Below are positions 1 to 64,000 of a stretch of 64,000 bases of DNA, piece after piece (the stretch's first letter is position 1; every line of letters starts with the position of its first letter). The DNA comes from Bryobacteraceae bacterium (GTDB lineage: Bacteria > Acidobacteriota > Terriglobia > Bryobacterales > Bryobacteraceae). The position numbers and the translations under genes were made by a program. A model generated the notes under the pieces. The model searched no databases. It saw only the letters and a list, made by a program, of their open reading frames with translations, and was not told the DNA's origin. Location of the stretch: positions 3,782,001 through 3,846,000 of the forward strand of contig BPGE01000001.1 of NCBI GenBank assembly GCA_026002875.1, read 5' to 3'.

Positions 1-2
1 AC

Positions 3-1244
3 TTCCGCATCAACTTCCCCAACGGCTACTGGGCGACCACCAATGTTGTGTACAACATCTCGGTGACTGAGCCGGAGCTGCGCCTGCGGCGCGTGGAGAT
101 GGCTGCCACCGTGGACGCACCACTGTACTTCCTGAGGCTGTTGGGCCATGACACGGCGCGTTTGCGGGTGACCGCCGCCGCGCAGCGGCGTGACGTGAAC
201 GTCATGATGGTGCTCGACATCTCCGGCTCGATGCAGACGGCGGGAGCGTGCGGCGCGCTCCGCAGTTCGGCCACAGCGTTCGTGGACCGCTTCGCCAACG
301 GCCGCGACCGGCTGGGCATGCTGACCTTCAACGGCGCCACGCGGCTCAACTACCCCATGAATCTCTTCTTTAAGGATTCCCCCTCCATTTACACGCAGAT
401 CAGCTCCATTACCTGCGCGGGCTGGACTAACACCTCGCAGGCTCTGTGGGAGGGCTACCAGCAGCTTGTCGCTTTGAACGAGCCGGGCGCGCTGAATGTC
501 ATCCTCTTTTTCACCGACGGCCGCCCGACGGCGCTGACCGCGGACTACCCCATCAAGACGCTACCGGACACGCGCTACGGCGATGGCAACGGCGGATTCC
601 TCACATCAACGCAATACACCTTTCAGCCAAGCCCCTGCCAGGATGAAGCCGGCAGGACGTATCCGAATCCACAATGGAATCCCGGGCCCAAACGCGGATT
701 CATCGCGGCTGGAGACTTCAATCTCACGGGAAGCACCGCGGGCTTGTACAATCAGACAACGATCGGGTCCACCTCGTTGATTCCTTCCTCCCAAAGGCAG
801 GGCTGCGCCATGACCACTCTGAATGCGAACGCCGTGCGGGGCGACGTGGCCTACATCCCCGATACGGACATCTACGGCAATTCCACTGTGAACCAGAGCT
901 ACAAGCCGGGTGTTTTCTTCCCTGTCGGCCATCCTTACGCCGGCCGCATCCGTCCCGACGTGCCGCGGGCGCTCCGCCATGCCGCCTACAACGCCGCCGA
1001 CAACGCCGCCTGGCGCATCCGCAGCGATACGAACCTGAGCCCGATCATCTATGTCATCGGCCTCGGCGGCACCGGCGGTGCGGAAACCTTTGACAGCGAG
1101 CTGATGACCCGCATCGCCAACGACGGCGATCCCCGCATCCAGCCGGACCGGCCGCGCGGCCTGTACGTCTATTCGCCGGATTCCACCCAGCTGACGAACG
1201 CGTTTCTCCGCATCGCCAGCGAGATCCTGCGCCTGGCAAGCTGA
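3..1244 (+). CDS. TadG-like von Willebrand factor A domain protein (5' end outside window)
   Basis: The reading frame is open to the left edge, so only the last 413 codons are visible and the true start lies outside the window. The first ~60 residues resemble the TadE/TadG pilus-assembly region, with the segment APLYFLRLLG leading into a VWA domain. The MIDAS metal site is the DISGSM motif at about visible residue 72, followed by a Thr-containing loop and the IIYVIGLGG strand near the C-terminus. The domain is interrupted by a long insertion (about residues 180-310) rich in Tyr, Asn and Pro. TadG-type proteins are anchored in the inner membrane and help assemble Flp/Tad pili. A convergent prepilin peptidase follows 12 bp downstream, which supports a Tad context. 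A generic secreted VWA protein is the alternative. Confidence 0.8.
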   Translation, partial: FRINFPNGYWATTNVVYNISVTEPELRLRRVEMAATVDAPLYFLRLLGHDTARLRVTAAAQRRDVNVMMVLDISGSMQTAGACGALRSSATAFVDRFANGRDRLGMLTFNGATRLNYPMNLFFKDSPSIYTQISSITCAGWTNTSQALWEGYQQLVALNEPGALNVILFFTDGRPTALTADYPIKTLPDTRYGDGNGGFLTSTQYTFQPSPCQDEAGRTYPNPQWNPGPKRGFIAAGDFNLTGSTAGLYNQTTIGSTSLIPSSQRQGCAMTTLNANAVRGDVAYIPDTDIYGNSTVNQSYKPGVFFPVGHPYAGRIRPDVPRALRHAAYNAADNAAWRIRSDTNLSPIIYVIGLGGTGGAETFDSELMTRIANDGDPRIQPDRPRGLYVYSPDSTQLTNAFLRIASEILRLAS

Positions 1245-1256
1245 GCTGCAGTCCGG

Positions 1257-1808
1257 TCAGGCGAGCAGCGCCGCCAGCGTCACCACCCAGACACCGAAGG
1301 CGATAGCCACCCCGTGCGGCAGCCGGAGCGCTCCTGCGGAGTGAATGCTGAGCCCTTCGCGTGACATGGCCGGATTGCGGAAGCTCAGCAGCTGACGCAC
1401 GAGGAAGCCCGTGTTGATCAGTGTGGCGCGGAGCCGGCCTTTCGACAGCGCCAGGATCAGTCCCGCCGCGGCGCCCGTCACCGCCGAAACGACGAAAATC
1501 CAGAACCAGACCCGCGGTCCTGCCAGAGCCCCCACGGCCATCATCAGCTTGACGTCGCCCGCCCCCATGCCCCGCAACAGGAAGAGCGGGAAATACACGA
1601 GCATGGCCAGCCCTGCTCCGGCGGCGGCGCGCAGAAGCCCGTCAAGGCCGCCCAGCGCGGTGTTCACGATAAAGCCGGCCAGAAACGCGCTGACAACCAG
1701 AACATTCGGAATCCGCCGTGCGCGGATGTCCGTGACAGCCGCCGCGGTGGCCGTCGCGATCAGCAGGCAGGCCGGGACAAGATGGAGGGCGCCGACGATT
1801 TCCTTCAT
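1257..1808 (-). CDS. Prepilin peptidase, A24 family (CpaA/TadV type)
   Basis: This 183-residue polytopic membrane protein has the two aspartates of A24 aspartic peptidases. The first is in TDIRARRIPN after the first membrane helix, and the second is in GMGAGDVKLM, the GxGD signature. It lacks the N-terminal cytoplasmic methylation domain of PilD, as expected for the short CpaA/TadV class that processes Flp pilin. Several Ala/Leu/Val-rich membrane helices are visible. The C-terminal part around residues 125-160 is more polar than in minimal CpaA. It ends facing the TadG-like gene and starts about 25 bp downstream of the PilZ gene on the same strand, so the two may be co-transcribed. Confidence 0.88.
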   Translation of the reverse strand: MKEIVGALHLVPACLLIATATAAAVTDIRARRIPNVLVVSAFLAGFIVNTALGGLDGLLRAAAGAGLAMLVYFPLFLLRGMGAGDVKLMMAVGALAGPRVWFWIFVVSAVTGAAAGLILALSKGRLRATLINTGFLVRQLLSFRNPAMSREGLSIHSAGALRLPHGVAIAFGVWVVTLAALLA

Positions 1809-1832
1809 GCGTTTGAATAGTCCCGCGGGCGG

Positions 1833-2228
1833 TTAAAGCCGAGGGCAACACTGGCCGGAGCTGCAGATGGCGGCCTCCTGAAACGATACGCCAATCCAGT
1901 GGTGCGGCGCCAGCGCGCTGGAAACATGACGCACCCCGGCCCGGAAACAGAGCCGCCGTGGTTCGGCAAGAAGGGCTCCGGGCAGATCGAAGGAGACCAG
2001 GACTTCCGCCTGCTCCTTGAGCTCCGGCAACGCGCCGGCTGTGACGATGTGAAGCACGCCGCCCTGCCGGTCCAGGCGCACCGCTTCGGCGCGCAATTCG
2101 TTTGCGGCCCCGGACCCGGGCAGGATGACCTGACACGGGATGGCGCCGGGAGCTGACCGTCCGTGTACATCCAGTCTGCCCATGTCCCCGTTTGGATCAT
2201 TCTGAACCGCGGCTCCGGTCATTGGCAA
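1833..2228 (-). CDS. Small PilZ-domain-like protein
   Basis: This is a 131-residue soluble protein without a signal peptide. The C-terminal half ends with VRHVS...HHWIGVSFQE, which matches the closing strand pattern of PilZ domains. A middle segment, DRQGGVLHI, sits where the family has its D/N-x-S-x-x-G motif. The canonical RxxxR c-di-GMP-binding motif is not evident near the N-terminus, so ligand binding is uncertain. The start is supported by GGAGG a few bases upstream of the ATG. It lies directly upstream of the prepilin peptidase, which fits control of pili or surface behaviour by c-di-GMP. The PilZ call is from pattern only; an unrelated beta-barrel protein cannot be excluded. Confidence 0.55.
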   Translation of the reverse strand: MPMTGAAVQNDPNGDMGRLDVHGRSAPGAIPCQVILPGSGAANELRAEAVRLDRQGGVLHIVTAGALPELKEQAEVLVSFDLPGALLAEPRRLCFRAGVRHVSSALAPHHWIGVSFQEAAICSSGQCCPRL

Positions 2229-2236
2229 TCCTCCAG

Positions 2237-2254
2237 TTGGTTAAAATTAACCAA
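2237..2254. promoter_or_regulatory. Inverted repeat TTGGTTAA-AA-TTAACCAA, candidate operator
   Basis: Two perfect 8-bp arms are separated by 2 bp, just upstream of the PilZ gene's Shine-Dalgarno sequence. Two more GGTTAAT half-sites occur in the same AT-rich divergent region (near 2276 and 2324). The position fits an operator for the minus-strand PilZ/prepilin peptidase unit, possibly shared with the plus-strand regulator gene. The binding protein is unknown. Confidence 0.45.
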
Positions 2255-2467
2255 GGATATGGAGAAAAAGTGCCACGGTTAATCCATTTAGGGGTCGGAA
2301 ATCCGTACTGGAAGAGTGCGGGGTTAATTTTGGCATTGACTAAGAGGAGTTTCTGAGTCACACTTAGGCCATTCCGGGGTGACTGTTTCAGGTCATTCCC
2401 CGCGGAGGAAGGAAATGGAGGAAGAGCGCCAGTCACGGTCAGCTGGCGCCGGAGGAGTTCATCTGCT

Positions 2468-3226
2468 GTGGTTGCGGAGGGTTCTGTGAGAGAGAGGAAA
2501 GTGGTTGTCGCCTCGGACGTGCCACTGTATGCGGAGAGTATCCGATGGATGCTGACCCGGCGGGAGGAAATGGAAGTATCCACGGCACACTGTTTTGAAG
2601 GGACTTTGCCTGACCTGGCTCAGCAGGAGGCGGATGCATTTCTGGTGGAATGCGGCGGTCTGCTGGACTGGAGCGGACTGGCGGCGCTGTGCCGCAACGC
2701 CGCGCCGCGTCCCGTGATCGTGCTGACCCGTCACGCGCCGATGGAGACGATCTGTCAGGCTCGGGAAGCCGGGGTGCGGGCGCTGATCGATCTGCGCCTG
2801 GATCCGGACGGAGTGCTGGATGCCGTCTGCCGGGCGCTGGAAGGCGAGATGGTTTATCCGGAGTCGGATGAAGAAGTGCGCCAGCGGTCGCGGCGCATCC
2901 GGCTGACGCCGCGCGAGGGGCAGCTGGTGACGCTTCTCGTCCAGGGCCTGAAGAACAAGGAAATCGCTGCTCAGCTCGAGCTTAGCGAGGGTACGGTGAA
3001 GGTCTACCTCTCCAAGCTGTTCCAGAAGGTGGGCGCCAAGGACCGGTTCGAGCTGGCGCTGTTCGGCCTGAGGAACCTCGTCAACGGGGAATTCAGCTGC
3101 GTCGAGCCCGGCCGCCGCAGGAAGCCGACGCGGATGGTGCGCGAGCAGGATCGGCGGGGGCTGCGGACGCTGGTGGTGGGCAACGGCCACACGGCGGCCA
3201 TGGCGGCGAAGGCAAGCGGTCTGTAG
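2468..3226 (+). CDS. LuxR/NarL-type regulator with degenerate receiver domain
   Basis: This 252-residue protein has a receiver-like fold (about 10-130) followed by a LuxR helix-turn-helix (about 143-205; LTPREGQLVTLL...NKEIAAQLELSEGTVKVYL). The receiver is atypical. The acidic pair after strand 1 is reduced to S16-D17, and the phospho-acceptor position after strand 3 (DAFLVEC) carries Glu61 instead of Asp. The conserved Lys before the last loop is missing, although Thr87 is kept. This suggests phosphorylation-independent control. The GTG start at 2468 has GGAGGAG upstream; a second GTG at 2486 with its own GGAGG is an alternative. It is followed 11 bp later by a TonB-like gene in the same direction. 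Confidence 0.85.
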   Translation: MVAEGSVRERKVVVASDVPLYAESIRWMLTRREEMEVSTAHCFEGTLPDLAQQEADAFLVECGGLLDWSGLAALCRNAAPRPVIVLTRHAPMETICQAREAGVRALIDLRLDPDGVLDAVCRALEGEMVYPESDEEVRQRSRRIRLTPREGQLVTLLVQGLKNKEIAAQLELSEGTVKVYLSKLFQKVGAKDRFELALFGLRNLVNGEFSCVEPGRRRKPTRMVREQDRRGLRTLVVGNGHTAAMAAKASGL

Positions 3227-3237
3227 GGTTGTTCGCC

Positions 3238-4881
3238 ATGCGGATCGTGATCCGGTCCTCTCCTCGGGCGAGCCCGCAGGAGACGGACGAACCGGCGCCG
3301 CGATTCGATCTTCTGCCCCGCCGCCAGCCATCCTTCCTCACGTCTCTGCTGGCATCGGCGATCCTGCACGGGGCTGTTCTGGAGCTGGTGCCGGGCTTGG
3401 TGGTGCGGCTCGATTACTGGAGATTCCGCCCTCCGGAAATCGGGAGGATGATGGCGCGCTCCGCGCCCCTTCTGGTGAAAGTTCCCGAAGCGGCGGCGGA
3501 AGATAAGCTCTACTTCCGCCCTGCCCGGGTGCGGCGGGCGGCGGAAGCGAAGAGGGCGCGGGGCGGCGCCCGTCCGGCGCCGCCGCCGGCGCAGCAGTCC
3601 GGACCCGTGGCGGCGGAAGAGCGGCCCTCAGCTCTGGTTCTGCAGCCCGGCCGGAGCGCCGAACCGCCGAAGAAGCTGCCGCCTCTGAAAGCCATGGCCG
3701 TCTGGAGCGGCCCCAATCCTCGTTTCGTCGAGGAGCCGATCGTGCCTGGCGCGCGCGAACCGGGACTGGAACCGTCGCCCTCCGGACGGAGCGCGGCCTT
3801 CGACACGCCCGTTTTGGCGCCTCCGAAGTTGCCCTCCTCGATGTCTCCCGCGGAGGCGATGGAGCGGGCCCGCGTCTATCTGCCGCCTTCCGGCTCAAGT
3901 CCGCTGGCCAGCCGCAGACAGTGGCTGCAGGAGCCGGAAGTCGCCTTTTCGGCCGCGAACACAGGCACGCCCGCGGCCTTCATTATCATGACGCCCGAGC
4001 GGCCGAAACCGGGGGAGACCATCACGGTGCCGCCGGGCAACCTGATCGTGCTGGGCTCTGGAACCGGACAGGCCCCGGTGAAGGAGGCCTCGGCAGGACA
4101 GGAGAAGCCGGCTGCGCAGACAGCCGCGAAAGCGGCGGGCGGCAGCGGAGAACCGCAGGCGGCGAAACTCGAGGGCAAGACTGCGGGCGCAGGCCCGCGC
4201 GGCGATGGGCCGGCCAATGGAACCGCGCCCGGCCCATCGGCGGTAACAGCGCTGGCGGGCGCGGCCGCCAACGGCGCTCCGGGCGCCGCGCCTGCGGCTG
4301 CATCCGCCGCGGGCGCAGCCCCAGGAAACAGAAGCACCGCGGCCGCCCGCACCATCCGCACCTCCACCGGCGACATCTTCGCCCTGGTGGAAAGCGACGG
4401 GTCCGTCACGCTGACGTATCCGGCTGGCGGATCGTTCGACGTCGTCGTGGTGGATGCATCGCTGCCCCAGGCGATCGCCTCCCACACCTCCGCCCTCTCC
4501 GGGAGTCCCGTGTACACGGCCTATCTCAACGTCGGACAGCCCGTGGAGTGGATCCTGCACTACTGCCTGCCCGGCGGAGAAGGAGGCGTCCGGAGGCAGC
4601 ATGCGGTCGTCACGCTGAGCGCGCCCAAGCCGCTGAAGGCCCCCTATGTGGTGGAAGCGCACCTGCCGCCGGAGCCGCTGTGGCGCTGGAACGGATACCA
4701 GGTGTTTCACGCCCTTTTGACCGCGGGAGGCAGACTGGAGAAGTTGCGGGTCCTGCAGGCCGGCAACGCCGCGGAGACCCTCCTGGATTCCCTGCGGCGC
4801 TGGACGTTCCGCCCTGCGATGCTCGACGGGGCGCCGGCGGCTACGGAGGTGCTGCTGGTGATTCCGCCGTTCCGGCCGTGA
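3238..4881 (+). CDS. TonB-like protein with long Pro/Ala-rich linker
   Basis: This 547-residue protein has one hydrophobic segment near residues 37-58 (SLLASAILHGAVLELV...). A very long Ala/Pro/Gly-rich region follows, up to about residue 370. The C-terminal ~80 residues resemble a TonB C-terminal domain (YQVFHALLTAGGRLEKLRVLQAG...LRRWTFRPAMLDG). TonB-type proteins span the periplasm and pass proton-motive-force energy to outer-membrane receptors. No ExbB/ExbD gene is nearby. The ATG at 3238 is preferred because AGGG lies 9-12 bases upstream; an in-frame TTG occurs at 3229. The linker is much longer than in classical TonB, so another envelope-spanning role is possible. Confidence 0.65.
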   Translation: MRIVIRSSPRASPQETDEPAPRFDLLPRRQPSFLTSLLASAILHGAVLELVPGLVVRLDYWRFRPPEIGRMMARSAPLLVKVPEAAAEDKLYFRPARVRRAAEAKRARGGARPAPPPAQQSGPVAAEERPSALVLQPGRSAEPPKKLPPLKAMAVWSGPNPRFVEEPIVPGAREPGLEPSPSGRSAAFDTPVLAPPKLPSSMSPAEAMERARVYLPPSGSSPLASRRQWLQEPEVAFSAANTGTPAAFIIMTPERPKPGETITVPPGNLIVLGSGTGQAPVKEASAGQEKPAAQTAAKAAGGSGEPQAAKLEGKTAGAGPRGDGPANGTAPGPSAVTALAGAAANGAPGAAPAAASAAGAAPGNRSTAAARTIRTSTGDIFALVESDGSVTLTYPAGGSFDVVVVDASLPQAIASHTSALSGSPVYTAYLNVGQPVEWILHYCLPGGEGGVRRQHAVVTLSAPKPLKAPYVVEAHLPPEPLWRWNGYQVFHALLTAGGRLEKLRVLQAGNAAETLLDSLRRWTFRPAMLDGAPAATEVLLVIPPFRP

Positions 4882-4892
4882 AAGGATTGGGC

Positions 4893-5759
4893 ATGGCCAC
4901 TGCACTCGATCTCCTGCTGGCGCGGCAGAACCCCGATGGCGGTTTCGGATTCCGCCCCGGGCAAAGCTCGTGGCTGGAACCGGCGGCCTGGGCAGCACTG
5001 GCGCTCCATGGCCGGGCCGAAGCGCAACGCGCCCTGGCCTGGATCGAGCCTCAGCAGCTTTCCTCGGGCGCGTGGCCGGCGCATCCGCAGGCGCAGCGCG
5101 AGAGCTGGGCCACGTCCCTGGTGATCCTGCTGAAGTGCCTGCGCGGGGAGTTCGACTCGAAGTGGAAACGCGCCGTCGACTGGCTGGTCTCCGCCGAGGC
5201 GCGCCGCATCCCGGATCCATCCTGGCTCCAGCGCCTGCTGCAGAAGGAAGACGCCGTCGTCCAGGACCGCAGGCTGCGGGGCTGGCCGTGGACTCCGGGC
5301 GCAGCCGGCTGGATCGAGCCGACGGTGCATGCCGTGCGCGCGCTCGAGCTCAGCCGCGCACGCTACACGGGCGGCGCGCTGCAGGAGAGAATTGAAACGG
5401 GAGTGCGGATGATTCTCGACCGCCAGTGCAAAGACGGCGGCTGGAACTACGGCAACAAGCGCGTGCTGGGGCAGGATCTCGATTCGTATCCCGAATGCAC
5501 GGCGCTGGCCCTCATCGGACTGTCCGGACGCACGGGGCCCCAGGTAGAGCGCGGCCTCGCCCGCGCCGTAGAGGACTGGAAACGCGGACCGCGCGGGCTG
5601 GCGCACGCCCTGCTCCGCATCGCGTTCCGCATGCACGGGGTTCTGTTCGAGGACCGGCCCGTCGAGGTGAATGCGCGCACCGACACGGCCGTGCTCGCCT
5701 TCGCCCTGATTGGCAACGCAGATGGCGCGTGGAGGCTCTGGAAGGGAGGATCTGCATGA
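4893..5759 (+). CDS. Prenyltransferase/squalene-oxidase-like alpha/alpha-toroid repeat protein
   Basis: This is a 288-residue soluble protein without a signal peptide. It has repeated motifs of the terpenoid cyclase/prenyltransferase toroid: RQNPDGGFGF near the start, then WPWTPGAAGWIEPT, RQCKDGGWNYG and DLDSYPECTALALIGL. Such QDGGW-like repeats occur in squalene cyclases, prenyltransferase beta subunits and many uncharacterised proteins. At under 300 residues it is too short for a full squalene cyclase, and no DxDD proton-donor motif is visible, so enzymatic activity is doubtful. It follows the TonB-like gene by 11 bp and overlaps the DUF362 gene by 4 bp (ATGA), so it is probably co-translated with it. 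Confidence 0.75.
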   Translation: MATALDLLLARQNPDGGFGFRPGQSSWLEPAAWAALALHGRAEAQRALAWIEPQQLSSGAWPAHPQAQRESWATSLVILLKCLRGEFDSKWKRAVDWLVSAEARRIPDPSWLQRLLQKEDAVVQDRRLRGWPWTPGAAGWIEPTVHAVRALELSRARYTGGALQERIETGVRMILDRQCKDGGWNYGNKRVLGQDLDSYPECTALALIGLSGRTGPQVERGLARAVEDWKRGPRGLAHALLRIAFRMHGVLFEDRPVEVNARTDTAVLAFALIGNADGAWRLWKGGSA

Positions 5760-6709
5760 ACCGGCGGCAATGGATGGCGTGCGGGCTGGCCGCGGCCGGA
5801 GCGGCCTGCTCCCGGCCTGCGCTGAAGCCCTGGAAGCGGAAGGAGCCGGTCTTCATCCTTCGCGCCGAAAACTACAGCAAAGAACTCGCCTCCGAAATCC
5901 GCCGCGCCGTCGAAGCCTCCGGCATCGGCGTCCGCGGCAAAAATGTTGTGCTCAAACCGAACCTGGTCGAGTTCTCCCGCGCCACAGCCATCAATACCCA
6001 CCCCGTCTTCGTGGCGGCCGTGATGGAGGCCCTGCTCTCTCTGGGCGCGGCTCAGGTCCGCATCGCCGAGGGGCCGGGCCACCGCCGCGACACCTGGACG
6101 CTGGCCGAAGAAGCAGGCTACTTCGAGGCCATTCCCCGCTTCGAAGAGCTGTTCATCGACCTCAACCGCGACGATGTCGAGCGCGCGGGCGATTTCGGCG
6201 AGTGGGGGCCGCTGTGGGCGCCGAAAACCCTGCTGGCCGCCGATCTGATCGTCTCGCTGCCCAAGCTGAAAACGCATCATTGGGCCGGCGCCACGCTCTC
6301 GATGAAGAACCTGTTCGGCACCGTCCCGGGCAGTCTCTACGGCTGGCCGAAGAACGTGCTGCACCAGTACGGCATCGATCCGTCCATCGTGAAGCTGGCC
6401 GAAACCTACGCGGCGAAGACCGTGGCGATCGTGGACGGCATCGTCGGCATGGAAGGCGACGGGCCCATCCGCGGCAAGCCCCGCCAGGCGGGCGTCATCG
6501 TCGCGGGCGCAAACCTGCCCGCGGTGGACGCGACTTGCTGCCGCCTGATGGGGATTGATCCTGCCCGCGTCCGCTCGCTCGAGATGACGCAGCATCTCGG
6601 CCCCATCGGCGAGCCATGGATCGAACAGCGCGGCGAGCGGCCTGAAACGCTGCGCCAGGACTTCGAGCTGATTCCGATGTGGAGCTACCTGCGGGTGCCG
6701 GAAGCCTGA
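5756..6709 (+). CDS. DUF362 domain protein with Tat/lipoprotein-like leader
   Basis: This 317-residue protein has an N-terminus that combines an Arg pair (NRRQWMACG) with a possible lipobox ending at AAC, so it may be exported or membrane-anchored. The body matches DUF362: VVLKPNLVEF, the SLPKLKTHHWAGATLSMKNLFG block, and AIVDGIVGMEGDGP. DUF362 proteins are often linked to iron-sulfur or redox enzymes, but no reaction is assigned. No cysteine cluster for an Fe-S centre is visible in this copy. It starts inside the stop of the toroid gene (ATGA) and ends the operon facing the pirin gene. Confidence 0.85.
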   Translation: MNRRQWMACGLAAAGAACSRPALKPWKRKEPVFILRAENYSKELASEIRRAVEASGIGVRGKNVVLKPNLVEFSRATAINTHPVFVAAVMEALLSLGAAQVRIAEGPGHRRDTWTLAEEAGYFEAIPRFEELFIDLNRDDVERAGDFGEWGPLWAPKTLLAADLIVSLPKLKTHHWAGATLSMKNLFGTVPGSLYGWPKNVLHQYGIDPSIVKLAETYAAKTVAIVDGIVGMEGDGPIRGKPRQAGVIVAGANLPAVDATCCRLMGIDPARVRSLEMTQHLGPIGEPWIEQRGERPETLRQDFELIPMWSYLRVPEA

Positions 6710-6718
6710 ACGCGGCTC

Positions 6719-7417
6719 CTATGCCAGATCGAACACCAGCACTTCGCTGGCGCGCCTTGCGGAGATGCGCAGGACCGGCTCCTCGCTCACGGCCGCACCG
6801 TCGCCCGCGTGCAGAGCCGTGCCGTTGAGATCCACTTCGCCTGAAGCCACCTGCAGCCACGCATGACGGCCGGCGGCGAGCGCATGCTCCACGCTTGCGC
6901 CTTCATCGAGCACTGCGGTCCACAGCTCCGCCGCCTGATGGATGGGCAGGGAGCCATCGCGGCCGCCGGGGGAGGCCAGCAGGCAGAGCCGGTTGCGGCG
7001 GTCTTCCAGGGGGAAATGCTTCTCCACGTAGTGCGGCTGCAGCCCGCGCTGCGACGGATAGATCCAGATCTGGAGCAGGTGCAACGGCTCGGTCTTCGAC
7101 GCATTCGCCTCGCTGTGGAAGATGCCCGTGCCGGCGCTCATCTTCTGCAGGTCGCCCGGCCGCAGCACGCCCCGCGCGCCGGTGGAGTCCTCGTGCTCGA
7201 GCGCGCCGGACAGGATCCACGTCAGGATCTCCATGTCCCGGTGCGGGTGCCAGTCGAACCGCCCGCCGGGCGCAATCCAGTCCTCATTGATCACCCGCAA
7301 TGACTGGAAGCTGGTCCAGGCGGGATCGATGTAGCGGTTGAACGAGAACGTATGCCGGCTGTCGAGCCAGTCCACTTGCGTGACGCCCCGCTCGGCCGAG
7401 GGTCGCAGACGGATCAT
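6719..7417 (-). CDS. Pirin family protein (bicupin, YhhW-like)
   Basis: This is a 232-residue bicupin. The N-terminal cupin carries the metal-site residues HPHRDMEIL and the later GTGIFHSEAN. The N-terminal signature SRHTFSFNRYIDP is typical of pirins of the YhhW type, some of which act as quercetin 2,3-dioxygenases. The C-terminal cupin has lost its metal ligands, as is common in the family. It is a cytoplasmic protein. It lies 55 bp downstream of a MarR gene on the same strand, with a short inverted repeat in that gap, suggesting local control. The substrate is unknown. Confidence 0.9.
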   Translation of the reverse strand: MIRLRPSAERGVTQVDWLDSRHTFSFNRYIDPAWTSFQSLRVINEDWIAPGGRFDWHPHRDMEILTWILSGALEHEDSTGARGVLRPGDLQKMSAGTGIFHSEANASKTEPLHLLQIWIYPSQRGLQPHYVEKHFPLEDRRNRLCLLASPGGRDGSLPIHQAAELWTAVLDEGASVEHALAAGRHAWLQVASGEVDLNGTALHAGDGAAVSEEPVLRISARRASEVLVFDLA

Positions 7418-7433
7418 CGGGCCTCCTGGTCGT

Positions 7434-7445
7434 TTGTTGGAACAA
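7434..7445. promoter_or_regulatory. Short inverted repeat TTGTT-GG-AACAA upstream of pirin gene
   Basis: Five-base arms with a 2-bp spacer lie 17 bp upstream of the pirin start codon, between the MarR and pirin genes. MarR proteins bind short palindromes of this kind, so it is a reasonable candidate operator for the adjacent MarR protein. The assignment rests on position only. Confidence 0.35.
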
Positions 7446-7472
7446 CTATTTCTTGGATGGCCGGGGCGCCCG

Positions 7473-7904
7473 TCAGGATTCAGCCAGGCGGCGGGCCAGC
7501 CGGGTCAGCGTGGCGGTCTGCTTTTCGCCGAGAACCGAGAACTGTCGCCGGTGCAGCGCCAGCATGGGCTCGTCGATCTGCGCGAGCAGTTGAAGTCCCG
7601 CACGCGTGATGCCCACGCGCACCACCCGGCGGTCGGAGTCCTGGCGCTGGCGGCGGACGAGCCCGGCTTTTTCCATCCGGTCGAGCAGGCGCGTCAGGTC
7701 GGGCTCGCGGGTCATCATGCTCCCCGCCACCTGGCGGCAGTTGAGCTGCTCCGGATGCGCCCCCCGCAGAATGCGCAGAACGTTGTACTGCGCCGGCCGC
7801 AAGCCGTACGGCTTGAGCAGTTCCGCCACGCCCTCCATCAGGCGCGCCGCCGCGCGCTGCAGCGAGACGAACGCGTCCTGTTCGGGCGGCGCAGGCTTCG
7901 TCAT
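7473..7904 (-). CDS. MarR-family transcriptional regulator
   Basis: This 143-residue winged-helix protein has helical flanks and the core YGLRPAQYNVLRILRG...NCRQVAGSMMTREPDLTRLLDRMEKAGLVRRQRQDSDRRVVRVGIT. The DxRxxxxxIT wing motif is characteristic of MarR. MarR dimers usually repress adjacent genes and are released by small phenolic or oxidising ligands. It contains one cysteine in the DNA-binding region, so redox sensing is possible but unproven. The start codon overlaps the stop of the upstream serine hydrolase by 4 bp (ATGA), and the pirin gene follows. This suggests one transcription unit of hydrolase, MarR and pirin. Confidence 0.92.
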   Translation of the reverse strand: MTKPAPPEQDAFVSLQRAAARLMEGVAELLKPYGLRPAQYNVLRILRGAHPEQLNCRQVAGSMMTREPDLTRLLDRMEKAGLVRRQRQDSDRRVVRVGITRAGLQLLAQIDEPMLALHRRQFSVLGEKQTATLTRLARRLAES

Positions 7905-9139
7905 TGGGCCGGCTCCCGGACGGCGGTGTTGGCAAGCGTGACGAAAGCGTCGCGCATCGGCTGAGGACGCCCCGTCAGCTGCATCAGGAAAACGCCGATG
8001 ATCTGCTGCTGCGGGTCCACCCAACCGTAGGTGCCGAAGGCGCCGCCATGGCCGTACGTTCCGATGCTCTGGCCCGTCAGCGTGCCTGCCGGATCCTTCG
8101 TGACCTCCCACGTGAGGCCGAAGCCCGTGCCCGGATTGTGCCCAGCCTGCAGATCGCCCGTCTGCAATTGCGTCATCATGCGCACGCTGGCTGCGGAAAG
8201 CAGCCGTTTGCCGCCGTGCATGCCGCCGTTCAGCATCATCTGGTAGAACTGCGCCAGGTCCCAGGCGGTCGAGTACAGCGAGTGCTCGGGGCCGGAGTAC
8301 TTCGCGCCCTCGCGGTATTTCAGCGGATCTCCCCCCAGGATGTCGGCGCCCGCCTTCACGAGTTTCCCGTCTTTCACCGTAAACACGGGCGCAAGCCGCG
8401 GGCGCTTCTCCACCGGCAGAAAGACGTGCGTGTCCGTCATTCCCAGCGGCTGGAAAATCCGCGACTCCAGAAACTTCTCAAAGCTCATTCCGGACAGCAC
8501 TTCCACGATGCGGCCCAGCACGGCGATGCCCGTGTTCGAGTAGCTCCAGCGCGTCCCCGGCTCGAACAGCAGCGGCTGCTGCGAGTAGATCAGGCACGCC
8601 TCGGCCAGCGTGCGGTCCATGCGCACCATGATGTCGCCGATGCCCGGCGCCGCCGGACCCAGCCCCGAAGTGTGCGTCATCAGATCCCGGATCGTGATCG
8701 GGCGCGAGGGCCTGCGCAGCGTGCGAACGCCGTTCTCCTCGCTCGCGATCATCATCTGGCCGCGGAACTCCGGCAGGTGATCTTCCACGCGGTCATGCAG
8801 CCGCAGCTTGCCTTCCTCGGCGAGCATCATGATGGCCGCGCCGGTGACCGGCTTGGTCATCGACATGATCTGGAAGATCGTGTCCCGCTGCATCGGCTTC
8901 TTCGCGTCGGCGTCCTGCCAGCCTGTGGCCTCGAAGTGCGCCAGCACGCCGCGCCGCATCACCAGCGTCACTGCGCCGCTCATCTGTCCGCGCTCCACAA
9001 ACTCCTTCAGCACGGGGCCGATGCGCCCGAGCTGCGCGGCGTCCATGCCGGCGCGCGCCGGATCGGGGGCGGGCGGCGCCGCCGCGAGAACGAGCGGCAG
9101 GAGGAATGCGAAGACCCGGCGGGAGATGGGGAAGATCAT
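7901..9139 (-). CDS. Secreted serine hydrolase, beta-lactamase class C/EstB family
   Basis: This 412-residue protein has an N-terminal signal peptide (RRVFAFLLPLVLAAAPPAPD). The catalytic serine-lysine tetrad SMTK and the tyrosine motif YSN (in SYSNTGIAVLG) are present, with a C-terminal YGHGGAFGTYGW segment in place of the KTG box. This is the class C/esterase EstB pattern. Such proteins act in the periplasm as esterases, D-amino-acid peptidases or transesterases, and true beta-lactamase activity is less likely. The start codon lies about 9 bp from a TATAAT element, so its mRNA may be nearly leaderless. It is the first gene of the hydrolase-MarR-pirin group. Confidence 0.9.
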   Translation of the reverse strand: MIFPISRRVFAFLLPLVLAAAPPAPDPARAGMDAAQLGRIGPVLKEFVERGQMSGAVTLVMRRGVLAHFEATGWQDADAKKPMQRDTIFQIMSMTKPVTGAAIMMLAEEGKLRLHDRVEDHLPEFRGQMMIASEENGVRTLRRPSRPITIRDLMTHTSGLGPAAPGIGDIMVRMDRTLAEACLIYSQQPLLFEPGTRWSYSNTGIAVLGRIVEVLSGMSFEKFLESRIFQPLGMTDTHVFLPVEKRPRLAPVFTVKDGKLVKAGADILGGDPLKYREGAKYSGPEHSLYSTAWDLAQFYQMMLNGGMHGGKRLLSAASVRMMTQLQTGDLQAGHNPGTGFGLTWEVTKDPAGTLTGQSIGTYGHGGAFGTYGWVDPQQQIIGVFLMQLTGRPQPMRDAFVTLANTAVREPAQ

Positions 9140-9147
9140 AACAGGGC

Positions 9148-9155
9148 ATTATAAT
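9148..9155. promoter_or_regulatory. Palindromic ATTATAAT: overlapping -10 elements for two divergent genes
   Basis: The octamer is its own reverse complement and contains TATAAT on both strands (plus 9150-9155, minus 9153-9148). It sits in the 32-bp gap between the serine hydrolase (minus, ATG at 9139) and the lyase-like gene (plus, ATG at 9172). Predicted transcripts start near 9162 (plus) and 9141 (minus). The minus mRNA would then be almost leaderless. No good -35 match is visible. Confidence 0.6.
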
Positions 9156-9171
9156 CTCAGGCCTCTTCACA

Positions 9172-10821
9172 ATGACCGGAATCACCCGCAGAGAGATGGC
9201 TGCCGCGCTGGCAGTCTCGCAGTCCGCGCTGGAGCCTGTACCTGCCGCGCTTGTGCAGAAACACGACGCGCAGGTTGCGCAGTGGCTCGAGCGCCAGATC
9301 ACCGATCCGCGCCACGCAGGCCTCGGCTGCTTTCCCGATGAATACGGCCTGCATCACGTCAGCACGGCGTCCGGCCTGCTGCACGGATTCCTCGCCGCTT
9401 TCGCGTGCCCGGGCTCGCGCTTTCACAAAGACGGCCTGATGCTGCAGCGGGCGCGCGCGGCGGCGGAGTTCCTGCGCAGACACCAGCACGAAGACGGCAC
9501 CATCGACCTGCTGATCACGAACTTCCACTCGACTCCCGATCTCGGCTTCGTCATGCACAACGTCACGGCCGCCGTGGAGCTCGCCCGCCTGTCCGGCGCG
9601 CCTGGCGTTGAAGCAGCTCTCGATCTCTTCATGAAGAGAGGCAAGGAAGCGCTGCTCGCGGGCGGCGTCCACACGCCGAATCACCGCTGGGTCGTCTGCG
9701 AGGCGTTGGCCGGCCTGCATCACCTGAACCCCGATGAGCGCTGTCTGCGCCGCATCGGTCAATGGCTCGCTGAAGGCATCGACATCGACGACGACGGCCA
9801 ATACGCAGAGCGCTCCACCGGCGTCTACAACCCGGTCACGAACCGCGCGCTGCTGGCGACCGCTCTGCGTGCCGGCCGCAGCGAACTGCTCGACCCCGTG
9901 CGGCGCAACCTCGATTCCATGTTGTGGCTGCTGCACCCCGACGGCGAAGTCGTCACCGAGATCTCCACCCGGCAGGACCAGTACACGCGCGCCACGATGG
10001 ACCGTTACTGGTTCCCGCTCCGCTATCTGGCCATCCTCGACGGCAACGGCCAATGGGCCGCGCTCGCCCGCCAGACGGAGGGGCGCGGCGGCTCGGTGAG
10101 CGAGTATCTGCGCTATCCGGAACTGCGCCGCCCGTTGCCGCCGGACAAGCCCTTGCCGTCCGACTACCACCGCCTGATGAAGTCGCTCAGGATCGCCCGC
10201 ATCCGGCGAGGCGCGTGGGACGCCACCGTGCTGATGAACGGCGGCAGCCGGTTCCTCGCGTTGCGTCACGGCTCGTGCGCGATCGAAGGCGTGCGCTTTG
10301 CCTCGGCGTTCTTCGGCAAAGGCCAGTTCCGTCCCGCGCGCTGGGCGCCCGTGCCCGGCGGCTACCGCATGACGCAGTCGCTCGAAGGCCCCTATTACCA
10401 GCCCCTCGATCCTCCAGAGAAAGTCACCGCAGAGAATTACGCCGCTCTGCGCGCGCGCCGCCGCCAGAGCGAAGTGCAGAACATGGAGTACGAAGCCACA
10501 GTCACGGAAACAGGCCGCGGCATCGCCGTCCGCATTCGTGCCTCGGGCACGGCCAACGTCCCGCTGACGGTCGAGGTCGTGCTCCGCGACGGCGTGGAGC
10601 TGCGCGGCGCCGAACCCGCGCCCGCCGGCGAAAAATCATTTCTCCTGAAAAACGGTTTCGCTGAAGCGCGCTTCGAGGGCCGCGGATTCCGCTTCGGCCC
10701 GGGCCTCGCCCTCCATGCCTACACGCAGGTGCGCGGCGCCGAGCCCAGACCGCCCGGCCAGAGCGTCTGTCTGTGCGGCTTCACGCCGTTCGACCACACG
10801 CTCGAATTCACGCCCCTGTAG
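9172..10821 (+). CDS. Heparinase/lyase-like toroid protein, function unknown
   Basis: This 549-residue protein has a helical N-terminal two-thirds with toroid-like repeats (RHQHEDGTIDLLI, MHNVTAAVELARLSG, RWVVCEALAGLHHLNP). A beta-rich C-terminal third follows from about residue 350 (VLMNGGSRFLALRHGS, VTETGRGIAVRIRASG). This two-part layout is typical of polysaccharide lyases and heparinase II/III-like proteins. No specific catalytic motif could be recognised. The N-terminus (ITRREMAAALAVSQSAL) could be a weak Tat-type leader, but no clear hydrophobic core follows. Its 3' end overlaps the convergent methyltransferase gene by 14 bp. It is probably a carbohydrate-active enzyme, but this is not certain. 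Confidence 0.75.
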   Translation: MTGITRREMAAALAVSQSALEPVPAALVQKHDAQVAQWLERQITDPRHAGLGCFPDEYGLHHVSTASGLLHGFLAAFACPGSRFHKDGLMLQRARAAAEFLRRHQHEDGTIDLLITNFHSTPDLGFVMHNVTAAVELARLSGAPGVEAALDLFMKRGKEALLAGGVHTPNHRWVVCEALAGLHHLNPDERCLRRIGQWLAEGIDIDDDGQYAERSTGVYNPVTNRALLATALRAGRSELLDPVRRNLDSMLWLLHPDGEVVTEISTRQDQYTRATMDRYWFPLRYLAILDGNGQWAALARQTEGRGGSVSEYLRYPELRRPLPPDKPLPSDYHRLMKSLRIARIRRGAWDATVLMNGGSRFLALRHGSCAIEGVRFASAFFGKGQFRPARWAPVPGGYRMTQSLEGPYYQPLDPPEKVTAENYAALRARRRQSEVQNMEYEATVTETGRGIAVRIRASGTANVPLTVEVVLRDGVELRGAEPAPAGEKSFLLKNGFAEARFEGRGFRFGPGLALHAYTQVRGAEPRPPGQSVCLCGFTPFDHTLEFTPL

Positions 10822-11416
10822 CCGCCTCAGGTTCCAGCCGCGCGATCCGGAACAGCCCCCGCATCATGGCATGCTCCTCATGAACGATGCGGAACCCTGC
10901 CTGGCGCGCCAGCCGCGGCAGCGGCACGTTCAGGTCCGTCGCCAGCAGCCGCATCAGCGGATTCAGAACCCGCCGCACGAGGCGCGGCCGTCCCAGCCCG
11001 TCGTGATACTTGTCGAACAGCACGATGCGCCCGCCCGGCTTCAGCACCCGCTTCGCTTCCTTCAGGCACGCCAGCGGGTCGGGCACGATGGCCACGATCA
11101 GGTGCAGCACCACGCAATCGAAACAGCCGTCCGGGAATGCCAGCTGCTGCGCATCCATCCGCAGCAGATGCACCCGGGAGGCGCACCGGCGGCATGCCGC
11201 CTTCTCGAGCATCCCCCGGCTGGCATCCACGGCGAACACGTCCAGACCTGCCGGCAGCAGAGGCAGGTCCTGTCCCGTGCCGCAGCCGCACAGCAGCACG
11301 CGCTCGCCCGGTTTCAGCTCCGCCAGATCCAGGGAGCGCCGCCGGTGCCGGTCGAAAGAAATGAAACGGTCGTAGTGCGCCGAGTACAGATCCCAGCGCC
11401 GGATCCGCCAGTCCAT
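10808..11416 (-). CDS. Class I SAM-dependent methyltransferase (UbiE/Methyltransf_11 type)
   Basis: This 202-residue protein has the SAM-binding glycine loop VLLCGCGTGQDLPLL, the acidic end of strand 2 (VFAVDAS), motif II FDCVVLHLIV and the LKPGGRIVLFD loop. It is a cytoplasmic small-molecule or lipid methyltransferase, and the substrate cannot be read from the sequence. The ATG at 11416 shares one base with the stop codon of the upstream UroD-like gene, and a GTG three bases earlier (11419) is equally possible. Both arrangements imply translational coupling. Confidence 0.88.
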   Translation of the reverse strand: MDWRIRRWDLYSAHYDRFISFDRHRRRSLDLAELKPGERVLLCGCGTGQDLPLLPAGLDVFAVDASRGMLEKAACRRCASRVHLLRMDAQQLAFPDGCFDCVVLHLIVAIVPDPLACLKEAKRVLKPGGRIVLFDKYHDGLGRPRLVRRVLNPLMRLLATDLNVPLPRLARQAGFRIVHEEHAMMRGLFRIARLEPEAATGA

Positions 11417-12372
11417 CACGCAGCGCGCAGCAGGCGGCTCAGCGCCAGCAGCTTCTCTCGCGGCGAATCATCGGGCACCGAGCAGCCCGGCGCGCAGATC
11501 CACTTCGGCCCCGCCGCGCGCGCTTCGCGCAGCATGGCCTGCACCTTCTCTGCCGGAGCGCCCACCACGCTGCGGTGGTCCAGCCCGCCCATCAACACGG
11601 CGGAGGTCTTCTTCCGCGCCTCGGCCAGCGCCACGCCCGTCTCGTGCGCCGAATAGTGGATCACCTGCACCGGCCAGCCCTTCCAGAAATGATCGAGATA
11701 CACCTTCGGCCCGTGCAGATGCAGGATGTTGAGCGGCGCGTCTTTCGCCGCTTCCAGCACCATGCGGTCGAACGGCTCGCTGAACTTGCGGTATTCTTCC
11801 AGCGTCAGCACGCCCTGCTGCGCGTTGTCGACGGCGAGGAAGATCCCCGATGCGCCCGCCTCCAGAGCGAGCCGCGCGTGGTTCGCCTCCGACCGCGCAA
11901 TCGCCTCCAGCGCGTCCAGCAGCGCCTGCGGGCGCGTCCGCATCAGCTCCATCACCGCCTCTTTCGAAGAGATCTTCGTGGCCTGATTCCACGGATTGAA
12001 GATCGTCTCGACGAAATGCTTCTGGCCGGCGAGCCCGTCGCGGATCAGCTCCAGCGCCTTCACCTGCTCGGGGAAAGGATTGTTCACCGGCTTCAGCTCA
12101 TGCCACTGCGCGCCCGCGCCCTTCGGATACGGATAGTCGCTCATCACTTTGGCGATGTCGAGCTGGTAGCGGCGCGCGAAATCCAGCGTGAGCGCAGCGT
12201 GCCGGCGCCCCGGCTCCTTCTCGTCCTGGAAATGGTGCCAGAAGCAGAACGGCGGACGGTCCGGCGTGCGGCCGGCAAGAACGCGGTCCACCCGTTCTTT
12301 AGGCGTTAAACCCTTCGCCGGTTGCGCGGCGAATGCCGCAAATTGCAGCAGGAATTCTCGCCTGTTCGCCAT
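11416..12372 (-). CDS. Uroporphyrinogen decarboxylase-family protein with Tat-like leader
   Basis: This 318-residue protein is chosen to start at the ATG at 12372 because GGAGGAAT lies just upstream. It has the UroD/corrinoid-methyltransferase fold signatures: TPKERVDRVLAGRTPDRPPF, VIHYSAHETGVALAEARK, VLMGGLDHRSVV and the closing APGCSVPDDSP. In true HemE the N-terminus is RxxRQAGRY; here it is replaced, so haem synthesis is unlikely. The GC-P-D-x-x-P ending is typical of URO-D-family methyltransferases. Unusually, the protein begins ANRREFLLQFAAFAA, which looks like a Tat leader. It is translationally coupled to the SAM methyltransferase gene. Confidence 0.82.
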   Translation of the reverse strand: MANRREFLLQFAAFAAQPAKGLTPKERVDRVLAGRTPDRPPFCFWHHFQDEKEPGRRHAALTLDFARRYQLDIAKVMSDYPYPKGAGAQWHELKPVNNPFPEQVKALELIRDGLAGQKHFVETIFNPWNQATKISSKEAVMELMRTRPQALLDALEAIARSEANHARLALEAGASGIFLAVDNAQQGVLTLEEYRKFSEPFDRMVLEAAKDAPLNILHLHGPKVYLDHFWKGWPVQVIHYSAHETGVALAEARKKTSAVLMGGLDHRSVVGAPAEKVQAMLREARAAGPKWICAPGCSVPDDSPREKLLALSRLLRAA

Positions 12373-12395
12373 GCGATTCCTCCAGAAATCCGGCC

Positions 12396-13826
12396 TCAGC
12401 AGGGCAGGCTGCTGCCGGGCGTGACGGGCGGCTGCCGCAGTTCGGCGCACGGTTGCCGTTCCGGCAGGAGCTTGCCGGGATTGAACAGCCGCCCCGGATC
12501 GAATGTCATCTTGATCCGGCGCATCATCTCCAGCGATTCTTCCGAAAACTGCCGGTCCATCAGATGGATTTTCTCCATTCCGATCCCGTGCTCGCCCGTG
12601 ATCGATCCGCCGGCATCCACGCAGTACTCGAGAATATCGAAGCCCGCTTTTTGCGCTCTTTCAATGTCCCCCGGCCGCCGCGCGTCGAACAGGATGATGG
12701 GGTGCATGTTCCCGTCGCCCGCGTGGAAGATGTTGCCGATCGCCAGCCCGCTCCGCCGGCTGACGTCTTCGATGTAGCGCAGCGTGGGCGCGATCTTCGT
12801 CCGCGGCACCACGCCGTCGTGCACGTAGTAGAAGGGGCTCACGCGCCCGATCGCCCCGAAGGCGTTCTTCCTGCCCTTCCAGAGAAGCTGCCGTTCCTGC
12901 TCGTTGCGCGCCTGCCGGATCTCCTGCGCGCGGCACGCCGCGCACGCCTGCTTCACCTGTTCCGCCTGATAAGCGACCGCCTCGCGCACGCCTTCCAGTT
13001 CGATCAGCAGCACGCCCGCCGCATCCAGCGGATACCCGGCATGCACTGCCTCTTCCACCATCTGCAGCATCGAGCCGTCCAGCATCTCCACCGCCGCCGG
13101 CGTGATGGCGCGCGCCGTGATCTCGCTCACCGTCGTGGCGCAGTCGTCCACCGTGCCGTAGATGGCCAGAAACGTCTCCACCGCCTCCGGCTTCCGCATC
13201 AGCCGCACGATCACCTTCGTCACCAGGCACAGCGCCCCTTCGCTGCCCGTGATCAGCCCCGTCAGGTCGTAGCCCGCCGAGTCCGGCCAGAACGCGCCGG
13301 TCCGCAGAATTTCGCCGTCCGGCAGCACCACCTCGAGCCCCAGAACATGGTTCGCCGTCACCCCGTAGGCCAGCGTGTGCGGTCCGCCGGCGTTCTCAGC
13401 CACGTTGCCGCCGATCGTGCACGCCCTCTGGCTCGAAGGATCCGGGGCGAAGAAGTACCCGAAGGGCGCCGCGGCGGCGCTGATGTCCAGATTGACGACG
13501 CCCGGCTCCACCACCGCCCGCTCATTCAGCGGGTCGATCTCCAGAATCCGGTTCATCCGGGCGAACGAGATCAGGATGCCCCCGCTGCGCGCAATCGCCC
13601 CGCCGCTCAGCCCGGTGCCGGCGCCGCGGCCCACAATCGGAATCCCGTGCCGGCGCGACACCTTCACGATGGCGCTCACGTCCTGCGCCGAGCGTGGAAA
13701 CACGACGATGTCCGGCCGCCCCTTGTCCACGCCCCCGTCGTATTCGTACAGGCGCAGATCCTCCGGCCGGTCCAGATAGCCCCGCTCGCCAACGATGCGG
13801 ATCAGCTCCTGTTTCCAGTCGGGCAT
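12396..13826 (-). CDS. glcD: FAD-linked glycolate/D-lactate oxidase subunit GlcD-like
   Basis: This 476-residue protein combines an N-terminal FAD-binding type 4 domain (VVFPRSAQDVSAIVK, RGAGTGLSGGAI, TIGGNVAENAGGP) with a C-terminal FAD-linked oxidase domain carrying IFHAGDGNMHP and ITGEHGIGMEK. Both blocks are typical of GlcD and D-lactate dehydrogenases. GlcD oxidises glycolate to glyoxylate together with GlcE and GlcF, but neither partner is adjacent here, so D-lactate or another 2-hydroxyacid is equally possible. The C-terminal ~20 residues, Pro/Gln-rich, are an extra tail. It lies upstream of the UroD-like gene on the same strand, about 24 bp away. Confidence 0.88.
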   Translation of the reverse strand: MPDWKQELIRIVGERGYLDRPEDLRLYEYDGGVDKGRPDIVVFPRSAQDVSAIVKVSRRHGIPIVGRGAGTGLSGGAIARSGGILISFARMNRILEIDPLNERAVVEPGVVNLDISAAAAPFGYFFAPDPSSQRACTIGGNVAENAGGPHTLAYGVTANHVLGLEVVLPDGEILRTGAFWPDSAGYDLTGLITGSEGALCLVTKVIVRLMRKPEAVETFLAIYGTVDDCATTVSEITARAITPAAVEMLDGSMLQMVEEAVHAGYPLDAAGVLLIELEGVREAVAYQAEQVKQACAACRAQEIRQARNEQERQLLWKGRKNAFGAIGRVSPFYYVHDGVVPRTKIAPTLRYIEDVSRRSGLAIGNIFHAGDGNMHPIILFDARRPGDIERAQKAGFDILEYCVDAGGSITGEHGIGMEKIHLMDRQFSEESLEMMRRIKMTFDPGRLFNPGKLLPERQPCAELRQPPVTPGSSLPC

Positions 13827-13851
13827 GGCGCGCCCCTCCCTGCCCTCCAGA

Positions 13852-14373
13852 CTACAGCAGGGCTTCGATGCTTTGAAGGATCTCCGGATCCATCCAGTTG
13901 CGCGGACCGATGTGCTTCTGCCGCACCCGCCCGCGGCTGTCGATGACGTACGTCTCCGGGTACTTGAACGTCCCGTAACTCGCGCTGATGCGCGCCTCCG
14001 GGTCGCGCGCCGTCAGGAAGCTGATCTTCGTCTGCCTGCGGAACCGCTCGTACGCCGCCGCGTTGCGGTCCACGCTGACGCCCAGCACCACCACGCCCTT
14101 CGGCGAGAGCTGCTTCGCCATCGCCTCCAGCGACGGCAGCTCGTCAATGCAGGGCGGGCACCACGTCGCCCAGAAGTTCAGCACCAGCACCTTCCCGCCA
14201 AAGTCCTTCGTCGACACCTGCCGCCCGTCGTCGGTGACGACCGTGAACGACGGCGCGCGGTCGCCCACTCCCACCACCTTCTCGCGCAGCGCATCCGCCA
14301 CGATAAAGCACAGCGCGATCAGGATCAGCGCCGCAGCCGTCTGAATGGACACGAGCAGCCTGGGTTTCGTCAT
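13852..14373 (-). CDS. Membrane-anchored TlpA/ResA-like thiol-disulfide oxidoreductase
   Basis: This 173-residue protein has one N-terminal membrane helix (AAALILIALCFIVADAL) and a periplasmic thioredoxin fold with the active site WCPPC in LNFWATWCPPCIDELPSL. The YPETYVIDSRGR segment supplies the cis-proline region in modified form. Such proteins reduce apocytochrome or other periplasmic disulfides, which would fit a genome with several multihaem cytochromes. It starts 10 bases downstream of a predicted transcription start that overlaps the promoter of the divergent PTPS operon, and no Shine-Dalgarno sequence is visible. Confidence 0.92.
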   Translation of the reverse strand: MTKPRLLVSIQTAAALILIALCFIVADALREKVVGVGDRAPSFTVVTDDGRQVSTKDFGGKVLVLNFWATWCPPCIDELPSLEAMAKQLSPKGVVVLGVSVDRNAAAYERFRRQTKISFLTARDPEARISASYGTFKYPETYVIDSRGRVRQKHIGPRNWMDPEILQSIEALL

Positions 14374-14385
14374 GGTTCTGGAACC

Positions 14386-14395
14386 TATAATTGTA
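14386..14395. promoter_or_regulatory. Overlapping divergent -10 elements (TATAAT plus, TACAAT minus)
   Basis: TATAAT (plus, 14386-14391) overlaps TACAAT (minus, 14395-14390). They serve the PTPS/folE operon and the TlpA gene, with predicted starts near 14398 and 14383. An adjacent 12-bp inverted repeat with arms GGTTC/GAACC (14374-14385) lies over the start of the TlpA transcript and could be an operator. Confidence 0.5.
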
Positions 14396-14437
14396 TCGAG
14401 GGAAGGGGGAGCCGCATCCTACCTTCTGGCAGGGAAG

Positions 14438-14848
14438 ATGCTGCTGACACGCCGAATCGAGTTCTCCGCCTCCCACGTCTGCCGCCGTCCGGACTGGTCG
14501 GAGGCCGAAAACCGCGCCCTCTATGGCGACGAGGCCAACCCGCGCGGCCACGGCCACAACTACGTCCTCGAACTTACCCTCGAGGGCGAGCCCGACCCCG
14601 TCACCGGCATGGTCGTGGATCTCAAGGAAGTGAAGGCCGTTCTCGAGCAGGAAGTCGTCGGCCCCATGGATCACCGCCACCTCAACACCGAGGTGCCGCC
14701 CTTCGACCGGGTCGTGCCCACAACCGAAAATCTGGCGGTCGAGATCTGGCGGCGGCTCGAACCGCGCTTCCGCGAGGGCGCCGCGCGCCTCCACGCCGTG
14801 CGGCTCTACGAAACCGGGGATCTGTATGTCGAATATGCCGGGCGCTGA
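14438..14848 (+). CDS. 6-pyruvoyl-tetrahydropterin synthase paralog, PTPS-III-like (Cys to Glu)
   Basis: This 136-residue protein keeps the PTPS zinc ligands H13 (FSASH), H38 and H40 (GHGHNY). It also keeps the D78-H79 pair in MDHRHLN and E125 near the C-terminus. The catalytic cysteine, found as KCNNP in the next gene, is replaced by Glu32 in GDEANP at the exact aligned position, six residues before the first His of the HxH. A Glu at this place defines PTPS-III, which makes 6-hydroxymethyl-dihydropterin and can replace dihydroneopterin aldolase (FolB) in folate synthesis. The start at 14438 has AGGGA close upstream. It overlaps the next PTPS gene by 23 bp. Confidence 0.88.
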   Translation: MLLTRRIEFSASHVCRRPDWSEAENRALYGDEANPRGHGHNYVLELTLEGEPDPVTGMVVDLKEVKAVLEQEVVGPMDHRHLNTEVPPFDRVVPTTENLAVEIWRRLEPRFREGAARLHAVRLYETGDLYVEYAGR

Positions 14849-15350
14849 TTCCCTGCAGCCCCAGGTCCGCCTCGGGCGCCGCTACCGCTTCTCGGCCTCG
14901 CACCGGCTGCACACGGATCTGCTGTCCGCCGAGCGGAACCGGGAAGTGTTCGGCAAGTGCAACAACCCGTACGGCCACGGCCATGACTACGTCATGGAGA
15001 TCGTCCTTGCAGGCGCCGTGGACCCTGCGGCTGGACGGCTGGTTCCTCTCGACATGCTCGACCACTTCATCCGCCGCGTCTGGCTCGACCAGGTGGACCA
15101 CCGCAATCTGAACCTGGACCTTGCGGAGTTCGCCGCTCTGGTTCCGACCACCGAGAATCTCGCCCTGGTGGCTGCCCGGCGGCTCGCAGAAGCCTGGCCG
15201 CACTGGTTCGGCAGCCACCGCGCGAAGCTCGAAAAGGTCAGAATCTGGGAGACCCCCAACAACATCTTTGAAGTGTTCGTGCCATCTCCGGACACGCAGG
15301 AATTCAAGCGAAATGAAATCGTCATCCAAAGCCGTCGTCAAGGTTCTTGA
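14826..15350 (+). CDS. 6-carboxytetrahydropterin/6-pyruvoyl-tetrahydropterin synthase (QueD/PTPS) with catalytic Cys
   Basis: This 174-residue protein has zinc ligands H26 (FSASH), H51 and H53 (GHGHDY). The catalytic Cys45 lies in [10 protein letters not shown], and the VDHRNLN block and IWETPNN supply the Asp/His and Glu of the active site. The KCNNP form is close to the eukaryotic PTPS signature. It acts on 7,8-dihydroneopterin triphosphate, giving either 6-carboxytetrahydropterin (queuosine route) or 6-pyruvoyl-tetrahydropterin. It overlaps both neighbours: the PTPS-III-like gene by 23 bp and folE by 38 bp. No other queuosine genes (queC, queE) are in the window, so the pathway is not decided. 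Confidence 0.88.
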
Positions 15351-15933
15351 ACACCGCCGCGAAGAAGGCGCCATCGCCGCGCACATGAAGGAAATTCTGC
15401 GCGCGCTCGGCGAAGATCCTTCCCGCGAAGGGCTGCTCTCCACGCCCATGCGCTCGGAAAAGGCCCTGCGCTTTCTCACCAGCGGCTACACGGCGGACAT
15501 TCACAAGATCGTCAACGGCGCCATCTTCAACGAGCGTTGCGACGAGATGGTCGTCGTGAAAGACATCGAGTTCTTCTCTCTCTGCGAGCACCACCTGCTG
15601 CCCTTCTATGGCAAGGCGCACGTCGCCTATATTCCGAAGAACAAGATCATCGGTCTGAGCAAAATCCCGCGCCTGGTGGACGTCTTCGCACGCCGGCTTC
15701 AGGTGCAGGAGCGCATGACGCAGCAGATCGCCGCCTGCATCCAGGAAGTGCTGGACCCGCAGGGCGTGGCCGTCATCACGGAAGCCCGCCACTTCTGCAT
15801 GATGATGCGCGGCGTCGAGAAACAGCACAGCTCCACCACGTCCTCGGCCATGCTCGGCGAGTTCCGCCGCCGCAAGGAAACCCGCGACGAGTTCCTCTCT
15901 CACGTCCGCCATCAGGGTCTGGCAGGCTGGTAA
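15313..15933 (+). CDS. folE: GTP cyclohydrolase I
   Basis: This 206-residue cytoplasmic enzyme converts GTP to 7,8-dihydroneopterin triphosphate, the first pterin step. The zinc-binding and catalytic motifs are complete: [16 protein letters not shown] with the Cys and His ligands, [25 protein letters not shown], and the second Cys in [12 protein letters not shown]. The ATG at 15313 lies inside the previous gene, with AGGA about 11 bases upstream. It directly supplies substrate for the two PTPS paralogs encoded upstream in the same operon, making a three-gene pterin unit. Confidence 0.97.
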
Positions 15934-15980
15934 CCCCCTCGGAGGACGCCTTCCGGCCTTCGGCTACCATAGGAAGTAGC

Positions 15981-16370
15981 ATGAGCCAGGATCTGCGGCA
16001 TTTCCAGGTACAGGACCCGTTCGGCAGGACGTGGGACGTCGAGTTCCGCTGGCACCAGAACGCCATCTCCATCCGCCACGCCGACGCGATCGACTGCAAG
16101 TATTACATCTCCTGCGGGGACGAGAAGCGCGAGCTGGTCGTTGCCCTCCGCCACCCCGACCTGCTGAAACTCGCCGCCGAGCGCGGCCGCGAACTCACCG
16201 ACCCTTGGGTCATCCGCCTCGCCGGCTGCCACGTCCGCCACATGATCTCCACCTGGGAAGACACCGACAAAGTCCTCGTCACGGTCCCTTACGCCGACCT
16301 GGTCCGCCACAGCCTCGCCATCGAAGACGAGGACCGCCGGGAAAAAGAGCGTCTGGCCGCCGCCCGCTAG
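15981..16370 (+). CDS. Conserved hypothetical protein, 129 residues
   Basis: The start ATG at 15981 has a good AGGAAG upstream. This is a small soluble protein with no signal peptide or membrane helix. Its features are a beta-rich N-terminal half (FGRTWDVEFRWHQNAISIRHADAIDCKYYISCGDEK), then helices and a Lys/Arg/Glu-rich end (DEDRREKERLAAAR). Three cysteines are present but form no recognisable metal motif. It follows folE by 47 bp and precedes the acidic zinc-ribbon gene by 90 bp, so it may be the last gene of the pterin operon. I do not recognise a family. Confidence 0.75.
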   Translation: MSQDLRHFQVQDPFGRTWDVEFRWHQNAISIRHADAIDCKYYISCGDEKRELVVALRHPDLLKLAAERGRELTDPWVIRLAGCHVRHMISTWEDTDKVLVTVPYADLVRHSLAIEDEDRREKERLAAAR

Positions 16371-16431
16371 CACTTTGCCATTGCATTCGGCGGCCTTCTT
16401 TGGCGACAATTCACACTGAGCGCATCAAACA

Positions 16432-16443
16432 CCCCAATTGGGG
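16432..16443. promoter_or_regulatory. Perfect palindrome CCCCAATTGGGG
   Basis: This 12-bp perfect palindrome is located 17 bp upstream of the start of the acidic zinc-ribbon gene, in an otherwise unremarkable 90-bp gap. There is no following T-run, so it is not a typical terminator. Its position fits an operator or a 5'-leader hairpin of the downstream five-gene operon. Confidence 0.4.
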
Positions 16444-16460
16444 ATTGAGGTGAACCGGTC

Positions 16461-16703
16461 ATGATCGATTGTCCCGAGTGCGGCGCCCCCTTCGAAGAGG
16501 ACGAGGACGAACTGGCTGAGGGCGAGACCCTCCTGTGCGGCGAGTGCGGGCGGAGCTTCACCGTTGCTTCGCTGGATCCGCTCGAACTGGAGCCCGAGGA
16601 CGACGACTTCGACCTCGACGAGGACTTCGACGAGGAAGAGGACGAGTTCGACGAGGAGGACGAGGAAGATGAGGAGGAAGAAGACGAGGAAGACTGGCGC
16701 TAG
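16461..16703 (+). CDS. Small acidic zinc-ribbon protein (LysW-like architecture)
   Basis: This 80-residue protein has an N-terminal zinc ribbon, C4-P-E-C7 and C26-G-E-C29, followed from about residue 41 by a tail composed almost only of Asp and Glu. It ends EEDEEDWR. The short zinc ribbon, the acidic surface and the terminal ED-W resemble LysW/ArgW amino-group carrier proteins, whose C-terminal EDWGE carries the substrate on its last Glu. Here the final residues are WR instead of WGE, so carrier function is doubtful. No lysX/argX-type ligase is nearby. The tail overlaps the next gene by 35 bp. Confidence 0.75.
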   Translation: MIDCPECGAPFEEDEDELAEGETLLCGECGRSFTVASLDPLELEPEDDDFDLDEDFDEEEDEFDEEDEEDEEEEDEEDWR

Positions 16704-17073
16704 CCGCTTCCCCTTCTTGGCGCTCCTCCTCCTGTTCTCGCTGGCTCTGGCGGGCTGGGCTGGGCAGAAACCCGAACCGGCTGTGATCGCCGGAACTGTG
16801 TTCCGCGATCCCGGCTTCGCCCTGCCCGGCGCCGAGGTGGAACTTGTGCTGCTTTCCCAGGCTTCCGGCCGCAAAAAGCCGAAGCCTGTTTCCACGCGGA
16901 CTGATCCCCGCGGCGAATTCTCTTTCCATGTCGCGCCCGATCCGGCAGAATATAAATTGACGGCTCGGGCGAAGGGATTTCAGCCGGAAGAGCGGATCGT
17001 GAAACTTTCCGGCGGCCCGGAACGCCTTGATATCTACCTGACCCTGAAGCCTGCTGGGAGCGCGGAAAAATGA
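16669..17073 (+). CDS. Secreted carboxypeptidase-regulatory-like domain protein
   Basis: This 134-residue protein starts within the acidic tail of the upstream gene, with GAGGAAG in front of the ATG. A basic N-region (RRKKTRKTGASR) and a hydrophobic core (FPFLALLLLFSLALAGWAG) form a signal peptide. A CarboxypepD_reg-like beta-sandwich follows: IAGTVFRDPGFALPGAEVEL, TDPRGEFSFHV, YKLTARAKGFQPEER. These domains occur at the N-terminus of Oar receptors, but here stand alone. It ends in an ATGA overlap with a second gene of the same type. The partner is unknown. Confidence 0.85.
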   Translation: MRRKKTRKTGASRFPFLALLLLFSLALAGWAGQKPEPAVIAGTVFRDPGFALPGAEVELVLLSQASGRKKPKPVSTRTDPRGEFSFHVAPDPAEYKLTARAKGFQPEERIVKLSGGPERLDIYLTLKPAGSAEK

Positions 17074-17480
17074 CCGTATGGCGTCGATTCCCGTTTCTTC
17101 TTCTTGTCTTCGCCCTGCTCGCCTCGGGCATGCAGTGGACGAACCAGAAAAAAGAGAAAGGCCGCGACCCCAACATCCGCAACGTCTCCGGCGTCGTCAC
17201 GCTGCCGGACGGCAGCCCCGCCGTCGGCGCGGTCGTCCAGCTCAAGAACCTCAAGACTCTCCAGATCCGGTCCTTCATCACCCAGGAAGACGGCAAGTAC
17301 CAGTTTCAGAATCTTTCCACCAGCATTGATTACGAGCTCATCGCCACCCACAAGGACATGGAGAGCTCCAGGCGGATGCTCACCATCTTTGACACCCGGC
17401 TCGACGCCGTGGTGAACCTGAAACTGGACCGGAAACGCGATTCATCCAAGTCAGAGGAAAAAGAGGAGAGCAAGCAATGA
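17070..17480 (+). CDS. Second secreted carboxypeptidase-regulatory-like domain protein
   Basis: This 136-residue protein has a signal peptide (WRRFPFLLLVFALLASG) and one beta-sandwich: VSGVVTLPDGSPAVGAVVQL, TQEDGKYQFQNL, YELIATHKDMESSRR. The C-terminus is highly charged (KRDSSKSEEKEESKQ). It is similar in size and layout to the upstream protein, so the pair probably arose by duplication. ATGA overlaps join it to the neighbours on both sides, indicating tight translational coupling with the following redoxin. It acts outside the cytoplasm. Confidence 0.85.
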   Translation: MTVWRRFPFLLLVFALLASGMQWTNQKKEKGRDPNIRNVSGVVTLPDGSPAVGAVVQLKNLKTLQIRSFITQEDGKYQFQNLSTSIDYELIATHKDMESSRRMLTIFDTRLDAVVNLKLDRKRDSSKSEEKEESKQ

Positions 17481-18028
17481 CGACGATCGCCACTTTCGCA
17501 GCCGCTCTGCTGATGCTGGGCGCGCCAGGCAAGGTTGAGTCCATCAAGGCTACCGACCTCGATGGCAAGCCGGTGGAAATCCAGACCGCGGGCAAGATCA
17601 CCGCGGTGATCTTCATCTCCACGCAGTGCCCCATCTCGAACGATTACAACGAGCGGATGAAGGCCCTGTATAACGAGTTCAATCCGCGCGGCGTGCAGTT
17701 CGTCTTCCTGAACTCGAACTCCACCGAGTCCTCCGCGGAAGCCGCCGAGCACGCCCGCAAGCACGGCTTCCCCTTCCGCGTCTTGAAAGACCCGAACAAT
17801 GTCGAGGCGGACCGCTTCGCCGCCGAGTTCACGCCGCACGTCTACGTCATTGGCAGGAACTCGGAAATCATCTACCGCGGCGCCATCGATGATTCCCGCC
17901 CCGCAGACAAGGTCACCAAGACCTATCTCAAGGACGTCCTGAACGCCGCCATCGAAGGCAAGCCGCTCCCCGTCACTGAAACCAAGGCCTTCGGCTGCAC
18001 CATCAAGCGGGTGAAGAAGAGCACGTGA
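17477..18028 (+). CDS. Exported redoxin/AhpC-TSA-like protein with a single active-site Cys
   Basis: This 183-residue protein has a short hydrophobic N-terminus (TTIATFAAALLMLGAPG), possibly a signal peptide. A peroxiredoxin/redoxin fold follows: ITAVIFISTQCPISNDYNERM with one cysteine in the peroxidatic position, then VQFVFLNSNSTES and FTPHVYVIGRNSEIIYRGAIDD. A second Cys (AFGCTIKR) near the C-terminus could be a resolving residue. This CP-x-S-N-x-Y form is common in acidobacterial and planctomycete redoxins. It sits between carboxypeptidase-regulatory genes and a thioredoxin gene, overlapping both by 4 bp. Confidence 0.85.
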   Translation: MTTIATFAAALLMLGAPGKVESIKATDLDGKPVEIQTAGKITAVIFISTQCPISNDYNERMKALYNEFNPRGVQFVFLNSNSTESSAEAAEHARKHGFPFRVLKDPNNVEADRFAAEFTPHVYVIGRNSEIIYRGAIDDSRPADKVTKTYLKDVLNAAIEGKPLPVTETKAFGCTIKRVKKST

Positions 18029-18498
18029 GAAAGTTCTCCGCCATTCTGTTGTTGTGGACAGCCGGACTCGCCGCCGCGGCCGACCTGAAGCCGATCGACG
18101 AGTCCGGCTACACGCGTCTCGTCGCCTCCAACAAGGGAAAAGTCCTCGTCGTGAACTTCTGGGCCACCTGGTGCTCTCCCTGCCGCAAAGAGATGCCGGA
18201 ACTGGTGGCGCTCGCGGCCAAGTACCGCGCCAGAGGGCTCGCATTCGCCACCGTCGCCATCGACGAAGAAAGCGACCGCAAGGCCGTGGCCGAGTTCCTC
18301 GACAGGACCAAAGTCCCCCCGCCCACTTTCATCAAGAACTTCCAGAACGACGAGAAGTTCATCGGGCTTGTCGATTCCCGCTGGTCCGGCGGACTGCCCT
18401 TCACGGTGGTCTACGACCGGACGGGAAAGAAGGCGCACGTCTTCCCGGGCGAGGTCAATCTGAAAGAGCTGGAGGCCGTGATTCAGAAGCTGCTCTGA
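18025..18498 (+). CDS. Exported thioredoxin/TlpA-like protein
   Basis: This 157-residue protein starts with GTG inside the stop of the redoxin gene (GTGA). It has a signal peptide (AILLLWTAGLAAAAD) and a thioredoxin fold with the active site WCSPC in VVNFWATWCSPCRKEMPEL, and LPFTVVYDRTGK as the cis-Pro strand. It is likely to keep the upstream redoxin reduced in the periplasm. It ends the five-gene operon that starts with the acidic zinc-ribbon gene, facing lysA 10 bp away. Confidence 0.92.
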   Translation: MRKFSAILLLWTAGLAAAADLKPIDESGYTRLVASNKGKVLVVNFWATWCSPCRKEMPELVALAAKYRARGLAFATVAIDEESDRKAVAEFLDRTKVPPPTFIKNFQNDEKFIGLVDSRWSGGLPFTVVYDRTGKKAHVFPGEVNLKELEAVIQKLL

Positions 18499-18508
18499 AT
18501 CCTGCGGC

Positions 18509-19756
18509 TCACGCTTCCTCCCCGCGCACCAGATCTTCCAGCCGCTCCCGCTGCCGCACCACCCGCCACGTGTCCCCATCCACGAGCACTTCGCACGGGC
18601 GCGGCCGCGCGTTGTAGTTCGACGCCATCACAAAGCCGTACGCGCCCGCCGTCATCACGGCCAGAAAGTCGCCCGGCAGCAGGTTCTCGATCTCCCGCTC
18701 TTCGGCCAGGAAATCGCTGCTCTCGCACACGGGACCGACAATATCCGCCACAAAGGTTCCCCGCCCCGTCTGCCGCAGCGGCAGCATCTCATGATGCGCC
18801 TCATACAGCGCTGGCCGGATCAGCTCCGTCATCGACGCGTCGACGATCAGAAACTCCTTGCCGCCCCCGCTCTTCCGGTACAGCACCCGCGCCAGCAGCG
18901 CGCCCGCCGGTCCTGCAATGAACCGGCCCGGCTCCAGCAGAAGCTCCACCCCGAGCCGCTCCGCGATGCCGCGCACGGCCGCCAGATAGCGAGCGACGTC
19001 CGGCCAGGAATCTTCCTTCCGGTAAGGCACTCCCAGCCCGCCGCCCAGATCGAGAAACCGCACCGCGATCCCGCGCGCCCGTAGCCGCTCCACCAGCGCC
19101 GCCATGCGTTCCGCCGCCTCGATCAGCGGCGCCACATCCAGCAGTTGCGAGCCGATGTGGCAGCTTGCCCCTTCCAGCGCGAGTCCAGGCAGCGCCGCTG
19201 CGCGCGCGTACAGCTCCTCCGCCTCCGCGATGTCGATGCCGAACTTGTGCCGCTTCAGCCCGGTCGAAATGTACGGGTGCGTGGCCGCGTCCACGTCCGG
19301 GTTCACGCGGATCGCGGCGCGCGCCGTCCTGCCCGTCCGCTGCGCCAGCGAGCTCAGCAGCAGCAGCTCCGCTTCGCTCTCGCAGTTGAACGAGTGGATG
19401 CCCGCCTCCAGCGCCGCCTCGATCTCCTCGCGCGTCTTGCCGACGCCGGAAAACACCACCTTCGCCGGGTCCGCCCCTGCCTTCAGCACGCGGAACAGCT
19501 CGCCGCCGCTCACGATGTCGAACCCCGCGCCCGCCTCCGCCAGCAGCCGCAGCACCGCGAGATTCCCGTTGGCCTTGACGGCGAAGCAGACCAGGTGCGG
19601 CGCGCCAGCCAGCCCCTCTTCGAAGACGCCATAAGCGCGGCGCAGCGCCCCAGCCGAATAGACGTAGCATGGCGTGCCCGCGCGCCCGGCCACTTCCGTC
19701 AGATCCACGCCCTCGCAGAACAGCACTCCGTCCCTGTACTCAAAAGCCGCTTGCAT
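18509..19756 (-). CDS. lysA: Diaminopimelate decarboxylase
   Basis: This 415-residue PLP enzyme of the alanine-racemase-fold type converts meso-diaminopimelate to lysine, the last lysine step. Signatures are the PLP-lysine in CFAVKANGN, HKFGIDIAEAEEL, the SCHIGSQL motif, the LDLGGGLGVPY loop, EPGRFIAGPAGALL, and the catalytic Cys in GPVCESSDFL. Length is normal. It is the last gene of the rpiB-deoC-phosphatase-lysA run, 12 bp after the phosphatase gene, although no metabolic link between them is obvious. Confidence 0.96.
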   Translation of the reverse strand: MQAAFEYRDGVLFCEGVDLTEVAGRAGTPCYVYSAGALRRAYGVFEEGLAGAPHLVCFAVKANGNLAVLRLLAEAGAGFDIVSGGELFRVLKAGADPAKVVFSGVGKTREEIEAALEAGIHSFNCESEAELLLLSSLAQRTGRTARAAIRVNPDVDAATHPYISTGLKRHKFGIDIAEAEELYARAAALPGLALEGASCHIGSQLLDVAPLIEAAERMAALVERLRARGIAVRFLDLGGGLGVPYRKEDSWPDVARYLAAVRGIAERLGVELLLEPGRFIAGPAGALLARVLYRKSGGGKEFLIVDASMTELIRPALYEAHHEMLPLRQTGRGTFVADIVGPVCESSDFLAEEREIENLLPGDFLAVMTAGAYGFVMASNYNARPRPCEVLVDGDTWRVVRQRERLEDLVRGEEA

Positions 19757-19768
19757 CGATGCCCCCGT

Positions 19769-21520
19769 TCACTCCACTTTCAGCACGATCACCGTTTGAT
19801 CGTCGTGCACGGCGCGCCCTTCGCGGAACTGCTCCAGATCGGCAAGCATCCCGTCGGCGATCTCTTGCGCTCCGGCCTCGCAATGCGCCTCCAGATACCG
19901 CCGCAGCCGCCGCCGTCCGTACTCTTCGCCCGCGGGGTTCGGCTGGTCCTGCACGCCGTCGCTGACCAGCACAACAACGTCGCCCGGCTGCGCTTCGAAG
20001 TGCGTCTCGTCGTAATCCACGTTTTCCAGCAGCCCCACCGGAACGCCGGCGGCATGCGGCTGCAGGATCTGGCCCGCACGGCACACCAGCGGCGTCGTCG
20101 AGCCGGCGTTCGCCATCAGGAACTCCCGCTGCTTCGCCCGCCACAGCAGCAGCAGAAGCGAAACATAGCGCGCCGGCACCTGCCGCTCCGTCAGCGTGTC
20201 ATTGAGCGAACGCAGCAGCTGCGCCGGGCTCCGCCGCCGCGGCGCCTCGCCGCGCAGCATTCCCGTAAACAGCGCCCCGTACAGCGCCGCTGCCGCTCCC
20301 TTGCCGCTCGAGTCGCCGAACGCGATCATCAGGCTGTCGTCGTCGTAGTCGAAAAACTCGTACACGTCGCCGCTGACCAGCCGCGCCGGGCGCATCCGCA
20401 TGCCCACCTGAAGACCCCGCGCCGGCGGCGGCGATTGCGGCAGCAGCACCGACTGCAGATTGTGCGCCGCCTGCAGGTCCTGTTGAATCTCCCGCTCGCG
20501 CTGCGCCAGCTCTTCGTACAGCCGCGCGTTCTCGATCGCAATGGCGATCGACGGCGCGATCAGCGACAGCAGCCGCACATGGTCTTCATCGAAATAGTTC
20601 AGCCGCCGGCTCTCCACGTCCAGCACGCCGATGACGCGGTCCTTCACGATCAGCGGCACCGCCAGCTCGCTGCGGATGCCGGGATGCCAGTCCACATAGC
20701 GCGGATCGGCGCTTGTGTCCGGCGCGAGCACCGGCTTGCCTGTCTGCGCCGCCGCCCCGGTGATACCCTGCCCCAGCGGCAGCGACGCCCGCGGCTGCGT
20801 CTCGTCGAACCGCCGGCTGTGCACATTGCGCAGCACGCCCGCCGCTTCGTCCACCACCATCACCATGAAGGCGTCGTAGTTGATCAGACGCTTGATGCTC
20901 AGCGCAATCTTCTCGAGCAGCTGGTCGAGATCGAGAATCGAGGAGAACTCCTGCGCCATCGCCGCCAGCGTGCGCTGCGTGCGGTTCTGCCGCTCGATGC
21001 GCCGGTACAGCCGGGCGTTCTCCACCGCCGCCGCCACGCGCGACGCGATCAGCTGCAGCAGCGCCCGGTCCTGCTGCGTGAAAGCGTCGGGGATCGTCGA
21101 CTGCAGGTCGATCACCCCCACCAGCTTCTGCTGCAGCACCATCGGCACCGCCAGTTCGCTCCGCACCGCGTCCATCGCGTTCAGATAGCGGCTGTCTTCA
21201 AGAACGTTGCCCACGACCACCGGCTTCCGCGTCGCCGCCGCCGTGCCCGTGATGCCCTCCCCCAGCTTCACCACCAGGTTCTGCACGATCTCGCGCCGGT
21301 GTCCCACGGCGTAGCGGATGCGCAGCCCCTGCCGCCGCTCGCTGTACAGCAGAATGGCGAAAAGATCATGCGGGATCACCTGCCGCACGATGGCCGCCAC
21401 GTTCGCCATCAGATCGTTCAGGTCCAGCGTCTCGCTCGCGATGGCGGAGACTTCCAGCAGGAAATCGAGCAGCTCGGCGCGGTCCCGGAACCGGACGCGG
21501 CTTCTTCGTCCCTCGCTCAT
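19769..21520 (-). CDS. Double-GAF, PP2C-type (RsbU/SpoIIE) serine phosphatase
   Basis: This 583-residue soluble protein has two GAF sensor domains (about 25-175 and 200-345). Both contain the pattern G-x-G-I-T-G followed by RSELAVP. A short coiled region ([17 protein letters not shown]) leads into a SpoIIE/PP2C phosphatase domain (about 380-583). The metal-binding aspartates are visible in [29 protein letters not shown] and DDQTVIV. RsbU-type phosphatases dephosphorylate anti-anti-sigma factors in partner-switching stress pathways. No anti-sigma or STAS gene lies nearby. It is coupled to deoC by an ATGA overlap, an unusual partner. Confidence 0.93.
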
Positions 21521-22404
21521 GGCGCCTGCCGTGCCGCCGCCTCGACGATCTTCACGCTCGCGCTGGCACCGATCCGCGTGGCGCCCGCCGCGGTCATCGC
21601 CTTCAGATCATCCAGCGTGCGGATGCCCCCTGAGGCCTTGACGCCCATCTGCGGCCCCACCACGCGCCGCATCAGCGCCACGTCGGCCGCGGTCGCCCCG
21701 TGTTTCGAAAAACCGGTCGACGTCTTGACGAAATCCGCCCCGGCCAGCTTCGCCAGCGCGCAGGCCACGGCCTTTTCCGTATCGTCGAGCAGCGCCGTTT
21801 CCAGAATCACCTTCAGCAGCGCGCCATGCTTGTGGCACGTCTCGGCCACCAGCCGGATGTCGGATTCCACGGCCGCGTAGTCGCCGCTCTTCAGCGCGCC
21901 GACGTTCATCACCATGTCGATTTCCTGCGCGCCGTCGCGCAACGCCAGCTCGGTCTCGCAGACCTTCGCGGCGGTGGACGTCGCGCCCAGCGGAAAACCA
22001 ACCACGGTGCAGACCTTCACCGGCGAGCCGCGCAGCTCGGCCGCCACCAGCGGCACCCAGTACGGGTTCACGCAGACGCTCGCGAAACCATACCGCCGCG
22101 CCTCCCGGCAGACGCGACGCACGTCCTCCGCCGTGGCTTCCGGCTTCAGGATCGTATGGTCGATCAGCCCCGCCAGCGCCGGGTCCACTCTGGTGAGATG
22201 TTCGCTCGCCGAGACCCGGTCCGCGCCTGCCTCGACAATCGCGCGCGTCTTCACCGCGCACATCTGCGCGCACCGCTGCACGCACCCGGGGCACACTTCC
22301 GGCGAATGATTCAGCCCCTCGCGCCCGCGGACGGACGCGGCGCCGCCGCTCAGCAATTCCTCGGCGATTTCGGCCGCTATTTTGGCGATTTCTGCGGGTT
22401 CCAC
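21517..22404 (-). CDS. deoC: Deoxyribose-phosphate aldolase with N-terminal amphipathic/cysteine-rich extension
   Basis: This DeoC of 295 residues cleaves 2-deoxyribose-5-phosphate to glyceraldehyde-3-phosphate and acetaldehyde. The Schiff-base lysine is in [14 protein letters not shown], with [11 protein letters not shown] and [10 protein letters not shown] also present. The core begins at about residue 80 ([11 protein letters not shown]). Before it are an amphipathic helix ([17 protein letters not shown]), a flexible linker and a cysteine cluster C38-x2-C41-x3-C45-x3-C49. Extensions of this helix-plus-linker kind target enzymes into bacterial microcompartments. The GTG at 22404 is chosen because it matches this helix; it overlaps rpiB by 28 bp. 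Confidence 0.9.
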
Positions 22405-23024
22405 GATGAATACCGCCGTTCTATTTCCGCAATCCTGGCGGCGCGCGCGGCGTGACGGCCGCCTCCGCACGGCGTGGCCAGCCACGTCCGCACAATGTCT
22501 TCCGCCTGGCTCCAGGTGAGCATGCGGCCGCCCAACGTGAGCACGTTCGCGTGATTGTGCTCGCGGCTGTTGCGCGCGGAAGCCCTATCATAGCATAGGG
22601 CTGCGCGGATGCCCGGCACCTTGTTCGCCGCCATCGCGCTGCCGATCCCCGCGCCATCCGCGATGATCGCCAGCGCCGCCTTCCCTTCGGCCACGCGCAG
22701 CGCCGCCTCGTGCGCGATGTCGGGATAATCCGCCGGTTTTTCCTCGAACACCCCCACGTCTTCCACCCGCCAGCCCATCTCTTCCAGCAGCTTTTTCACC
22801 CGCTCTTTCAGCGCGAACCCGCCATGGTCCGCCCCCACGGCGATCGTCCGTTCCGGCTCGGCCAGCGCCGCCAGATCCTCCGGCGCCATCTCGATCACCT
22901 CGATGCCGCGCTCCCGCGCCAGATCGCGCGCCGACGGGGTCCACAGCGCGCCCCGCTCCACCCGGAACGGGCCCGCCGCCGGAATGTCCGCCGCCGTGAT
23001 CACGCGCCGCATCGCCTCGATCAT
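22377..23024 (-). CDS. rpiB: RpiB/LacAB-type sugar-phosphate isomerase with N-terminal extension
   Basis: This 215-residue protein starts at the ATG with GGAGG upstream. The RpiB core starts near residue 60 ([17 protein letters not shown]) and includes [30 protein letters not shown] and [15 protein letters not shown]. The catalytic Cys of Escherichia coli RpiB (CGTG) is Asp123 here (ADGAG). The N-terminal ~58 residues (VITAADI...[17 protein letters not shown]) are extra and resemble the opening segment of the microcompartment protein EutQ. It is followed by deoC in an overlapping arrangement. Together they recall sugar-phosphate-utilising microcompartment loci, but no shell gene is present in this window. 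Confidence 0.88.
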
Positions 23025-23068
23025 CGCACACCGCCTCCGATTCACGGAACACGCCGCGTCCCGATCCC

Positions 23069-23075
23069 GTATACT
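23069..23075 (+). promoter_or_regulatory. -10 element TATACT of the SPFH/polyamine operon
   Basis: TATACT (23070-23075) lies 19 bp upstream of the SPFH gene start, which itself has a GGAGGT ribosome site. The embedded palindrome GTATAC also gives TATACG on the minus strand, properly placed for a transcript into rpiB starting near 23061. This could be another overlapping divergent promoter. Confidence 0.45.
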
Positions 23076-23094
23076 GAGGCGAACGGAGGTGCAC

Positions 23095-24180
23095 ATGGCC
23101 CTGGGCGACCAGATCCGCTCTTTCATCAAGAAGCAGTTCATCGACGTCATCCAGTGGACGGACCAGGAGGAGGGCGTCCTCGTCTACCGGTATCCCATGC
23201 AGGACATGGAGATCCAGAACGGCGCCAAACTCACCGTCCGCGAGTCCCAGGCGGCGATGTTCGTCAACGAAGGCCGCTGCGCCGACATCTTCGGCCCGGG
23301 GCTCTACACTCTCAACACCCAGACCCTGCCCGTGCTGACCAACCTCATGAACTGGGACAAGCTCTTCCAGTCCCCGTTCAAGAGCGACGTCTACTTCTTC
23401 AGCACCCGGCAGCAGATCGCCCAGCGGTGGGGCACCGCCCAGCCGGTCACCATCCGCGACAAAGATTTCGGCGCCGTCCGCCTCCGCGGCTACGGCGTCT
23501 ACTCCTGGCACATCGAGAACCCGAAGCTCTTCCTCACCAAAGTCAGCGGCTTCGGCGAGCGGTACACCCTGCCGCAGGTCGAGCCGCAACTGCGCCAGAT
23601 CATCATCTCCCACATCTCGGACGCCTTCGCCGAGAGCGGCGTGCCGTTCCTCGACATGGCCGCGAACTATCTCGAAGTCGGCGAACGGATCAAAGCCTCC
23701 GTGACGCCCGTCTTCGCCGAGCTCGGCATCGCCCTCGACCAGTTCGCCGTCGAGAACCTCTCGCTGCCCGAGGAGCTGCAGAAGTTCCTCGACACCCGCG
23801 TGGGCATGAACATGATCGGCAACATGCAGCAATACACGCAGTTCCAGGCCGCACAGTCGCTGCCCATCGCCGCGGCCAACGAAGGCGGCGGCGGGCTCGC
23901 CGGGCTCGGCGTCGGCCTCGGCGCCGGTGTCGGCCTCGGCCAAGTCTTCGCGCAGTCGCTCAATCCGCAGGCGCAGCAGCCGCCGCAGGCGCCTCCCCCA
24001 GCCGCTCCGCAACCGCCGGCCGGAACTCCTCCTGCCGCGCCTCCTGCTGCGGGAGCCGCCGCCGGAGCTGTTGCGGGCGCTGCCGCCGCAGGCGCAGCCA
24101 TGAAGTTCTGCATGGAGTGCGGCCAGCAGATCCCGCGCCCGGCGAAGTTCTGCCCCGAGTGCGGCAAGCCGCAGGCGTAA
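23095..24180 (+). CDS. SPFH-domain (virion-core-like) protein with C-terminal zinc ribbon
   Basis: This 361-residue soluble protein has an SPFH/Band-7-like domain in residues 1-240 (GVLVYRYPMQDMEIQNGAKLTVRESQAAMFVNEG, FGPGLYTL, and a long helix region ending near LPEELQKFLDTR). A Gly/Ala/Pro-rich linker of about 70 residues follows. It ends in a double-CxxC zinc ribbon (FCMECGQQIPRPAKFCPECG). The family lacks a transmembrane helix and assembles rings or scaffolds at membranes. The start ATG has GGAGGT and a -10 element upstream. It is the first gene of an eight-gene run that includes polyamine enzymes and small membrane proteins. Confidence 0.9.
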   Translation: MALGDQIRSFIKKQFIDVIQWTDQEEGVLVYRYPMQDMEIQNGAKLTVRESQAAMFVNEGRCADIFGPGLYTLNTQTLPVLTNLMNWDKLFQSPFKSDVYFFSTRQQIAQRWGTAQPVTIRDKDFGAVRLRGYGVYSWHIENPKLFLTKVSGFGERYTLPQVEPQLRQIIISHISDAFAESGVPFLDMAANYLEVGERIKASVTPVFAELGIALDQFAVENLSLPEELQKFLDTRVGMNMIGNMQQYTQFQAAQSLPIAAANEGGGGLAGLGVGLGAGVGLGQVFAQSLNPQAQQPPQAPPPAAPQPPAGTPPAAPPAAGAAAGAVAGAAAAGAAMKFCMECGQQIPRPAKFCPECGKPQA

Positions 24181-24207
24181 TCAGGAAACGGGGCACGCTG
24201 GAATGCC

Positions 24208-24555
24208 ATGACGCCCGGTTGCGAGTGGGTGGTCGATGCGGGCGGATGCCGCGCCGAAGCGCTCGCCTCGCGCGAAGCGCTCGAATCGCTCTTCGCCTCC
24301 CTCATCGAAGCTCTCGACCTGCACCCCGCCGCACCTCCCGTCTGGCGCGAGTTCCCGGACACGGGCGGCATCACCGGCATGGTTCTGCTCAGCGAGTCGC
24401 ATCTCACCATCCACACCTGGCCCGAGCACGGCTTTCTGGCATTGAACCTCTATTGCTGCCGCCCCCGCCCCGCCTGGGATTTCGACGGCGAACTGCGCGG
24501 CCGCTTCGGCGCATCCGCCGTGACCGTGCGCTGCATGGAAAGGGGTCTGCCGTGA
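24208..24555 (+). CDS. S-adenosylmethionine decarboxylase-family proenzyme
   Basis: This 115-residue protein matches the bacterial SpeH/SpeD class. The signature LLSESHLTIHTWPEHGFLALNLYCC includes the Ser that becomes the pyruvoyl group after self-cleavage (in SES-H), the conserved His in TIHTWPE, and the catalytic Cys region. It supplies decarboxylated SAM, the aminopropyl donor for spermidine synthesis. A membrane-fused spermidine synthase is encoded four genes downstream, giving it an immediate use. It is linked to the next gene by a GTGA overlap. Confidence 0.9.
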   Translation: MTPGCEWVVDAGGCRAEALASREALESLFASLIEALDLHPAAPPVWREFPDTGGITGMVLLSESHLTIHTWPEHGFLALNLYCCRPRPAWDFDGELRGRFGASAVTVRCMERGLP

Positions 24556-25184
24556 GGCGCACGGCCAACTGCCCCTCCTGCGGCGCTCCCGTCCAATTCG
24601 CCTGGTCGTCCGCTGTCCAGACCGCCTGCCAGTATTGCCACTCGATTCTCGTGCGGCACGATGTCGATCTCGAAAAAGTCGGCATCATCGCCGACCTCCC
24701 TCCCGACGCCAGCCCCATCCAGCTCTTTACCGAAGGCATCTTCGACAACCGCCGCTTCATGGTCGTCGGACGCATCCGCTATGAGTGGCAGCAGGGAAGC
24801 TGGAACGAGTGGCACATCGTCTTCAACGATCAGTCCAGCGGCTGGCTTTCCGACGCCCAGGCGGATTACGCCGTCAGCTTCCTCGCCACGCCCCCCGCGC
24901 CGCTGCCCGCCCCGGAGCAGATCCGCCCGGGCAGCCAGCTCAAGATCTCAGGCGCTCCCTTCTACGTCACGCATCTCACGCCCGTCCGCTACATCGGCTT
25001 TGAAGGCGAACTGCCCTTCACCACCACGGACCGCTCCGAGTTTCTCACCGCCGATCTGCGCACCCATGACGCGCGCTTCGCCACCATCGATTACTCGGAA
25101 AGCCCGCCGCTGCTGTTCGCCGGCCGCTTCGTTTCCTTCGACGAACTGCGGCTCTCCAACCTCCGGGAGTTCGAAGGATGGTGA
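24552..25184 (+). CDS. Zinc-ribbon/DUF4178-type protein, 210 residues
   Basis: The GTG start lies in the stop of the AdoMet decarboxylase gene. The N-terminus is a zinc ribbon (CPSCGAPVQFAWSS...CQYCHS) followed by a beta-rich domain in the DUF4178 pattern (RRFMVVGRIRYEWQQGSWNEWHIVF, SGWLSDAQADYAVSF), repeated more weakly in the second half. There is no signal peptide or membrane segment. Its function is unknown. DUF4178 genes are often next to DUF350 and polyamine genes in other bacteria, as here. It overlaps the next gene by 7 bp and shares its layout. Confidence 0.78.
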   Translation: MRRTANCPSCGAPVQFAWSSAVQTACQYCHSILVRHDVDLEKVGIIADLPPDASPIQLFTEGIFDNRRFMVVGRIRYEWQQGSWNEWHIVFNDQSSGWLSDAQADYAVSFLATPPAPLPAPEQIRPGSQLKISGAPFYVTHLTPVRYIGFEGELPFTTTDRSEFLTADLRTHDARFATIDYSESPPLLFAGRFVSFDELRLSNLREFEGW

Positions 25185-26506
25185 CCGCGAACCGCGTCCC
25201 CGCGCCCGCGCCGATCTCCTGCCCCAACTGCGGCGGGCGGATCGAGCTGCACGGTTTCGCGCACACGCGCACCGCCGTCTGCATCCAGTGCTGCACCATC
25301 ATTGACACGTCCACGCCTTCGCTGCAGGTTCTCCAGCGTTTTGACAAAGCGCAGCGCCATCGCCCCGTTCTGCCGCTTGGCTCGCGCGGCAAGCTCGAGG
25401 GGAAGACCTGGGAGGCGATCGGCTTCCAGGTCCGCACCATCTACGTCGACGGCACGCCCTACAGCTGGCACGAATACCTCCTCTTCAACCCCTACGCCGG
25501 CTTCCGTTACCTCGTCTTCTATGACGGCCACTGGACCCTGGCCCGCACGCTGCGCGCGCTGCCGGAGTTCACCGCCTGGAAGGGACGCAAAGCCGTCCGG
25601 TTCGAGGGCCGCACCTATTCGCATTTCCAGAACGCCGAGGCCGTCACCACCTTCGTCATGGGCGAGTTCCCCTGGGCCGTCCGCGTCGGGGAAAAGGTGG
25701 ACGCCAACGATTACGTCTCTCCTCCCTTCGTGCTTTCCAGCGAGCGGGACGAGAAGGAGATCAACTGGTCGCAAGGCGTTTACATGAGCGGCGAGGAAGT
25801 CTGGCAGGCCTTCGGCCTGAAAGGCTCGCCGCCTGCCGCGCACGGCGTCTATCTCAACCAGCCCAACCCGCACCTGGAAAACGCGAAACGCTCCTGGCGC
25901 ACCTTCATGCTCCTGCTGCTCGTCTGGGTGGCTTTGCTGATTGCTGCTGTCGTGAGCGCCGCCAACCGCGAGGTCTTCCGCGGACGCTACCGCTACGTGC
26001 ACGGCTCCCCGGGCGAGACGTCTTTCGTCACCCAGACATTCCAGATCCCGCGCGATGGCAACGTCGAGGTCGAAATCCGCACCGATCTGGACAACAACTG
26101 GGCTTATTTCAACCTCGCGCTGCTGCGCGAGGATGGCGCGCAGGGCTTCGATTTCGGCCGCGAAATCAGCTACTACTACGGCAGGGATTCCGACGGCTCC
26201 TGGAGCGAGGGCAGCCGCTCGGATTCCGCTCTGCTGGCGCGCGTGCCCGCCGGAACCTACTACCTGCGCATCGAGCCGGAGATGGACCCGCAGGCGTCCG
26301 CCCGCGCCACCGCGGGCATGAGCATGAACTACGAAATCATCGTCCGCAACGACGTGCCCCGTTTCTGGTTTCTCCTGCTGGCTTTGCCATGGCTCCTGTA
26401 CGCGCCTCTCCGCAACAGCATGCGTGCTGCCGTGTTCGAGAGCCAGCGCTGGTCGGAGAGCGACTACGGCGTCGCGCTCGGCTCTTCCTCGGAGGATGAC
26501 GAATGA
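25178..26506 (+). CDS. Zinc-ribbon/DUF4178-type membrane protein, 442 residues
   Basis: It begins with a zinc ribbon (CPNCGGRIELHGF...CIQCC). A DUF4178-like beta domain follows (KTWEAIGFQVRTIYVDGTPYSWHEYLLFNP), then a membrane helix at about 241-263 (FMLLLLVWVALLIAAVVSA). After that come an external beta-sandwich (YRYVHGSPGETSFVTQTFQIP...AGTYYLRIEPEM) and a second membrane helix at about 393-412. So both ends probably face the cytoplasm, with a beta domain between the helices in the periplasm. It looks like a sensor or assembly platform. It is coupled to the next small gene by an ATGA overlap. Confidence 0.8.
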   Translation: MVTANRVPAPAPISCPNCGGRIELHGFAHTRTAVCIQCCTIIDTSTPSLQVLQRFDKAQRHRPVLPLGSRGKLEGKTWEAIGFQVRTIYVDGTPYSWHEYLLFNPYAGFRYLVFYDGHWTLARTLRALPEFTAWKGRKAVRFEGRTYSHFQNAEAVTTFVMGEFPWAVRVGEKVDANDYVSPPFVLSSERDEKEINWSQGVYMSGEEVWQAFGLKGSPPAAHGVYLNQPNPHLENAKRSWRTFMLLLLVWVALLIAAVVSAANREVFRGRYRYVHGSPGETSFVTQTFQIPRDGNVEVEIRTDLDNNWAYFNLALLREDGAQGFDFGREISYYYGRDSDGSWSEGSRSDSALLARVPAGTYYLRIEPEMDPQASARATAGMSMNYEIIVRNDVPRFWFLLLALPWLLYAPLRNSMRAAVFESQRWSESDYGVALGSSSEDDE

Positions 26507-26691
26507 AGCTTTCTCTCCCGTATCTCCTGTATGGCCTGCTCGTGCTCGGCTCCAGCTTCGGCGCCAGCCGCATGGGCTGGTTCGCCTCTTCCGCGACAGA
26601 GATCAAAAACGTGCCCCGCTCCATCCGCGAGAATCCGGGCACGTACCGTTCCCACTACTCCTGGCTGCCCCGCTGGTTCGGAGGAAAATGA
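26503..26691 (+). CDS. Small membrane protein, 62 residues
   Basis: It has one N-terminal hydrophobic helix (LPYLLYGLLVLGSSFGASRMGWF) followed by a short polar tail with aromatic residues (SHYSWLPRWFGGK). It could be a single-pass membrane protein or a cleaved secreted peptide. It starts in an ATGA overlap with the DUF4178 membrane gene and ends 3 bp before the DUF350 gene, so its translation is likely tied to both. I do not recognise a family. Confidence 0.7.
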   Translation: MKLSLPYLLYGLLVLGSSFGASRMGWFASSATEIKNVPRSIRENPGTYRSHYSWLPRWFGGK

Positions 26692-26694
26692 TCC

Positions 26695-26913
26695 ATGCAA
26701 ACGTCCATCGTCCACTTTGAAGCCCTGCTCAACGCCGTCCTGTTCGCCGTCCTCGGCGTCGTGATCCTCGTCGTCTCCTTCATGCTCTGGGACAGGATCA
26801 CGCCGTACGACCTCTGGAAAGAGATCATCGAGAAGCACAACACCGCCCTGGCGATCTTCGCCGGCTTCATGGCGCTCGGCATCGCCATCATCGTCGCCGC
26901 CGCGGTCCACTAG
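26695..26913 (+). CDS. DUF350 (YjfL-like) two-helix membrane protein
   Basis: This 72-residue protein has two membrane helices separated by a conserved-looking loop: LNAVLFAVLGVVILVVSFMLWDRITPYDLWKEIIEKHNTALAIFAGFMALGIAIIV. The loop WDRITPYDLWKEI-x-x-HN-x-A matches one DUF350 repeat; YjfL-type proteins carry two or more repeats, so this is a minimal form that may form dimers. DUF350 proteins are of unknown function and recur beside polyamine-linked genes. It lies between the small membrane protein and the spermidine synthase. Confidence 0.85.
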   Translation: MQTSIVHFEALLNAVLFAVLGVVILVVSFMLWDRITPYDLWKEIIEKHNTALAIFAGFMALGIAIIVAAAVH

Positions 26914-26929
26914 CGCCGCCTGCACGCCG

Positions 26930-28426
26930 ATGGCGTTCGTCCTCTTCCTGTCCGTTTTCCTGATCGCCGCCTGCGGGCTCATCTACGAGCTCATCGCCGG
27001 CGCCCTTGCCAGCTATCTGCTCGGCGACAGCATCCTGCAGTTCTCCACGGTCATCGGCGCCTACCTGTTCGCCATGGGCATCGGCTCCTGGCTGTCGCGC
27101 TACATCACGCGCGCCCTCGTGGCGCGCTTCATCTCCATCGAGCTGATGGTCGGACTGCTCGGCGGGTTCTCCTCCACCATCCTCTTCTTCGCGTTCGCTT
27201 ACTCGCACGGCTTCCGCCTGCTGCTCTACGGACTCGTGCTGCTCATCGGCATCCTCGTCGGGCTGGAAATCCCCCTGCTCATGCGCATTCTGCGCGAGCG
27301 CTACCAGCTGCGCGAACTCGTCGCCAACGTGCTCACTTTCGATTACCTCGGCGCGCTCGGCGCTTCCCTGCTCTTTCCGCTGTTCCTCGTCCCGCGCCTC
27401 GGTCTCGTCCGAGGCGCGATGCTCTTCGGGCTGATCAACGCGCTCGTCGCCCTGTGGTCCACCTGGATCTTCCGGCACCACCTGCCGCAGCCGCTCATGC
27501 AGCGCGCCGCCTCGGCTGTGGTCGTGCTCGTGCTCGGCGCCGGGCTCGCCTTCGGCGACCGCATCACCGACACCGCCGACGCCGCCCTCTACGCCGACGA
27601 CGTGATCCTCGCCCGCACCACGCCCTACCAGCGCATCGCCGTCACCCGCTGGAAGGACGACATCCGCCTCTACCTCAACGGCCATCTCCAGTTCTCCTCG
27701 CGCGACGAATACCGCTATCACGAAGCCCTCATCCACCCTGGTCTCGCTTCCGTCGCCTCGCCCCGCCGAGCCCTTGTCCTCGGCGGCGGCGACGGACTCG
27801 CCGTGCGCGAGATCCTCCGCTATCCCTCCATCCAGTCCGTCACGCTCGTGGATCTCGACCCCGAGATGACCCGCCTGTTCCGCACGCACCCCCTGCTGTC
27901 GGAACTCAACAGCCACTCGCTGAAGGATCCGCGCGTCCGCATCATCAACGCCGACGCCTTCCCGTGGCTCGAGTCCTCGCGCGAATCGTTCGACTTCATC
28001 GCCGCCGACTTCCCCGACCCCAACAACTACTCGCTCGGCAAGCTCTACACCACAGCCTTCTACCGGCTGCTGAAACGAGCGCTCGCCGCCGGCGGCGTCG
28101 CCGTCGTGCAGTCCACCTCGCCCATGTTTGCGCGCCAGTCCTTCTGGTGCATTCACGAAACCATGAAAGCCGCCGGCTTCCGCACCTACCCGTACCACGC
28201 CTATGTCCCGTCGTTCGGCGAGTGGGGCTACGTGCTCGGCGCGCATTCCGAATGGCGCCCGCCGCAACAGCTCCCCGCGGGACTGCGCTTCCTCTCGCCC
28301 TCCAACGTCGCCTCGCTCTTCGACTTCCCGCCGGATCTCGCCCCCGTGCCCGCCGAGCCGAACCGTCTGTTCGATCAGGTCCTCGTCCGCTACTACGACC
28401 GCGAATGGCGCGAGATTCTGCGATGA
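26930..28426 (+). CDS. Membrane-fused spermidine synthase-like aminopropyltransferase
   Basis: This 498-residue protein has an N-terminal region (1-215) with about six or seven membrane helices. A SpeE-type catalytic domain follows from about residue 228: TTPYQRIAVT, LNGHLQFSSRDEYRYHEAL, ALVLGGGDGLAVREIL (dcSAM loop), VDLDPEM, and the IAADFPDPN loop, which carries the catalytic-type Asp and matches the bDxxDP region. Polyamine-binding Glu/Asp residues appear conserved. It would transfer an aminopropyl group from decarboxylated SAM to a diamine at the membrane. With the AdoMet decarboxylase in the same operon, a full spermidine-making step is encoded. It overlaps the oxidoreductase gene by ATGA. 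Confidence 0.93.
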   Translation: MAFVLFLSVFLIAACGLIYELIAGALASYLLGDSILQFSTVIGAYLFAMGIGSWLSRYITRALVARFISIELMVGLLGGFSSTILFFAFAYSHGFRLLLYGLVLLIGILVGLEIPLLMRILRERYQLRELVANVLTFDYLGALGASLLFPLFLVPRLGLVRGAMLFGLINALVALWSTWIFRHHLPQPLMQRAASAVVVLVLGAGLAFGDRITDTADAALYADDVILARTTPYQRIAVTRWKDDIRLYLNGHLQFSSRDEYRYHEALIHPGLASVASPRRALVLGGGDGLAVREILRYPSIQSVTLVDLDPEMTRLFRTHPLLSELNSHSLKDPRVRIINADAFPWLESSRESFDFIAADFPDPNNYSLGKLYTTAFYRLLKRALAAGGVAVVQSTSPMFARQSFWCIHETMKAAGFRTYPYHAYVPSFGEWGYVLGAHSEWRPPQQLPAGLRFLSPSNVASLFDFPPDLAPVPAEPNRLFDQVLVRYYDREWREILR

Positions 28427-29952
28427 TCCGCCGCCGCGACTTCGCCTTTTCCATCGCCGGACTTCTCCCCAGGTCCGAACCCCGCATCGAAGGCGGCTTC
28501 GTCTTCGAATCGGACACCGAAGGTCCGGATCTCGGCCACCGCCTGCGCGACCGCTCTCCCTTCCCTCCGCCCCAGAGAACAGAACGCATCGAAACCGTCA
28601 TCGTCGGCGCGGGCGCCGCCGGACTCTGCGCCGCATGGCATCTTCACCGCCGCGGCTACCGCGATTTTCTGCTTCTTGAAATGGAACGCGAGCCCGGCGG
28701 CAACGCCCGCTCCGGCCGCAACGAAGTCTCCGCCTTCCCCTGGGCTGCGCACTACCTGCCCGTCCCCGACCCGCGCCAGAAGCTCACCCGCGAACTCTGC
28801 CGCGACTTCGGCCTTCTCGAGGGCGAAACCTGGAGCGAACGCCACCTCTGTCACGAGCCCCGCGAGCGCCTCTTCCTCCACGGCCGGTGGCAGGAAGGCG
28901 TCGAACCCTCCATCGGCCTCTCGCCCGAAGACGCCCGCCAGTACCAGCGTTTCGAACACATCATCGGCGAACTCCGCCAGACCGGCGCTTTCCGCATCCC
29001 CATGGAGGAAGGCCTCGCACGTGCCACGCCCGCCATCCGCGCGCTCGATCAGATGACGTTCCGGCAGTGGCTCGGCAACAACGGCTTCGCCTCCCCCTAC
29101 CTGCTCTGGTTCCTCGACTACTCGACCCGCGACGACTACGGCACCTCCATCGAGGACATCTCCGCCTGGGCCGGTCTGCACTACTTCGCCGCGCGCGAGC
29201 CGCACGAGCTTGGGCCCCTCACCTGGCCCGAAGGCAACGGCTGGCTCGTGCAGCGGCTGCTCGAGCGCATCGGCCCGCGCGTCCGCACGGGCGCCATGGT
29301 CCGCTCCATCACGCGCGCAGGCTCGCGTTGGCAGATCATCGCAGGCGGAACGCGCTATGACGCAGCGTACGTCGTCTTCGCCGCGCCCTCGTGGCTCGCC
29401 TCCTGGATTCTCGATCCGCCCCCGCCCCGCTGGCCCTTCGCCTACGCCCCCTGGGTGGTCGCCAATCTCACCCTTCACCGTTGGCCCGAAAACCGCGGTC
29501 TCGAATACGCCTGGGACAATGTCATCTACCGCTCGCCCTCGCTCGGCTACGTGATCGCCACCCACCAGAGCGTCAAAACGCATCAGCCGGAAACTGTTTG
29601 GACCTGGTACATGGCCCTCGCCTCCGGCCGTGCCGCCGACCAGCGCCGCCTCCTGCTCGGAGGCGATTACGCTTACTGGAAAGAAATCGTGCTGTCCGAT
29701 CTCGAGCGCGCCCACCCGGACATCCGCCGCTGCGTCCGCCGCCTCGACATCTTCCGCATCGGACACGCCATGCCGCGCCCCGCCCCCGGCGCCATCTTCC
29801 ACCCGGAGCGCCTCCGCCGCACGCGCCACTCCGGCTCGCTCGTGTTCGCCAACAGCGACCTCAGCGCGCTATCGCTCTTTGAGGAAGCCTTGCACCGCGG
29901 CGTCTCCGCCGCCGATCACATTCTCCGCCTCGCCTCGCGCTCCGGCTCGTGA
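28423..29952 (+). CDS. FAD-dependent amine-oxidase-like protein with Tat-like leader
   Basis: This 509-residue protein starts IRRRDFAFSIAGLL, which resembles a Tat signal. An FAD-binding Rossmann motif lies near residue 60 (TVIVGAGAAGLCAAWHL, followed by LLEMEREPGGNARSG). The FAD-binding ending LVFANSDLSALSLFEEALHRG is also present. The general shape is that of flavin amine oxidases and phytoene-desaturase-like enzymes. Because it is coupled by ATGA to a spermidine synthase, a polyamine or modified amine is a sensible substrate guess, but no amine-oxidase-specific residue could be assigned. It ends the polyamine operon. Confidence 0.87.
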   Translation: MIRRRDFAFSIAGLLPRSEPRIEGGFVFESDTEGPDLGHRLRDRSPFPPPQRTERIETVIVGAGAAGLCAAWHLHRRGYRDFLLLEMEREPGGNARSGRNEVSAFPWAAHYLPVPDPRQKLTRELCRDFGLLEGETWSERHLCHEPRERLFLHGRWQEGVEPSIGLSPEDARQYQRFEHIIGELRQTGAFRIPMEEGLARATPAIRALDQMTFRQWLGNNGFASPYLLWFLDYSTRDDYGTSIEDISAWAGLHYFAAREPHELGPLTWPEGNGWLVQRLLERIGPRVRTGAMVRSITRAGSRWQIIAGGTRYDAAYVVFAAPSWLASWILDPPPPRWPFAYAPWVVANLTLHRWPENRGLEYAWDNVIYRSPSLGYVIATHQSVKTHQPETVWTWYMALASGRAADQRRLLLGGDYAYWKEIVLSDLERAHPDIRRCVRRLDIFRIGHAMPRPAPGAIFHPERLRRTRHSGSLVFANSDLSALSLFEEALHRGVSAADHILRLASRSGS

Positions 29953-29970
29953 TCCGCGCTCACCGCGGAT
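29952..29970. terminator. Hairpin between convergent gene ends
   Basis: Seven-base arms ATCCGCG and CGCGGAT enclose a 5-base loop, at the junction of the FAD oxidoreductase (plus) and rlmH (minus), overlapping both stop codons. There is no T-tract on either strand, so termination would have to be of a non-canonical kind. It is a candidate only. Confidence 0.35.
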
Positions 29971-30379
29971 ACGGATGCCCGCGCAGCATTGTCAGCGCTC
30001 GGTAGATCTGTTCGGCGAGCACCGCGCGCGCCAGCTCGTGCGGCATCGTCAGCCGCGACAGCGACAAGAGCAGATCCGCCTTCTCCCGCCACTCCGCCGG
30101 CAGCCCGTCATGCCCGCCCAGCACGAAGACCAGGTCCCGCGCCTCCCGCTCCGCCGCCCCCACCAGCGCCGCAAACTCGCGCGAATCCATCTCGCGCCCT
30201 GCCGGATCCAGCAGCGCCATCCGCGCCCCGGCATGCCGCGCAAACGGGTCGTACCGCCGCGGATCGATCTCCCGCATCTCGCACTGCATGTAGCGCGCGC
30301 TGCGCTTCATGTACTCGCGCGCCAGCCCGTTCGAGTGCTCGTCCCGCGCCCGTCCCACGTACAGCAGCCACAGCTTCAC
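29960..30379 (-). CDS. rlmH: 23S rRNA pseudouridine-1915 N3-methyltransferase RlmH
   Basis: This 139-residue SPOUT-fold methyltransferase modifies pseudouridine 1915 in 23S rRNA helix 69. Signatures are the opening KLWLLYVGRARD, the knot loop LVFVLGGHDGLP and the ending SLSRLTMPHELARAVLAEQIYRALTMLRGHPYPR. The GTG at 30379 is preferred because KLWLLYVG is where the family normally starts; the frame stays open 12 codons further upstream. It is divergent from accD, with 80 bp between them. Confidence 0.95.
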   Translation of the reverse strand: MKLWLLYVGRARDEHSNGLAREYMKRSARYMQCEMREIDPRRYDPFARHAGARMALLDPAGREMDSREFAALVGAAEREARDLVFVLGGHDGLPAEWREKADLLLSLSRLTMPHELARAVLAEQIYRALTMLRGHPYPR

Positions 30380-30459
30380 GCCCACAGTATCGCCCGCCGC
30401 CGCCCTTGAGTCCATTGCGGCAATCCTGTTACGGTGAGAGATGGCCGCAGGGCCCTGCC

Positions 30460-31317
30460 ATGGATTGGTTCAAGGCGAAAAAAATCGAAAAGGCCAGCGG
30501 CGAAGAGCGCCACGTCCGCACCGAAGGCCTGTGGGTGAAGTGCGACTCCTGCCGCCAGATCATCTGGCGCAAGGAGATCGAGGAAAACCTCCACTGCTGC
30601 CCCAAGTGCGGCTTCCATTTCCGCATCGACGCACGCACGCGCCTGAAATACCTGCTCGACCCCGAGCCGGCATGGCAGGAGCACGACTCGAACCTTGTCT
30701 CCACCGACCCGCTCGAGTTCGTCGACTCCAGGCCTTACAAGGACCGCCTCGCTTCCATGCAGCGCGAGCTCGGCTTGCGCGACGCCATCATCTCCGTCAC
30801 GGGCAACCTCTGCGGCCGCACGGTTCACGTCTGCTCGCTCGAACTGAAATTCATCGGCGGCTCCATGGGCGCCGTCGTCGGCGAGGTGATCACCCGCGCC
30901 ATCGAGCGCTCCATCCAGACGCGCCATCCGCTCATCATCGTCTCCGCCTCCGGCGGCGCGCGCATGCAGGAAGGCGCCGTCAGCCTGATGCAGCTCGGCA
31001 AGATCAGCGCCATGCTCATGCGCCTCGATGAAGCCCGCGTGCCCTTCATCAGCGTGCTCACCGATCCCACCACCGGCGGCGTCACCGCCAGCTTCGCCAT
31101 GCTCGGCGATCTGAACATCGCCGAACCCGGCGCCCTGATCGGCTTCGCCGGCCCGCGCGTCATCGAGCAGACTATCCGCCAGAAGCTGCCCGAGGGCTTC
31201 CAGCGCGCCGAGTTCGTCTGCCAGCACGGCTTCCTCGACGCCGTGGTCAAGCGCAGCGAGCTGCGCCCGTTCATCGCCCGCGCGCTCGACTTCTTCTGCG
31301 GTACGCTCCAGAAATGA
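30460..31317 (+). CDS. accD: Acetyl-CoA carboxylase carboxyltransferase subunit beta
   Basis: This 285-residue protein has an N-terminal four-cysteine zinc ribbon (CDSCRQIIW...CCPKCGFHFR). The crotonase-like carboxyltransferase core includes EFIGGSMG-type KFIGGSMGAVVGE, VSASGGARMQEGAVSLMQL, DPTTGGVTASFAMLGD and GFAGPRVIEQT. It forms the A2B2 carboxyltransferase with AccA to make malonyl-CoA for fatty acid synthesis. It is followed by a D-aminoacylase gene with ATGA overlap. Confidence 0.97.
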   Translation: MDWFKAKKIEKASGEERHVRTEGLWVKCDSCRQIIWRKEIEENLHCCPKCGFHFRIDARTRLKYLLDPEPAWQEHDSNLVSTDPLEFVDSRPYKDRLASMQRELGLRDAIISVTGNLCGRTVHVCSLELKFIGGSMGAVVGEVITRAIERSIQTRHPLIIVSASGGARMQEGAVSLMQLGKISAMLMRLDEARVPFISVLTDPTTGGVTASFAMLGDLNIAEPGALIGFAGPRVIEQTIRQKLPEGFQRAEFVCQHGFLDAVVKRSELRPFIARALDFFCGTLQK

Positions 31318-32885
31318 GGCTCGCGCTCCTCCTTGCGCTCGCCGGACTTCCCGCCGCCGCCCAGTACGACATCCTGATCCGCAACGCCCGCGTCATCGAC
31401 GGCACGGGCAATCCGTGGTTCCATGCCAGCGTCGCAGTGAAAGACGGCCGCATCGCCGCCGTCGGCCGGCTCGAGGGCGCCACCGCCGCGCGCGTCATCG
31501 ACGCCGCCGGCCGCGTCGTCTCCCCCGGCTTCATCGACGTCCATACCCACGTCGAAGGCGCCATCGAGAAAGTCCCCCGCGCCGACAATTACCTGCTCGA
31601 CGGCGTCACCACCATCGTCACCGGCAACTGCGGCGGCTCCGCGCCGGACATCGCCCGCTGGTTCGCGCGGCTCGAAGAGCTCGGCGTCGGCGTCAACGTC
31701 GCCACGCTCATCGGCCACAACACCGTCCGCCGCCAGGTGATGGGCACGGAAAACCGCCACGCCACGCCGGAAGAACTCGCCCGCATGAAGGAGCTGGTCC
31801 ACGCCGCCATGGCGCAGGGCGCCGTGGGTCTCTCCACGGGTCTTATTTACATCCCCGGCGCCTACGCTCCCACGGAAGAGGTCGTCGAGCTCGCCAGGTC
31901 CGCCGCCGTCTACAACGGCGTCTACGCCTCGCACATGCGCGACGAAGGCGCGCAGATCCTCGACGCCATCCATGAAGCCGCGCGCGTCGGCGAGCAGGCT
32001 GGCATGCCCGTCCAGATCTCGCACTTCAAGATCGACACGCCCCGCATCTGGGGCTTCAGCGAGAAGTCCATTGCGCTGGTGGAGGACTACCGCCGCCGCG
32101 GCGTCGATGTGGTCGTCGACCAGTACCCCTACGACCACTCCTCCACCAACCTCGGCATCACGCTGCCGGCATGGGCGCTCGCCGGCGGCACGCAGGCGCT
32201 GCGCGAACGGCTCTCCTCGCAGGAAACCCGCGCCCGCATCATCGCTGAGATGAAGCAGCGCCTCCAGGATCTGGGCCACCCCGATTACTCCTACGCCATC
32301 GTCGCCTACTTCGAAAAAGACCACTCCTGGGAAGGCAGGAATCTCGTCGAGATCACGCGCCTCCGCGGGCTCGAACCCTCGCTCGACAACCAGATCGAAA
32401 CCATCTTCCATATCCTTCTCAACGGCGGCGCGCAGATGATCTACCACTCGATGGGCGACATCGACATCGAGCGCATCCTCCGCTATCCGAACACCGCCAT
32501 CGCCAGCGACGGCGGCGTGCGCGTCTTCGGCGAAGGCATGCCGCATCCGCGCTCCTACGGCACCAACGCGCGCGTGCTCGCTGAATTCGTCCGCAAGCGC
32601 GGCGTCCTCACGCTCGAAGACGCCATCCGCCGCATGACCTCGCTGCCCGCGCGCACCTTCCGCTTCCGCGATCGCGGCCTCGTCCGCGAGGGCTTTGCCG
32701 CGGATCTCCTCGTCTTTGATCCCGCGCGCGTCCAGGACAAGGCCACCTACACGCAGCCGCATCAGTACAGCGAAGGCTTCGACTATGTGCTCGTGAACGG
32801 CGTCGTCATGGTCGACAACGGCGCGCTCACTGAAGCGCGCGGCGGCCGCATCCTGCGCCACCGTCCCGATTCCGTCCAGCCATGA
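31314..32885 (+). CDS. Secreted N-acyl-D-amino-acid deacylase (amidohydrolase)
   Basis: This 523-residue protein has a signal peptide (LALLLALAGLPAAAQ). An amidohydrolase barrel of the D-aminoacylase class follows: IRNARVIDGTGNPW, the metal motif PGFIDVHTHVEG, TIVTGNCGGS, GLSTGLIYIPG, VYASHMRDEG, and QISHFKID with the metal-bound His. AIASDGGVRV carries the catalytic Asp near the end. It hydrolyses N-acyl-D-amino acids in the periplasm, possibly recycling peptidoglycan or D-peptides. It is coupled to accD and to the ABC-F gene by ATGA overlaps. Confidence 0.93.
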   Translation: MRLALLLALAGLPAAAQYDILIRNARVIDGTGNPWFHASVAVKDGRIAAVGRLEGATAARVIDAAGRVVSPGFIDVHTHVEGAIEKVPRADNYLLDGVTTIVTGNCGGSAPDIARWFARLEELGVGVNVATLIGHNTVRRQVMGTENRHATPEELARMKELVHAAMAQGAVGLSTGLIYIPGAYAPTEEVVELARSAAVYNGVYASHMRDEGAQILDAIHEAARVGEQAGMPVQISHFKIDTPRIWGFSEKSIALVEDYRRRGVDVVVDQYPYDHSSTNLGITLPAWALAGGTQALRERLSSQETRARIIAEMKQRLQDLGHPDYSYAIVAYFEKDHSWEGRNLVEITRLRGLEPSLDNQIETIFHILLNGGAQMIYHSMGDIDIERILRYPNTAIASDGGVRVFGEGMPHPRSYGTNARVLAEFVRKRGVLTLEDAIRRMTSLPARTFRFRDRGLVREGFAADLLVFDPARVQDKATYTQPHQYSEGFDYVLVNGVVMVDNGALTEARGGRILRHRPDSVQP

Positions 32886-34816
32886 TCAGCCTCGTCCGCG
32901 CCGGCAAGCGCTTCGGTCCGAAGGTCCTCTTCGAAGACGTCACCTGGCTCATCACGCCGCAGGACCGCATCGGCCTGGTCGGCGCCAACGGCACGGGCAA
33001 GACGACGCTCATGCGCATCCTCGCCGGGCTCGACACGCTCGACTCCGGCGAGTGCGCCGTGCAGAAAGGCATCACCGCCGGCTACCTGCCGCAGGACGGC
33101 CTGCAATTGTCCGGGCGCACCGTGTTCGAAGAGTGCCTCTCCGTCTTCGACCGCCTCCGCGAAATGGAGCGCGAGATGGAGCGCACGCTCGAGCAGCTCT
33201 CCTCGCTGCCGCCGGACGATCCCGAATACCAGGCCGCCAGCAGCCGGTACTCGTGGCTCGAAGCGCACTTCCGCAACATGGACGGCTACGCGCTCGAGGC
33301 CAAGGTCGGCATGGTGCTCACCGGTCTCGGTTTTCCGAAGGAAGACTGGACGCGCCGCACCGAGCACTTCTCCGGCGGCTGGCAGATGCGCATCGCACTG
33401 GCGAAGCTCCTGCTCGAGCAGCCCAACCTCCTGCTGCTCGACGAGCCCACCAACCATCTCGATCTCGAAGCGCGCAACTGGCTCGAGGACTATCTCAAAT
33501 CCTACCCCTACGCCTTCGTGCTCATCTCGCACGACCGCTACTTCCTCGACGTCACCGTGCGCAAGATCGCCGAGCTGTGGAACCGGTCGGTCCACTTCTA
33601 CACCGGCGGCTACGAGTCCTACCTGAAGCAGAAGGAAGAACGCCGCCAGCAGCTGCTCGCCGCCTGGCGCAACCAGCAGGAGCGCATCCAGCATCTCGAG
33701 GCCTTCATCAACCGTTTCCGCTACAAAGCCACCAAGGCGAAGCAGGTGCAGTCGCGCATCAAGGAACTCGAAAAGATCGAGCGCATCGAGATCCCGCCCG
33801 AGGAAGAGACCATCCATTTCTCCTTCCCGCAGCCGAAGCCCTCCGGCCGCATCGTCGCCGAGTTCGTCAACGTCGCCAAGGCGTACGGAACCCGCGTCGT
33901 GCTGCGCGACGTCAATTTCCTGATCGAGCGCGGCGAGCGCATCGCGCTCGTCGGCGTCAACGGCGCGGGCAAGTCCACTCTGATCCGCATGCTCGCCGGC
34001 GCCGAGCCGCTCACCGCGGGCGAGTACCGCCTCGGCCACAACGTCCAGCCCGAATACTTCGCCCAGGACCAGTACAAGGCGCTCGATCCCGACGCCCGCC
34101 TGCTCGACGACCTCATGAGCGTCGCCAACGGCAAAACCGTCACCGAACTCCGCACGCTCCTCGGCTGCTTCCTGTTCACCGAAGACGACGTGTTCAAGAC
34201 GGTGCGCGTGCTCAGCGGCGGCGAGCGCAACCGCTACGCTCTGGCGCGGATGCTTCTCAACCCCGCCAACTTCATGCTCCTCGACGAGCCCACCAACCAC
34301 CTCGACCTGCGCGCCAAAGACGTGTTGCTCGAAGCCCTGCGCGCTTACAACGGCACGCTCGTCTTCGTCAGCCACGACCGCTACTTCATCGATCAGCTCG
34401 CCACGCGCGTCTTCGAGATCGAAGGCGGCCATGTGCACGTGTATCCGGGCAACTACGAAGACTACCTGTACCGCAAGCAGGGCGGCGCCGCGCAGCCGCC
34501 GCCGCCCGAGCCGGAGCCCGAAAAGGCGCCCGCGCCCGCTCCGCATGCGGCAGAGCCCGAGCCGCCTTCTGCCCGGCGCACGCGCCGCCTGAATCCGATG
34601 AAAGTGAAACAGCTCGAACAGCAGGCGGCGGAACTCGAAGAGACCGCCGCGCGGCTCGAGCAGGAGATCGCGGAAATCGAGCTCTCGCTGCAATCCTTCG
34701 TCAGCGCCGAAGAGACGCGCCGCCGCATGGAACTGCTCGAAACCCGCCGCCGCGAGCTCGATCAGACCCTCGCCGCGTGGGAGCAGGTCTCGCTCGAGCT
34801 CGAGCAGGTCAACTGA
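32882..34816 (+). CDS. ABC-F family ATP-binding protein (Uup/YdiF-type)
   Basis: This 644-residue soluble protein has two ABC ATPase cassettes with Walker A motifs GANGTGKTT (about residue 34) and GVNGAGKST (about 358), signatures FSGGWQ and LSGGER, and two LLDEPTNHLDL Walker B blocks. The linker between them (about 240-310) is helical and charged, as in ABC-F proteins that enter the ribosome. After a Pro-rich stretch (about 530-560) the C-terminus is a coiled coil, as in Uup/YdiF. No transmembrane segment is present. Its role is in translation or ribosome rescue, or in antibiotic protection. Confidence 0.95.
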   Translation: MISLVRAGKRFGPKVLFEDVTWLITPQDRIGLVGANGTGKTTLMRILAGLDTLDSGECAVQKGITAGYLPQDGLQLSGRTVFEECLSVFDRLREMEREMERTLEQLSSLPPDDPEYQAASSRYSWLEAHFRNMDGYALEAKVGMVLTGLGFPKEDWTRRTEHFSGGWQMRIALAKLLLEQPNLLLLDEPTNHLDLEARNWLEDYLKSYPYAFVLISHDRYFLDVTVRKIAELWNRSVHFYTGGYESYLKQKEERRQQLLAAWRNQQERIQHLEAFINRFRYKATKAKQVQSRIKELEKIERIEIPPEEETIHFSFPQPKPSGRIVAEFVNVAKAYGTRVVLRDVNFLIERGERIALVGVNGAGKSTLIRMLAGAEPLTAGEYRLGHNVQPEYFAQDQYKALDPDARLLDDLMSVANGKTVTELRTLLGCFLFTEDDVFKTVRVLSGGERNRYALARMLLNPANFMLLDEPTNHLDLRAKDVLLEALRAYNGTLVFVSHDRYFIDQLATRVFEIEGGHVHVYPGNYEDYLYRKQGGAAQPPPPEPEPEKAPAPAPHAAEPEPPSARRTRRLNPMKVKQLEQQAAELEETAARLEQEIAEIELSLQSFVSAEETRRRMELLETRRRELDQTLAAWEQVSLELEQVN

Positions 34817-34920
34817 ATCCGCCCGCGTCCCGGCTCTGCGATTCGCGCCCTCGCGCCTCTGTTCCGCCCCCGGATGCCGGAAAATGGGAATTGCGTTCCT
34901 GTCCCCTTTTTCGCGAGAGG

Positions 34921-35009
34921 GCCCGGGTGGCGAAACTGGCAGACGCAACGGACTTAAAATCCGTTGGCCCGAGAGGGCCGTGCGGGTTCGAGCCCCGCCC
35001 CGGGCACCA
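34921..35009 (+). tRNA. tRNA-Leu (anticodon UAA)
   Basis: The acceptor stem GCCCGGG (34921-34927) pairs with CCCGGGC (34999-35005), then discriminator A and an encoded CCA (35007-35009). The anticodon arm ACGGA-CTTAAAA-TCCGT places the anticodon TAA at 34955-34957. A long class II variable arm (GGCCC-GAGA-GGGCC, 34966-34979) and the T arm GCGGG-TTCGAGC-CCCGC confirm a leucine tRNA. It lies between the ABC-F gene and argJ; the 104 bp before it hold no gene. Confidence 0.97.
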
Positions 35010-35033
35010 GCGCGGTACGGAACAGCCGCAACC

Positions 35034-36191
35034 TTACGTCCGGTAGCTGGCGTTGATGTCGATGTAGCCGTGCGTCAGATCGCACGTCCAGAACACGGCC
35101 TTGCCCGCGCCGCCGCCGCGGATCACGAACCGGATCTCGACATCAGCGCTGTCGAGCGCTCTCTTCAGGGCGTCTTCGTCGAACGGCGCCGCCAGCCCGC
35201 CGCGGCACACGCGCACGCCCTGGACATGAATGTCCACGCGCGACGGATCGAACTCGGCGCCCGAATAACCCGCGGCGGCCAGAATGCGCCCCCAGTTCGG
35301 GTCGCTCCCCGCAATCGCGGTCTTCACCAGCGGCGAGTTGGCGATGGCGCGCGCGATCTGCGCCGCAGCGCGCTCTCCGGACGCGCCTTCCACGCGGATC
35401 TCGACGAACTTCTTCGCTCCCTCGCCATCTCGGGCGATCTGCTTGGCCAGCGATTGGCAGACCTCGTCGAGCGCCTTCTGGAAGGGCTCGCGCGCAATGC
35501 GCCTGCCGCTCGCCCCGTTCGCCATCACCAGCAGCATGTCGTTGGTCGACATGTCGCCATCCACGCTCAGCCGGTTGTAGCTGCGCTCGACAGCAGCCTT
35601 CAGATGCGCCCGCAGCTGCCGCGCGGGCACGGCGGCGTCTGTCATGACGAACACGAGCGTCGTCGCCATGTTCGGATGAATCATGCCCGAGCCTTTCGTC
35701 ATGCCCGCGATCCGCGCGCCCTGCACCTCTGCAAACGCCGTCTTGCGCACCAGGTCCGTCGTCAGAATCGCATCCGCGGCATCGAAAAATCGCTCCGGCG
35801 ACAGCCCCGCCACAAGAGCGTCCAGATGATCCAGAATCAGCCGCGGATCGAGCTCCACGCCAATGACGCCAGTGGAAGCGGGCAGGACGTGCTCAGCCTT
35901 GCACCCCAGCTTCTTCGCGGCCGCCTTCGCCGTCTGCAGCGCAACGCGTTCTCCCGTGCGCGTGGCGCAATTCGCGTTGCCAGCGTTGACCAGCGCCGCG
36001 CAGGCCACGCCGTCGGATGTCTCCAGATGCCGGCGCGCCACCACCACCGGCGCCGCCTGCACCCGGTTGGTTGTGAACACGGCCGCCGCCTGCGCCGGTT
36101 CATCGGAAACGATCAGCGCCAGATCCGGCTTTTCCACTTTGCGAATCCCGGCATACAGGGCCGAATAACGAAACCCGAGAGGCAAATTCAC
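35034..36191 (-). CDS. argJ: Bifunctional ornithine acetyltransferase/N-acetylglutamate synthase
   Basis: This 385-residue protein transfers acetyl groups in arginine synthesis and self-cleaves at the conserved Ala-Thr in KGSGMIHPNMATTL. Other signatures are AGNANCATR, the SVDGDMSTNDM loop and GSDPNWGRILAAAGYSG. The GTG at 36191 is used because it lies in the stop of fmt (GTGA) and places the family's usual start, NLPLGFRYSALYAGIRK, right after it. The pairing with fmt has no metabolic logic but tight coupling. Confidence 0.95.
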   Translation of the reverse strand: MNLPLGFRYSALYAGIRKVEKPDLALIVSDEPAQAAAVFTTNRVQAAPVVVARRHLETSDGVACAALVNAGNANCATRTGERVALQTAKAAAKKLGCKAEHVLPASTGVIGVELDPRLILDHLDALVAGLSPERFFDAADAILTTDLVRKTAFAEVQGARIAGMTKGSGMIHPNMATTLVFVMTDAAVPARQLRAHLKAAVERSYNRLSVDGDMSTNDMLLVMANGASGRRIAREPFQKALDEVCQSLAKQIARDGEGAKKFVEIRVEGASGERAAAQIARAIANSPLVKTAIAGSDPNWGRILAAAGYSGAEFDPSRVDIHVQGVRVCRGGLAAPFDEDALKRALDSADVEIRFVIRGGGAGKAVFWTCDLTHGYIDINASYRT

Positions 36192-37123
36192 TGCGGTATT
36201 TCTCCCAAAACATCGTTCTCTGTCAGGCGGTATCCGTTCAGGAAAGCGGCTGCGTCCATGCGCTTCCGCCCCTCGGCCTGCACCTCCACGAGCTCCAGCG
36301 CTTCTCCCTCTCCGCAGGCCGCGAAAAGCCGCCTTCCGTGCGAAAACAGTTTCCCGGGCACGGCCGGCGTTTCCGCCTGCGCCGGGCGGCATCTCCAAAG
36401 GAAAAACCGCTCCCCGCGCCACCACGTCCACGCGCCGGGCCACGGCTGAAAACCGCGCGCGCGGCAGGCGATCTTCGCCGCCGGCCAGCGGAAATCCACC
36501 AGCCCGTCTTCCCGCTTCAGGATCGGCGCGAGCGTCGCCTGCGCATGGTCCTGCGGAACAGGGTGGATCGAGCCCTCAGCGAGCCCCTCCAGTGCGCGCA
36601 CCAGCAGCCGCGCGCCCATCGGCGCCAGCCGCGCGGCCAGCTCCGGCGCGGTCTCCTCGGCTCCGATCTCCGCCGCTTCCTGCAGCAGAATGTCGCCCGT
36701 GTCGAGCCCCGCGTCAATCCGCATGATCGTCACTCCCGTGACGGTCTCCCCGTTGGCGATCGCCCATTGAATGGGCGCGGCGCCCCGGTATTTCGGCAGC
36801 AGCGACGCGTGAACGTTCAGGATCCCCAGCGGCGGAATGTCGATGATCGCCTGCGGGATGATCTGGCCGTAGCCGACCACGGCCATCGCATCGGGCTTCC
36901 TTGCCGCCAGTTCATCCACGCAGTGCCGGATGCGCTCCGGCTGGCGGACTTCGAGGCCAAGCCGCAGCGCCGCTTCTTTGACGGGCGGAGCCTTGAGCTC
37001 CTGCTTGCGGCCGGCGGGACGGTCCGGCTGCGTGTAGACAGCCAGCACCTCGTGTCCGGCTTCAACCAGCGCTTCCAGCGAGGGCACGGCGAACTCCGGC
37101 GTGCCCAGAAAGACAAGCTTCAC
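36188..37123 (-). CDS. fmt: Methionyl-tRNA formyltransferase
   Basis: This 311-residue enzyme formylates initiator Met-tRNA using 10-formyltetrahydrofolate. Signatures are KLVFLGTPEFAVPSLEALVEAGHE, the tRNA-binding loop region YTQPDRPAGRKQEL, the formyl-transfer site LNVHASLLPKYRGAAPIQWAI and the TGVTIMRIDAGLDTGDIL block. Its C-terminal domain is present. It ends in a 4-bp GTGA overlap with argJ. It is divergent neither from nor coupled to nrfA, which lies 29 bp upstream on the same strand. Confidence 0.97.
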   Translation of the reverse strand: MKLVFLGTPEFAVPSLEALVEAGHEVLAVYTQPDRPAGRKQELKAPPVKEAALRLGLEVRQPERIRHCVDELAARKPDAMAVVGYGQIIPQAIIDIPPLGILNVHASLLPKYRGAAPIQWAIANGETVTGVTIMRIDAGLDTGDILLQEAAEIGAEETAPELAARLAPMGARLLVRALEGLAEGSIHPVPQDHAQATLAPILKREDGLVDFRWPAAKIACRARGFQPWPGAWTWWRGERFFLWRCRPAQAETPAVPGKLFSHGRRLFAACGEGEALELVEVQAEGRKRMDAAAFLNGYRLTENDVLGEIPQ

Positions 37124-37152
37124 CCTTTCAGGATAGCCATGCGGGTGCGGCT

Positions 37153-38568
<1,416 letters not shown>

Positions 38569-38598
38569 AAGACCCGTGATTCTCCTGCGATTTCCACC

Positions 38599-39054
38599 TT
38601 AATGCGCATGACCCACATTCCTGTGACAGGCGACGCAGTCGATTCCCTCCCTCCCATGGCGCGCCATGCGCATGGATGAAGTGATGTCGCCATGGCACTT
38701 CAGGCAGGACTCATCCGCCACCCCCTTGTTGCGCCCGGTGATCTGGATCTCGTCCGGGAAGCGGCCCGTGGTGAACGCCAGCGAGTGATTGAATCCGTTC
38801 ACAGCTTTCGTGAAGTACTTCGGCACAAGCCCCGGAGGCGTGTGGCAATCGTTGCACACGGCCGCCGTGCGGTGGCTGGACCGCATCCACCCCTCGTATT
38901 GCGCGCGCATGACGTGGCAGTTCACGCACGCTTCGGGATCGTCGGTCATATAAGAGTGCCCGCGCGCATAACCGAACGTGAACACCGCCAGGCCGAGCAG
39001 CACGCCCGCCGGAACAGCAACGGCGATCAGGGCGACGGAACCCTTTTCTTTCAT
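38599..39054 (-). CDS. nrfH: Cytochrome c nitrite reductase small subunit (tetrahaem quinol dehydrogenase)
   Basis: This 151-residue protein of the NapC/NrfH family has one membrane anchor (VALIAVAVPAGVLLGLAVFTFGYARG). Four CxxCH haem sites lie at 43-47, 67-71, 117-121 and 140-144. It takes electrons from the quinol pool and delivers them to NrfA. The spacing, with the short first loop ACVNCHVMRAQYEGWMRSSH, is typical of NrfH. It is the first gene of the nrfHA unit, 36 bp from a Crp/Fnr-like palindrome shared with the divergent nitrate-reductase operon. No Shine-Dalgarno sequence is visible. Confidence 0.95.
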   Translation of the reverse strand: MKEKGSVALIAVAVPAGVLLGLAVFTFGYARGHSYMTDDPEACVNCHVMRAQYEGWMRSSHRTAAVCNDCHTPPGLVPKYFTKAVNGFNHSLAFTTGRFPDEIQITGRNKGVADESCLKCHGDITSSMRMARHGREGIDCVACHRNVGHAH

Positions 39055-39090
39055 TCAACGCAAGCCTAACATGAACTCCGTTACATTCGA

Positions 39091-39106
39091 TGTGACCAAA
39101 GTCACG
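39091..39106. promoter_or_regulatory. Crp/Fnr-family palindrome TGTGAC-CAAA-GTCACG
   Basis: The site is a near-perfect match to the TGTGA-N6-TCACA consensus of Crp-type regulators, lying between nrfH and the porin/napA operon. Its centre at 39098.5 is about 41 bp upstream of a start predicted from TTTACT (39126-39131), the normal class II activator distance. The plus mRNA would start about 2 bases before the ATG at 39142, almost leaderless. It may activate both directions under low oxygen or with NO or nitrate. Confidence 0.6.
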
Positions 39107-39141
39107 GAAGACGCATATCAGACCTTTTACTCTTTAATACG

Positions 39142-40608
39142 ATGATCTCCCGAACTCCTCTCAGCCTCATGGCCTGCTTCTTTTCGGCCCTCCTGACGCC
39201 TCGCCTTCCCGCCCAAAGCCGGGAGGCCGCCGGCCCCGAGCCGGTCAAGGTGACCGGCAGCATCCGCACGCGCGTGGAGATCTGGGACTGGTTTGAAGGC
39301 TCGGCGGACAACCGCTACGCCTTCAGCGGAAACTTCCTGCGTCTGAACCTGGCCCAGACGCGCGGCAAGATGGACTGGCAGCTGGATCTGGCCGCGCCAT
39401 TCCTGCTGGGCCTGCCCGGCCGGGCCATCGGACCGGCGCCGCAGGCTCAGTTCGGGCTCGGCGCCACCTACTTCGCGGCGAACAACGCCCGTCAGAACGT
39501 GGCCATGGTGTTTCCCAAGCAGGGCTTCCTGCGGTGGAAAGGGCTGTTCGGAGACAAGACGCAAAGCGTCCGCCTCGGCCGGTTCGAATGGATGGACGGC
39601 GGCGAAGCGACGCCGAAAGATCCCACGCTGGCGGCGGTCAAGCGGGACCGCGTGAACCAGCGCCTGATCGGCCCCTTCATGTGGACGCATGTCGGGCGAA
39701 GCTTCGACGGGTTCCACTACACGATGAACCGGCCGAAGCTCAACGTCACCTGGGTTGGCGCGCTGGCCACGCGCGGCGCGTTTCAGGTGGATGGCTGGGG
39801 ACAGTTGAAGACGGGCTTCTCCACGGTCTCGGCCACGGGACAGACCGGCACGGCGAAGAGCACGGGCGAGTGGCGCGTCAGCGCCATCTATTTCCACGAC
39901 TGGCGCCATGTGCTCAAGGTGGACAACCGGCCGCTGGCCGCGCGGCAGGCCGACATGGGCAACATCCGGCTGGCAACGTTCACGGGCCACTACATGCACA
40001 ACACCCAGACGGAAGCGGGCTCGTTCAACATCCTGCTCTGGGGCGCGGCGCAGACCGGACGCTGGGGGGCGCTGGACCACCAGGCGTATGCGTACAACCT
40101 CGAGGGCGGCTGGCAGCCGCCGAAGATGCCGCGCCTGAAGCCCTGGCTGGAGGCGGGGCTGGCCCGGGGCAGCGGCGACAAAGACCCGGCAGACGGAAAA
40201 CACGGCACCTTCCACCAGCTTCTGCCGACGCCGCGGCCTTTCGCGCGCACCCCGTTCTACAACATGATGAACAGCGACGATTTCTTCGGCATGCTGACCC
40301 TGCGGCCCCACCCGAAGCTGACGTTGCGCAGCGAATACCATGCCGTCCGGCTCGCCTCGCGCACGGATCTCTGGTACGCTGGCGGCGGTCCGTTCCAGCC
40401 GTGGACGTTCGGCTTCGCCGGGCGCGGAACCGGCGGCGCCCGGTCCGTGGCCAACCTGTGGGATGTAAGCTGCGACATCAATGTGAATGCCCACGTCGCC
40501 TTCACCGGCTATCTGGGCCGCATGCAGGGCCGCGCGGCCGTGCAGCGCATCTACCCGCAGGGTGGAAGCGGGAATTTCGGCTATCTGGAGTTGACCTACC
40601 GTTTCTGA
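39142..40608 (+). CDS. AlgE-like (alginate-export family) outer-membrane porin
   Basis: This 488-residue protein has a signal peptide (PLSLMACFFSALLTPRLPAQ). A long beta-barrel region of alternating polar and hydrophobic strands ends in YLELTYRF, with the terminal Phe needed for outer-membrane insertion. Segments such as RLNLAQTRGKMDWQLDL, KGLFGDKTQSVRLGRFEW and LRSEYHAVRLASRTDLWYAGGG are typical of the alginate-export (AlgE/OprF-like) family. As the first gene of the porin-cytochrome-napA operon, it probably lets nitrate or nitrite cross the outer membrane. The ATG lies just after the predicted transcription start. Confidence 0.82.
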   Translation: MISRTPLSLMACFFSALLTPRLPAQSREAAGPEPVKVTGSIRTRVEIWDWFEGSADNRYAFSGNFLRLNLAQTRGKMDWQLDLAAPFLLGLPGRAIGPAPQAQFGLGATYFAANNARQNVAMVFPKQGFLRWKGLFGDKTQSVRLGRFEWMDGGEATPKDPTLAAVKRDRVNQRLIGPFMWTHVGRSFDGFHYTMNRPKLNVTWVGALATRGAFQVDGWGQLKTGFSTVSATGQTGTAKSTGEWRVSAIYFHDWRHVLKVDNRPLAARQADMGNIRLATFTGHYMHNTQTEAGSFNILLWGAAQTGRWGALDHQAYAYNLEGGWQPPKMPRLKPWLEAGLARGSGDKDPADGKHGTFHQLLPTPRPFARTPFYNMMNSDDFFGMLTLRPHPKLTLRSEYHAVRLASRTDLWYAGGGPFQPWTFGFAGRGTGGARSVANLWDVSCDINVNAHVAFTGYLGRMQGRAAVQRIYPQGGSGNFGYLELTYRF

Positions 40609-40617
40609 GGAGTCTTT

Positions 40618-41007
40618 ATGCGCGTCATTTTCCTGCTCATCCTCGCCGCCGGACTGGCGGCGGCGCAGCGCAAGGCGCCGCCGCACCCGGACATCGGCGC
40701 CGCCAACGGAGACTGCATCGAGTGCCACCGCAGCCTTTCATCGGAAATCGTCGCCGATTGGGAAAAGTCGAAGCACGGCACGCGCCAGGTGCCTTGCGTC
40801 ACCTGCCACAACGCCGTCGGAGCAAACTTCCTCCGCAAACCTGGAGCGGAAAAGTGCGTCGCCTGTCACCCGGGAGAAGTGGAGTCCGTGCGCCAGCCGG
40901 GCATGCGCGTGAAGGAGTGCTTCGCCTGCCATGCGCCGCATGGCCTGAACCCGCACCGCAGCCTCTGGCACAAGCCTTCCAATTCGAAAGGAGGAGCCCC
41001 GAAATGA
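40618..41007 (+). CDS. Periplasmic tetrahaem cytochrome c (NapM-like)
   Basis: This 129-residue protein has a signal peptide (FLLILAAGLAAAQ) and four CxxCH sites at 33-37, 60-64, 80-84 and 101-105. Size and haem number match NapM, the tetrahaem electron carrier found beside napA in bacteria without napB. It would pass electrons from a membrane quinol oxidase such as NrfH to NapA. It lies 9 bp after the porin gene, and its stop overlaps the napA start (ATGA). Confidence 0.85.
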   Translation: MRVIFLLILAAGLAAAQRKAPPHPDIGAANGDCIECHRSLSSEIVADWEKSKHGTRQVPCVTCHNAVGANFLRKPGAEKCVACHPGEVESVRQPGMRVKECFACHAPHGLNPHRSLWHKPSNSKGGAPK

Positions 41008-43286
41008 GCGCGCTGACCAGACGCAGACTGCTGCACCTGCCCGTCGTGACTTCCGCCGCCGCCCTGGTGGGACAGGCCGACTGGATGCCCCTGCTCGGAT
41101 ACGTGCCGCAGGAGCCGGACCGCTGGGTGAAAACCGTCTGCCGCTACTGCGGCACGGGCTGCGGGATGTACGCAGGCGTCACAAGAACGCCGCAGGGGCC
41201 GAAAGTCACGGCCGTCAAGGGCGACCCGAAAAACCATAACCGCGGATTTTTGTGCGTCAAGGGCGCCAAGCTCGTCGACATCCTCGATGCGCCCTCGCGG
41301 CTGAAGCATCCCCTGATCCGCAAGGACGGGAAACTGGTCCGCGCCTCGTGGCAGGAGGCAATGGAACTGGTCGCGGCGCGCTTCCGCGAGTCCATCGAAA
41401 AGCACGGGCCGGATTCCGTGGCCTTCTACGGCTCGGGCCAGGCGCTCACCGAAGAAACCTACGTCGCCAACAAGCTCTTCAAGGCGGGCATCGGAACCAA
41501 CAACGTCGACGGCAACCCCCGGCTGTGCATGGCCTCGGCCGCCGGCGGCTATCTCACCGCCTTCGGCAAGGACGAGCCCATGGGCTGCTACGAGGACCTC
41601 GACTACGCCGACGTCTTCCTCATCGTCGGCTCGAACATGGCCGAGGCCCATCCCGTGCTGTGGATGCGCGTGCTGGACCGCAAAGAGAAGAACCCGGCCG
41701 TGAAGATCATCGTCATCGACCCGCGGCGCACGCGCACGGCCGCATGGGCCGATCTGCACCTGGCCTGCAAGCCGGGCATGGACCTCTCGATTCTCAACGC
41801 GATGGCTCACGTCATCGTGAAAGAAGGCCTTGCCGACGAGGAATTCATCCGCCGGCACGTCGTCTTCGGGCAGGGCACGGAGGCCAACAGGACCTGGGAA
41901 GACTACAGAAAATTCCTGGAGAACTACACGCCGGAGCGGGCGGCCGCCGACTCGGGCTGCCGCGCTGATGACATCGTGCTTGCGGCGCGGTGGTTCGGGG
42001 CGCGCGGCCGCGAGGCGATGTCGCTGTGGACGATGGGCGTCAACCAGCGCACGCAGGGCGTCTGGCTGAACAACCTGATCATGAATCTCAGCCTGATCAC
42101 GGGCAAGATCGGCCGGCCGGGCTCGACGCCGTTTTCGCTCACCGGCCAGCCGAACGCCTGCGGCGGCGTCCGCGACGGCGGCGCGCTGGCGCATCTCCTG
42201 CCCTACGGCCGGCTCGTCGCCAACCCGCAGCACCGCGCCGAAATGGAAAAGCTCTGGGGGCTGCCGCCCGGGAAACTGAGTCCGAACATGGGACTCTCGG
42301 CCATCGATCTGTTCCAGGGGCTCGAATCGGGCAAAGTGAAATGCCTCTACGTCATGTGCACGAACCCCGGCCAGAGCCTGCCGAACGCCAACCGCTACCG
42401 CAAGGCGATGGCCTCGCCGGACACGTTCCTCGTCGTAGCCGACGCCTTTCATCCCACGCGCACCACGGAGCTCGCCGACGTCGTGCTGCCGGCCGCGCTG
42501 TGGGTCGAGAAAGAAGGCGTGTATGGCTGCTCGGAACGGCGCTATCAGCTGCTCGAAAAAGCGATCGACCCGCCGGGCGAAGCGCGGCCGGATCTGGACA
42601 TCCTGCTCGAACTGGGCCGCCGTCTGGGGCATGAAAAACTGCTGCCGTTCCGGACGGCGGCCGACGTATGGGAAGAGATCCTGCGCGTGGCGAAAGGCAC
42701 GGCTTACGACTTCAGCGGCATGACCCGCGAGCGGCTGAAGGAGGCCCACGGCCTGTTGTGGCCGCTGCCCGCCCCCGGCCATCCGGGCACCAAGCGCCGC
42801 TACGTGCGCGGCGAGGATCCGCTCGTTCCGCCAAATCATCCCGAGCCGATCCTGTTTTATGGCCGGCCGGACGGCAAGGCCGTGGTCTGGATGCGCGACC
42901 AGAAAGCGCCCGCCGAGGCGGCCGACAACGAGTATCCCATGACGCTGAATACGGGCCGCATTCTCGAACACTGGCACACGGCCACCATGACGGCCAGCGT
43001 GCCGGCGCTGAAGGCCACGCGCCTGGAAGCTGTCGCCGAAATGCACCCCGAAGACCTGAAACGGCTGGGGCTGCAGGATGGCGACACCGTGCGCATCACC
43101 TCGCGCCGCGGCTCGCGGATCTTCACCGTCAAAGAGAACGAGAACGGACGGGCAGGGTCGGTCTTCGTGCACTTCCACGACCCCGAAAGGCTCGTCAACG
43201 AACTCACCATCGACGCCTATGATCCTGCGTCGCGCGAGCCGGAGTTCAAGATCGCGGCCGTGAAAGTGGAGAGAGTGGCGCGCTGA
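41004..43286 (+). CDS. napA: Periplasmic nitrate reductase catalytic subunit (NapA-type molybdopterin oxidoreductase)
   Basis: This 760-residue protein has a Tat leader (TRRRLLHLPVVTSAAALVG). A 4Fe-4S site is formed by C46, C49, C53 and C84 (CRYCGTGCG...GFLCVKG). The molybdenum-ligand Cys lies in NPRLCMASA, as in NapA/NasA. Other blocks are VIDPRRTRTA, WTMGVNQRTQGVW, TGQPNACGGVRDGG, MCTNPGQSLPN and the C-terminal NTGRILEHWHTATMT. It reduces nitrate to nitrite in the periplasm. A strong AAGGAGG precedes the start. No napD chaperone or napB gene accompanies it; the tetrahaem protein upstream is the likely electron donor. Confidence 0.94.
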   Translation: MSALTRRRLLHLPVVTSAAALVGQADWMPLLGYVPQEPDRWVKTVCRYCGTGCGMYAGVTRTPQGPKVTAVKGDPKNHNRGFLCVKGAKLVDILDAPSRLKHPLIRKDGKLVRASWQEAMELVAARFRESIEKHGPDSVAFYGSGQALTEETYVANKLFKAGIGTNNVDGNPRLCMASAAGGYLTAFGKDEPMGCYEDLDYADVFLIVGSNMAEAHPVLWMRVLDRKEKNPAVKIIVIDPRRTRTAAWADLHLACKPGMDLSILNAMAHVIVKEGLADEEFIRRHVVFGQGTEANRTWEDYRKFLENYTPERAAADSGCRADDIVLAARWFGARGREAMSLWTMGVNQRTQGVWLNNLIMNLSLITGKIGRPGSTPFSLTGQPNACGGVRDGGALAHLLPYGRLVANPQHRAEMEKLWGLPPGKLSPNMGLSAIDLFQGLESGKVKCLYVMCTNPGQSLPNANRYRKAMASPDTFLVVADAFHPTRTTELADVVLPAALWVEKEGVYGCSERRYQLLEKAIDPPGEARPDLDILLELGRRLGHEKLLPFRTAADVWEEILRVAKGTAYDFSGMTRERLKEAHGLLWPLPAPGHPGTKRRYVRGEDPLVPPNHPEPILFYGRPDGKAVVWMRDQKAPAEAADNEYPMTLNTGRILEHWHTATMTASVPALKATRLEAVAEMHPEDLKRLGLQDGDTVRITSRRGSRIFTVKENENGRAGSVFVHFHDPERLVNELTIDAYDPASREPEFKIAAVKVERVAR

Positions 43287-43294
43287 CGCGCAGT

Positions 43295-45391
43295 TCAGTC
43301 GGGCAGCGCGAAGGCGTAATACGTGCTGCCCGGCGGATTGCCCCATTTCCCTCCGCCCGCGCCGATCACCACGTATTGCCTGCCGCCCACCATGTACGTA
43401 GCCGGCGTGGCGTTGCCTGCGGCGTCCATCTGGTATTCCCACAGCAGTTGCCCGGTGCGCTTGTCAAAAGCGCGGAACTTGCCGTCGGAGTTCGTCGCGC
43501 CGATGAACAGCAGGCCGCCCGCGGTCACCACCGAGCCGCCGTAGTTCTCGCTGCCCGTGTTCCTCAGGCCCTGCTTCACAAGCGCGGGAATTTCGCCCAG
43601 CGGAATGCGCCAGGCGTACTCGCCCGTGTTCAGGTCCAGTGCGTTCAGCGTGCCCCATGGGGGCGCGATGGCTGGATAGCCGTCCGGATCGGTGAAGCGC
43701 ACGTAGCCGTCGAGCCGGTATTTCAGGTCGATGGGCGAAGGCGTGCGCGGCGCATCGGCGACTTCCTTCTCTTCCCCCTGAAGAATGTAGGCGAGAATGG
43801 CGTCGATGCTCGAGGCGCCAAGATGCGCGTAGCCGGGCATGCGGCCGGCGCCCTTCAGAACCACGTCGCGAACCTGCTCCGCCCTCCGCCGCCCGGCGAG
43901 ATTGACGAGCGACGGAAACTCCGGCGGCGAGCCCGCGAGATTGTCGCGGTGACAGGAGGCGCACTGGCGCAGGTACAGCGTGCGGCCCGTGACGCGGCGG
44001 TCGTTCTTCCGCTCGACGAGTCTGATGATCCACGCCATCTCGTTCGAGTTGACATAGAAGAGGCCGGTCTCGGGATCCCACGTGGCGCCGCCCCACTCGC
44101 CGCCGCCGTCGAAACCCGGCAGAAGAATCGTGCCCTCGAGGCTGGGCGGCGTGAACTGCGGCCCGTTGCGGTACTCGCGCCAGCGGCGCAGAACGTCGGC
44201 GTGGGCCTCGGGAGTGCGGCGGGTGATGAGATCTTCAGAGAAATACTGCCGCGCGAAGGGCTCGGGCTTCAGCGGCAGCACCTGCCTCGGCGCCGTCCAT
44301 TCGCCGTCCACGTCGGTCTGCTGCACTTCGATTTCCTGATACGGGAACAGGCTCTCTCCGGTGACGCGGTCGAAGACCCAGACGTGGCCGGACTTCGTGA
44401 TCTGCGCCACGGCGTCGATCGTGCGGCCGTTGCGCTTCACCTGGACCAGCGTGGGCGCCGTGGGCAGATCGCGGTCCCAGAGGTCATGGCGGACGAACTG
44501 GAAATGCCACAGGCGGCGTCCTGAAGATGCCTCCAGAGCGATTAAACAATTTGCGAACAGATTGTCGCCATGGCGGTTGGCCCCGTAAAAGTCGTAGGTG
44601 GCCGAACCGGTCGGCGCGAACACGATGCCCCGCTGCTCGTCGAGCGCCAGCCCGCCCCAGGCGTTGGCGCCGCCGATGGACTGCCAGGCGTCCTTCGGCC
44701 ACGTCTCGTAGCCGAATTCGCCGGGGTGCGGAATCGTGTGAAAGATCCAGCGCAGTTTGCCGGTGCGCGCGTCGAAGGCGCGGAGATGGCCTGGCGCGGC
44801 GGGCAGCGACTCGCTCACCAGGCTCCCGAGGATCAGCAGATCCTTGTACACGACGCCGGGAGTCGTGACGGTCACCGTGAGGCTGGACGCGTCGCGGCCG
44901 AGATTCTCCCGCAGGTCGATGCGGCCGTTGTTTCCGAACGAGCGGACCGGCTGGCCCGTGCGCGCGTTCAGGCACCACAGCCACGGGCCGGCGGCGAAAT
45001 AGAGCCGGCGGTCGCTGCCGGACTCCCAGTAGTTGAAGCCGCGGTGGCGGAACTTGGCGGAGCCGGGGTCCTTGCCCTCGTGCGGATCGAAGCGCCAGAG
45101 CGGTTTTCCCGTGGCGGCGTCGAGAGCGATGACGTGCAGGCGCGGCGAGCTGACATACATCACGCCGTGGCGCACCAGCGGGTTGCACTGCATTTCGGTC
45201 TCTTTGCCGGCGCCGCCCGCGTCGAATTTCCAGGCCAGCGCGAGCCGCGAAACATTTCCTGTATGGATCTGTTTCAGCGGCGAGTACTTCGTGTTCGCGT
45301 AGCTGCCATGGTAGACCGGCCATTCCTGGCCGGCCAGAAGCAGCGGCATCATGAAAAGAACGCAGCGGCCCAGCATGGGGAATGCCGCCAT
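43295..45391 (-). CDS. PQQ-dependent dehydrogenase with inserted cytochrome c domain
   Basis: This 698-residue protein has a signal peptide ([13 protein letters not shown]). An eight-bladed quinoprotein propeller follows: [56 protein letters not shown] and [16 protein letters not shown] single-haem cytochrome c domain with CASCH (around residue 460) is inserted between propeller blades, with the Met ligand region GYAHLG downstream. It matches membrane or periplasmic glucose- or alcohol-type quinoprotein dehydrogenases, sending electrons to cytochromes. The ATG at 45391 falls inside a TATAAT box; the next ATG at 45376 may be the real start. Confidence 0.88.
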
Positions 45392-45397
45392 TATAGA
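45390..45397. promoter_or_regulatory. Overlapping divergent -10 elements (TATAAT minus, TATAGA plus)
   Basis: ATTATAGA holds TATAAT on the minus strand (45395-45390) and TATAGA on the plus strand (45392-45397), in the 14-bp gap region between the PQQ dehydrogenase and the lyase/receptor fusion gene. Predicted starts are near 45383 (minus) and 45404 (plus, two bases before the GTG). Confidence 0.5.
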
Positions 45398-45405
45398 CTG
45401 CGGGT

Positions 45406-48400
45406 GTGAGGGTCTGGCTGCTGGCGGCAGCATTGCTCGGCCTGGGAGCGCCGGGGCAGGAGCGGTTTCCAAAGCCCGATCCCGCGCGCGCATTCGCCGG
45501 GCTGAAGGTCTACCGCGATGGATCGCCGCTGCGCGCGCCGCGGGAAGACTGGGACGGCGCGCGCGGCCGCGTGCGCTCCGACGCGCGCTGGACGGCGTGG
45601 CTCGAAGAGCAGCAGTCCGCGTGCGATGCCTGGTTGGAGGCGTTCCCAACGGACCGCACGGACTGGATCGCCGGCTGGTGGCACGACTTTGTCGACGAGA
45701 AGACGGGCGCCTTTCTTGCATGGACGCCCAGGCCGCCGGCGGCCGTGTCCGAAAAAGTCTTCCGCGCCTGGGTCTTCGGCTTCCGCTCGCGGCACACGCA
45801 GCACATGGTGCAGGCGGCGCGCCTGGGCCGGCTCACCGGCGGCAACCGTTATACCGGCTGGGTCATCCGGCAGCTGAACTTCTACGCGGAGAACTACGAA
45901 AAATGGCCTCTGCAGACGGAGAAAAGCAGGTCGCGCTTGATGTACCAGAGCCTTGACGATGCCAATGTCCTCGTGCGGCTGGTGGAAGCGGCGCGGCTGG
46001 TCGAGGCGCAAGCCGCGCCGGAGCAGAGACGGCAATGGGCGGAAAAGCTCCTCCGCCCGATGGCGCTGCTGCTGGACGAGACATTCCAGCGCGTGCACAA
46101 CATTGCGGTATGGCAGCGCAGTGCCATGGGGATGGCGGCGCTGTATCTGAAAGACGCAGACCTGTGGCGGCGGGCGGTCGAGGCGCCGTACGGGCTGCGG
46201 CGGCAGATGGCGGACGGCGTGACCAGCGATTATCTGTGGATCGAGCAGTCGTTCAGTTACAACTCGTATGTCGTCTCCGCCGTGCTGCCGCTCTTCGTGC
46301 ACGCGGCCCTGGAAGGCAGGCTGAATGAGCTGCGGCGGGAGGCCGAGATCGCGCAGAACCTGATGCTGGCGCCCTCGGTGCTCCGGTTTCCGGACGGGCG
46401 GCTCCCGATGCCGGCGGACACTACGGGCGGATTTCAGCGCTGGCCGAACACGGCGCTGCTGGAAAGCACGCGGCGCGTCTTTCCCACCTGGATCGGACTG
46501 GAAGAGGCGCGGAAGCGGATGAGCTGGGACACGCTGCTCGATCCGCCGGAGTCGGATGCAGGGCAGCGCGGCGGCGCGCTTCCTGCCGTCTCGAGCCGGA
46601 ACCTCGAATCGAGCCGGATGGCCGTGCTCAAACATGACGACTGGCAATTGTTTTTCCACTACGGGCAGCTCGACCCTTCGCACGCGCAGGCGGAGGCGCT
46701 GAACTGGGAAGCCTCGTTCGGACTGGCCGACATCACGCACGACGCGGGCACTGTGGGCTACGGCTCGCCGCTGCACCGCGGCTTCTACACGCGCGGCCAC
46801 GCGCACAACGCCGTCCTGATCGACGGCGAGGGACAGCAGCGCTGGGCGCCCGGCGAACTTCTCGCCTTCGAGCCCGCCCGCGTTGCAGCGCGGCAGCCGG
46901 CATACCGCGACAATGCTTCCGTCGAGCGCGAGCTCCGCATTGCGGGCGGAGTCCTGGAGGACCGCGTGAAGGTGGAAACCTCGGACGGCCGCGAACACCG
47001 GATCGGGCTCGCCCTGCATCTGCAGGGACGCGTGCGGCTGCCGGACGGATTCCGCAACGATCCGGATTTCGGTCTCAGACACTGGGAGGGCGCCCGCACG
47101 GCGGAGTTCCCCCATGAAACCGCGCTGCTCGTGGATTATCCGGGGCTCGTGCTGGAAGTGAAAGTTGCGGCGGACGCGCCGCTGCGCGTCACGCATGCCT
47201 CCACGCCCGACATCCCGCCGCACCGGCGCGAATCCCTGTATTTCGAGCTCAGCGGACAGCGGGCTCAATTCGTGACCACCTTGCGCGTTGTGAAACAGGC
47301 GGCGGCGCCGCCCGGCCCGGCCGGGGAGGGCGAGCGCGAGGAAGAGCAGCGCCGGCGCGTGGCGCTGAACCTGCTCGGCGCGGCCGATACGGCAGGCGGC
47401 GAGAGCCGCCGCAACGAGAACATCCAGTTCAACCTGGTGGACAACAATGCGCTGAAAGAACTGAACGTGCGGCTGGGCGTGACGGCCACTCTGGTGCGCG
47501 AGTTCGAGCCGCAGCGCGGCTATTTCGGCGCCGAATTCGGCAATCCCCCCTCGGCGCCCCCGCACGCCGCGTTCGCCGGCGGCAAAGACTTCCATGGCGA
47601 GCTGCGCTGGGGACATCTGAACAGCGTGACGACGGCGAGGACGTTTTTCCAGGCAGGGGACGTGAAGCCCGCGCGGGAGAACGACGCCGGATTCCGCCTG
47701 GGCGGGCGCGCGTGGCGCGATGCCTGGTGGCAGACCAACGGAAGCCTGCGGCTGATCCGCGGGCAGGTGAACGGAAACGTCCTGGTGCCGCGCGCGGACG
47801 AGCGCACGCCGCTGGCGGCGGATCCGGCGGTGCGCGCGGTGGTGCGGCGGTTTCTGGATGCCTACCCGCTCGAGACGCCGAACCGCACGGACATCGATCC
47901 GCGGGCGCTGAACACCAATGCTCCTCAGAACATCGATCACCGCATCGGCGGCGCCCGGCTGGACATGAAGGGCGGCGCGCGGGATACGGTCGCGCTCGTC
48001 TACGACTTCACGTCGCAGGACGTGGACGCCTTTCAGCTCGTCGCCGGACAGAACCCGGATACGCACATCAAGAACCACCGCGCGAGGGCCACCTGGACGC
48101 GCACGCCAGACGCCCGCACGGCGATCGAAGCGACTGCGGCTTTCGACCGGACCGGCACGCTGCTTGTGCCCGAGCCGAACGCCGTGGGACCGATGGTGCT
48201 GATCGGAGGACTGGAGACGCTCGGACCCGTTGCGATTATCCCGCTCGACCGCGCAATGAACACGTACAGAGGCGCGGGCGCGTGGCGCAGGCAGGACGGC
48301 GCGCGGAGCTGGGTGGCGGGATTCGAGATCGCCCGCAGGCAGATGAACGGCGCGGAAACGGACGCGCACCGCGGGTTTTTCTCCTTCTGGAACGACTTTG

Positions 48401-49812
48401 GCCGCGACGCGATCACCAACCTGCGCCTGGGCACGCCCTCGCAGCACCTGATCAGCATCGGAGACATCTACCGCGGATTCCGGAACTGGGAAGCGGCGGC
48501 GTACGCGGGCGGACGGATTCGCTGGGGCGCAGATACGGACGTCACCTGGGGACTGCGCTGGCAGGCGGCCACGAGGCCAATCGAAGTGCACGGGCGCGAC
48601 ACGATCCCGTTTGACAGCGACCTCAACAACTGGGCGCCGTCGCTGGGCATGGCGCGGCGCCTGGGCGCGTGGGGCGTTCTGCGGGCCGCCGGCGGAGTGC
48701 AGTTCGGAGAGATTTTTCCGGTGACCTACTCGCAGGTGCGGTTCAGCCCGCCGGGAAACCTGAAGATCGCCGTCCCCGCGCCGGACCTGCTGCAGCCGCT
48801 GCGGGAAGGAGCCGACAGGGCGAAGCCGAACATCTATGCGCTCGATCGCGAACTGGCCACGCCCTACAGCTTTCAGTACAACGCGAGCTGGGAGCGCAGC
48901 CTTGGCAGCCTGGGGCGCCTCGAAGCAGGGTATGTCGGGAGCCGCTCGCACAAGCTGCTGATCATGTGGTACCGCAACCGCGGCCGGCCCGTGGAGGGCC
49001 TGCCGCTAACGACAGCCACGATCAACGACCGGCGTGCGGATCCGGCGATTGCGGACCTGCGGTGGGTTCTGAACGGCTCGCGCGGCTATTACGATGCCGG
49101 CCGTGTAACGTGGGTGCTGCCGCGCTGGCGGGGCGCGAGTTTCGAAACGGCCTACTGGTGGAGCAAGGCGATGGACCTCGGCAGCTCGTACACCAACACG
49201 GCCTACGACGCCGATTCGCGGCTGTCGCGCAGCCAGTGGGAGTTTGAAACGCACCGCGACATGAAGGGCCTGAGCGATTTCGACCAGCCGCATGCCTTCC
49301 TGTGGCGCGGGGCATGGCGCACGCCCTGGCGCAGGCTGCTGCTCCGGAACTGGGATCTGACCGGCGTGATGCTGCTCAAGCAGGGCACGCCGTTCACGGT
49401 GACCGCGGGCAGCGATGCGCCCGGCTATGGGAACGTGGACGGCAATGGCGGCGACCGGCCGCACCTGCTCGATCCGTCGATTCTCGGCCGCACGATCGGC
49501 GATCCCGACACGTCGCGCGAGCGGCTGCCGCGCAGCGCGTTTGCGTTTCAGCAGCCCGGCGAAATGCGCGGCAGCCTGGGGCGGAACACGTTCCGCCGCG
49601 GCCGGATCGCGAACCTGAACGCTTCACTCGGCAGGACGTGGACGTTCGACTCGACGAAACGGGTGATGCTGCGCGCCGAAAGCGTGAACCTGACCAACAC
49701 GCCGCAGTTCGCGCCGCCGGGCTTCGAGCTGGCGAACCCGAATTTTGGCGCAATCACCAACACGCTGAACGAGGGGCGGACGTTCCGCTTCCTCCTTCAG
49801 ATGGGATGGTGA
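45406..49812 (+). CDS. Polysaccharide-lyase/TonB-dependent-receptor-like fusion protein
   Basis: This single 1468-residue frame has a signal peptide ([15 protein letters not shown]). A heparinase II/III-like region (about 30-630) follows: a helical toroid with [18 protein letters not shown]-type helices, then a beta-sandwich with the family-like [16 protein letters not shown] near residue 462. A short Glu/Arg-rich hinge ([11 protein letters not shown]) leads into an Oar/TonB-receptor-like plug and barrel (about 650-1468; [35 protein letters not shown], and the barrel ending FRFLLQMGW). A catalytic domain joined to an outer-membrane transporter would put polymer cutting and uptake in one chain. 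No frameshift or start site breaks the frame. Confidence 0.85.
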
Positions 49813-49825
49813 CGCGGCGGCGCTT

Positions 49826-51591
<1,766 letters not shown>

Positions 51592-51606
51592 GGGCGGCCA
51601 TGCGGC

Positions 51607-52035
51607 TCATTCCTTCCAGAGAGTCCAGGCGCCCCTTCTGCGGGCGGAGTCGGCCCACGTGCCGCTGACGGGCTTTCCGGGCGCGGATTCGAACAGCTCG
51701 AGCAGCGGCGCGTCTGGCGGCAGGCGCACTGCGGCTTTCCAGGCGCCGCTGTAACGGGCGCCGCCGTTGATGCGCGCCGTCCAGCCCCCCTCCCACGCGC
51801 CGCGCCGCTTGCGGGCGTTCCACGTCCCCTCGAGAACGACTCCGCCGGGCTGACGGATGAGCGTCCAGAGACCGCCGCACTCCTGCGGGTCGCTGCTGCC
51901 GAGCGCCTGCCACGTGCCGCCGAATCTGAAACCGGAGGCCGTGGCTTCCCAGCGGCCTTTGAGGACAAACCCGTCTGGCGGCGCCTGGCAGAGCGCTGCC
52001 GCCAGCAGGGAACGGCGGGACAGGGATCGGGGCAT
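51607..52035 (-). CDS. Small exported beta-repeat protein, function unknown
   Basis: This 142-residue protein has a short leader (SRRSLLAAALCQAPP) that looks Tat- or Sec-like. A run of repeated Gly-x-Trp strands follows: FVLKGRWEA, FRFGGTWQA, GGLWTLI, LEGTWNARKRRGAW, EGGWTARI, YSGAWKA and VSGTWADSARRRGAW. The spacing of about 20 residues suggests a small beta-barrel or meander. It is followed by the SdpI-like gene and purA on the same strand. I know no named family. Confidence 0.7.
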   Translation of the reverse strand: MPRSLSRRSLLAAALCQAPPDGFVLKGRWEATASGFRFGGTWQALGSSDPQECGGLWTLIRQPGGVVLEGTWNARKRRGAWEGGWTARINGGARYSGAWKAAVRLPPDAPLLELFESAPGKPVSGTWADSARRRGAWTLWKE

Positions 52036-52189
52036 CGCTTTCGGGGAGGATATGCTACTGCTTCGCGGTTTTCAAGTCAGGAGTATGGCCTCGGCGGCAA
52101 GGCTGATTTCCTGGCCGAATTCAGGTGATCCTGCGATGGCCGTCCGGCGGGCCGCGGCCGATGATCGGGACAGGAGGGTTTCTGCGGAG

Positions 52190-52681
52190 ATGCGTGGAGG
52201 CGCCGCACTCGGACTGCTGACGATGGTGATGGCTGCTGCGTTCTGGTCTCATGCGCAGGGCATCGTGGAAGCCGGAGCTCTGGCGGGCGCAGCCTCTGCC
52301 GCTGGCCAGGCGGCGAAGGGTGTTGGAGCGGCTGTCGGCAAAGCATTCGAGAAGACCGGCGCAACGCTCAGCGAGCGCGGGAAGACCCGGCCGAAGACGG
52401 CAGCTGTCGAGAACAGCACGAGCCGGCCGTCGCCCGCGGAGACGCCAAGGCGGACTGAAAGACAGCGCATCACGCCCACGCGCGAGGCGTTCGAAAAAGT
52501 GACGGTGGGCATGGACTGGGAAGAAGTGCGCGCCCTGCTGGGACCGCCCTCCTCGCGGCTGGTGCTGCCCGAAGAAGGGAAGCTGGTAGAGATCCATCGT
52601 TACAGGACCGGTCAGCGGGAGCTGGGGCGCCTGCGCGTGGTGGACGGCAAAGTGACGGAAGTGCAGCCGGCGGGCCAATAA
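52190..52681 (+). CDS. Exported SmpA/BamE-like domain protein
   Basis: This 163-residue protein starts at the ATG with GCGGAG immediately and GGAGGG further upstream. It has a signal peptide (ALGLLTMVMAAAFWSHAQG), an Ala/Gly/Lys-rich low-complexity middle, and a C-terminal SmpA/OmlA-like fold: ITPTREAFEKVTVGMDWEEVRALLGPPSS, followed by VEIHRYRTG and LGRLRVVDGKVTEVQ. The VxxGM-x-x-x-E-V-x-x-x-L-G-P-P pattern is typical of BamE-like domains. The frame is open further upstream but without a better start. It probably acts in the periplasm or envelope. Confidence 0.75.
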   Translation: MRGGAALGLLTMVMAAAFWSHAQGIVEAGALAGAASAAGQAAKGVGAAVGKAFEKTGATLSERGKTRPKTAAVENSTSRPSPAETPRRTERQRITPTREAFEKVTVGMDWEEVRALLGPPSSRLVLPEEGKLVEIHRYRTGQRELGRLRVVDGKVTEVQPAGQ

Positions 52682-52740
52682 ACGGCGCGCTTCCGCACAG
52701 GCACGCTGCCGGCGCGCCACAGTGCTAGTCTGGCATCGGA

Positions 52741-54612
52741 ATGCGGCTCCCGTTTTTCGTACGCATCGCTGTCTGTCTGGCAGCTGCGATGGCGCAGGCG
52801 AACGCCCAGACAGCGCAGATCTGGCTGACCACAAGCGACCGGCAGGCGTTGATGGCGCCGCAGCCTGCGGCGGAATTCAAGCAGGCGAAGAAGGCTGACC
52901 TGCCGGTGGTGATCGTCGCCGATGGCACGGCGTATCAGACGATCGAGGGCTTCGGCGCATCCATGACGGACTCTGCTGCGTACCTGATCCGGCAACGCGT
53001 GCCGGCGGAGAAGCAGCAGGAGGTGATGGAGTGGCTGTTCGATTTCGAGAAGGGCATCGGCGTCAGCTTCCTGCGCAACCCGATGGGGGCGTCGGATCTG
53101 GCGCGGTTCCACTACTCGTACAACGATCTGCCGCCGGGGCAGCAGGACCCGAAGCTCGAGAGGTTCTCGATCGAGCATGACCGGCAGGACATTCTGCCGC
53201 TGCTCCGGCAGGCGCTGCGGATCAATCCGCTGATCCGCATGATGGGCAGCCCGTGGAGCGCGCCGGGGTGGATGAAGACGACGGGCTCGATGATTGGCGG
53301 GTCGCTGCGGAAGGAGGCGTATCCGGCGTTCGCGCTGTACTTCCGCAAGTATGTGGAAGCGTATGCGGCCGAGGGCGTGCCAGTTCACTACGTGTCCATG
53401 CAGAACGAGCCGCTGTATGTGCCGAAGGACTATCCGGGCATGTCGGTGACCGCAGCCGAGCAGACCGATTTTCTGAAGAACCATCTGCTGCCGGAGCTGG
53501 ACGCGGCGCGGCTTGACGTGAAAGTGCTCGTCTACGACCACAACTGGGACCGGCCGGATTATCCGATGCAGGTGCTTTCGGATGCGGTGATCGCCGGCTC
53601 GCCGCGCGTGGCGGGCACGGCGTGGCACTGGTATGGCGGCACGGCGGGGGCAATGACGCTGGTGCATCTGATGGACCCGAAGCGCGGGCAGTTTGTGACC
53701 GAAGCAAGCGGCGGCGCCTGGATCGAGGATCAGGTGAAGGCGGATTTCGAGGCCATCATCCACTCGATGCGGAACTACGCGCGGGCGTTCGTGAAATGGG
53801 GCCTGGCGCTGAACGAGAAGCGCGGGCCGAACGCGGGCGGTTGCGACACGTGCACGGGTCTGATCGAAGTGAACGAGCAGACGGGCGAGGCGCGGAAGAC
53901 GATCGACTACTTCACGCTGGGGCACTTCAGCAAGTTTGTGCGGCCCGGGGCGGTGCGGGTGTATTCGACGAACGCGCCGGGCGTGATCACGGCGGCGTTC
54001 GTCAACCGCAACCGCACGCGCGTTCTGGTGGCCTACAACGAAACACGCGAGGAGCGCCGGTTCCAGGTGGAATGGCGAGGGCGGTGGCTGGAGCTGGCGC
54101 TGCCGGCGCTGGGCGGAGTCACCGTGGTCTGGGATCAGGGCGTCGAGCCGCCCGCGCCGCAGGCCGGGCCGCGCGCGCCGCGCGAGAGAAAGCCGGAGTT
54201 CGTGTTTCCCGCCGCGGGCCAGCCGATTCTCGCATCGAACTACGCCAGCCTGCGCGAGCTGCGCACCGAGCCATGCACGGACACGGACGGCGGCTTCAAC
54301 CTCGGCTACGCGGCAGCAGGCAGCTGGGCGGAATTCCGTAACGTGGATTTCGGCGCGGGCGTGCGGTCCGTGGACGTGCGCGTGGCGAGCGCGGGCACGG
54401 GCGGGACGCTTGAGTTCCGGCTGGACTCGCCCAACGGCCCGCTGATCGCCCAGGCGCCGCTGCCGGTGACCGGCGGCTGGCAGACCTGGAGAACCGTCAG
54501 CGCCCCGGTGGCGGGCGCCAGCGGCGTGCGGGACCTGTATGTCGTGTTCACGCGGCAGAGCGGGACGGGCGGGCTGGGCAACCTGAACTGGTTCCGGTTC
54601 AGGGCCGAGTGA
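52741..54612 (+). CDS. Secreted GH30-family glycosidase with C-terminal carbohydrate-binding module
   Basis: This 623-residue protein has a signal peptide (RIAVCLAAAMAQANAQ). The GH30 barrel begins at GTAYQTIEGFGASMTDSAAY, with the acid/base Glu223 in MQNEPLYVP and the nucleophile Glu321 in FVTEASGG. A beta-sandwich with GVITAAFVNRNRTRVLVAYN follows, as is usual in the family. From about residue 490 there is a CBM6-like module (PILASNYASLRELRTEPC...WRTVSAPVAGASGVRDLYVVF). The family includes glucosylceramidases and beta-1,6-glucanases or xylanases; the exact substrate is open. It overlaps the convergent 84-residue gene by 14 bp. Confidence 0.94.
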   Translation: MRLPFFVRIAVCLAAAMAQANAQTAQIWLTTSDRQALMAPQPAAEFKQAKKADLPVVIVADGTAYQTIEGFGASMTDSAAYLIRQRVPAEKQQEVMEWLFDFEKGIGVSFLRNPMGASDLARFHYSYNDLPPGQQDPKLERFSIEHDRQDILPLLRQALRINPLIRMMGSPWSAPGWMKTTGSMIGGSLRKEAYPAFALYFRKYVEAYAAEGVPVHYVSMQNEPLYVPKDYPGMSVTAAEQTDFLKNHLLPELDAARLDVKVLVYDHNWDRPDYPMQVLSDAVIAGSPRVAGTAWHWYGGTAGAMTLVHLMDPKRGQFVTEASGGAWIEDQVKADFEAIIHSMRNYARAFVKWGLALNEKRGPNAGGCDTCTGLIEVNEQTGEARKTIDYFTLGHFSKFVRPGAVRVYSTNAPGVITAAFVNRNRTRVLVAYNETREERRFQVEWRGRWLELALPALGGVTVVWDQGVEPPAPQAGPRAPRERKPEFVFPAAGQPILASNYASLRELRTEPCTDTDGGFNLGYAAAGSWAEFRNVDFGAGVRSVDVRVASAGTGGTLEFRLDSPNGPLIAQAPLPVTGGWQTWRTVSAPVAGASGVRDLYVVFTRQSGTGGLGNLNWFRFRAE

Positions 54613-54853
54613 ACCGGGACAGGCAGGGCTCGATGGTCCAGGAGTCTGTCTGCAGGTGGTGATGCAGGATGCAGCCGCCCGCTGCAGTGCGCACCCGGAA
54701 GCAGTGTTCGTCCGGCGTCCGCCACTCGCCGAGGATGGATTCGATCTCGAACGTCACGCCGGAGACGCGGAACCGCAGCGGCTTCTCGCAGGCCCTGAAG
54801 CCTGAGTAGCACTCCACTTCCAGTTCGCTGCCCGGGCCGTTCAGCGGCTCCAT
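54599..54853 (-). CDS. Small hypothetical protein, 84 residues
   Basis: This soluble beta-rich protein has five cysteines spread out without a clear metal motif. The stretch LRFRVSGVTFEIESILGEWRTPDEHCFRVRTAAGGCILHHHLQTDSW resembles small proteins that carry the pattern W-R-x-P followed by F-R-V-R-T-x-x-G. That pattern looks coding rather than incidental. It starts 25 bp from the divergent 151-residue gene and runs into the GH30 gene end. The function is unknown. Confidence 0.6.
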   Translation of the reverse strand: MEPLNGPGSELEVECYSGFRACEKPLRFRVSGVTFEIESILGEWRTPDEHCFRVRTAAGGCILHHHLQTDSWTIEPCLSRFTRP

Positions 54854-54878
54854 GGCCTCATGTTACGCTTTGACTGGT

Positions 54879-55334
54879 ATGAAGTTGAGCGACGCCTTTC
54901 TGGCGCAGGGCGAACAGGGGTTTCAGGATTTGTTGCGCCGGGTTTCGATCAGCCGGCTGCGGACGTATCAGCTGTACGAGCCGCTGAAGGTGCGCACGCA
55001 TCTGCACAAGCTGAACAGCGAGACGCTGCGCAAGGCCGCGCCACGGCTGTGGGAGCGGCTGCAGCAGCACGACGAGGATCTGGCCTCGGACCTCGCGCAG
55101 GCCGTGCTGATCGGGCATCTGGACATGATCATCGCGGCGCTGGATTTTCTCGGCGTGCCGCATCAGGACGGGTTCTTCGCCAAGGATGCCGATGTCAGTT
55201 CGTATCTGACGGAGGGCTGGCAGCAGCGCGCCTACGAAGCGCTGAAAGACCGGTTCCCGGCCAACGTGCTCGAGTTCTACCTGAACCATCTCGGTATCGA
55301 AACAGGGCGGGCGCAGGAGATCTTCCGGCCCTGA
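54879..55334 (+). CDS. Hypothetical helical protein, 151 residues
   Basis: This all-helical soluble protein opens KLSDAFLAQGEQGFQDLLRRVSISRLRTYQLYEPLKVRTHLHKLN and later has LASDLAQAVLIGHLDMIIAALDFLGVPHQDGFF. There are no cysteines and no signal peptide or membrane helix. The codon pattern and regular charge spacing look like a real gene. It ends just before the repeat cluster at about 55.4 kb. I do not recognise a family. Confidence 0.7.
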   Translation: MKLSDAFLAQGEQGFQDLLRRVSISRLRTYQLYEPLKVRTHLHKLNSETLRKAAPRLWERLQQHDEDLASDLAQAVLIGHLDMIIAALDFLGVPHQDGFFAKDADVSSYLTEGWQQRAYEALKDRFPANVLEFYLNHLGIETGRAQEIFRP

Positions 55335-55393
55335 CGGCCTGAAGCGGGGCCGGGACGAGGGCCTGTGAACGGTGCCGGGGCGGGAGGGCGCCC

Positions 55394-55589
55394 GGCCGCG
55401 CCTGCGGCGCGGTGGGGGGGTGTTGGAAGGTTGGGGAGGTTGTGCTCTGACCGCTTGGTCGCAGCCCTTGTTGTGTTTGAACCGCTTGGTCGCAGCCCTT
55501 CGGGCTGCTCCCGCGCGGCTCTGTTTGGCGGGGCGGGTTTCGGTTCGTTTCGTGAAATTGCGGTTTGGGGTTTGGAGGGTGTTGCGGGG
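55394..55589. repeat. Long direct repeat, copy 1 (about 195 bp)
   Basis: This is the first of two ~195-bp direct copies, about 278 bp apart, in a 780-bp stretch without a gene. Both hold a G-rich block, then two tandem 31-bp units each containing ACCGCTTGGTCGCAGCCCTT (20 bp; 55450-55469 and 55481-55500). A 7-bp-stem hairpin (GCAGCCC, loop TTC, GGGCTGC; 55492-55508) and a GGCGGGG block follow. The plus strand is strongly G/T-rich. Minus-strand frames through it read as Pro/Arg-rich low-complexity sequence and are not taken as genes. Confidence 0.85.
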
Positions 55590-55613
55590 GAGTGGTCTCC
55601 GGGAGGGGGCACA

Positions 55614-55665
55614 GTTGGGATGCAGCCCTCGGCCAAGGCCGAGGGGAAATCCGGAGGGGAGGGCG
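55614..55665. repeat. Hairpin repeat unit a (arms CCCTCGGCC / GGCCGAGGG)
   Basis: A 9-bp-stem hairpin with loop AA (55626-55645) is framed by GGGATGCAG on the left and GGGAAATCCG on the right. It is the first of three such units. Compared with units b and c, two base pairs of the stem are exchanged on both sides, so pairing is kept. Confidence 0.8.
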
Positions 55666-55672
55666 GCGGACT

Positions 55673-55869
55673 GGCCGCGTTTGCGGTGCGGTGGGGGGTG
55701 TTGGAAGGTTGGGGAGGTTGTGTTTCAACCGCTTGGTCGCAGCCCTTGTTGTGTTTGAACCGCTTGGTCGCAGCCCTTCGGGCTGCTCCCGCGCGGCTCT
55801 GTTTGGCGGGGCGGGTTTCGGTTCGTTTCGTAAAATTGCGGTCTTGGGGTTTGGGTGGGGGTTGCGGGG
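55673..55869. repeat. Long direct repeat, copy 2
   Basis: The second copy of the ~195-bp repeat carries the same two 31-bp tandem units (55728-55747 and 55759-55778) and the same small hairpin (55770-55786). It is nearly identical to copy 1 except for a one-base change in the G-run length and differences near the right end, where the G-runs are longer. Confidence 0.85.
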
Positions 55870-55876
55870 TGGGGGG
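55846..55876 (+). other. Potential G-quadruplex (five G-runs)
   Basis: Five runs of 3-6 G separated by loops of 1-4 bases (GGGG-TTT-GGG-T-GGGGG-TTGC-GGGG-T-GGGGGG) at the right end of repeat copy 2. This satisfies the usual G3+N1-7 quadruplex rule on the plus strand. The matching part of copy 1 is less regular. Confidence 0.55.
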
Positions 55877-55939
55877 CGGCACGGGTGGGATGCAGCCCTC
55901 GCGCGAGCGCGAGGGGAAATCCGTCGGCGAGGGCGCGGG
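55877..55939. repeat. Hairpin repeat unit b
   Basis: A 63-bp unit containing a 9-bp-stem hairpin (arms CCCTCGCGC and GCGCGAGGG, loop GA, 55896-55915) with the same flanks as unit a. It is directly followed by unit c in tandem. Confidence 0.8.
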
Positions 55940-56002
55940 CGGCACGGGTGGGATGCAGCCCTCGCGCAAGCGCGAGGGGAAACCCGTTGGGGAGGGCGAG
56001 GG
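55940..56002. repeat. Hairpin repeat unit c
   Basis: A tandem copy of unit b at a period of 63 bp, with identical arms and loop AA (hairpin 55959-55978). The remaining ~110 bp to the next gene hold no recognised element other than the start region of the receptor gene. Confidence 0.8.
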
Positions 56003-56114
56003 GAGAACGCTGTTGGGGGGCTTCTTCCTGCTGGCGCGGCGTCTGCCGGGTTTAACGATCCTTTACCGGCAGGGGTAAGCCGTGCGGCCTTCAGCAGCGT
56101 CTCAAGGGGTGGCA

Positions 56115-59100
56115 ATGAAAATCCTTCTCCTGCTTGCATTGATCCTGACTCCCTGTTTCGCCGGAGAAGACGCGCCGCCGGCGGCGGTGTCCGGGCGCGT
56201 CATGCACCGGGGCAAGCCTGTGCCGGGCGCCGTGGTGACGGTCCGCCAACAGGACAGACAATGGCAGACCGTGACCGATGAACAGGGGAGGTTCAGCGTC
56301 CCGGACGTTCCGGAAGGAGCCGTCGAAATCGAGGCGCGGCTGTTCGGGTTCGATCTGGCGCGGCGGACCGTCAGCGGCGCGGAGAGAAGCCATGTCGAGG
56401 TCGCGATGTCGATTCCGGCGCCGGCGGCTGCGTCGTCCAACGGCGGCGTCCTTTCCGGAATCAGCGGCGGCGAGACAATCGAGATTCAGAACAGCCGCAC
56501 GCTGGAGCCTGCGGCGCCGATGAACATCGACTCAAGCGACGCGAGCGAGTCGTTCCTGGTGCAGGGTTCGCTGAGCCGCGGCCTGCAGGAAGCGGGCCGC
56601 CCGGGGTTCTTCGAGTTCGGATTCGCGGCGCCGATGATGGCCGGGATGTTCGGGCCCGGAGGCATGGCGGGCGGGCCGTTCGGTCCGGAGGGCGGCGCGC
56701 CCGGCGGGGCGCCCGGCATGGCGGGACCGGCCCCGGGAAGCGCACCCGGCGGAGGCCCGGCGGGCCCTGCCGGCCCGGCGGGGTTCGGGGGCGCGCCCGG
56801 CGCACTGGGGGGCGGGCCCGGCATGGGCGGCGGCATGCGTGGAGGCGGCATGATGGGCGGCCCGCCCGGCGGCGGTCCCGGCATGCGCGCGGGCATGGGC
56901 CCGGGACTGGGACGCATGTCGCCCGAGGAGTTCCGCAACCTGCCTCCGGAGGAGCAGGAAAAGATCAAGCGCGAGCTGGCGGAGCGCTTCGGGGGCGCCC
57001 TGCAGCGGGAAGGGTTCGGCAACCGGGTGCAGCGCGCGCAACAACAGATCCGCGGCGGATTGTTTTTCAACCTGCGCGACGACGCCCTCGACGCCGCACC
57101 CTATGGCGTGAACGGGCGTCCCGTGGAAAAGCCGCAATACACGCAGACGCGCTTCGGCGGCTCGCTGGGCGGCCCGCTGAAGTTTGGCCGGATCTTCGGC
57201 GCGGACAACACGTTTTTCTTCGTGAACTACAATGCGGGCCGCGGCAACACGGTCTACAACGGCTTCGCGGTGCTGCCTGATGCGGCCGTCCGCACGGGCG
57301 ACTTCCGCGTGCTGGAGCCGCTGAAGCCGGCCGTGATCTTCGATCCGCTCTCCGGCGCGCCGTTCCCGGACAACCGCATCCCCGACGCGCGCATCAGCCC
57401 GATCGCGCGCGGGCTGCTCGAGTTCATTCCTCTGCCGAACCGCCCCGGCGCGGTGCAGAACTGGACGCTCTCGGCGGCGCAGCCGCAGTCGAACGACAAC
57501 CTGAACGTGCGGCTGAACCGCACGCTCAACCGCCGCAACCGGCTGGCGTTCGACCTGGCCTGGCAGCGGCGCTACTCGGAAAATATCCAGCTGTTCGGGT
57601 GGCGCGACCCGAACAGGGGGCGCGGCTGGAACACGGCCGTGAACTGGAGCCAGACGCTGGCCCCGCGCCTGATCCACAACATCCGCGTCCGTTACAACCG
57701 GAACTACAACGCGCTGATTCCTTACTTCGCCTATGGCCCGGACGTGGCGGGACAGCTGGGGATCGAAGGCGCCTCCCGCGATCCGGTCAACTTCGGTCCG
57801 CCGAACCTGAACTTCACCAACTACGGCGACCTGACAGACGGCAACCGGTCGCGGCGCATGGTGCACACCTGGAACTTCAGCGATGGCTGGACGATCGTGC
57901 GCCGGGCGCACTCGATCACGACGGGCTTCGAATTCACGCGGACGCAGCAGAACACGCTGCTCGACCCCAATGCGCGCGGCACGCTCTTCTTCGGCGGCCT
58001 TCTGACCAGCGGCCTTGACGCCGCCGGGCGGCCGCTGGCGGGCACAGGCAACGACTTCGCCGACTTCCTGCTCGGCTACGTGCAGCAGAGCAGCGTGCGG
58101 TTCGGAGAGCCGGACACTTACATGCGGCAGTCGGTGTTCAGCGTGTTCGTGCAGGACGAGTGGCGCGCGCGGCCGGGGCTGACGCTGAACGCGGGGCTCC
58201 GCTGGGACGCCTGGCTGCCGCTGACCGAAAAGTACGGGCGCATGGCGAACCTCGATCTCGCACCCGGCTGGACGGGCGCGGCGGTGGTGACGCCGGGCGG
58301 GCAGGGGCCGTGGATGGGCAGCGTGCCGGATGGACTGATCCGGTCCGATCTGAACAACGTGGCGCCGCGCTTCGGCCTCGCGTGGCGGCCGAGCCAGAAG
58401 CGGCGCACGATCGTGCGCCTGGGCTACAGCGTGTTTTACGACCTGGCCGTGTTCAACCGCATTGCGCAGCGGCTGGTCTACCAGCCGCCCTTCGCCACGG
58501 CGGCCACGTTCAACACGTCCACCGCCGCGCGGCTGACGCTCCGGCAGCCTTTCCGCGGGCCGCAGCAGCAGACGATCCTCAATTCGTTCGCCGTGAATCC
58601 GGGCTACCGCGCCCCCTACGCACAGACGTGGAATCTGAACATCCAGCAGGACGTGCGGGGCTACGTCATCGAACTGGGCTATCTCGGCACCAAGGGCACG
58701 GCGCTCGACATCCTGCGGATTCCGAACCGCGCCGCGCCCGGCTCGCCCATCGACAGCGAGCTGCGCCGCCCGATTCCCTACGCCACGGGCTTCACCTATG
58801 ACAGTCCCGAAGGCAGCTCGATCTTCCACTCCGGGCAGCTGCGCGTGGTGCGGCGCATGCGGCGCGGCGTCAGCTGGTCCGCGGTCTACACGTTCTCGAA
58901 ATCGATTGACAACGCCAGCTCGATCGGGGGCACGGGCAACCTTGTCGTGCAGGACGAAAACAACCTCCGCGCCGAACGCGGACTGTCGAACTTCGACGTC
59001 CGGCATCAGCTGCAGTTCAACGGCATGTTTGCGTCTCCGTTCGGCCCCACGGGCATCTGGCTGCGGCAGCGCAACAAATGGACGACGCTGCTGCGCGACT

Positions 59101-59537
59101 GGAACCTGAACCTGAACCTGCAGGCGAACTCCGGCCGTCCGCTGACGGCGCGCGTGCTGGGTTCGGTGGCCGATCCGGGCGGCAGCGGCGCCACGGGAAG
59201 CGCCCGCGCCGACGCGACGGGGCTGCCCGTGAAAAGCGGCTCGGGCTACTTCAACACGGCGGCGTTCACGGTGCCGCCCGCGGACCGCTACGGCAACGCG
59301 GGCCGCAACACGATTCCGGGGCCGGGCATGGTGGTGCTGAACGCGGGCTTCGGGCGCGCGTTCCAGCTGGGAGAAAGCGCGCGGCGCAGGCTCGACCTGC
59401 GGCTCGAGGCGCAGAACGTGCTCAACAAGGTGAACCTGACCAGCTACGGCACGGTGGTCAACGCCGCCAACTACGGCGAGCCTACTTCCGCCGCCGCCAT
59501 GCGCAGCGTCCAGATCACGGCGAGGTTCCAATTCTAG
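56115..59537 (+). CDS. Oar-like TonB-dependent outer-membrane receptor with collagen-like insert
   Basis: This 1140-residue protein has a signal peptide (KILLLLALILTPCFAG). A carboxypeptidase-regulatory domain (VSGRVMHRGKPVPGAVVTV...TDEQGRFSVPDVPEG) and a plug-like region follow. A Gly/Pro/Met-rich stretch lies at about 180-272 (units such as GGAPGGAPGMAGPAPG). Then comes a long barrel with typical acidobacterial blocks: YTQTRFGGSLGGPLKFG, FFFVNYNAGRG, IPLPNRPG, SVFVQDEWRARPGLTLNAGLRWD, and FDVRHQLQFNGMF. It ends SVQITARFQF, with terminal Phe. Such receptors import large substrates with TonB energy. The start has AAGGGG upstream. The VWFA-related gene follows 2 bp later. Confidence 0.92.
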   Translation: MKILLLLALILTPCFAGEDAPPAAVSGRVMHRGKPVPGAVVTVRQQDRQWQTVTDEQGRFSVPDVPEGAVEIEARLFGFDLARRTVSGAERSHVEVAMSIPAPAAASSNGGVLSGISGGETIEIQNSRTLEPAAPMNIDSSDASESFLVQGSLSRGLQEAGRPGFFEFGFAAPMMAGMFGPGGMAGGPFGPEGGAPGGAPGMAGPAPGSAPGGGPAGPAGPAGFGGAPGALGGGPGMGGGMRGGGMMGGPPGGGPGMRAGMGPGLGRMSPEEFRNLPPEEQEKIKRELAERFGGALQREGFGNRVQRAQQQIRGGLFFNLRDDALDAAPYGVNGRPVEKPQYTQTRFGGSLGGPLKFGRIFGADNTFFFVNYNAGRGNTVYNGFAVLPDAAVRTGDFRVLEPLKPAVIFDPLSGAPFPDNRIPDARISPIARGLLEFIPLPNRPGAVQNWTLSAAQPQSNDNLNVRLNRTLNRRNRLAFDLAWQRRYSENIQLFGWRDPNRGRGWNTAVNWSQTLAPRLIHNIRVRYNRNYNALIPYFAYGPDVAGQLGIEGASRDPVNFGPPNLNFTNYGDLTDGNRSRRMVHTWNFSDGWTIVRRAHSITTGFEFTRTQQNTLLDPNARGTLFFGGLLTSGLDAAGRPLAGTGNDFADFLLGYVQQSSVRFGEPDTYMRQSVFSVFVQDEWRARPGLTLNAGLRWDAWLPLTEKYGRMANLDLAPGWTGAAVVTPGGQGPWMGSVPDGLIRSDLNNVAPRFGLAWRPSQKRRTIVRLGYSVFYDLAVFNRIAQRLVYQPPFATAATFNTSTAARLTLRQPFRGPQQQTILNSFAVNPGYRAPYAQTWNLNIQQDVRGYVIELGYLGTKGTALDILRIPNRAAPGSPIDSELRRPIPYATGFTYDSPEGSSIFHSGQLRVVRRMRRGVSWSAVYTFSKSIDNASSIGGTGNLVVQDENNLRAERGLSNFDVRHQLQFNGMFASPFGPTGIWLRQRNKWTTLLRDWNLNLNLQANSGRPLTARVLGSVADPGGSGATGSARADATGLPVKSGSGYFNTAAFTVPPADRYGNAGRNTIPGPGMVVLNAGFGRAFQLGESARRRLDLRLEAQNVLNKVNLTSYGTVVNAANYGEPTSAAAMRSVQITARFQF

Positions 59538-59539
59538 CC

Positions 59540-61618
59540 ATGAAACGCGAACTGCTCTCCAGCCTGATGTGCGCGGCTCTGCTCGCCCAGCCGCCTGATG
59601 AAACGCTGACCTTCCGCGCGTCGGCGAACCTCGTGATCGTCACGGTGTTCGTGCGCGATGCGCAGGGCCGCCCGGTGAAGGGGCTGACCGCGAACGATTT
59701 CATCGTCACGGAAAACGGCAAGCCGCAGACGATCCGCGTCTTCGAGTTCCAGCAGATCGAGGATGCGGCGCCCGGCGCGGCGGTGATGACGGCGGAGGCG
59801 GCTGCGCCGCAGACCGTGAAAGCCGAACAGCAGACCGGTGCGATCCTGCCCGTGCGTTACCGCGACCGGCGCCTGATCGTGCTCTATTTCGACTGGACCT
59901 CGCTTGATGATACGCAGCAGATCCGCGCCAGGGAGGCAGCCGAAGAATGGATCCGGACGAAGATGACGCCGGCGGACCTGGTGCGCATCGTGGCGTTCGG
60001 TTCGCGCCTGCGCGTGGCGCAGGACTTTACGAACGACCGCGACGCGCTGATCGAAACGGTGCGGAAGTTCCAGACGGGCGAGATGAGCGAACTGGCGGCG
60101 GAGGGCGCCACGAACGCGGAGTCCGCGGAAGACTCCGCTTTTGCGGCGGACGACACGGAATTCAACGTCTTCAACACGGACCGCAAGCTGGCAGCGCTGG
60201 AGGATCTGGCGCGGTCGCTGGCAGCGCTGCCCGAGAAGAAAGCGGTTGTCTATTTCACCGCCGGCGTCAGCCGGACGGGGATGGACAATGAAGCGCAGCT
60301 GCGCGCCGCCGTCAACGCCGCCGTGCGCGCCAACGTGAGCTTCTATCCCGTGGACGTGCGCGGCCTGCAGGCTGAACCGCCCGGCGGGGGCGCCACGGTG
60401 GCCCAGGTCTCGGGCACGGGCCTGTTCAGCGGGCAGGCGCAGGGACGTCAGCGGCAGCGCAGCTACGACACGCAGGACACGCTGGAGATGCTGGCTTCCG
60501 ACACAGGCGGCCGCGCGCTGTTCGACACGAACGACCTTGCGCTCGGCATCCAGCGGGCGCAGCAGGACATCCAGAGCTATTACATCCTCGGCTACTACTC
60601 CACCGATGAGCGGCGCGACGGCCAGTACCGGCGCGTGGAGGTGAAGCTGCAGCCGGCCGTGCAGGCGCGGCTGCGGGCGCGGCTGGACTACCGCCGCGGC
60701 TATTTCGCAGAAAAGGATTTTGCGGCGTTCTCAAGCTACGACAAGGAGAAACAGCTGGAAGAGGCGCTGCTGGCCGGCGACCCCGTGACGCAGTTGCGGC
60801 TGGCGCTGGAGGTGAACTGGTTCCGCCTGGGGCGCAGCCAGTACTTCGTCCCCGTGGCGGTGAAGATCCCCGGTTCCGCGATTCCGCTCAAGAAACAGGG
60901 CGGAGCTGAAACGACGACGTTCGACTTCGCGGGCCAGGTGAAGGACGCGCGGGGCGTCGTGGCGGCGACGGTGCGCGACTCGATCAAGATCCAGCTGCGG
61001 GAAGGCAAGGCAGGCCAGCTCGCCGAGCGCAGCCTGGTGTACGACACGGGCTTCACGCTGCCTCCGGGCTCGTACACGATGCGCATGGTGGTGCGCGAGA
61101 ACCTGACCGGAAAGCTGGGATCATTTGATACCCGCTTCACGATCCCGGACCTGACAGGGCTGAAAGACGAAGTGCGGCTCAGCTCGCTGGTGCTGGGCGC
61201 ACAGCGCGTGCCGGTGAGCGAAGCCGTGGGCGCGGCGGACAGGAAGCTTGTGAAGAAACAGGACACGCACCCGCTGGTGCGCGGCAATGAAAAGCTCCTG
61301 CCCAGCGTCACGCGGGTGTTCCGCGAAGGGCAGACGCTTTACGTCTACGCCGAAGCCTACGATCCCGACACCGATCCCACGCAGCAGAAGCCATCGCTGG
61401 CGGCGGCGCTGACGATCTACCGCGACGGGAAGCTCGTCTACCAGTCGCGCCCGGCAGTGGTGAGCGCGCTCAAGGATCCGAAAAGCCGCAGCGCCGCGGT
61501 GGCTCTGGAAGCGCCGCTGAAGCTGCCCGCGGGCGAATATGTCGCGCAGCTCAACGTGATCGACCGGCTGGGGCAGAAAGCGGGATTCCTGCGGGCGCCG
61601 CTTGTGGTGGCGCCGTAA
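59540..61618 (+). CDS. VWFA-related acidobacterial-type secreted protein
   Basis: This 692-residue protein has a short leader (KRELLSSLMCAALLAQPP). It opens LTFRASANLVIVTVFVRDAQGRPVKGLTANDFIVTENGKPQTI, the typical start of the VWFA-related acidobacterial domain family (TIGR03436). The VWA core is incomplete at the MIDAS site: YFDWTSLDD stands where D-x-S-x-S is expected, so metal binding is uncertain. VVYFTAGVSRTGMD and SYYILGYYSTDERRDGQYRRVEVKL follow, then Ig-like C-terminal regions. It is coupled to the receptor by a 2-bp gap, suggesting a shared role at the cell surface. Confidence 0.93.
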   Translation: MKRELLSSLMCAALLAQPPDETLTFRASANLVIVTVFVRDAQGRPVKGLTANDFIVTENGKPQTIRVFEFQQIEDAAPGAAVMTAEAAAPQTVKAEQQTGAILPVRYRDRRLIVLYFDWTSLDDTQQIRAREAAEEWIRTKMTPADLVRIVAFGSRLRVAQDFTNDRDALIETVRKFQTGEMSELAAEGATNAESAEDSAFAADDTEFNVFNTDRKLAALEDLARSLAALPEKKAVVYFTAGVSRTGMDNEAQLRAAVNAAVRANVSFYPVDVRGLQAEPPGGGATVAQVSGTGLFSGQAQGRQRQRSYDTQDTLEMLASDTGGRALFDTNDLALGIQRAQQDIQSYYILGYYSTDERRDGQYRRVEVKLQPAVQARLRARLDYRRGYFAEKDFAAFSSYDKEKQLEEALLAGDPVTQLRLALEVNWFRLGRSQYFVPVAVKIPGSAIPLKKQGGAETTTFDFAGQVKDARGVVAATVRDSIKIQLREGKAGQLAERSLVYDTGFTLPPGSYTMRMVVRENLTGKLGSFDTRFTIPDLTGLKDEVRLSSLVLGAQRVPVSEAVGAADRKLVKKQDTHPLVRGNEKLLPSVTRVFREGQTLYVYAEAYDPDTDPTQQKPSLAAALTIYRDGKLVYQSRPAVVSALKDPKSRSAAVALEAPLKLPAGEYVAQLNVIDRLGQKAGFLRAPLVVAP

Positions 61619-61687
61619 GGGCAGAGGACCGGTCAAAGTTTACAAACAAATCCGGAACACAGGCCCGGCGGGATCGTCCCCTGGTAT

Positions 61688-62617
61688 ATGCCAATCGACA
61701 AGAACCTGCTGGCTGTGCTGCTGCCTGCTGCTGCAGCCTTTGCGGGAGAGATGCTGCCGCTGCAGAACGGGAACCAGTGGACGTACACGGACCTTCAATC
61801 CGGCCACAGTTTCACCGTGCGCGTGGGCACGCCGCTGGCGGCCAATGACAACGTGTATTACCGGCTGAATGGTTACGTGGACCGGGGGTTGTGGGTCCGT
61901 CCCCTCAGGGATGGAACCCTGGTCTATCTGGACGAAGAGGCGGGCGCCGAGCGGGTGCTGACGTCGTTCGAGGACGCTGGCAGCGGCTGGGCTGCCGCCC
62001 CATTCCGTCCGTGCGAGCAGGAAAGCCGGCTGGCTGGCCCGCCCGCGCCGTATCAGGGCTCGGCAGGATGGTTTTCTGCGGCGCAGAAGCTGGAGTACCG
62101 CTCCACGGGCTGCGCCGATGCCGGAACCGGGGCCGAGGTATTTGCGCCAGGGATCGGCATGCTGCAGCGGACTGTCACGACCATCGCTGGACCGCGCGTC
62201 TATGAGCTCGTCTCCGCGCGCGTCGGCAAGTTTCTTTTCGAGGCCGGTCCCTCGACATTCTTCAGCGCCTCGCTGGCGGAGACTCCGTCTGGCGGGCTGT
62301 CAGCGTCGCTGCGCCTGGTTCCGGGAACGGGCGAGCCTGTCGATCTTTTTTACGCCGACTGGCAGGAATACGACGCCGTCCTCTGGGATGAATCCGGCCG
62401 GCCTGTTTACCGCTGGTCGGACGGCAAAGCCTTCGCGCAGGCGACGCGGATCAGGACCGTTTCCGGGGAACTCCGTCATGAGGTCCCCCTCGAGCTGCGC
62501 GAGCCGCTGCCCGACGGCCGCTATGTGCTGGAAGCGTGGCTGACGACAGGACCTGACCGGCGCGGGTATGCCGCGATGGCGCCGTTCCGGATCGAGGGAG
62601 GCAGGCTCAGCCGGTAG
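61688..62617 (+). CDS. Secreted protein with BsuPI-like C-terminal domain
   Basis: This 309-residue protein has a signal peptide (NLLAVLLPAAAAFAGE). The N-terminal part LPLQNGNQWTYTDLQSGHSFTVRVG...YYRLNGYVDRGLWVRP is beta-rich. The C-terminal 110 residues match the BsuPI (intracellular proteinase inhibitor-like) domain: LFYADWQEYDAVLWDESGRPVYRWSDGKAFAQ and LPDGRYVLEAWLTTGP. The domain is an Ig-like fold often found outside the cell, not necessarily an inhibitor. The 70 bp upstream contain GGTATATG just before the start but no strong ribosome site. Confidence 0.8.
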   Translation: MPIDKNLLAVLLPAAAAFAGEMLPLQNGNQWTYTDLQSGHSFTVRVGTPLAANDNVYYRLNGYVDRGLWVRPLRDGTLVYLDEEAGAERVLTSFEDAGSGWAAAPFRPCEQESRLAGPPAPYQGSAGWFSAAQKLEYRSTGCADAGTGAEVFAPGIGMLQRTVTTIAGPRVYELVSARVGKFLFEAGPSTFFSASLAETPSGGLSASLRLVPGTGEPVDLFYADWQEYDAVLWDESGRPVYRWSDGKAFAQATRIRTVSGELRHEVPLELREPLPDGRYVLEAWLTTGPDRRGYAAMAPFRIEGGRLSR

Positions 62618-62675
62618 CCGGAGCCGGGACGGACTTCCGGGATCCGGCTGGCCCATCCGGGACACGGGGAGCCCG

Positions 62676-63515
62676 CTACTTTTCGACCCGGAACCGCCCG
62701 CGCGCTTCGGCTGTCTTGCCGCCCACTTTATCGACAACGGTTACGGCGAGCTGATAATCGCCGGGCTGGACGCCCTCGCTGACGCTGAGCGTCAGCATGC
62801 CGTTCAGCAGGCGGCGGGGGTAGAAGGGCTCGCCTTCATCGCTGGCGGCTTCCTCCTGGGTAAAGAGCACGTCTCCCTGCGTGTTCAGGACCTCCAGTCC
62901 GTAGCTGACGGAAAACCGGTTGTTCCCGCCGAGCGTGAAGCCCGCCACCTGGAACCGCGCGATCAGAGTCTCGCCGGGGCGGTAGACGGCGTCGGGCATG
63001 GGTTCGCGATCCGCTTCGTCGCGGTAGAAGCCGAGGTTGAGGACGGTCAGCCCGTCCACCTTTGGCAATGGCCTGCCGCCGACGCGGAAGGGGACGTCGT
63101 GTTCGGCGCTTGTCTGCGCCAGTTCATCGGCCACCCGGATCCTGATCCGGTAGCCGCCCGGAGGCAGCTGTCCGGGCAGCGCCATGGTGTACTGGACGCG
63201 CGGCAGCCAGTTCCTGTCCTCGTAGCTCAGCTCTTCCTGGATGGCGCCGCCCGCCGCCGGCTCCAGAAGCCGCCCCTCGGGATCCGTGGCGTAGAGAGAC
63301 CAGCGGAGATCGACCCGGTCCTTGACGACGCGGAACCCGGCGATCCGGAAGCTGAGATAGAGGAGCTCGCCGGAGTGGTATTCGTAGTTGGCGCTGATCG
63401 GCGGGCCGTCCTCCTGCCGGTAATGCAGGGTGACTCCGGTGATGGCGAGCTTCGAAGGCGCCGGCTGTCCGGCGGAGAGCACCGCCGGCAGCAGCATCAA
63501 CCCGATCCAGCCCAC
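62676..63515 (-). CDS. Secreted protein with two Ig-like domains
   Basis: This 279-residue protein has a signal peptide (IGLMLLPAVLSAG) and two similar beta-sandwich halves (about 25-145 and 155-279). The repeat is seen in VDLRWSLYATDPEGRLLEP versus VSYGLEVLNTQGDVLFTQ, and in LPPGGYRIRIRVADELAQTS versus VQPGDYQLAVTVVDKVGGKT. It belongs to the same general class as the N-terminal part of the gene 17 bp upstream, so the two may act together. The function is unknown. Confidence 0.8.
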   Translation of the reverse strand: MGWIGLMLLPAVLSAGQPAPSKLAITGVTLHYRQEDGPPISANYEYHSGELLYLSFRIAGFRVVKDRVDLRWSLYATDPEGRLLEPAAGGAIQEELSYEDRNWLPRVQYTMALPGQLPPGGYRIRIRVADELAQTSAEHDVPFRVGGRPLPKVDGLTVLNLGFYRDEADREPMPDAVYRPGETLIARFQVAGFTLGGNNRFSVSYGLEVLNTQGDVLFTQEEAASDEGEPFYPRRLLNGMLTLSVSEGVQPGDYQLAVTVVDKVGGKTAEARGRFRVEK

Positions 63516-63532
63516 GCCTCTATTGTGCGCCT

Positions 63533-64000
63533 TTATTGCGCGGGAGGCATCTGCGGCTCCACCGCCGGACGGGCTTCGGGCGCCTCGACGCGGTAGGGCA
63601 GGCTGACCAGGGCGGTCTGTTCATGTTCCACGTCGCCGCCGCTGGAGACGCGCAGCTTGTAATCACCCGGCGGCACGTCAAACAGCATCACTCCGGTCTC
63701 CGTCTGCGTGCTGCGGACGCGGCGCAGCAACCCGAGCCACTGGGGAACGCCCTCGGCCTTGTCGAGCTCGAGCGTCTCCCGGCCATCTTTGTCGATCACG
63801 GCGAGCAGGGGCGCGGTGAGGTCCTCGGGACCGTTGTTCGTGATGCTGACAGTGACCAGCAGAAAACGGTGTTCGGGCTTGCGCGGGCCCATGTTCGTCT
63901 GCAACTCGTCCCGCCATTCCGTCTGGTAGACCGTGTAGCTGAGATCTCCGACGATGACGGGAGTTCCCATGGGGTGCACCGTGCCTGATTTGCGCGGCCC
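63533..64000 (-). CDS. Ig-like/DUF4352-type secreted protein (5' end outside window)
   Basis: The frame is open at the right edge, so the N-terminus is missing; the visible part is 155 residues. It reads MGTPVIVGDLSYTVYQTEWRDEL...EHRFLLVTVSITNNGPEDLTAPLLAVIDKDG, the pattern of DUF4352/telokin-like Ig domains used in extracellular lipoproteins. It closes with FDVPPGDYKLRVSSGGDVEHEQTALVSLP and a Pro/Ala tail. It precedes the two-Ig-domain gene by 17 bp, which suggests one operon. Confidence 0.8.
   Translation of the reverse strand, partial: GPRKSGTVHPMGTPVIVGDLSYTVYQTEWRDELQTNMGPRKPEHRFLLVTVSITNNGPEDLTAPLLAVIDKDGRETLELDKAEGVPQWLGLLRRVRSTQTETGVMLFDVPPGDYKLRVSSGGDVEHEQTALVSLPYRVEAPEARPAVEPQMPPAQ

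What the first reader, a model, noticed from the sequence alone, without database searches (positions are those of the whole stretch)
45406..49812. Polysaccharide lyase fused in one frame to an outer-membrane receptor
Seen: one uninterrupted 1468-codon frame begins with a signal peptide and a heparinase II/III-like lyase region. It continues through a charged hinge into an Oar/TonB-receptor-like region with the usual barrel ending. Known: these two activities are normally separate proteins of polysaccharide-use loci. Inference: the lyase sits on the extracellular or periplasmic face of its own transporter, cutting and importing one polymer. The gene also lacks the usual N-terminal carboxypeptidase-regulatory domain, which the lyase replaces.
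Basis: partly seen in the sequence, partly recalled or inferred. Interest (0 to 1): 0.78.

Follow-up and report, generated by a model that had tools for sequence, protein, structure and literature searches.

The report
Sugar-cutting enzyme fused to membrane barrel
In a group of acidobacteria, one gene makes a single protein that joins a sugar-cutting enzyme to an outer-membrane channel, so import and first digestion of an acidic sugar chain may happen in one molecule; the fusion is real and kept by evolution, but its substrate and activity are untested.

Summary
Window 45406-49812 (+) is one open frame of 1468 codons: signal peptide, PL17-like lyase (about residues 20-628), short charged linker, Oar-type outer-membrane barrel. 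It is not an assembly join. Of 237 genomes held for the family, 17 carry the lyase: 9 fused, 8 as a separate gene. All 9 fused loci cross the junction in one frame; two of them are broken, inside the lyase. dN/dS is 0.13-0.28 for lyase and 0.13-0.23 for barrel. The fused barrels plus one unfused barrel at the same locus (G621) form one clade. The lyase precedes a shortened plug, so a periplasmic site is likely (inferred). Most likely function: import of a uronate oligosaccharide and its cleavage as it emerges. Substrate, activity and transport are untested, and two PL17 active-site positions differ. One other genome has a ThuA domain fused to the same barrel type.

The parts
45406..49812 (+). 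lyase-barrel fusion gene, 1468 aa, GTG start
   Evidence: relatives
45406..45462 (+). signal peptide, residues 1 to about 19, no lipobox Cys
   Evidence: by eye from the translation and the alignment of 14 lyases
45463..46590 (+). helical part of the lyase (about residues 20-395); H231-N232 at 46096-46101, Y285 at 46258-46260
   Evidence: profile match of positions 119-279 to solved PL17 lyases; helices in a partly confident model; invariant residues. Boundary approximate
46591..47289 (+). mainly beta part of the lyase (about residues 396-628); H426, Q428, E430, D446, H467
   Evidence: Pfam Hepar_II_III_C 398-541; strands in the later part of the model, which is of low confidence up to about residue 500
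47290..47355 (+). variable charged linker, residues 629-650
   Evidence: dN/dS 0.29-0.70 in 7 of 8 pairs, the eighth not computable; alignment A2
47356..47589 (+). shortened plug-like segment, residues 651-728
   Evidence: conserved in fused and unfused barrels; weak profile match to the later part of Oar plugs; Pfam Plug not matched
47578..49812 (+). Oar-type beta-barrel, residues 725-1468, ends in Trp
   Evidence: PF25183 725-1460; profile-profile match to full-length Oar proteins, probability 100
43295..45391 (-). head-to-head neighbour: quinoprotein dehydrogenase with cytochrome c domain, 14 bp between the start codons as read by eye
   Evidence: Pfam PQQ and Cytochrome_CBB3; same neighbour at 8 of 9 fused loci and at the unfused G621 locus

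Best explanation
One polypeptide is exported by its signal peptide. The C-terminal 740 residues form an Oar-type outer-membrane barrel with a shortened plug. The N-terminal 610 residues form a PL17-like, heparinase II/III-fold lyase that stays in the periplasm, tethered to the inner mouth of the barrel. Uronate-containing oligosaccharides entering through the barrel are cut by beta-elimination as they emerge. SHOWN: one frame, the domain identities, conservation, purifying selection on both halves, and one clade holding all fused barrels. INFERRED: periplasmic placement (as for other N-terminal extensions of TonB-dependent transporters), import direction, coupling to TonB, lyase activity. UNKNOWN: substrate. 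The position of PL17 His202 is Ile here, so a glucuronan-like or other uronate polymer is as likely as alginate.
For: Domains. Alginate lyases are the only PDB sequence matches (7 distinct sequences), and the ten best Foldseek matches of the lyase model are PL17. H231, N232, Y285 and H426 are the same in all 20 lyases compared: 7 fused, 9 separate, 4 distant. Fusion in 9 of the 17 lyase-bearing genomes among 237. dN/dS 0.13-0.28 and 0.13-0.23. Fused barrels plus G621 form a clade, 100/99. The genome has 13 TonB_C matches and one GH88 match. Oar needs its TonB box in M. xanthus (PMC6434023, passages).
Against: No Pfam Plug and no TonB box that I could recognise. The HxHxD motif of distant relatives reads HxQxE in all 16 close lyases, and the second PL17 neutraliser is Ile, so activity could be altered or lost. 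By eye I saw no polysaccharide-use locus around it (no search for SusD-like genes was made), only a GH30-CBM6 gene 2.9 kb downstream. The barrel model failed (pLDDT 31), so barrel, plug and topology are untested in 3D; the lyase model is only partly confident. Oar itself is implicated in secretion, so the direction could be outward. The lyase is patchy in genus g47: 4 of the 9 g47 genomes whose handles I saw, and G621 keeps the barrel without it.
Confidence: 0.55

Rival explanations
1. The barrel exports or displays the lyase: the N-terminal enzyme is a passenger moved through or held by an Oar-type channel to act outside the cell.
For: M. xanthus Oar is required for secretion of protease PopC (PMC6434023, passages and section 15). 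The plug is shortened.
Against: PopC is a separate protein, not a domain of Oar (PMC6434023, passages). A large domain tethered before the plug cannot easily pass its own barrel (inference). Closest relatives of the enzyme are oligo-lyases, for which a periplasmic place makes sense (recalled).
Confidence: 0.12
2. A made but proteolytically split pair: the linker is cut after export, giving a soluble periplasmic lyase and a separate barrel; the fusion only couples their expression.
For: The linker is short, variable and the least constrained part (dN/dS 0.29-0.70). Both halves exist as separate proteins in relatives.
Against: The joint has stayed in frame in all 9 fused loci across two genera, and no cleavage site is evident by eye.
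Confidence: 0.2
3. The lyase domain is a non-catalytic sugar-binding or gating cap for a barrel with a reduced plug, in the role of an N-terminal sensor domain.
For: HxQxE in place of HxHxD and Ile at the His202 position. Shortened plug. In G031 a different enzyme-like domain sits at the same place.
Against: The same substitutions are in the separate lyases, so they are not decay after fusion. H231, N232, Y285 and H426 are invariant. The unfused barrels scanned do without any recognised cap domain.
Confidence: 0.13

Closest known systems
PL17 alginate lyases (Alg17c 4NEI, AlyA3 7BJT, BoPL17 8BDD, AlgL17 9IRQ)
   Same: Closest solved sequences and folds; Asn201 and the Tyr258 motif are conserved
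   Different: 14-17% identity in the fold matches; His202 is Ile; HxQxE where distant relatives have HxHxD; NCBIfam oligoalginate lyase cut-off missed by far (44.5 against 1400 bits); fused to a barrel
PL35, PL33, PL15 and PL39 heparinase II/III-fold lyases
   Same: Foldseek ranks 11-26, together with a human dermatan sulfate epimerase; shared catalytic scheme (PMC12088678, passages)
   Different: Weaker matches than PL17; no barrel
Oar-type TonB-dependent transporters (CarboxypepD_reg, Plug, barrel)
   Same: Barrel PF25183 and a profile match over the whole barrel
   Different: No CarboxypepD_reg, Plug not detected; about 75 residues between linker and barrel match, against 133-136 between CarboxypepD_reg and barrel in L065, L075 and L096 and 212 in the window's own Oar; an enzyme at the N-terminus
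TonB-dependent transporters with N-terminal extensions (CarboxypepD_reg, STN, AMIN)
   Same: An extra domain before the plug
   Different: The five architectures counted among 34,893 proteins (PMC6434023, section 15 read) include no enzyme; that survey required PF00593 and PF07715, which this protein does not match

Membership tests
PL17 / heparinase II-III-fold lyase | Pfam Hepar_II_III_C above cut-off | tested here: met
   40.9 bits against 24; 14 of 14 lyases of A1 match at E up to 0.01
PL17 / heparinase II-III-fold lyase | helical toroid plus C-terminal beta-sheet domain | tested here: inconclusive
   Model of mean pLDDT 56.8, weak at model residues 300-484; ten best Foldseek matches are PL17 but TM 0.42-0.51 with rmsd over 10
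PL17 | Asn-His neutraliser pair (Asn201, His202 in Alg17c) | tested here: not met
   Asn kept (N232), His202 position is Ile in all 20 lyases compared
PL17 | catalytic acid Tyr258 | tested here: met
   Y285 in a conserved YxxY motif, invariant in 20 of 20; placed by motif with a one-residue shift, not by a residue-level alignment to 4NEI
PL17 | base Tyr450 proposed for Alg17c | not tested
   Y452 is invariant in 14 of 14, but I did not align it to Tyr450
PL17 / heparinase II-III-fold lyase | HxHxD base and metal motif | tested here: not met
   HxQxE in 16 of 16 close members, HxHxD in 4 of 4 distant ones; papers number the base differently
NCBIfam oligoalginate lyase NF042990 | score above curated cut-off | tested here: not met
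   44.5 bits against 1400
TonB-dependent transporter | outer-membrane beta-barrel domain | tested here: met
   PF25183 256.3 bits against 30; C-terminal Trp; PF00593 not listed for this protein at E up to 1
TonB-dependent transporter | Plug domain PF07715 | tested here: not met
   No match at E up to 1 for the whole chain or residues 636-737 alone; a weak match to the later part of Oar plugs remains (probability 86)
TonB-dependent transporter | TonB box | tested here: inconclusive
   No recognised motif; a conserved RVELNLLG-like stretch lies where one would be expected, by eye only
Oar subclass | N-terminal CarboxypepD_reg | tested here: not met
   Absent; present in all 4 full-length Oar proteins scanned
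TonB-dependent transporter | 22-stranded barrel | tested here: inconclusive
   Structure prediction failed, pLDDT 31.1
TonB-dependent transporter | TonB-dependent transport | not testable with these tools
   Host has 13 TonB_C matches, which is permissive only

The most novel reading that the evidence does not exclude
In Bryobacteraceae a subfamily of Oar-like barrels with a shortened plug acts as a platform that captures periplasmic sugar enzymes at its N-terminus (a PL17-like lyase in one clade, a ThuA domain in another genome), giving single-chain import-and-cut machines in which the enzyme also helps gate or pull substrate through a barrel that lacks a normal plug.
Probability: 0.25. Interest if true: 0.78.

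Novelty: new variant of a known kind. Interest (0 to 1): 0.56.

Why it matters
Polysaccharide uptake is normally split between separate proteins that must find each other. A natural one-chain fusion of an importer-type barrel and a lyase would give a defined 1:1 system in which to test whether import and cleavage are coupled. It also fixes a likely side of the membrane for the enzyme, gives a handle on the substrate of one of the many orphan Oar-type proteins of acidobacteria, and raises the question of how a barrel with a shortened plug is gated.

Tried and rejected
Assembly or sequencing error: rejected. Nine loci cross the junction in frame, two of them in single-contig genomes. The breaks seen are inside the lyase: G044 near residue 333 and one TAG in G620, before about lyase residue 134.

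Lyase replacing CarboxypepD_reg: rejected.

Lyase and barrel as old operon neighbours later joined: not supported. No barrel of this subfamily lies in the 8 loci examined around separate lyases, though four of these loci are only 5-14 kb (L062, L063, L066, L068). The neighbours of the ninth separate lyase (G598) were not examined. One full-length Oar at 22% identity lies near the G136 lyase.

More enzyme fusions on the same barrels: beyond the lyase clade and the ThuA fusion (L091) I looked at nine long open frames. Five (L089, L090, L092, L093, L094) showed no upstream Pfam domain above cut-off. Four (L140-L143) were judged by eye from the printed upstream residues as non-coding read-through or short leaders. 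The listings were cut, so further fusions may exist.

3D of the barrel: failed. Lyase tree: the fused lyases are one side of a branch but with weak support, 45/57, in 63% of bootstrap trees, so the single-origin argument rests on the barrel tree and the shared junction. In the barrel tree 0% of 200 bootstrap trees put the fused barrels alone on one side of a branch, yet the fork that joins G621 to the g47 fused barrels has support 90/96, below the starred level, and the starred branches alone would allow G621 to be an unfused sister; the shuffle control is uninformative there (500 of 500 as low). A clade test was not run. Rows left out of the lyase tree: G044 and G620 (broken). Partial rows kept in the barrel tree: L131, L133.

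No solved structure matched the barrel profile at E 0.01. Paper searches for such a fusion found none; the library is open-licence papers only, and I saw listings with starts of abstracts, not the papers.

Full report
CHECK OF THE OBSERVATION. The frame 45406-49812 (+) is open for 1468 codons. Pfam finds Hepar_II_III_C at 398-541 and OMP_b-brl_4 at 725-1460 over their cut-offs, with Alginate_lyase at 179-288 at the border (over cut-off when the lyase part is scanned alone). The only PDB sequence matches are alginate lyases (7 distinct sequences; PL17 by their titles). AlphaFold on the lyase part with six rows gave mean pLDDT 56.8, mostly helices first and strands last, with a poor stretch at model residues 300-484. 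Foldseek ranked ten PL17 chains first, E 1.1e-13 to 1.4e-11, but with TM 0.42-0.51, so the fold is supported, not proven.

IS THE FUSION REAL? In 237 genomes, all that are held for the family, 17 carry the lyase at E up to 1e-60. Nine are fused: five of the window's genus (g1: G000, G126, G144, G099, G044) and four of genus g47 (G047, G127, G623, G620). Eight have it as a separate gene of about 640 aa (five in g8, three in g12). In g47 the lyase is patchy: 4 of the 9 g47 genomes whose handles appear. At a looser 1e-30, 4 further genomes of 150 have distant relatives of 30-32% identity in frames of 564-667 aa. Outside the family, 396 genomes sampled across the phylum gave one more, G390, with a separate gene (its family holds only that genome). 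All nine fused loci read through the junction in one frame. Seven are intact end to end; G044 is broken near residue 333 and G620 has one TAG early in the lyase. Three are titled Bryobacteraceae or Bryobacterales; one is titled Arcobacter sp., although its genome is placed in genus g1 here. That scan used short exact peptides of the window and missed the separate lyases.

SELECTION. Nei-Gojobori estimates on 8 pairs of intact fused genes give dN/dS 0.13-0.28 for the lyase, 0.10-0.29 for the short plug and 0.13-0.23 for the barrel, against 0.29-0.70 for the 22-residue linker (7 of 8 pairs computable). Some synonymous distances are high (up to 1.44), so the ratios are rough; both halves are nevertheless clearly kept.

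HISTORY. In a tree of 42 barrels the nine fused barrels and one unfused barrel, G621 of g47, form a clade (support 100/99), and G621 lies beside the g47 fused barrels (90/96). G621 has its own signal peptide (by eye) directly before a linker like that of the fused proteins, and the same head-to-head quinoprotein gene, 71.5% identical. One fusion followed by loss of the lyase in G621 is the simplest account of that tree; an unfused sister line or two fusions at the same place are not excluded. The lyase tree agrees, but weakly (45/57). The quinoprotein neighbour is present at eight of the nine fused loci: G000, G126, G144, G099, G047, G127, G623 and G620. G044 had no match.

WHAT THE RECEPTOR HALF IS. 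It belongs to a subfamily of Oar-like barrels, mostly of about 830-920 aa in open frame, common in this family: 127 of 237 genomes match residues 646-780 at E up to 1e-20. Nine of 9 unfused members scanned have neither CarboxypepD_reg nor Plug in Pfam (L002, L078, L079; L089, L090, L092, L093, L094; L139). Full-length Oar proteins of the same family of bacteria carry CarboxypepD_reg in 4 of 4 scanned: the window's own at 56082-59537, L065, L075 and L096. Plug was listed for three of those four, over its cut-off only in L096, so a missing Pfam Plug alone is weak evidence. The distance is clearer: about 75 residues between linker and barrel match here, against 133-136 between CarboxypepD_reg and barrel in three of the four and 212 in the window's own (same calls). 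Profile comparison aligns this subfamily to full-length Oar from about residue 693 to the end; upstream of that only a weak match to the later part of the plug remains (probability 86). So the lyase was attached to an already shortened receptor and did not replace a domain there. No solved structure matched and the barrel model failed.

THE ACTIVE SITE. H231, N232, Y285 and H426 are identical in all 20 lyases compared. In PL17, Asn201 and His202 are proposed to neutralise the carboxylate, with Tyr258 as acid and Tyr450, or His415, as base (PMC4765187, passages; PMC12336832, passages has a Tyr base). PMC12088678 (passages) lists His200 with Asn201, and His413 as base. Here Asn201 is kept and the His202 position is Ile in all 20; the HxHxD motif is HxQxE in the 16 close members and HxHxD in the 4 distant ones. 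Depending on which paper is right, the general base could be kept (H426) or replaced (Q428). Mutation of the His202 equivalent in Smlt2602 lowered overall activity and brought poly-glucuronate activity (PMC4765187, passages). Hence the substrate may not be alginate. As the same changes are in the separate lyases, they are not decay after fusion.

MECHANISM. Best reading: periplasmic lyase tethered to the inner mouth of an importer-type barrel. Domain identity, conservation and selection are shown; location, direction, TonB coupling and activity are inferred. PL17 enzymes are mostly exolytic oligo-lyases that act late in alginate use (recalled; titles and starts of abstracts), which suits a place behind the outer membrane. 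The genome has TonB_C domains (13 matches), one GH88-type match and one other Hepar_II_III protein, a 1002-aa frame with an epimerase domain elsewhere in the genome.

A SECOND FUSION. In G031 a ThuA domain (PF06283, E 1.2e-14, residues 26-249) is in one frame with the same barrel subfamily (L091:2957-6331). Of the 19 other ThuA relatives fetched as loci (L100-L118), none showed a barrel match in the DNA held, mostly 1.5 kb on each side. This is one genome only.

LITERATURE. PMC6434023 (section 15 read) counts five N-terminal architectures among 34,893 TonB-dependent transporters, none with an enzyme, but it required PF00593 and PF07715, which this protein does not match. My searches found no report of such a fusion.

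VERDICT. A real, conserved, narrowly distributed fusion; a new variant of a known kind, with an untested but sensible function.

Noticed in passing
L091:2957-6331 (+), genome G031: A ThuA domain is fused in one frame before the same shortened-plug barrel subfamily, a second, different fusion.
   Followed up: partly
L139 (genome G621), barrel about 5051-2472 (-): Unfused barrel with its own signal peptide at the same locus, placed within the fused clade; a natural comparison with and without the lyase.
   Followed up: partly
window 45391-45406: The quinoprotein gene and the fusion gene start head to head with 14 bp between start codons; 14-25 bp in G144, G623 and G047 by first start codon. No room for ordinary promoters between them.
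   Followed up: no
window 43295-45391 (-): Quinoprotein dehydrogenase with a cytochrome c domain; conserved neighbour at 8 of 9 fused loci and at the unfused G621 locus; no NCBIfam model reaches its cut-off.
   Followed up: partly
window 52741-54612 (+): GH30 glycosidase with a CBM6 module, 2.9 kb downstream; relatives lie near the fusion in G126 and G144.
   Followed up: no
L082 (contig DYJN01000005.1): Record titled Arcobacter sp., but its contig is that of G044, placed in the window's genus; probably a mislabelled bin.
   Followed up: no
window 56082-59537 (+): A full-length Oar-type protein with CarboxypepD_reg and a long Gly/Pro/Met-rich stretch where the plug is expected.
   Followed up: no
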